IMG/VR virus record: IMGVR_UViG_3300030012_001251
Coordinates: 1-20,902 of that record
Source of the DNA: a virus
Strand: one strand, 5' to 3'
DNA: 20,902 bases
Made by a program: the position numbers and the translations under genes. Position 1 is the stretch's first letter, and every line of letters begins with the position of its first letter. Under the pieces are notes generated by a model. That model was not told the DNA's origin and made no database searches. It was given only the letters and a program-made list of their open reading frames with translations. This document shows positions 1-20,902 of the stretch, piece by piece.

Positions 1-46
1 ATCGCGCGTTACCCGCAAACAGCACGGTTGCAGAAGAACCTAGCAC
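1..46 (-). CDS. Possible gene start running off the left edge
   Basis: A reading frame opens with GTG at 46-44 and stays open to the window edge, giving 15 residues that begin (M)LGSSATVLFAGNAR. GAGG lies about 5 nt before the GTG, overlapping the stop codon region of the gpZ-like gene. The other two minus-strand frames are closed here by TAG or TAA. The fragment is too short to recognise. It may be the next gene of the operon, or nothing. Confidence 0.25.
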   Translation of the reverse strand, partial: MLGSSATVLFAGNAR

Positions 47-53
47 ACCCCCC

Positions 54-701
54 TCATCTCATCCTCGCGGCTCTGCGTCTTGATTTACTAAACGCATCTT
101 TTTTTGCCTCTTTCAACTGTATCGGCAATCTTTTCTCAAATGTTTTCTGCGCCAAATTCAATCCAACCGCATAAAACGGAAAGCGTGGCTTTATGTCGGC
201 TTGCGGCTCCAAAACATACAACACCTTTAACGGATAACGCTTCTTGCCCCGTCGTTGTGCAATTATGTCTTGCCCTGTTTTGCTTTTAGTTCTGAACGCG
301 CGCTTGCCTGATTGTAACAACTGGCGTGGTCTGCGCGCCTTAGTAACACCGCGACCCGTTACCTTAATCTCATCAGTCGGGATTGCGATGCTGTTGCCGC
401 GTGGTCGCTTCGTACCGCCGCTTTCTTGCAAAGCCAAATAGTCTTTGTTCAACCTGTCAAAAACACGCGCTTCAAGTTTACGTTTGTTTGCTGTATCTAC
501 CTTAAAAGCAACCCCAGCAAAGCGTTTGTTTTTAACATCGAAAGAGCGCGGAAATGTTTCTTTGACGATAGTGTTGCGAACAATGAACGCTGTATCGTTC
601 AAAGCCTTAGAGGTTGCAAACGGCAACTGATCTTTGCCAAAAGCATCCATCGCTTTTGTAAGCGCGCTTATGTTGCTTTCGACATTAATCTCTAAAGCCA
701 T
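54..701 (-). CDS. gpZ-like minor tail / tail completion protein
   Basis: This 215-aa basic protein resembles the lambda gpZ (Minor_tail_Z) family, which helps finish the tail so that it can join the head. The features seen are an N-terminal helix with a KALNDTAFIVRNTIVKE-type segment (about residues 32-48), a central Arg/Lys/Gly-rich part (about 95-150), the segment KKRYPLKVLYVLEP (about 152-165) before a C-terminal helix ending in KKDAFSKSRRRAARMR. Lambda gpZ has the same plan and similar length. The ATG at 701 follows a G-rich stretch that overlaps the end of the zinc-ribbon gene (stop at 703). In lambda-like phages this gene sits between gpFII and gpU. Here it lies beyond the replication genes, far from its usual partners. 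The assignment rests on remembered family resemblance, not on a search. Confidence 0.65.
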   Translation of the reverse strand: MALEINVESNISALTKAMDAFGKDQLPFATSKALNDTAFIVRNTIVKETFPRSFDVKNKRFAGVAFKVDTANKRKLEARVFDRLNKDYLALQESGGTKRPRGNSIAIPTDEIKVTGRGVTKARRPRQLLQSGKRAFRTKSKTGQDIIAQRRGKKRYPLKVLYVLEPQADIKPRFPFYAVGLNLAQKTFEKRLPIQLKEAKKDAFSKSRRRAARMR

Positions 702-702
702 C

Positions 703-915
703 TCAGCCCACCATCATCATTGGTTTAAATTGGCTCTGGTCGCAGATATCCAACAGTACAGCATGACACGCCCCACATTGAACTTTATGCGATCCGCTAT
801 AAACACGACCACGGGTCTGCTGGCCACAGAAGTCACATTCAATAAAACCTTTATAAAACCTATGATAGCTGCGATCCTTCAACACTACATCATCAAGGTT
901 TGGTACATCCGACAT
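703..915 (-). CDS. Small zinc-ribbon protein
   Basis: A 70-aa protein with two CxxC knuckles, ECDFCGQ near residue 27 and QCGACH near residue 47, about 18 residues apart. This spacing fits a four-cysteine zinc ribbon. I chose the ATG at 915 because AGGGAG lies about 6 nt upstream. The frame can be extended to 957, but that start would overlap the preceding gene by about 30 nt and lacks this ribosome site. The C-terminus ends in MMMVG. Small zinc ribbons in phages are often transcription modulators or nucleic-acid adaptors; which role applies here cannot be told. It lies between the SSB-tip protein gene and the gpZ-like gene and is probably co-transcribed with both. Confidence 0.7.
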   Translation of the reverse strand: MSDVPNLDDVVLKDRSYHRFYKGFIECDFCGQQTRGRVYSGSHKVQCGACHAVLLDICDQSQFKPMMMVG

Positions 916-925
916 CTGCTTCTCC

Positions 926-1519
926 CTAAAATGGCAAATCATCATCCTTAAATCCATCGTTTGATATTCTCACGATTTCCGCATCAGGAAAAACAGTTTT
1001 CGCTGTTTGGACAGGCTCTTGCAATCGCCATGCTCGTATGATCCGGGCAATCTCTTGGGTCGTATACACAGGCACATCAACTTCTGCCAGTGTCGCTGCG
1101 GTGGCGTTCTTAGCAATGACAAACGACACTTCTGGCTTGCCATCCTCCTCCGGAGCATGACAATCCCACAACTCTGGTGGCATAGGCTTATGACCAGCTT
1201 CTAATGCCTCGCTTTCCATAGCGCGCCAGCCCTTAATCAAGACGGTCGATTTACGGATCACCATGTCGATGTCATTCGACAATATTGCCACGTTCAGCTT
1301 TTGGCTTGCAGCTTGGAAGCGTGACGCTGTTGCCGGGGTGACAAGTTCTTGCAACCGACATCTACCCCAGCGTTCTTCCATCTCGTTTGCCAGAGCATCC
1401 AGTGGCTTTAATGCACCATCAATTTGATCCCGCGTAATATCATCTTGCGGTATCCAAACCTGATGGTCGTTAAGTGCTTCGATATCTTCGCGGGTCTTTC
1501 TTGGTATTTTGGTTGCCAT
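926..1519 (-). CDS. Unknown protein with SSB-type acidic C-terminal tip
   Basis: A 197-aa protein of unrecognised family. It looks mostly helical, with no evident OB fold, membrane segment or enzyme motif. Its last residues are GFKDDDLPF. This is very close to the conserved C-terminal tip of bacterial single-stranded DNA-binding proteins (DDDIPF/DDDLPF type), through which SSB recruits replication and repair partners. The tip is directly visible; its use as a docking peptide is inference. It is the first gene after the primase-helicase and has its own 64-bp leader containing a palindrome. GGGGGAAAGATCAA precedes the ATG. It overlaps no neighbour once the zinc-ribbon gene is started at 915. 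Possible roles are a replication accessory factor or a decoy for host SSB-binding proteins. Confidence 0.8.
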   Translation of the reverse strand: MATKIPRKTREDIEALNDHQVWIPQDDITRDQIDGALKPLDALANEMEERWGRCRLQELVTPATASRFQAASQKLNVAILSNDIDMVIRKSTVLIKGWRAMESEALEAGHKPMPPELWDCHAPEEDGKPEVSFVIAKNATAATLAEVDVPVYTTQEIARIIRAWRLQEPVQTAKTVFPDAEIVRISNDGFKDDDLPF

Positions 1520-1546
1520 TTGATCTTTCCCCCTAGTGTTGATGTC

Positions 1547-1572
1547 GTGACGTTACTATAGTGTAACGTCAC
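1547..1572. promoter_or_regulatory. Perfect 10-bp inverted repeat, candidate operator
   Basis: GTGACGTTAC (1547-1556) and GTAACGTCAC (1563-1572) are exact reverse complements separated by 6 bp (TATAGT). The repeat lies in the 64-bp gap between the primase-helicase stop and the next gene start. A TATAGT minus-strand -10 candidate spans its centre, so a dimeric protein bound here would block that promoter. There is no U-tract after it, so a terminator is less likely. Confidence 0.6.
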
Positions 1573-1678
1573 GTCAATCAACCTCACACTACAGTTGACG
1601 TTGCATGTTGATGTTTGGTTGACGGCATTGACGTTATGCTAACTAAGTTATTGTTTTTGCTAATAACCCCTAACGTCA
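1548..1678. repeat. Cluster of six TGACGT hexamers (iteron-like)
   Basis: TGACGT or its complement ACGTCA occurs at 1548, 1566, 1571, 1596, 1629 and 1673. Chance predicts about 0.07 copies in a stretch this long. Several copies extend to RTTGACGTTA, and degenerate versions (such as GTTGATGTTT) lie between them. The cluster covers the last codons of the primase-helicase gene and the gap after it. It could be an origin, an operator array or a coding by-product of Thr-Ser-rich codons. Confidence 0.5.
1555..1581 (-). promoter_or_regulatory. Weak promoter candidate before the SSB-tip gene
   Basis: On the minus strand, TTGATT (1581-1576) and TATAGT (1560-1555) resemble -35 and -10 boxes, matching 4/6 and 5/6 of the consensus. 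Spacing is only 15 bp, which is short for sigma70. The -10 box sits in the middle of the perfect palindrome. It would drive the SSB-tip, zinc-ribbon and gpZ-like genes. Alignment by eye only. Confidence 0.3.
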
Positions 1679-3485
1679 ACATGCGATCAACAAAGTGATA
1701 CCACCCACTCGCGCTGTATTTTTTGGAATTTCCCTGTTTATCCACTCTCAACTCGTTAACCCTGTCTCTCCAGACCTCATTTGGCACCCCTGATCCGTCA
1801 TTATTATCCACCCATTCACTACCATCAGCGATGATTTGCTCCAGTAAATTAAGCGCAAATATCTGATCTTTTGTGTACCGCTTCGGCGCATCCGGCTCAT
1901 CTGTTGCGTCCAAAACCAAGCTGGTTCGTTCCTCACCAAACCCTGATTGCACCCACGACACCTCTCTGGCAGTCAGCCATTGCGACTTTGCTTCTTCGAC
2001 ATCCTTTTGCTTGCGAACATGCAGCGCAACGCTCTGCGAACCCACTGTCTTGACCAGTTCAAACTCCGATGAAACAGCCGCTTTCAGACTTGAACTTCCG
2101 CGCATCCCTCGCTCTGTTTGCTTCCCGGAATGATGAACGACCAGAACCGTGCAATCAAAACGCTCAATCAGCAGATCAATATTATGCACGAACACGCCCA
2201 TATCCGTGCTGCTGTTCTCGTCTGCACCGACGAATGACCGGGCAAGCGTATCCACCACAATCATGGTCGGGTTCACACCACCCAAACCATCCTCGATGCC
2301 ATCCATAAGTGGCACCAAGTCACCCGCCTCATCTGCCAGTGATAATGGCGTTGTGACCGCATAGAAGGGCGCGTCAGTGTCTTTTAGCCCACGTTCCCTG
2401 TGCCATGCCTCAGATCGCGTTGCCAGCCCTGTCTGGCCTTCTAGGGCAAGATAAACGACACTGCCTTGGATAACTGGTCGCTCGTTCCAATCAACGCCAT
2501 GCGCCACTGATAACGCCCAATCTAGGGCTAGAAAACTTTTGTAGGATGCCGGAGCCCCAAAGAGTACTGCGAATGACTTGTCGATGATATATGGCGCAAC
2601 TTGATATGTCGGCGGTGGTGTTTGCCGTAATTCTTGCAGTGTCTTAAGAACAATCTTCCGTTGCCGTGGGTTAGCGTTTGCGCTCTCCACGGCTTCTTCC
2701 TTTTTTGGTGGCGCAGTTCCTAGATCACTAAAACCGCCCTCATGCGCCTTGCGTATCGTACTGATGCACTTGCGCTGGAACTCTGATATTCCGCGCCCAT
2801 CCTTTTCCAGATCACCTGACCGGGACACGACTTTGCTGGCATAAACTGGATAAACATTCTCGACCATCCACTTAAGCGTGGGATAGGTTTTGGTCTGCCT
2901 GTAATAGTCCCCGACTGACGCCATAATAATAGACGCCATATACTTCTCGCGCCCATCTGTGACCGACCCAAACTTGTCTAATTGATGACCACCCAAATCA
3001 TAAGTGACATCGGTAGCGATATCAGCCACGGCATCGGGGAAATCGCAAAACTCCTCGTTGTTAAGCCAACGATAACCAGCACTTTCTGGATGGATAACAT
3101 AGCCGCCATCACCACGGACATCCACGCACCCAGCAATGCCGGCGCGATTACGAATACCACTACGATGAAGATAGTAAAAATGCCATCCTCCACTAAGCGT
3201 CTGAGCGATCCTAGTATTGCCAAGAAGTTCTTGGTTATCTTCTTTCCATGCCTTGCCATTTTTATTGTCCCTAATATCAATGTCTATCACCGAAACGCCA
3301 CTCGCTTCGCCTGTTGGCATACCGATCAATGCAGCATTTGGCACACTGAATAGACGCTCAACCTCTGTCGGGTCTTGTGTTGCCGCTTTAAACCCACCCT
3401 CACAGACGGGTCGCTTCTTTACGTCACAGGGAAACACGGGGTATTCTTCCGCGACCTCTAACGCCTTGTTTATCAAATCCACCAT
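1584..3485 (-). CDS. Primase-polymerase / RecA-fold helicase fusion
   Basis: This is the phage replication initiator-type protein, about 633 aa. The N-terminal part (about residues 5-165) is a bifunctional primase-polymerase (prim-pol) domain: metal-binding VIDIDIRD near 67-74, SGGWHFYY near 98-105 and VDVRGDGGYVIHP near 121-133. After a linker (about 165-290) comes a RecA/RepA-like hexameric helicase domain (AAA_25 type). It has Walker A GAPASYKS near 310-317, where Tyr replaces the usual Gly before Lys, a VVYLALEG glutamate near 349, Walker B TMIVVDTLARS near 407-417, and VVHHSGK near 450. The ATG at 3485 is preferred; an in-frame GTG lies just before it. AGGG of the ribosome site overlaps the stop of the Mom-like gene, so the two are translationally linked. 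The protein is expected to prime and unwind phage DNA together with the neighbouring SSB-like and nuclease proteins. Confidence 0.9.
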   Translation of the reverse strand: MVDLINKALEVAEEYPVFPCDVKKRPVCEGGFKAATQDPTEVERLFSVPNAALIGMPTGEASGVSVIDIDIRDNKNGKAWKEDNQELLGNTRIAQTLSGGWHFYYLHRSGIRNRAGIAGCVDVRGDGGYVIHPESAGYRWLNNEEFCDFPDAVADIATDVTYDLGGHQLDKFGSVTDGREKYMASIIMASVGDYYRQTKTYPTLKWMVENVYPVYASKVVSRSGDLEKDGRGISEFQRKCISTIRKAHEGGFSDLGTAPPKKEEAVESANANPRQRKIVLKTLQELRQTPPPTYQVAPYIIDKSFAVLFGAPASYKSFLALDWALSVAHGVDWNERPVIQGSVVYLALEGQTGLATRSEAWHRERGLKDTDAPFYAVTTPLSLADEAGDLVPLMDGIEDGLGGVNPTMIVVDTLARSFVGADENSSTDMGVFVHNIDLLIERFDCTVLVVHHSGKQTERGMRGSSSLKAAVSSEFELVKTVGSQSVALHVRKQKDVEEAKSQWLTAREVSWVQSGFGEERTSLVLDATDEPDAPKRYTKDQIFALNLLEQIIADGSEWVDNNDGSGVPNEVWRDRVNELRVDKQGNSKKYSASGWYHFVDRMLTLGVISKNNNLVSITSMPSTKHQHATSTVV

Positions 3486-3498
3486 CACCTTATTCCCT
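3478..3498. repeat. 21-bp exact direct repeat, copy 1
   Basis: This stretch is identical, base for base, to 4116-4136. On the minus strand it reads AGGGAATAAGGTGATGG plus four further matching bases. It covers the ribosome binding site, three overlapping start triplets (GTG ATG GTG) and the first codons of the primase-helicase gene. Confidence 0.85.
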
Positions 3499-4123
3499 AA
3501 AAAAGCAAAATTTGCGTTTCTACACTGTCACCAGCTTCATAGGTTTTGCTCTCCCCCTTTGGATATGGTTGTGCTTCATAACGCAACTGACTCCGTAAAT
3601 CTTTTTTTTGCCGCTTATTACCGACAAAGTTCACATATCGGTGCTTGCGTGGCCTATCGACCAAATCTTTGCCCCAATGACCGCGTGAATGTCGTGCTAA
3701 TTTGCCGCCACTTGTGTCAAACCCAACGGGGTCTTTTCTCTTTGCTGATAGCCCAGTGTATATAAAATTTGTTGCTTGATAGACATAACCAATATGCCCC
3801 GCCTTCGTGTCTGCATAACTGACAATGATCTTTGGCGGCGGCAATAGCTTCATTGATCTGGCAATAAGTATTGATGCCATATTCTTTTCATTGCTATCCA
3901 GACAAAGTCTATTCAATTCCAAAACATCCAATGCGTGTTCTTCTCCACACACGCCACGCGCAAGGTGTGGCGAAGCTGGTGCGCCGTAGCTGATTACGCC
4001 GATCAAATAATTGTTTTCATACAAACCAAAAGCAAACATGATTAACGGCATCCGCTTCATGTAATGTTTTTGCAGAAACCATTGTCGCGTTTCTTCTGAT
4101 TTAATTGGCAAAACTTCCACCAT
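3497..4123 (-). CDS. mom: Mom-like adenine modification enzyme (GNAT fold)
   Basis: A 208-aa protein strongly resembling the Mom family, named for phage Mu Mom, which turns adenine in phage DNA into a methylcarbamoyl derivative and so protects it from restriction. Family-like segments are QKHYMKRMP near residue 18, FAFGLYENNYLIGVISYG near 30-47, RGVCGEEHALDVLELNRLCLD near 56-76, then IIVSYADTKAGHIGYVYQ near 99-116 followed by ATNFIYTGLSAKR to about 129, where a GNAT-type acetyl-CoA fold is expected. The basic tail RPRKHRYVNFVGNKRQKK (from about 158) and a YPKGES stretch are also usual in the family. The ATG at 4123 is preceded by AGGGAATAAGGTG; a GTG at 4126 is the alternative. It sits between the SSB-like and primase-helicase genes, unlike the late, isolated mom of Mu, and no Com-like zinc regulator lies next to it. 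Function is by family resemblance only. Confidence 0.85.
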   Translation of the reverse strand: MVEVLPIKSEETRQWFLQKHYMKRMPLIMFAFGLYENNYLIGVISYGAPASPHLARGVCGEEHALDVLELNRLCLDSNEKNMASILIARSMKLLPPPKIIVSYADTKAGHIGYVYQATNFIYTGLSAKRKDPVGFDTSGGKLARHSRGHWGKDLVDRPRKHRYVNFVGNKRQKKDLRSQLRYEAQPYPKGESKTYEAGDSVETQILLF

Positions 4124-4136
4124 CACCTTATTCCCT
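4116..4136. repeat. 21-bp exact direct repeat, copy 2
   Basis: Identical to 3478-3498. It covers the ribosome binding site and first codons of the Mom-like gene. Identity ends just outside the initiation region on both sides (AAA before AGGG here, TTTTT at the other copy). Confidence 0.85.
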
Positions 4137-4143
4137 TTGGTTT

Positions 4144-4178
4144 GTGGGCGACAAGTAAGGGATAAACTTGCCGCCCAC
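4144..4178 (-). promoter_or_regulatory. Strong RNA hairpin before the Mom-like gene
   Basis: The arms 4144-4156 and 4166-4178 pair over 13 positions around a 9-nt loop. In the minus-strand RNA every position pairs, with one G-U. In plus-strand RNA that position is an A-C mismatch, so the structure favours the gene strand. It fills most of the gap between the SSB-like and Mom-like genes and ends about 20 nt before the start codon. No U-tract follows, so it is more likely an RNA processing, stability or translation-control element than a terminator. Confidence 0.6.
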
Positions 4179-4191
4179 GGCCTATCAGTGA

Positions 4192-4794
4192 TTAGATAAA
4201 TTCATCTTCTTCATCACTGTCCCCCGCCCCGTCAGGCAAGGATGCTGCGGCACTGGAAGGTGATACCGCAACCTCTTCCACGCCTAAAGCCGCATCGAGC
4301 AACTCTTGTGGCGCGTCTATCCATTTATCAATAACCAGATCAGGTACGCAAGTCGAACCCTCTCCCACGTTAATCTTGGTCGCGCCGTTAAACGCCACCA
4401 CTGGAAGCTTCCCCGGTTGCTTGGCCTTGTCGTATTCCATCCATAGTTTCTTCATGCCATCCATGCCACCTTTGTTGGCGCATGAGAACAAACGAACAGG
4501 ATAATCGCCAAACAATGCTTTGCTAAAAACGCGAACCTTAAAGCCGCGTTTCCAATCGGCATCTGGCTTGGGCAACGCTTCTTCCGCGCTTGTGTCCATT
4601 TGCCAGATCGGACTGCCACCTTTAGGCCACAACTGCCAGCCCATTTCCATCGTGTTCAGATCGAACACAACTTTGGTAAAATTGAACGGGACATTCATGT
4701 CGTCCGTGGACATCTCCCAAGTGCCAGCCCCAGCTTTGTAATTGATATAATGTTCAAACGTGCTACCTGCACCAATGTCAAAATTTATTGCCAT
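4192..4794 (-). CDS. Putative phage single-stranded DNA-binding protein
   Basis: A 200-aa protein whose body (about residues 1-155) is rich in beta-type segments with several Trp and Phe, for example GWQLWPKGGSPIWQMD near 52-67. It is followed by a flexible Ala/Ser/Val stretch and an extremely acidic end, GDSDEEDEFI. An OB-like body plus an acidic tail ending next to an aromatic or hydrophobic residue is the plan of phage ssDNA-binding proteins such as T7 gp2.5. Its place directly after a RecB-like nuclease and before the primase-helicase fits that role. I did not recognise a specific family, so the function is inferred from composition and neighbours. AAGGAAAGATAA precedes the ATG at 4794. 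The long acidic tail would also suit partner docking. Confidence 0.55.
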   Translation of the reverse strand: MAINFDIGAGSTFEHYINYKAGAGTWEMSTDDMNVPFNFTKVVFDLNTMEMGWQLWPKGGSPIWQMDTSAEEALPKPDADWKRGFKVRVFSKALFGDYPVRLFSCANKGGMDGMKKLWMEYDKAKQPGKLPVVAFNGATKINVGEGSTCVPDLVIDKWIDAPQELLDAALGVEEVAVSPSSAAASLPDGAGDSDEEDEFI

Positions 4795-4818
4795 TTATCT
4801 TTCCTTAATAAGCCACCA

Positions 4819-5580
4819 TTAATATCCCCAAATCCGCTTGGCTTCTGCACGGACAATAGGGTCATCCCAGTAGAAACTGGAATAGTCGGGCGCAAACAGC
4901 TTTGCGATTTCCATTGGGTCATCGAAAGTCGTGAGCAATCGCTCAATGGCTTGCGCTGCAATTACAAATTCTTTGTTTATCTCCACGGCTTCAGCCGGGT
5001 CTAGTTCATAAATCGCGTGTTTCTTTGTACTGACATAACAGATCACAATGCGGTGATCCGGCCGGAAAAACTGATAGAGCGACATCTGACGCTTATGTGG
5101 CGCGGACATTTCGCTTGGTACGCGATGTGTCGTTTTCAAGTCCAAGCAGATCGGACGCGGATCGTCACCATGCGGCTTAAAACAATAATCATCGCGCCCC
5201 GTTACCTTGAACGGCACACCCTCCATCTCTGCTTCGTGCCATGTCTGGTCGCTGGTCGGGAAGCCATAGGGCTTCAATGCTTCGATGGTCTGCTCGACAA
5301 ACCCTGCAATGTGTTCGCGTTCCTTGTCGCGCTTCTCGCCTACGCCCTCAAACATTGTATCGGCATTGAACTTCTTGACAGCCGCTTCGATGGCCTCTTG
5401 TTCTGTGCTGAACTCGTTCTGCCAGATAAAGTCATAGCCAACTTCTGTCGCCAGACCACGCGCCATGTTTGTGTTCGTGCCACCACGGACACCCGCGACA
5501 TAAGTAAGCCACCATCGCGCGGGTTCAGCGCGAAACATATTCACGCCCGATGTGCTGAGTGCTTTTAACTTCTTAGGCAT
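4819..5580 (-). CDS. RecB/Cas4-like PD-(D/E)XK nuclease
   Basis: A 253-aa nuclease of the PD-(D/E)XK superfamily. Motifs in order: LSTSGVNMFRAEPARWWLTY near 8-27; RGLATEVG with Glu46, where RecB-like exonucleases usually have a Gly-x-x-x-E/H; GRDDY with Asp130; CLDLKTTH with Asp147 and Lys149; and QMSLYQ at 165-170, the QxxxY motif of RecB/Cas4-type exonucleases. These residues would bind Mg2+ and cut DNA ends. I chose the ATG at 5580 because it forms a TGATG overlap with the RusA stop and has AGAGG 7 nt upstream; a longer frame to 5619 would run back into rusA. Its likely role is DNA end resection for recombination or replication, with the SSB-like protein as partner. There is no Cas1/Cas2 nearby, so a CRISPR role is not suggested. 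Confidence 0.8.
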   Translation of the reverse strand: MPKKLKALSTSGVNMFRAEPARWWLTYVAGVRGGTNTNMARGLATEVGYDFIWQNEFSTEQEAIEAAVKKFNADTMFEGVGEKRDKEREHIAGFVEQTIEALKPYGFPTSDQTWHEAEMEGVPFKVTGRDDYCFKPHGDDPRPICLDLKTTHRVPSEMSAPHKRQMSLYQFFRPDHRIVICYVSTKKHAIYELDPAEAVEINKEFVIAAQAIERLLTTFDDPMEIAKLFAPDYSSFYWDDPIVRAEAKRIWGY

Positions 5581-5948
5581 CAATGCACCTCTGCCCTGGT
5601 TATGGTGATCTCGCACCATTCAATCTCCAGTGACCACATCATCGTGACGCGGTTTGCCAGACAGTCATCCGCAATGATCCTCAACTCTTGCAACGCATCC
5701 ATCACAGCTTTTGCCCGGTTGTCGATATCCATGCGACGCTTGCTTGGTCGCCCAACAATAATTTCGATGTTGAACGCATAGTCGATATTCGGCCTGTATA
5801 TACCCCGCAGCGAGTGATGGCAGTCTGCCAGCCAGTCCACATACACCTTAGATTTGTGCATCCGCTTGCCAGATATGCGCCACAGCCGATTGACGGATGG
5901 TGGTGTTGGCAGCATGAAATAGTAAATGTCATTATTAATATCTACCAT
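5580..5948 (-). CDS. rusA: RusA-family Holliday junction resolvase
   Basis: A 122-aa homodimeric endonuclease that cuts four-way DNA junctions. The family pattern is clear: PTPPSVNRLWR near the N-terminus (about 14-24), then RMDIDNRAKAVMDALQELRI followed by IADDCLANR (about 72-100). The Asp pair of DIDN (about 74 and 76), Lys80, Asp84 and the Asp-Asp of ADD (about 94-95) match the acidic metal-binding residues of RusA. Usual RusA length is about 120 aa. The ATG at 5948 is chosen; a GTG two codons upstream (5954) is possible. The start overlaps the end of the unknown 148-aa gene by 7 nt, and its stop overlaps the nuclease start by one base. It would resolve branched DNA before packaging. Confidence 0.9.
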   Translation of the reverse strand: MVDINNDIYYFMLPTPPSVNRLWRISGKRMHKSKVYVDWLADCHHSLRGIYRPNIDYAFNIEIIVGRPSKRRMDIDNRAKAVMDALQELRIIADDCLANRVTMMWSLEIEWCEITITRAEVH

Positions 5949-6388
5949 TTCCACACTATGCTTGTTCCCGTGTTACCAGTAGTCGTTGCGTTTGAGTACC
6001 TTGGAGGTGTAGGTATTGTTGACCACCCGTGTCTTCTATAACAGCGTCTTTTTATTCTGCCATTTTGACTTAGATTACCCGATTTTTCGCTGATGCGTTG
6101 TATAGCAAGAACGCACCCTCGTTCCTTTCCGCGTTGATGGCTTGTCCGAAAATAGTAATGATTTTCTTCTGTATCAAAATGCATAGTGCGCGTCATGAAA
6201 TAAGCTATTTCTTTAGCTACGTTTGCATCTTCGATAGTTTCAAAAAACGCCACCGCATTTACCTCTAAAGACAACAACACATCCAAACATTTTTCTCTGG
6301 TAACAGCCCGATAAATTTTTGACCGCGAAAGAGGGGCGATGCTTGTTTTATCCCTTGAAACTTTTTTAAGCCAAGTCATCAGCGTCAT
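5942..6388 (-). CDS. Unknown 148-aa protein
   Basis: No family recognised. The first about 100 residues look like a small folded, mixed helix/strand protein with an ISEKSG turn near 98. The last about 40 residues are basic then Thr/Asn/Pro-rich (RRCYRRHGW, TPPRYSNATTTGNTG, VWKW) and look disordered. The start at 6388 forms an ATGA overlap with the stop of the HTH gene; an ATG at 6379 is a second choice. The end overlaps the rusA start. I considered a frameshift near 6060, but the other minus-strand frames there are short and closed, so I keep the full frame. Its place between an HTH protein and RusA suggests an early gene. Confidence 0.6.
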   Translation of the reverse strand: MTLMTWLKKVSRDKTSIAPLSRSKIYRAVTREKCLDVLLSLEVNAVAFFETIEDANVAKEIAYFMTRTMHFDTEENHYYFRTSHQRGKERGCVLAIQRISEKSGNLSQNGRIKRRCYRRHGWSTIPTPPRYSNATTTGNTGTSIVWKW

Positions 6389-6573
6389 CTTTTATAAAAG
6401 TCATTTGGCTTCACTTGTCCAGCCGTTGCATCCGTGATTTTTTCCATAACAGCAGGGCGCGGCATCCGTAGCCCGTTGCGATACAAGTTCACAGCAACAC
6501 GGCTCATGCCAATTAACTCAGCAAACTGCCCGTCAGTGTAACCTTTAATTTTCATCCAGCGTTCAAGTGTCAT
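6385..6573 (-). CDS. Small helix-turn-helix (XRE/Cro-like) regulator
   Basis: A 62-aa protein fitting a compact XRE/Cro-type DNA-binding domain: YTDGQFAELIGMSRVAVNLY (about 12-31) gives the helix-turn-helix, with GMSR at the turn and VAVNLYRNG as recognition helix, followed by RMPRPAVMEKITDATAG. It starts at an ATG inside the last codons of the preceding gene (11-nt overlap) and ends in an ATGA overlap with the next gene. It may bind an operator such as the 1547-1572 palindrome or the 8751-8791 repeats, but nothing in the sequence ties them. No divergent repressor gene is present, so a lysogeny switch is not shown. Confidence 0.75.
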   Translation of the reverse strand: MTLERWMKIKGYTDGQFAELIGMSRVAVNLYRNGLRMPRPAVMEKITDATAGQVKPNDFYKR

Positions 6574-6751
6574 CTGGCAATCCCCCTGTCATGGCTTCCA
6601 GTTTGAGCCTCACATATTCAAGCAGTTCTCTATCTGCAATGCCCTCGCTGTGCTGCTGTATCATGCGAACAGTCTGTTGCAAATCCAACTGTATTTCGAT
6701 GAACGCTTCCCTATCGGAAAGCCCTGCATATTTATCTGGTCTACCCGCCAT
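6563..6751 (-). CDS. Unknown 62-aa helical protein
   Basis: No family recognised. The sequence begins MAGRPDKYAGLSDREAFIEI and continues as an amphipathic helix rich in Leu, Gln and Glu, ending GGLPDDT. I chose the ATG at 6751 because AGGAG lies about 10 nt upstream and the protein then overlaps its neighbour by only 11 nt; the frame runs back to 6802 but inside the preceding gene. A coiled-coil or dimer-forming accessory protein is plausible, possibly working with the HTH protein that overlaps its end. Confidence 0.6.
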   Translation of the reverse strand: MAGRPDKYAGLSDREAFIEIQLDLQQTVRMIQQHSEGIADRELLEYVRLKLEAMTGGLPDDT

Positions 6752-6950
6752 TGATCTTTCGCTCCTGTTGACTGTCAAACTCTCTGACCAGTTTAACTGC
6801 ATCGTTGATTAGGTTCATCAGTGCATTGCGTGTCACCACCACGACCACCACATCGGTATCATTTGGGCGGCGCACTACCAGTTCAGCCGGGAAGTCTTTC
6901 TCTGGCGTAGGCCTGATGTAAGACAATGGCTGGTTATAGTTTTCGGACAT
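6741..6950 (-). CDS. Unknown 69-aa protein with a poly-valine strand
   Basis: No family recognised. About residues 22-40 read ELVVRRPNDTDVVVVVVT, with a run of six valines, followed by a helix NALMNLINDAVKLVREFDSQ. The pattern suggests a two-stranded sheet packed on one helix. The start ATG at 6950 overlaps the preceding stop within ATAAATG, and the end overlaps the next gene by 11 nt. It is likely co-translated with both. Confidence 0.6.
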   Translation of the reverse strand: MSENYNQPLSYIRPTPEKDFPAELVVRRPNDTDVVVVVVTRNALMNLINDAVKLVREFDSQQERKINGG

Positions 6951-8366
6951 TTATTCTGCCGCCTTCAACTTGTAATCTTTATGAACCTCGCCAAGCTTTT
7001 TGCTTCCGCGCTCATGGCTTTCGATCCAGACCCGATGACCCGTTTTCTTGTACACGCGCCAGTGTCCTCGAACCTTGTGCCATTTGCGTGGTGTGCCATC
7101 GCCATATTGCTGTTCGCGCATCTCTTTACCGCGTGGCTTCGGTAATTCGATCTCAATAGTTCTGGTTTCTATTGTCGCCTGACGGAAGCTATCGCTGCGA
7201 TTGCGCCGCTTTGCTTTCGGTGCTGGCTCCTTGAATATCCAGTTGTAATTGAAGTCAGACAATGCCCACGCCAGAATTCTGATGTCATCTTCATAGTGCT
7301 GAATGCTTGCATCATAAACATCAACAATTGTTTTCTGCGGAATAGATGCTGCGGTGGTAACGATGCCGTTACGACTATTACCATAAGCATTAGAGAAGCG
7401 TGTTAAATTATGACCTAAATCATAACCATAAGAGTAAACGCGACCTAATCGAGATGACAGATTTCTTTTAATATGTGGCTGTGCGTTTTCTATTGTTTCC
7501 ATCCACTGCTCACCCAAGCAAGCTGTCGGATTGCCACGGTGCCTAAGTTTGTCTGCCAGCACATTCCAATCGTGCGGTTGCATTTTTTCAGGCACCACAC
7601 CCTCGCCTATGGCAATAGACAGATCGCAGATATAATATGCACCACCGCCATCATGGGGCAGTTTGTTCATCTTGTATTCGATGTCCGCATCCTTGAACAA
7701 ATCATCAGGGTTTGCATGAGCCTTTGCAAACTTAATATATTTGGTGATGATGATGACATTATCAGGCGCAAGTGCCATTGCCGTTACACCCGGCATGAGA
7801 AACGAACCGCCGCGCTGTATATGCCAGCCAACTTGCTCATAAGCATCATCACCGTCATCAGTAAACAATTTGGAATTGCGCTCTGTTTCAATCCACATAT
7901 TGTCAAAAGGCGGTATCGCATTATTGAAAACGTCAAATATTTTTTCGTCTGTCGCGTGATAACTGGCGTTCCCTATTTTACGAACCAAGTCCGTTTCTAG
8001 AACAAATTTATCCGCGCGCTGCAAAAGCATTCTTGTGCCGCGCAAGCTGTTGCGAACCAGCTTGTCTTTGTAGTTGCACCATAGATGTTTTTGATGTGTG
8101 GACATCGCAGACATGAATTGATCATGCAGCGTTTCACCTTTTATTGGTTTTAAATTGAAGAAGTTCCGTAGCTGCGGAAAAGCATGGCGACCATTTTTCA
8201 GACCTCGTTCTGACGCATTGGGTACGCCAGACACACCATCAATCTCTAACGCGCGAGATTGCCGATCATGCTCCCTTCTATAGCCTTCCTTTAATCTTTC
8301 CTTTTGTTTAGCGTTTAATTTCCTTGCTTTGTTATGGCCTTGCTTCCGGCCTTCTTTCCTTGCCAT
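6951..8366 (-). CDS. Orphan 471-aa phage protein with C-terminal VRGHWR motif
   Basis: The largest gene here without an assigned function. The N-terminus (1-35) is very basic (RKEGRKQGHNKARKL), suggesting nucleic-acid contact. The middle includes IPPFDNMWIE near 150-160, HIQRGGSFLMPGVTAMAL near 183-200 and a long mixed region. The C-terminus has an ETRTIEIELPKPRGKE linker, then RKWHKVRGHWRVYKKTGHRVWIESHERG (about 424-451, given here as family pattern VRGHWR ... VWI-x-x-H-x-RG), a module I have seen in many phage proteins of unknown role. No Walker, nuclease or polymerase motif is seen. AAAGGG lies 7-9 nt before the ATG at 8366. It stands first among the early-type genes. DNA binding is a guess from the charge and His/Arg motif. 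Confidence 0.8.
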   Translation of the reverse strand: MARKEGRKQGHNKARKLNAKQKERLKEGYRREHDRQSRALEIDGVSGVPNASERGLKNGRHAFPQLRNFFNLKPIKGETLHDQFMSAMSTHQKHLWCNYKDKLVRNSLRGTRMLLQRADKFVLETDLVRKIGNASYHATDEKIFDVFNNAIPPFDNMWIETERNSKLFTDDGDDAYEQVGWHIQRGGSFLMPGVTAMALAPDNVIIITKYIKFAKAHANPDDLFKDADIEYKMNKLPHDGGGAYYICDLSIAIGEGVVPEKMQPHDWNVLADKLRHRGNPTACLGEQWMETIENAQPHIKRNLSSRLGRVYSYGYDLGHNLTRFSNAYGNSRNGIVTTAASIPQKTIVDVYDASIQHYEDDIRILAWALSDFNYNWIFKEPAPKAKRRNRSDSFRQATIETRTIEIELPKPRGKEMREQQYGDGTPRKWHKVRGHWRVYKKTGHRVWIESHERGSKKLGEVHKDYKLKAAE

Positions 8367-8383
8367 GATTTATCCCTTTATCC

Positions 8384-8473
8384 TTAAAGTACAAAAAACC
8401 CAACAAACACAATCGCGCCAAGCACCGCCATCAGCGATACCAACTCGATAAGTGCTGTAAAAAACATTTTCAT
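8384..8473 (-). CDS. 29-aa single-pass membrane micropeptide
   Basis: A very short frame beginning MKMFFTALIELVSLMAVLGA and ending IVFVGFFVL. Almost the whole peptide is one hydrophobic helix with a charged N-terminus. AGGTGG lies about 4 nt before the ATG, and the gene fills the gap between its neighbours without overlap. The good ribosome site and perfect fit to the gap support it being real. It could modulate the host membrane or assist lysis; no family is recognised. Confidence 0.6.
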   Translation of the reverse strand: MKMFFTALIELVSLMAVLGAIVFVGFFVL

Positions 8474-8484
8474 AATTCCACCTG

Positions 8485-8676
8485 TTACATTTTGTAATAG
8501 CGTTTGACTTCGGCTGTCAAGCTGGAAAGTTTTTCGGCCTGACCAGCATCGTGGTATTTGTACACATCACGATAATAACTGATGCCCCGGTCAAGCGCGT
8601 CTGGTGTTTCACCGACAATGTGGGCGATGACCCACTTGCCTTCGGTGCGTTCATAAATTTGATAATCTTTTGCCAT
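8485..8676 (-). CDS. Unknown 63-aa protein
   Basis: No family recognised. The sequence is Tyr-rich and charged (KDYQIYERTEGKWVIAHI, then SYYRDVYKYHDAGQAEKL), with a likely beta-hairpin followed by a helix. AAAGGGATATTTAA lies before the ATG at 8676. It is the first gene after the largest non-coding gap of the window and so may be the first gene of a separate transcript. Confidence 0.65.
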   Translation of the reverse strand: MAKDYQIYERTEGKWVIAHIVGETPDALDRGISYYRDVYKYHDAGQAEKLSSLTAEVKRYYKM

Positions 8677-8708
8677 TTAAATATCCCTTTTCGATGTAAC
8701 AGTTCATT

Positions 8709-8735
8709 ACTATCGTTATTCGTTACAAAGTGCAA
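8709..8735 (-). promoter_or_regulatory. Weak promoter candidate in the 8677-8791 gap
   Basis: On the minus strand, TTGCAC (8735-8730) and GATAGT (8714-8709) each match 4/6 of the sigma70 boxes, with a short 15-bp spacing. A 6-bp inverted repeat (TGTAAC 8695-8700, GTTACA 8722-8727) flanks the -10 candidate. Position upstream of a new run of genes makes a promoter sensible, but the boxes are weak. Confidence 0.25.
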
Positions 8736-8750
8736 CACCTAATTTGGTAC

Positions 8751-8791
8751 CGTGGAAAAGTGCCTTGGGGTGGCGTGGGAAAGTGCCTTGG
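8751..8791. repeat. Two 18-bp direct repeats, 23-bp period
   Basis: CGTGGAAAAGTGCCTTGG (8751-8768) and CGTGGGAAAGTGCCTTGG (8774-8791) differ at one base. The 23-bp period is close to two helix turns, putting both on the same DNA face. They lie directly after the stop codon of the 54-aa gene and upstream of the possible promoter, so they look like binding sites for a regulator. No coding explanation exists, since the gap holds no gene. Confidence 0.7.
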
Positions 8792-8956
8792 TTAAGATTT
8801 AGCTTGCGCCTTTGGCTGCGGAGCAAAGTATTTCTGCTTGTACCAGTCGGCAAACTTCGGCTCCTCACGAAACAGGATCATCATATCGCCAAGCGGCATT
8901 TGCTCTGACCTAATAATCTGAGCGTGTTGCTCAAACTCTTTTTCAGTGGTCATCAT
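8792..8956 (-). CDS. Unknown 54-aa protein after the endolysin
   Basis: A short frame of 54 aa beginning MMTTEKEFEQHAQIIRSEQM and ending PQPKAQAKS. It is helical and charged, with a FADWYKQKYF segment near residues 35-44, and has no membrane segment. Its ATG overlaps the stop of the M15 peptidase gene in an ATGATGA arrangement, which implies coupled translation. A second ATG follows directly. Codon quality and the overlap support it. Its role may be lysis timing or something unrelated. Confidence 0.65.
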   Translation of the reverse strand: MMTTEKEFEQHAQIIRSEQMPLGDMMILFREEPKFADWYKQKYFAPQPKAQAKS

Positions 8957-9423
8957 TTGCTAAGACCTATGGTGTAGTTTGCCCCGTCATACGTCAAAAC
9001 CTGATCGCGGTTTTTGCCATCGTCCCGATAGCTGATATGCACCCAGCCGGACTTTGGATCATCTGGCGTGTAGTATTCTAGGATCAGTTGATCAAAGTCC
9101 AAGTTCTCGCGGCACCACCAAGCAACATCGTAGTTGCTTACACCGCCACCTAATTCAAAGTCAGCCGCTTCTCCTTTGGCATGTTGGCTTGTCGATTTGC
9201 TACCAATCTCTCTGCATAACTCTGGGCTGCGGTATCCACTACTGACCAACACCGGAACGCCAAAATGTTTTCGTATTGGTTCAAGTATATTAGTGCAAAG
9301 AGATGTCAGTGCTTCCAGATGTTCGTCTGTCGGCGTATTGTTGATGCCACGCCGCATTGCTGTCTGGCTTTTGGTCATCTCCCGTAGCGAAAAGTGTTCT
9401 GTCAGTTGTATGTTTTGCACCAC
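8953..9423 (-). CDS. M15-family peptidase endolysin
   Basis: A 156-aa cell-wall peptidase of the D,D-carboxypeptidase-like M15 family (M15_3 type), expected to cut peptidoglycan cross-links at lysis. Seen: LTEHFSLREMTKSQTAMRRG near residues 7-26, the family entry segment; PVLVSSGYRSPELCREIG near 57-74; SQHAKGEAADFEL near 79-91, with the zinc ligands His and Asp (SxHxxGxAxD pattern); and SGWVHISY near 130, with the third zinc ligand His. I chose GTG at 9423 (a second GTG follows) because AAAGG sits 5-8 nt upstream and it lies just after the holin-like stop. The longer frame to 9513 would lie inside the holin-like gene. No signal peptide, so it needs a holin to cross the membrane. Confidence 0.88.
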   Translation of the reverse strand: MVQNIQLTEHFSLREMTKSQTAMRRGINNTPTDEHLEALTSLCTNILEPIRKHFGVPVLVSSGYRSPELCREIGSKSTSQHAKGEAADFELGGGVSNYDVAWWCRENLDFDQLILEYYTPDDPKSGWVHISYRDDGKNRDQVLTYDGANYTIGLSK

Positions 9424-9431
9424 GGGAGCCT

Positions 9432-9815
9432 TTACTTTTTTCCGCGTATCATCCCGATAGACTTGAAGCCAAACGATGCAGCCACAATAGACATGAATGT
9501 GTAAGTCAGCCAATCAGGTGCTGCGTTCAGTCTTTCATACGCATGGTCATAATAATCATCAAGAAACGGCGCAAAATTTCCGATGAACCAAAGCCCGAAA
9601 ATTACGCTGAAAAATTCGTCCTTCCACGATCCGTCCGTGGCATCAGCTTGCGACTTCTGTATATCTATCTCGCCAGCAGCCACCCGCTTTGATATCTCCG
9701 CGTCTGCTTCTACCTTGGCGACCTTGGCTTGCACCTTCGCCTTAGATACAGCCGCTCGGCTTTCCATATAGTTGCCGACAATCCCCGCGAGTGGTGTTAC
9801 TAAATTAGCCCACAT
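9432..9815 (-). CDS. Holin-like membrane protein
   Basis: A 127-aa protein with an N-terminal short hydrophobic stretch (NLVTPLAGIVGNY), an Ala/Lys-rich helix (about 20-60), then two membrane segments: FFSVIFGLWFIGNFAPFL (about 68-85) and WLTYTFMSIVAASFGFKSIG (about 101-120). SWKDEFF before the first segment and PDWL before the second match a pattern I know from small putative holins next to M15 endolysins in marine phages, related in plan to GTA 3TM holins. It ends RGKK. It is next to the endolysin, which supports a hole-forming role. The assignment is by topology and position. Confidence 0.6.
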   Translation of the reverse strand: MWANLVTPLAGIVGNYMESRAAVSKAKVQAKVAKVEADAEISKRVAAGEIDIQKSQADATDGSWKDEFFSVIFGLWFIGNFAPFLDDYYDHAYERLNAAPDWLTYTFMSIVAASFGFKSIGMIRGKK

Positions 9816-9824
9816 TTTTTGCCC

Positions 9825-10265
9825 CTATAACGCTCGCAAAAACAAAGCCCAGAATATCAGCCCGACTATCCCAAGCACTCCCAAAAATACGCCAAGAAAA
9901 ATGCCAACTGTCTGGATAAATTCTTCACGTTGCTTCTTTGCCAGTGCTTCTTGCACCCGCCGCGACTTACGCGCTTGAGCCTGAAACTTTTGCCAATCCG
10001 ACCATAGCCCCGGACGACCTGACCATATCATCGTTTCTCTAAGTTGTTCTTCTTGCTGCTTCAACTTTTCCAAGGCCATAAATTCTTCCAGATCGCTGTT
10101 TGCCGTATTCGGTCTTTTCTTCTTTTTTGCTCGCCTTGCCAGTTCTTCTTTAGCCCCTACATATTTCGTGATTGCAGACCCGGCATCAGCCAACTCACGT
10201 CCATTCTGAACGGCTTGCTTGATAATACTAAAAGCGGCGTTAGCTGCCGCCAATTCCGCAAGCAA
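9825..10265 (-). CDS. Lysis-region protein with C-terminal anchor, TTG start
   Basis: A 146-aa protein. Residues 1-110 are helical and highly charged (ELARRAKKKKRP near 40-53, DLEEFMALEKLKQQEEQL near 58-75, GRPGLWSDWQKFQAQARKSR near 83-102), then a membrane helix FIQTVGIFLGVFLGVLGIVGLIFWALF (about 116-142). The start must be TTG at 10265: the codon two before it is a TAA stop in the same frame, and GGGGAG lies 7 nt upstream. The protein begins (M)LAELAAANAAFSIIKQAVQN, typical of a family I have seen in marine phages without known function. A type of membrane-tethered lysis or internal virion protein is possible. Confidence 0.7.
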   Translation of the reverse strand: MLAELAAANAAFSIIKQAVQNGRELADAGSAITKYVGAKEELARRAKKKKRPNTANSDLEEFMALEKLKQQEEQLRETMIWSGRPGLWSDWQKFQAQARKSRRVQEALAKKQREEFIQTVGIFLGVFLGVLGIVGLIFWALFLRAL

Positions 10266-10268
10266 TGG

Positions 10269-10442
10269 TTAACTCCCCCCGATAACAATGTTTAATAAAA
10301 GAACAATCGTGGCTCCACCAGTTCCGACGATTACCATTTCCAATCGCTTAATGCGATTGATCGTTTCTTGAAAGCGTTCTTCCGAAACTGCTTCCAGTTT
10401 ATCCACGCGACTTGTCAGACTTGTGACAGTTGGTTTCGCCAT
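10269..10442 (-). CDS. XhlA-like coiled-coil/TM lysis protein
   Basis: A 57-aa protein with a heptad-rich helix (TSRVDKLEAVSEERFQETIN, then RIKRLE) leading into one membrane helix (MVIVGTGGATIVLLLNIVI), ending GGS. This is the layout of haemolysin XhlA-like proteins, which sit in phage lysis cassettes and act with holins. The ATG at 10442 abuts the fibre stop (TTAAATG) with GGAGGG 5 nt upstream. Its end overlaps the ribosome site of the TTG-started gene. Confidence 0.7.
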   Translation of the reverse strand: MAKPTVTSLTSRVDKLEAVSEERFQETINRIKRLEMVIVGTGGATIVLLLNIVIGGS

Positions 10443-11954
10443 TTAACCCTCCAGCGCAGTCAAGCGTGTTTCAATATCAGCCAATCGTTGCTCCGTTGCC
10501 GCACCGATAAAGGCCAGCAATTCAGGATAGCGGATGCCAAGGCGGGTGCGCTCTGTTGCACCCTCTGGGGCTTCTTCGGCTGTCTCATAAGTATCTGTGC
10601 GGGTGTATGCGTCTTTTGCCTCAATGCCGTTTTCTTCATCCGCTTCAACGGCTGGCACTTCTGTCTGTGTTTCCCACCAAGTGTCAGAACACCAGAAAGC
10701 GTACTTAGTTGCATCAAGCCCTGCATCGGTCATAGCCGACTGCACTTCTTGGGCAATATGACCCGTGTGGGTTCGTGCGTTATCGCCCTTGCTTTCTACT
10801 GCACTATTCCACTTGAACGTTTTAAATAGTTTGCTTAGTGCTTTGGCGGCAGTAATTTCTGCGTCAGTCAGGCTGGCAATCTGTTGCTTTTCGTTTGCGT
10901 CCGATGTGCCGATAATGCTTGTGTTGGTGGCAAAGATGTCGTCGAAGCGAACACTAGATTGGCCCAAATCAACAGCATTGTCTAAAGAAGCACCATTTTG
11001 ATCTGATGCCATAATTCTACGAGTGCTACCAGTTAACCCTGCGCCAGTTGAACGTGGGTCAAGCACAATAGAAGATACTAGACCAGACCTAGTGGTAATC
11101 GACCCGATACCTGTGCCATCTTTAAAGAAATTTATAAGTTCGCCATCATCGGATAAACGATTTACGCTAAACGGGTGCGCGCCATCTCTTGTATGAGAAA
11201 CAAACCCATCAGCCTGTAAAGTGTGACCTGCTGTACCGATTACGTTAGTTGTTTTGCCCACCAGCAAGCGGGCGTTAGCGTCTAGTCGCGCTACTTCCGT
11301 CGTTGTACTGCTTGCCGCTTTTTCAAAAATAAGATTACCGCCGTTATTCGACATTCTGTAATCAGTGAAAATATCAGCCCCAAAAGTGTCATTAGCCCCA
11401 CGCATAAGCTCAATGGCTGGAGCGGGAGATGAATCTGTATCGGCGTGTATACGAAGCGTAGGGTCTGCCGATGTAGTTTGTATGGTTAATTCATGCGCTG
11501 GTGTGGCAGTTCCCACCCCGACCTTGCCATCATCAGTAATCGTTACACGCGTTGCGTGAGCATTAACACTGGAACCTGTCGAACCCGCACCATCGGCAGT
11601 TTCAAATATAATTGAACCGCCAGCACCCGTACCCGTGCCAGCACCCGCCCTAATTGTAAGCGCGGTTCCCGCTTGGTCGGTGCCACTGGCATCCAAAATG
11701 TCGATGACTGTTGCCAATGTAGCTGCAACATCCGCGCTCTGGTCGAACTGCAACAAAGGAATGTTTGCATCGTTATCCTCGTTCCGGATGTATAAGATGT
11801 TTGCATTGCTGTCGTACCAGATTTGGTTAGCAAATGTGGTCGATGGTGCAGACGTTCCGCTATTATTAGAGACAATCGCTTGCAAAACGGAGTTAAGATC
11901 ACTCCTAAAAGATGGAAAGCTTTGGTTGTCGATCACAAAATCATGCTGTGCCAT
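10443..11954 (-). CDS. Tail fibre with C-terminal S74 self-cleaving chaperone
   Basis: A 503-aa host-contact fibre. The N-terminus (MAQHDFVIDNQSFPSFRSDL, then an NQIWYDSNANILYIRN segment at about 43-57) resembles the virion-attachment start of siphovirus fibres. The middle (about 80-345) is Gly/Thr/Ser-rich with beta-type repeats such as KVGVGTATPAHELTI (144-158), common in trimeric fibre shafts. The C-terminal intramolecular chaperone (peptidase S74) starts at TSDANEK: Ser351 and Lys356 have the S-x4-K spacing of the catalytic dyad (family form SDERLKE), so cleavage before Ser351 is predicted after trimer folding. GHIAQEVQ (about 395) is the usual downstream motif, and a coiled coil ATEQRLADIETRLTALE ends the protein. 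AAGGTGAAAA precedes the ATG. It follows the J-like gene closely. Confidence 0.85.
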   Translation of the reverse strand: MAQHDFVIDNQSFPSFRSDLNSVLQAIVSNNSGTSAPSTTFANQIWYDSNANILYIRNEDNDANIPLLQFDQSADVAATLATVIDILDASGTDQAGTALTIRAGAGTGTGAGGSIIFETADGAGSTGSSVNAHATRVTITDDGKVGVGTATPAHELTIQTTSADPTLRIHADTDSSPAPAIELMRGANDTFGADIFTDYRMSNNGGNLIFEKAASSTTTEVARLDANARLLVGKTTNVIGTAGHTLQADGFVSHTRDGAHPFSVNRLSDDGELINFFKDGTGIGSITTRSGLVSSIVLDPRSTGAGLTGSTRRIMASDQNGASLDNAVDLGQSSVRFDDIFATNTSIIGTSDANEKQQIASLTDAEITAAKALSKLFKTFKWNSAVESKGDNARTHTGHIAQEVQSAMTDAGLDATKYAFWCSDTWWETQTEVPAVEADEENGIEAKDAYTRTDTYETAEEAPEGATERTRLGIRYPELLAFIGAATEQRLADIETRLTALEG

Positions 11955-11963
11955 TTTTTCACC

Positions 11964-14843
11964 TTACGATATGACTGCGCCAAATCCCTTGGCCTGAAAA
12001 TCAAACGTGCGATCCACCACACTATTACTCGAATTACGGAATATAATTTCAAATCCCGTAGCGGACTTATTAGTTATAACATAAAAATCACCTGATGCCA
12101 TATTCTGTGCAGTGATCGCTACGTTCTCCAAACTCTTGAACGCCGGGCTGAACGTCACTGTCTTACCGCCAGCATCAGTGCCACTCGCTATGTCATTGCC
12201 GTGGTCAAGACGATCAGGCATGTCCACTGTGACCTGTAGCGTTTGCACCTTTGGTGTTGCACTTGTGTCATTGCTGTTCAAAACACAACGGAAACGCAGC
12301 GCGCGCGCCGAATATTCTCCCACTACAAAGTCTCTAAAGTCAGTAAACGTAGGCGAACCAGACGGATCATCGTCCGTCGTTGCGATTTGCAGTGTGGCAT
12401 TGGTATCACCAAACGATGCTGTGTCGCCATCAAAGAACCCTTCACGCGCATCAAACAGACCCGCTCCATCATCGAATGTATTAACATAATCAAGACGAGT
12501 AATTTCAACCCGCGATGTCACACGACTGGTGAACTTGCTGCCCAAATCAACCACTGTGGCAAAATCATATGTGCCTTCATTATCGACTGTTGAGCCACCG
12601 CCATCGAACAAGCCATCCAAATCATCAAAGTTCCCTGTCGCGCTATCAAATAGCAGGGTGGTCGCCAGTATCAAAGCACCATCAGAAACAACAACATCTG
12701 ATTTCGTGCCAGCAAATGTCGGATTTTCTGTGAGCGTTTGGACTACGTTGCCAGCTTCCACCGCGTCAATCAGCGCGATAGTCGCTGTCGCATTTCGGCT
12801 TTCCCTGCCGCCTTTGTCCACTGACTTGATGAGATATGTGCCTGTGATGGCTGGCACGATGACCGTATTCGCTGGGCGGCTGACCTTTTTGGCAAGTGTC
12901 CTAGATGTGTTGAACGCCGCCCCTGACGTTGCCGCGCTGTGCCGAATGATGTAATGGCTTAAATCTAAATCAGGTACAGGTGTCCAACTCAGATGCGCTT
13001 CTTTGCCGATTATGTTGACTGAGAAGTTAGTGACATCGGCTGGCAAGTCCAGCGATGCCGTGATTTGTTGCGTGACGTTCGTGAACGCAGACTTGTTGCC
13101 CAGACCCGATATGCTTCGGGCCCGTACATCATACGTTGCACCAGCCTCAACATTGACCATCTCAAAACGTGTCGATGATGAAGTCCCAAGAGATGTGAAA
13201 GTGCTGTCTGTAGTTTTTTTGGCTTGCACCTCAAACGCCGTTGCAAGATTGTCACCTGTTGAAATATCCACCAAAAGAACGTCAATCGCTTCTTCATTGA
13301 TAACGCGCAGTTCATCCGATGTTGTGACCGATGGCGCAAGGATATCAAACGGCGATCTCAAATCTGTATTATCCGCCAAGAACGCTGTTTCTTCGGCTGA
13401 CCAATCGTAAACGCTAGAAGCCAGTTCTCGCACCGTCAGATCAACACCAAGCGTTGCTGATCCATCATCGCCCACTGAACTTGCAAACTGCCAGTTAACG
13501 ATCTCGAACACTTTACTGCTGAACCCAAACCGATCCAGCGTGACCATAATCGTGTCACCGACATTGTGCTTAAAAGCAGTCAGCTTACATGGCAGCGTCA
13601 TTGTAAGCTGTTGCCGCGCCTTGAACAGATTGATCTTGGCGATACGCTGCGCCATGCTCGATGACTGCGTGAATGGCAAATCAAGATTTGTGAAAACCTG
13701 TTCCCCGTTATCCTCAGTCTCAAACGTGCTGGACGTTATTGGCGCATAATCTGTCGGCTGGAAGTTACCCTCTTCGGCTGGCAAAAATACGCCCTTAACT
13801 GCGTTAAAGTTGTCCCTGCGGCTGGGCTTCGTGTTGATTGTGATTGCACCCATCAAGTCATCTTCAGTGATGGTTACGCTAGGTGCAGAATACGCTCCGG
13901 CTTTGACGTACCACTTCCCGCCGGAGTAATACAACGCACCAGCCATGCTGCTCAGTATCTCTTCGATAATCTGTTTCGGCTGGTTCTCTGTGTCGATAAC
14001 GCCGTGCGCTTCGTATCTGTTTTCTGTGCCGCCAGCCGCTAGTGCAACATCCTCGTCGCAGACATTTGCCGCCGCGTTGAAACTGGTAGTGTCAATCTCA
14101 GACGCAGCAGAACCCAGCCCGTATTTTGTGTCAGTCAGATAGTCGCGCAAAATCAAAACAGGATTGCTAGAAAACGCTGTGGCTGATGTGCGTGTATCCA
14201 GCACCTTTTTTCCCTGAACGATTGCACTTATGTTGGGGATGCCATTTGGGAAAGCATCAGTGTCATAAGTCAACTTTGCATAAATGTATGCGATGCCGCG
14301 AAAGCGATCATTGTCGGTTAGTCCTGACGTAAAATTGAACCCACCAGTATTTAATTTTATTGTTACATTGGAAGCCTGATCGTCAGCACCCAGACCTGTC
14401 AGCAGTTGCGCTTTGCCAACATATTGCTCCGGGGCTGTCACATTGCCAGAGCCATCAAGCGTCAATTCATCATCATTGAAGAATATCTTTTCAATGCTGT
14501 TGAGTTCGTTTGACGCTATTGCCACGATCATATGCAAAAACTCTGACTTGCCCGTGGTTTTCATATAGACAATGCCGCCTGACACTTTTTGCCGACCATA
14601 GACAATCTTGCGACTTATCAATGGTTGCTTCACCATCTGGCTTCGAGCAGCCATGCTCCCTTGCGGATTGATCTTTGGCTTTTTCTGCAAAGCCATTGAA
14701 ATCCCAGATAGAACCAATGTGGTGACAAAAACCGTTGATAAACTAGCGGCAACAAATCCAGTTACCAACGCCGCCCCAACAAAATTTGCGGCAGCCGTCG
14801 CTGCGGTGGCTACTACTGCGGCTGCTACGGCTTGAGGTGCCAT
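11964..14843 (-). CDS. J-like tail tip (central fibre / host specificity) protein
   Basis: A 959-aa tip protein, similar in plan to lambda J. Residues 1-50 form an unusual Ala/Val-rich hydrophobic segment (AAVVATAATAAANFVGAALV). About 60-490 carry the hub domains, with a phage-tail_3 type piece near DNFNAVKGVFLPAEEGNF (about 342-360). A fibronectin type III-like region (about 500-690) includes AHLSWTPVPDLDLSHYIIR. From about 735 to 810 come Phe-Asp-Gly repeats (NFDDLDGLFDGG, FDDGAGLFDAREGFFDGD). The last 80 residues (VTFSPAFKSLENVAITAQ ... TGFEIIFRN ... RTFDFQAKGFG) resemble an H-type-lectin-like sandwich, a possible receptor-binding piece. GGAG lies 8 nt before the ATG at 14843. It follows the peptidase-like gene as in lambda K-I-J and GTA g14-g15. 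Confidence 0.88.
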   Translation of the reverse strand: MAPQAVAAAVVATAATAAANFVGAALVTGFVAASLSTVFVTTLVLSGISMALQKKPKINPQGSMAARSQMVKQPLISRKIVYGRQKVSGGIVYMKTTGKSEFLHMIVAIASNELNSIEKIFFNDDELTLDGSGNVTAPEQYVGKAQLLTGLGADDQASNVTIKLNTGGFNFTSGLTDNDRFRGIAYIYAKLTYDTDAFPNGIPNISAIVQGKKVLDTRTSATAFSSNPVLILRDYLTDTKYGLGSAASEIDTTSFNAAANVCDEDVALAAGGTENRYEAHGVIDTENQPKQIIEEILSSMAGALYYSGGKWYVKAGAYSAPSVTITEDDLMGAITINTKPSRRDNFNAVKGVFLPAEEGNFQPTDYAPITSSTFETEDNGEQVFTNLDLPFTQSSSMAQRIAKINLFKARQQLTMTLPCKLTAFKHNVGDTIMVTLDRFGFSSKVFEIVNWQFASSVGDDGSATLGVDLTVRELASSVYDWSAEETAFLADNTDLRSPFDILAPSVTTSDELRVINEEAIDVLLVDISTGDNLATAFEVQAKKTTDSTFTSLGTSSSTRFEMVNVEAGATYDVRARSISGLGNKSAFTNVTQQITASLDLPADVTNFSVNIIGKEAHLSWTPVPDLDLSHYIIRHSAATSGAAFNTSRTLAKKVSRPANTVIVPAITGTYLIKSVDKGGRESRNATATIALIDAVEAGNVVQTLTENPTFAGTKSDVVVSDGALILATTLLFDSATGNFDDLDGLFDGGGSTVDNEGTYDFATVVDLGSKFTSRVTSRVEITRLDYVNTFDDGAGLFDAREGFFDGDTASFGDTNATLQIATTDDDPSGSPTFTDFRDFVVGEYSARALRFRCVLNSNDTSATPKVQTLQVTVDMPDRLDHGNDIASGTDAGGKTVTFSPAFKSLENVAITAQNMASGDFYVITNKSATGFEIIFRNSSNSVVDRTFDFQAKGFGAVIS

Positions 14844-14844
14844 G

Positions 14845-15300
14845 CTATATTCTCCATGCTTTTACGCCTCGGCTGTAGTCAAAAAATAACAAGCCTTTTT
14901 CCCCTGTCACTGCAATTTTTTCACCTGTAAGAACGCCAACAGCTAAACCATCGGGCGTTCCGACGACTGACCAATCACCGCGCCGCGCCACACGCATATC
15001 TATCTCATCTAAACGCTGATCCATGCAATCAATCATGCCATAATAGCCTTCACGCATAAAGGCACGCATTGAGCCGAACTGATTTGTATATTTAGCTTTG
15101 TATAATTCTGGGAACCGTGTCTTGCCGCAAACCGCTTCTTCGCATCGAACAGCAAATGTGAAGCAATCATTGGTCGCCCACGCAAATGGTTCGTGACGAT
15201 AAATCTCAACCGTTTCGATAAGGTTAGCTTCCCAGCCAGCAACTCTAGGATAGCGGTTGGAAGCCGTTAAAGAATGGTCTAAATACGAAATCGTTGTCAT
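14845..15300 (-). CDS. DUF6950 / NlpC-P60-like tail peptidase-type protein
   Basis: A 151-aa protein in the slot of lambda gpK and GTA gp14, tail-tip proteins that may cut peptidoglycan during DNA entry. It has FAWATNDCFTFA near residues 39-50, with Cys46 in the Asn-Asp-Cys motif of this family (DUF6950 form). A RGDWSVV segment and GLAVGVLTGEKIAVTGEKG follow in the C-terminal half. I see no clear catalytic His at the usual place, so enzyme activity is uncertain. The ATG at 15300 overlaps the end of the preceding gene by 56 nt; there is no later in-frame ATG, GTG or TTG before the Cys motif, so this long overlap seems real. AGG lies 5 nt upstream. Confidence 0.75.
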   Translation of the reverse strand: MTTISYLDHSLTASNRYPRVAGWEANLIETVEIYRHEPFAWATNDCFTFAVRCEEAVCGKTRFPELYKAKYTNQFGSMRAFMREGYYGMIDCMDQRLDEIDMRVARRGDWSVVGTPDGLAVGVLTGEKIAVTGEKGLLFFDYSRGVKAWRI

Positions 15301-15859
15301 CCTTACCTGATCCCCAAGCTATCTCTTTATTTTGCAAATCCGCGACAAAACGCAAGCTGGTGTCGCCCGGAAACTGATTTTGCTGGTCGTTGTCTGTAAA
15401 ACGCCGCACTCTAGCACGTTCCAAGTCAATCAAGCGACTTTCGGCTGATAAAGTAATAGTTGCCGTTTCGCCAGCATCTTCAATCGTCATAACATCCATG
15501 CGTCCATCGAATACAAGATAAGGGTCAGACACAACTGCGCCTGATGATATAACCCCTAAATAAACTTGCGCTGTGCGTCCCTGATAGCTTTCTGTTAGGG
15601 CAACGGATACCAGACTGCTGTTGATACCGTTTAGTGCTAAATTAACGCCCCTAGCAGCTACCTCAACAGTTTCTTCGATTGGTGATATAGACAGCAAGTG
15701 ACCGCCCCCTATGTAAGTTTCTGACGCGACTGTGATGTCTGTGTAGCCCGTCCATATCCGCACATCTCCACTATCGAAAGCCAGTTTAATAGCAAAGAAA
15801 GGTTCAAGTTCCGATGCCGCAAGCTGATTTTGAACTGCTGTTGTAAGATCGCGGCTCAT
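15245..15859 (-). CDS. Distal tail protein, DUF2163/gpL-like
   Basis: A 204-aa protein in the position of GTA gp13 (DUF2163) or lambda gpL. It starts MSRDLTTAVQNQLAASELEP and has FAIKLAFDSGDVRIWTGYTD (about 22-41) and ETYIGGGHLLSISPIEETVEV (about 47-67), the beta-rich start usual in this family. The rest is beta-type sheet with a final FRPFFNGFQPLS. It is expected to sit in the tail tip hub below the tube. ATGA overlap with the preceding gene and GGAG 5 nt before the ATG. The family call is from order and sequence feel. Confidence 0.65.
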   Translation of the reverse strand: MSRDLTTAVQNQLAASELEPFFAIKLAFDSGDVRIWTGYTDITVASETYIGGGHLLSISPIEETVEVAARGVNLALNGINSSLVSVALTESYQGRTAQVYLGVISSGAVVSDPYLVFDGRMDVMTIEDAGETATITLSAESRLIDLERARVRRFTDNDQQNQFPGDTSLRFVADLQNKEIAWGSGKDDNDFVFRPFFNGFQPLS

Positions 15860-16485
15860 AGGCTCTCCACCGCACCGAAAGCGATGCCATAAAGTCCCAT
15901 ATTATTGATGTTCCAACTGCTTGCGTTATCGTTTAGTCGAAACACGCCTTTTGCTCCTGATACAACAACAGTCGCGCCATCTGCCGGGGATGATCGCAAA
16001 TTAGGCCAGATGTCTAGTGTTGCTTCACCAGAGCCGTTGCTGCTGGCATTGGTCAATACTTTATAGAACTCTGATGATCCCGCCGATCCTAGCTGTATAT
16101 AATCGCCAGCCTTCAAATAGTTTGTGGCACTAGCTGGCAACCCATCAATCGCCAAGCTGTCCCCGGTCTGACTTGCGCCATTGACCACGGGTGTTCCAGC
16201 TGCGCTAGATGCTGAACCTTGCGGTGTGGTTGCCAAAGGATCGCCCAGTAGGAAAGTGCCTTTTTGCCCATAGAGACTTGTCAGAAATGCCACCCATTCT
16301 TCGGCATCGGTTCGCTGCATTGGTGGTAGCTTAATATCCGCTTCCCAGCGTTGACCACTAAACTGATAAGTCTGTTGTTTGAACGTAAATGGAGACGTTG
16401 AAACACCGACCACGTTGCGCGCAATCAGTGTTATCTCTGCTATCGTTTTATTCGTCGGAGTGGAGAGCGGGTAAGATATCGACAC
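15856..16485 (-). CDS. Distal tail protein, DUF2460/gpM-like slot, GTG start
   Basis: A 209-aa protein in the slot just after the tape measure. RWEADIKLPPMQRTDAEEWV (about 47-66) then AFLTSLYGQKGTFLLGDP is a distal-tail (Dit/gpM-like) signature. After a Gly/Ser/Ala-rich stretch (about 90-110) comes a small beta domain, ending NMGLYGIAFGAVESL. The start is GTG at 16485, since no ATG lies near and GGGGG is 6 nt upstream, overlapping the tape measure end. It probably forms a ring at the tube's distal end. Confidence 0.65.
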   Translation of the reverse strand: MSISYPLSTPTNKTIAEITLIARNVVGVSTSPFTFKQQTYQFSGQRWEADIKLPPMQRTDAEEWVAFLTSLYGQKGTFLLGDPLATTPQGSASSAAGTPVVNGASQTGDSLAIDGLPASATNYLKAGDYIQLGSAGSSEFYKVLTNASSNGSGEATLDIWPNLRSSPADGATVVVSGAKGVFRLNDNASSWNINNMGLYGIAFGAVESL

Positions 16486-16487
16486 GA

Positions 16488-18185
16488 TCAGCCCCCAAAC
16501 GCTTTACTAAACGACCCGCCCCGCAGTCTGCTATCAGCCACGGCTGCTTTGGTTGCATTGGCAATTTGTGGCATCAGGTTCACTATTTCAGAACGGACTG
16601 TTTGCTGAACGCCTGTGGTGACGTTGATGGTCTGGTTCACTGTTATGCCGCCACCGCCTCCAACACCCGCAGCAGCCAACGCTTTATTGCTAACGATTGA
16701 ACCTGATGATGACGGTACAAAGAGTTCTTTTCCCATTTCCCCGACGATCCTTGGAACGCCGCGTTGAACAGGCCCGCCTATCGCAGTGACTTTTGCTGGA
16801 GCTGCACTCCCTGTTGAGCCACCCCCCAAAAAGCCACCTAAAGCTGCCGCTATTGGCCCACTTATTTGTTGTTGGATAACGATCCTAGCAATATCAGCGA
16901 GAATTGATTGCGCCATTGATCGAAACGCTTCCTTTGCACTTTCCGCGCCTGTGACAATATTAACAAGACTATCCTCAAGGGCTTTCACGCCCCTCAACGC
17001 CGCGCTTTCTGTGCTTGCCTGTACATCTTCTGCGGCTTTGGCGTAATCTTTCAAAGCCTGTTGGCCTTCGGAAAGTTTTTCGCTTGTGTTTCCGATGCCT
17101 TCCAAAACTTTATTCAGTTCGGTGTTCAGTTCTTCAATCGTTTTGGCCGCGCCGCCATCCTCTTTCCCAGCCGATTGTGCAGTTGCCTTCAGTCGTTCAC
17201 TTAATTCAGCGAGACTAAAAATTGTGTCGCTAAAATCAATTTTTGCAACACCCGGCAACTTTGCAAGCGCGTCTGTGAACGATTGCAACGCAAGAACGGC
17301 ATCAGTCGCCGCACCAACTATTTTCGACGACAAATCAGCCGCGAAAGCCGTTATGCCGCCTGATCCCTGTTGCAATATCTCTGTTAAAAAGTTCACCGCG
17401 CCAGCTAATTTTCTGCCGATTGCTTCTGCAACATCGGGGCTGTTTCTTAACAATGTTGATAAGGCGCGCGAGAAATCATTAATTGATTTGTTAAAGCCAG
17501 CATCACCAATCGCTGTTTTGAAGGCGTCAAACGCATCACCCAGATTGCTAAATGCACCGCTTAGAGTTCTAGCCTGTTCTGCCGTTGCCCCAGCAAACTC
17601 CGTCTGACCAAGACTAACAAGAAAGCCTTGTATTTCTTCCGCAGTATTTTTTACTTCTGTTTGAACCCCGCCAAAAGTGAACGTGATCCGTTCACCCTCT
17701 TTGCTGGCCTTGATGCCAAACTCTTTCAGTCTTTCAAATTCGCCTTGCACGGCATCTGTCACTGCCTCTGAGAACTGTTGCAAAGATTTGCCAGAGCCGC
17801 TTGCGATATTACCAAAGGCATCGAGCGCAGTAATGGATGGCTGGATGCCCTGCGCTATGAGAATGTTGAAACTTTTTGTGACTTCCTGAACACTAAACGG
17901 TGTCTGGGCTGCAAACTGTTTCAGAACATCAAAAGCACCCGCCGCCCTTTCAGACGAGCCTAGAAAAGTTTTGAGCGTGGCTTCAAGTGATTGAAACTGC
18001 CTATTTGTTTCAATCGTTGATTTAACCAACAACCCAAAACCAGCCGCACCAGCCAAACCCGTGATTGCTGTTTTTGTGTTAAAAACAGTTTTTCTAATAG
18101 CCCCAAGACCGGCATTTACAGTTCGGAAGGCAGCGCGCGTCTTGTCAAACGCTCTTATGCGGATATTAAGATTTTCTTGCGCCAT
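16488..18185 (-). CDS. Tail tape measure protein
   Basis: A 565-aa protein that sets tail length and is ejected with the DNA. N-terminal helices (about 1-60) include TAITGLAGAAGFGLLVKS, followed by a globular Phe/Gln/Ser-rich part (about 65-230: AAQTPFSVQEVTKSFNILIA). Long Ala/Glu helices run to about 400. A lambda-H-like C-terminal piece follows, AFRSMAQSILADIARIVIQQ (about 418-437), then a Gly/Ala region with VGEMGKELFVPSS (about 478). Start is the ATG at 18185 with GGAG 7 nt upstream; the frameshifted chaperone ends 20 nt inside this gene. By the rule of roughly 0.15 nm per residue the tail would be about 85 nm, a short-to-medium siphovirus tail. Confidence 0.9.
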   Translation of the reverse strand: MAQENLNIRIRAFDKTRAAFRTVNAGLGAIRKTVFNTKTAITGLAGAAGFGLLVKSTIETNRQFQSLEATLKTFLGSSERAAGAFDVLKQFAAQTPFSVQEVTKSFNILIAQGIQPSITALDAFGNIASGSGKSLQQFSEAVTDAVQGEFERLKEFGIKASKEGERITFTFGGVQTEVKNTAEEIQGFLVSLGQTEFAGATAEQARTLSGAFSNLGDAFDAFKTAIGDAGFNKSINDFSRALSTLLRNSPDVAEAIGRKLAGAVNFLTEILQQGSGGITAFAADLSSKIVGAATDAVLALQSFTDALAKLPGVAKIDFSDTIFSLAELSERLKATAQSAGKEDGGAAKTIEELNTELNKVLEGIGNTSEKLSEGQQALKDYAKAAEDVQASTESAALRGVKALEDSLVNIVTGAESAKEAFRSMAQSILADIARIVIQQQISGPIAAALGGFLGGGSTGSAAPAKVTAIGGPVQRGVPRIVGEMGKELFVPSSSGSIVSNKALAAAGVGGGGGITVNQTINVTTGVQQTVRSEIVNLMPQIANATKAAVADSRLRGGSFSKAFGG

Positions 18186-18653
18186 CAACGATCTCCAAGT
18201 ATGCCAGCCAGCTTATAAGTTCATTATATGGCAAACATTCGATCTCCGCGATTGTTTTGTTTAAGCGATCAGCTAGGCCGTACATAACAAACAAAAACTG
18301 ATCGCTTCTTAGTTTTTTTCTGCGTCCTCTACGTTATTAAGAGTACCCATCAACTTGCTTGCCACATCACCCACGATTGTAAGGGGCTGACGCATAAGGA
18401 TAGGCTTGTCACCAACGTCAAAAGCCTTGTCGCCTTGATCGGTTTCGGCCTTCATAATTATTAGATCAACCAGTGCTTCAATCGTCTGATTATTTAAAAA
18501 GTCGGGATGCTTTTTTTGCAGTTTATTGAACTCGCCGCAAAGCAGTTCGCCAGCATATAAAACAAGCGGCTCATCATCGCCCCATTCTGCCACTTCGATG
18601 CGTGTGCGTTCAGTGGACGTTTTAGCCCTGATTTGTTCGCCAAGTTTAGACAT
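18166..18653 (-). CDS. Frameshifted tail chaperone (gpGT-like), -1 product
   Basis: A 162-aa product made when ribosomes slip back one base at 18318-18312 while reading the 114-aa chaperone gene. The first 114 residues are shared. Reading then continues from CTA at 18312 for 48 residues (LRSDQFLFVMYGLADRLNKT, then IAEIECLPYNELISWLAYLE, ending IVDGARKS) to a TAA at 18168-18166. The tail resembles the T part of lambda gpGT and its relatives: a helix, an AEI-x-x-LP turn and a W-LAY helix, which binds tape measure and tube proteins. The extension fills the otherwise empty 18189-18308 and reaches just into the tape measure gene, as in lambda. Confidence 0.85.
18263..18318 (-). promoter_or_regulatory. 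-1 programmed frameshift signal: slippery site and stem-loop
   Basis: The heptamer A AAA AAC (18318-18312, zero frame GAA AAA AAC TAA) is one of the most efficient -1 slippery sites of bacteria. After 4 nt comes a perfect 10-bp stem: AAGCGATCAG (18307-18298) pairs with CTGATCGCTT (18272-18263) around a 25-nt loop. The zero-frame stop directly follows the heptamer. Together these are the standard elements for ribosomal pausing and slippage. Confidence 0.85.
18309..18653 (-). CDS. Tail assembly chaperone (gpG-like), unshifted product
   Basis: A 114-aa protein in the gpG position between the tail tube and tape measure genes. It includes TRIEVAEWGDDEPLVLYAGE (about 17-36), a LCGEFNKLQKKHPDF helix and a EALVDLIIMKAETDQ helix, typical of small acidic chaperones that keep tape measure soluble. 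AGAGG lies 7 nt before the ATG. It stops at 18309, immediately after the slippery heptamer, and a fraction of ribosomes would continue in the -1 frame. Confidence 0.85.
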   Translation of the reverse strand: MSKLGEQIRAKTSTERTRIEVAEWGDDEPLVLYAGELLCGEFNKLQKKHPDFLNNQTIEALVDLIIMKAETDQGDKAFDVGDKPILMRQPLTIVGDVASKLMGTLNNVEDAEKN

Positions 18654-18677
18654 CGTGCCACCTCTGCCTGTCTAATG

Positions 18678-19064
18678 TTAAACGGTTGTTTCAGTAATCC
18701 CGCCAGTTCCTTGCGCTGAAAATGCGACTTCGACCATGCCATCAAAACTAGATGTCACTGTTTTACCCGTCACAATCACTGTGCCACTAAAATATGTGTC
18801 ACCAGATGCCGCGCCTTCTGGATAAAGTTCCAGCGTAAGCTGCGAACCAACGTCTAAGGCGTTTTGCGCCGTATCAGTCTCGTCAAAAAAACATTCGACG
18901 GATGCAGTGAACACTTGCAAACCGGGTTTAAAGCTACGAAAGCTGTCGCCCATGCTTGTGTCCTCAATGACTTCACCGCTTATTTCAAGCGAAAAAGACC
19001 TTATTTCTCCGAGAGTGTTCCCGCCGACTTTGACAGTCCCCTCGCTCCCTGCGTGTGTTGCCAT
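18678..19064 (-). CDS. Major tail (tube) protein
   Basis: A 128-aa beta-rich tube protein of the lambda gpV / TP901-1 MTP type. Signature parts: GTVKVGGNTLGEIRSFSLEI (about 9-28), then SGEVIEDTSMGDSFRSFKPG (about 29-48), where the strand-loop-strand pattern is typical, and a C-terminal beta strand GMVEVAFSAQGTGGITETTV. It has no extra Ig-like domain, and its length is normal for a minimal tube protein. GAGG lies 8 nt before the ATG at 19064. It polymerises in hexamer rings on the tape measure. Confidence 0.88.
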   Translation of the reverse strand: MATHAGSEGTVKVGGNTLGEIRSFSLEISGEVIEDTSMGDSFRSFKPGLQVFTASVECFFDETDTAQNALDVGSQLTLELYPEGAASGDTYFSGTVIVTGKTVTSSFDGMVEVAFSAQGTGGITETTV

Positions 19065-19067
19065 GAT

Positions 19068-19235
19068 TTAGTCCTCATCAACTTCGGTTGCAACTTCGTC
19101 GGATTTTTTAGGCTTCCGACCTCTCGCCTTTTTGGGTTCGTCTTCAGTGTACCCCATCCCAATCAGCTTTTTAGCAGTATCAGGCCAGCAGTTTACTGCG
19201 TTTCCATCTTTATCATAAATCGTGACACGTTTCAT
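19068..19235 (-). CDS. Small protein with basic AT-hook-like and acidic tail
   Basis: A 55-aa protein beginning MKRVTIYDKDGNAVNCWPDT with AKKLIGMGYTEDEP, a small beta-beta-alpha fold, then KKARGRKPKK, which resembles an AT-hook core, and an acidic end SDEVATEVDED. I chose the ATG at 19235, just after the tail terminator stop; a longer frame to 19376 lies inside that gene. GGCGG precedes the ATG. Same plan as the 65-aa protein at 19991-20188. Its function is unknown; the place between tail terminator and tube genes suggests an assembly factor. Confidence 0.65.
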   Translation of the reverse strand: MKRVTIYDKDGNAVNCWPDTAKKLIGMGYTEDEPKKARGRKPKKSDEVATEVDED

Positions 19236-19236
19236 T

Positions 19237-19680
19237 TTAAACCGCCGTTTCAACATCGTTTTCAATAGTAGCAAACTGGACTGAAACTGTAAACTTTCCA
19301 ACGCCCACAGTCTGCTCACCGTCTGGCTGGAAGTCTGCTTCAAACGCGGTGACTTGCGTGTCTTTTGCTCTGCCACCGCGCGTCAGATCGGTCTGCAATG
19401 CCTCTTCAACTTCCACGGCAATCGTGTCCAGCGTGTTGTCAAGGTTGGCAGTGCCTTTGACATACGCTTCAACGCTAACCTCTAAAACGCGCATCTGTGT
19501 GCGCGGCACAGTCATTGTCGAATATTCCGTGTCTTCCGACTTGGTGTAAATGCACAGCGCGGGCAGCTTCGTATCTTCAAGCGGAAAAAACCGCGTCTGA
19601 AAAACATTGCTGCCCGTAGTGGTCAGCCCGGTCAATGTGGTCGTTATATGGTCGCGGATTAGCTTCCTAACATGCGCCAT
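19237..19680 (-). CDS. Tail terminator (gpU-like)
   Basis: A 147-aa protein fitting the gpU / minor tail terminator family, which caps the tail tube and joins it to the head. N-terminal helix HVRKLIRDHITTTLTGLT (about 3-20), strand LPALCIYTKSEDTEYSTM (about 39-56), VPRTQMRVLEVSVEAYVKG (about 58-76), a helix TLDTIAVEVEEALQTDL and C-terminal strand GVGKFTVSVQFAT. The start at 19680 forms TAATG with the previous stop; GGAG lies 8 nt upstream. It directly follows the gpFII-like gene, so the usual gpZ gene is missing from this place. Confidence 0.8.
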   Translation of the reverse strand: MAHVRKLIRDHITTTLTGLTTTGSNVFQTRFFPLEDTKLPALCIYTKSEDTEYSTMTVPRTQMRVLEVSVEAYVKGTANLDNTLDTIAVEVEEALQTDLTRGGRAKDTQVTAFEADFQPDGEQTVGVGKFTVSVQFATIENDVETAV

Positions 19681-19991
19681 TAGTTCTGCTCCAGAACCAA
19701 AGTCGTCACGCCCGTGCCATCGTCTTGCACTATGCGAATGGTGTGCGCCACTGAATTGATTGTGATTGCATCGCCTTCGCGTGCTGATGAGACATCAGAC
19801 GTTTGGCAAACAAAGCGCGGTTGCTGGATTGCGATGCCTATAGTGCCACCAGCATCGGCCTCGAAATACTCATTGTCAAAAATGCCGTTGATATTTGTGG
19901 CAGAACCCCCCTGCGGCGTATAGCTAGCAGTCACCGCAAAGTCGTCTGCTTCAAAAAATATCGCGCGCTCTGTGGCGGTTTCGACAGCCAT
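19680..19991 (-). CDS. Head-tail joining protein (gpFII-like)
   Basis: A 103-aa protein resembling lambda gpFII and relatives. FFEADDFAVTASYTPQGGSA (about 12-31), GIFDNEYFEADAGGTIGI (about 36-53), QPRFVCQTSDVSSAREGD (about 56-73), and HTIRIVQDDGTGVTTLVLEQ (about 82-101) match the family pattern well. It makes the head-proximal connector onto which the tail is attached. Start TAATG overlap with the preceding gene; stop TAATG overlap with the next. Confidence 0.85.
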   Translation of the reverse strand: MAVETATERAIFFEADDFAVTASYTPQGGSATNINGIFDNEYFEADAGGTIGIAIQQPRFVCQTSDVSSAREGDAITINSVAHTIRIVQDDGTGVTTLVLEQN

Positions 19992-20188
19992 TATTCATCT
20001 TCTGGCGTGGCGACTTTTTTCACAGCGCGATTAGTCTTTTTACCTTTCGGCGCGGCCTTTTTTGCTTTCTCAGCAACGCCGCGCGCGATCAATCGCTCTG
20101 CTACATTGTCATCAATTTCATGCTCAGTCCCAGCGTGTAGATTGCCGCCAGAACCAATGAATGTTTTCTCTAGGATTTTAACTTTCAT
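19991..20188 (-). CDS. Small charged protein after capsid
   Basis: A 65-aa protein: MKVKILEKTFIGSGGNLHAG, then a strand TEHEIDD, a helix NVAERLIARGVAEKAKKA, and a tail of Lys/Ala followed by TPEDE. The N-terminal hairpin plus LI-x-x-G helix is found in many phage head modules. Role unknown. GAGG lies 4 nt before the ATG at 20188. The Lys-rich tail may bind nucleic acid or the capsid; that is a guess. Confidence 0.75.
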   Translation of the reverse strand: MKVKILEKTFIGSGGNLHAGTEHEIDDNVAERLIARGVAEKAKKAAPKGKKTNRAVKKVATPEDE

Positions 20189-20208
20189 AATTCCTCACAA
20201 AGGAAAGT

Positions 20209-20236
20209 GGGACAGCTTAGTCTCCCAAGCTGCCCC
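20209..20236 (-). terminator. Hairpin after the capsid gene, weak terminator/attenuator
   Basis: In the minus-strand RNA GGGGCAGCUU (20236-20227) pairs with AAGCUGUCCC (20218-20209) over 10 bp including one G-U, around an 8-nt loop. ACUUUCCUUU follows, a broken U-rich stretch. It could partly stop transcription so that capsid mRNA exceeds the rest, or protect the 3' end. The broken U-tract makes full termination unlikely. Confidence 0.5.
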
Positions 20237-20244
20237 TCAGACCA

Positions 20245-20902
20245 CTAGGCCGTGCTGACCTCGTTGGTTACAGCAAAGCTAACAGCGTTGCGAACACCAA
20301 CATCAATCTCACCCAAAAGTGTGAGCCTGATCGTTCCAGCCTTATCACCCGCAAATGGGTTTACAAGGATGGATGGCGCACCAAACTGAGCAATCATCAA
20401 CTGGCTAAAGTCGCCAAAGATGAGCGCAGACGCATCCGTTCCACCATCACCGGGGTTCAGGTTTGACGGTACGTTGCCAGTGAACTCGACAGGATAACCA
20501 TAAAGGTTATTCCACGGATCGTTCAAAAGCATAACGCTATCTGTTGAACCAACTTTCACAGTCGATGCCAACTTAGCTTTCACCTTTGGATTGGACAGGA
20601 AGCCAGCCGCGTTGCCATCGACAATGCCGTTATCTTCCTCGACCAGTTTCACCAAGTCGATGATGTCTTGCCATGTCAATGCAGCCACATCGGTATCGGC
20701 TGAAATATCCAGATCGTTAATCCCGGATGTGTTCAAGATACCAGTTGGCTGTCCTGATGAACCACTGCCTTGGATGGCATGTTTCTCAATGGCATCAGCC
20801 GCAGACGCAAGCAGATCGTTACGAATGATTTGCTCAATCGCTGGAACGCTTTCCATCATCAGCAAGCGTGAAATTTCAACGAACGCACCCATTGTGCGCG
20901 GC
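20245..20902 (-). CDS. Major capsid protein, HK97 fold, 3' part
   Basis: The C-terminal about 218 residues of an HK97-type major capsid protein. PRTMGAFVEISRLLMMESVP is a family segment, continued by AIEQIIRNDLLASAADAIEK. The later part has AIQGSGSSGQPTGILNTSGI, WNNLYGYPVEFTGNVPSN (about 128-145 of the visible part), LIFGDFSQLMIAQFGAPSIL and LTLLGEIDVGVRNAVSFAVT, all classic. The reading frame continues past the ATG at 20892 to the right edge (Pro-Arg-Thr before it), so the true start lies outside. The scaffold or protease and portal genes are expected further right. Confidence 0.92.
   Translation of the reverse strand, partial: PRTMGAFVEISRLLMMESVPAIEQIIRNDLLASAADAIEKHAIQGSGSSGQPTGILNTSGINDLDISADTDVAALTWQDIIDLVKLVEEDNGIVDGNAAGFLSNPKVKAKLASTVKVGSTDSVMLLNDPWNNLYGYPVEFTGNVPSNLNPGDGGTDASALIFGDFSQLMIAQFGAPSILVNPFAGDKAGTIRLTLLGEIDVGVRNAVSFAVTNEVSTA

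Follow-up and report, generated by a model that had tools for sequence, protein, structure and literature searches.

A virus record of IMG/VR, 20,902 bases long and in its entirety referred to here as the window, carries a tail assembly chaperone gene whose end raises a question: do all ribosomes stop there, or do some shift into the -1 frame and add a second domain to the chaperone? Frameshifting of this type in tail chaperone genes is textbook knowledge and has been known since lambda, where the slippery heptamer is G_GGA_AAG. The kind is also known from a survey by Xu, Hendrix and Duda published in 2004. Judged by the comparison of related loci presented below, the window almost certainly contains a programmed -1 ribosomal frameshift site in the tail assembly chaperone gene.

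Layout of the chaperone locus

The entire frameshift locus was found on the minus strand, where the genes follow each other in the order major capsid protein (end only), head-tail joining proteins, tail terminator, tail tube, G, tape measure, distal tail and baseplate proteins, and fibres (Table 1). Two overlapping frames, termed G for the first part of the chaperone and T for the extension in the -1 frame, were located between the tail tube and tape measure genes, which is the arrangement of a G/GT pair. A preliminary description had claimed that the 114-aa chaperone gene ends in GAA AAA AAC TAA with A_AAA_AAC directly before the stop, that the heptamer is followed 4 nt later by a perfect 10-bp stem, and that the -1 frame stays open for 48 codons. 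Every coordinate given there was confirmed when the sequence was read again, i.e., the heptamer at 18318..18312, the ten perfect pairs between AAGCGATCAG (18307..18298) and CTGATCGCTT (18272..18263), and the open frame at 18312..18169 with its stop at 18168..18166. The further claim that this frame accounts for 120 bp without a gene also stood: no separate gene was present in the 120 bp that separate the G stop from a TTG at 18188. The tape measure ATG at 18182 falls within the last codons of the T frame. If slippage comes after decoding of AAC, the GT fusion is 162 aa long.

Table 1. Features of the chaperone locus and of a second heptamer site in the window.
Feature	Position	Strand	Basis or remark
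Major tail (tube) protein	18678..19064	-	directly upstream of G; match to phrog_1407 (major tail protein) with E 1.3e-13
G part, 114-aa tail assembly chaperone	18309..18653 (including stop TAA)	-	open reading frame; phrog_344; AlphaFold model compared to 2OB9
GAGG, possible internal Shine-Dalgarno stimulator	18326..18329	-	7 nt before heptamer; GAG codon bias
Slippery heptamer A_AAA_AAC	18312..18318	-	0 nt before G stop; read directly
G stop TAA	18311..18309	-	end of GAA AAA AAC TAA
Predicted stimulatory stem-loop	18263..18307	-	fold z, covariation, protein-preserving recoding test
T part, 48 codons in -1 frame, LRSDQFLF...DGARKS	18169..18312	-	open frame, purifying selection, phrog_337, three-helix model
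T frame stop codon	18166..18168	-	
Tape measure protein	16488..18182	-	PF20155 TMP_3 and PF09718; phrog_1716, E 5.5e-62
Second site, heptamer A_AAA_AAG	9435-9441	-	directly before stop of 127-aa membrane protein 9432-9815 (phrog_2524), ending GGA AAA AAG TAA

Slippery heptamer, upstream motif and downstream hairpin

A search with the G protein identified 62 viral loci that were 35 to 98% identical, and searches with the G and T alignments gave 160 further loci, partly on the same contigs as the first 62. Removal of duplicates left 154 distinct loci with a T domain. All 154 had a slippery heptamer in the zero frame, and in 153 of them it was located 7 or 10 nt upstream of the G stop; in the exception, L102, the zero frame happens to extend past the usual place of the stop. 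The heptamer was AAAAAAC in 99+2 loci (plus L102), AAAAAAG in 22+3, GGGAAAC in 20, AAAAAAA in five, CCCAAAC in one and AAAGGGC in one, and all natural variants retained the X_XXY_YYZ form. The rare heptamers A_AAG_GGC and C_CCA_AAC, in L099 and L126, were found at the equivalent place and both were accompanied by a hairpin. Within the window A_AAA_AAC occurs seven times on the two strands together, and G and one other gene were the only two of 30 genes examined with a heptamer in frame no more than 30 nt from the stop. Because the heptamer, the open -1 frame, the selection on it and the hairpin are conserved in relatives, it is very unlikely that the arrangement arose by chance.

The same fusion could be obtained if RNA polymerase added an extra A on the run of seven A and the altered mRNA was translated normally. 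Seven A in a row are indeed present at the site in the window, as they are in 89 of the 99 loci with AAAAAAC at -7. In L105, L106, and L120 (heptamer region at about 1501) the run is ten A long and has no downstream hairpin (z -0.9 to 0.2), as expected for transcriptional slippage there, and it is possible that these three have switched to it. However, the 20 distinct loci with GGGAAAC and the one with CCCAAAC have runs of only 3-4 at the equivalent place, and ribosomal slippage is therefore favored over transcriptional slippage. The downstream hairpin, selected as RNA (see below), would moreover not yet have formed while the polymerase is on the A run. We consider transcriptional slippage a very improbable explanation of the site.

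A motif upstream of the ribosomal slippage site had been overlooked in the preliminary description. A Glu codon lies 11 nt upstream of the heptamer, and it was found to be GAG in 89 of 102 cases, compared to 528 of 1500 (35%) elsewhere in the same genes; weighted by cluster, the ratio was 27:7 in favor of GAG compared to 41% (p 6e-6). Together with the next G it forms GAGG, which resembles a Shine-Dalgarno (SD) sequence and has no start codon in reach. Stimulation of the -1 shift by an internal SD sequence is known from dnaX. Here the spacing is 7 nt when counted to the heptamer and 11 nt when counted to the second zero-frame codon of the heptamer, and the spacing reported for internal SD sequences in -1 shifts is 9-14 nt (PMC5009743). 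An anti-SD energy test gave a modest result, with four of 32 clusters in the lowest 10%. We regard GAGG as a probable, albeit unproven, internal SD stimulator of frameshifting.

Downstream of the heptamer, the 10-bp stem extends to 12 pairs via one G-U and one A-U pair. The hairpin of the window has a minimum free energy of -17.7 kcal/mol (z -3.7), and two of 200 shuffled sequences were equally good. In the homologous loci the 52 nt past the heptamer had a median fold z of -4.26 with 81% of loci below -3, compared to medians of -0.49, -0.81, and -0.20 with 3-10% below -3 for three control regions from the same loci. Synonymous recoding with codons from each locus's own genes gave a mean of -10.4 kcal/mol compared to -21.3 kcal/mol for the real sequences (median z -3.8). 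Since recoding halved the stability, the stem is not a by-product of the protein sequence. The median z was still -3.8 for 47 clusters at 75% identity.

Pairing was also followed in an alignment of 88 distinct rows that have the heptamer at -7. Here 78.6% of the cells pair in the register of the window, compared to 28-45% in slid registers, and 124 cells were altered on both sides compared to 52 in shuffles, a comparison which is inflated by relatedness. Compensatory changes included one pair found as C-G (39), A-U (29) or U-A (7) and another found as G-C (30), C-G (19) or A-U (10). In the 22 nearest relatives, core pairs switch from A-U to G-C or from G-C to C-G, and few cells, if any, are broken. 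Other lineages build the stem from different partners (registers 52, 36, 55, 44, and 30); thus, it is having a stem that is kept, and not one particular stem. The start of the hairpin is held about 3-8 nt from the heptamer across several pairing registers. On these comparative grounds, selection acts on the hairpin as RNA. Two cultured relatives, CRP-406 and CRP-811, have no convincing hairpin (z 1.0 and 0.5), which counts against the frameshift reading. Class means suggest a rule of weaker heptamer, stronger hairpin, and are confounded by relatedness. A search of Rfam gave no family at the hairpin region. A pseudoknot of nine pairs between the loop TTTTGTTTG and TAAACAAAA after the stem (18255-18296, minus strand) was considered and rejected; it was found in the nearest relatives only, pairs a T-rich with an A-rich coding stretch and has no compensatory changes.

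A stable stem between two genes could also terminate transcription or serve in mRNA processing rather than stimulate frameshifting. The stem is, however, followed by AAACAAAACAAT and no U run, and it forms part of a coding frame, with the essential tape measure gene downstream of it. The narrow range of distances between its start and the heptamer also speaks against such a function, which we find extremely improbable.

The T frame, the identity of G and the proposed mechanism

Homologues without an open -1 frame had been named beforehand as evidence that would speak against frameshifting, but none of the 154 distinct loci lacked the frame, which was 40-61 codons long and most often 48-50. In the part after the stem, single-base codon changes between near relatives were 81 synonymous to 25 non-synonymous in the T frame, compared to 18:79 and 15:90 in the other two frames. 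By this measure the T frame is coding and under purifying selection. The T consensus is L-x-x-D...ALADRLxKTIxEIE...ELxEWxAYF, with conservation of residues starting at the first codons (L and D). All 22 aligned T members matched phrog_337 (tail protein; best E 5.5e-7). The structure model of T has three helices (pLDDT 82) and gave no match to PDB structures, and no Pfam match was found for G or T. The peptides quoted for T in the preliminary description are not whole tryptic peptides; the whole ones would be SDQFLFVMYGLADR and TIAEIECLPYNELISWLAYLEIVDGAR.

We give practically no credence to the reading that T is a small gene in its own right, started at a codon of its own, and that the heptamer is incidental: T codon 10 of the window is an in-frame ATG and 79 of the 154 loci have an ATG within the first 20 codons, but 75 have none, the codon position of the ATG varies, a start codon of any kind with an SD-like motif is present in only 33 of the 154 loci, and both the first T codons and, everywhere, the heptamer are kept. 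Internal starts in T, which were at differing places and mostly without an SD sequence, were rejected as candidates. The T frame was found to be kept as protein without a conserved start of its own, in agreement with a G/GT pair.

The G part could be assigned more closely. The tail assembly chaperone family phrog_344 was matched by 21 of 23 G family members. The AlphaFold model of G (pLDDT 86) had the HK97 tail assembly chaperone 2OB9 as its best PDB match in Foldseek (prob 1.00, E 4.3e-3, TM 0.53-0.56, rmsd 4.7 Å), a distant match of HK97-type fold, and the viral structure models matching G included several annotated tail assembly chaperones. Profile comparison of G to lambda gpG (hhalign) gave a probability of 5%, i.e., no detectable homology to the lambda gpG family, and a sequence search of PDB with G found no relative with a solved structure. 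Because of the fold match to 2OB9 and the lack of profile homology to lambda gpG, G was placed with the HK97-type chaperones by fold. The label lambda-type gpGT, used in the preliminary description, fits the gene position and mechanism, whereas the protein itself resembles the HK97-type chaperone more. By the fold of its model G is an HK97-type chaperone, and in its working it would be lambda gpG/gpGT-like.

We propose that most ribosomes would terminate at the G stop and produce a chaperone of 114 aa. The downstream hairpin, and perhaps also pairing of GAGG with 16S rRNA upstream, would slow a minority of ribosomes, which would slip back one base on A_AAA_AAC, bypass the G stop and append the 48-residue T domain; the slippage itself we infer from sequence. 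For lambda it is established that the G part attaches to the tape measure protein and T to the tube protein, and that the chaperone is absent from the virion; the G:GT ratio there is about 30:1 (PMC5009743). By analogy, G and the G part of GT would be expected to coat the tape measure protein, while T would be expected to recruit tail tube protein, with the tube polymerizing to the length set by the tape measure. The frameshift level is expected, also by analogy, to be a few per cent; for two chaperone genes of the HK97-like cluster, experiments showed frameshifting of 6 and 7% (PMC3711429). A point against the proposed site is that in E. coli A_AAA_AAC slips much less readily than A_AAA_AAG (PMC5009743). 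A more elaborate reading is that GAGG, heptamer and covarying hairpin form a full dnaX-like three-part signal, that hairpin strength is tuned against heptamer slipperiness, which would hold the G:GT ratio constant as the heptamer evolves, and that a few members have swapped to A10 without a hairpin and possibly use transcriptional slippage. We hold this only tentatively and consider it doubtful as a whole.

Comparison to known systems and a second candidate site

Compared to the HK97-type chaperone, the locus has the same fold of the first part, gene order, predicted frameshift near the end of the first ORF and C-terminal extension, whereas a PDB search detected no sequence homology. HK97 also has an intervening gene before the tape measure gene (PMC3483164), whereas here T directly precedes it. 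Like lambda gpG/gpGT, the pair is located between the tail tube and tape measure genes, would use a -1 shift to extend G into GT and has a T frame that overlaps the tape measure start; lambda T is, however, about three times longer (435-nt T ORF), and G is not related by profile. Burkholderia phage KL1 gp18/gp19 has GGGAAAC immediately before the stop and a downstream stem-loop predicted by mfold (PMC3483164), but belongs to another sequence family and is a prediction from a single genome without covariation evidence. The haloarchaeal virus HCTV-2 has the same A_AAA_AAC in the same kind of gene (PMC5009743), but differs in its archaeal host and family. The three-part layout of internal SD (here putative), A-rich heptamer and downstream hairpin is that of E. 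coli dnaX, which is a different gene with A_AAA_AAG. Heptamer and hairpin are both present here, as is the GAG bias, with the SD-like motif 7 nt from the heptamer compared to the 9-14 nt quoted (PMC5009743).

Cultured counterparts are the CRP-822-type roseophages (PV211008-PV211014), where G is 37-43% identical, the gene order is the same, A_AAA_AAC is located at the stop and the T frame is open; the hairpin, in contrast, is weak or absent. In the three records examined T is unannotated and a gap of 138 nt is left between G and the tape measure gene, and frameshifting is not mentioned in the paper describing these phages (PMC12629253). In Pelagibacter phage HTVC111P (MN698245.1, 3394-3546) the annotation places a hypothetical gene, gp45, across the T region but on the other strand, and it may be spurious since the -1 T frame was found there. 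The kind of frameshift is known; the family in roseophage-like marine phages is unannotated and the comparative evidence for it is unusually strong. A literature search in a limited collection found no paper with covariation evidence for such a tail-chaperone frameshift hairpin. The analysis gives a marine phage family, including cultured roseophages whose records lack T, an unannotated protein that is predicted to be essential. With different heptamers and re-invented hairpins, the roughly 150 sequences represent a natural experiment in keeping a frameshift ratio while the signal evolves.

The control count of heptamers near stops also brought up the second site in Table 1. The -1 frame after A_AAA_AAG enters an M15 endolysin (PF08291), whose ORF ends at 8953. 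In 18 related loci examined, from about eight lineages, A_AAA_AAG and a KKVx[AST]P motif just after the slip were kept (KKEVTP in L270). L274 has no ATG, GTG or TTG from the heptamer to the endolysin core, and in L271, L273, and L283 the sole start candidate is a GTG two codons after KK. In L359 and L360, which are without the heptamer, the endolysin ATG overlaps the stop, and in the window translation of the endolysin could also begin at a GTG that has an SD-like AAAGG. The sequences suggest a candidate programmed frameshift that would make a membrane-anchored endolysin, and the titles and abstracts covered by the literature search describe none made in this way; the site looks more unusual than that of the tail chaperone. 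Elsewhere on the minus strand, this small marine phage carries a Prim-Pol fused to an AAA_25 ATPase domain (1587-3488) and a Mom-family protein (3500-4126; PF25680, E 2.2e-35) related to the DNA modification protein of phage Mu.
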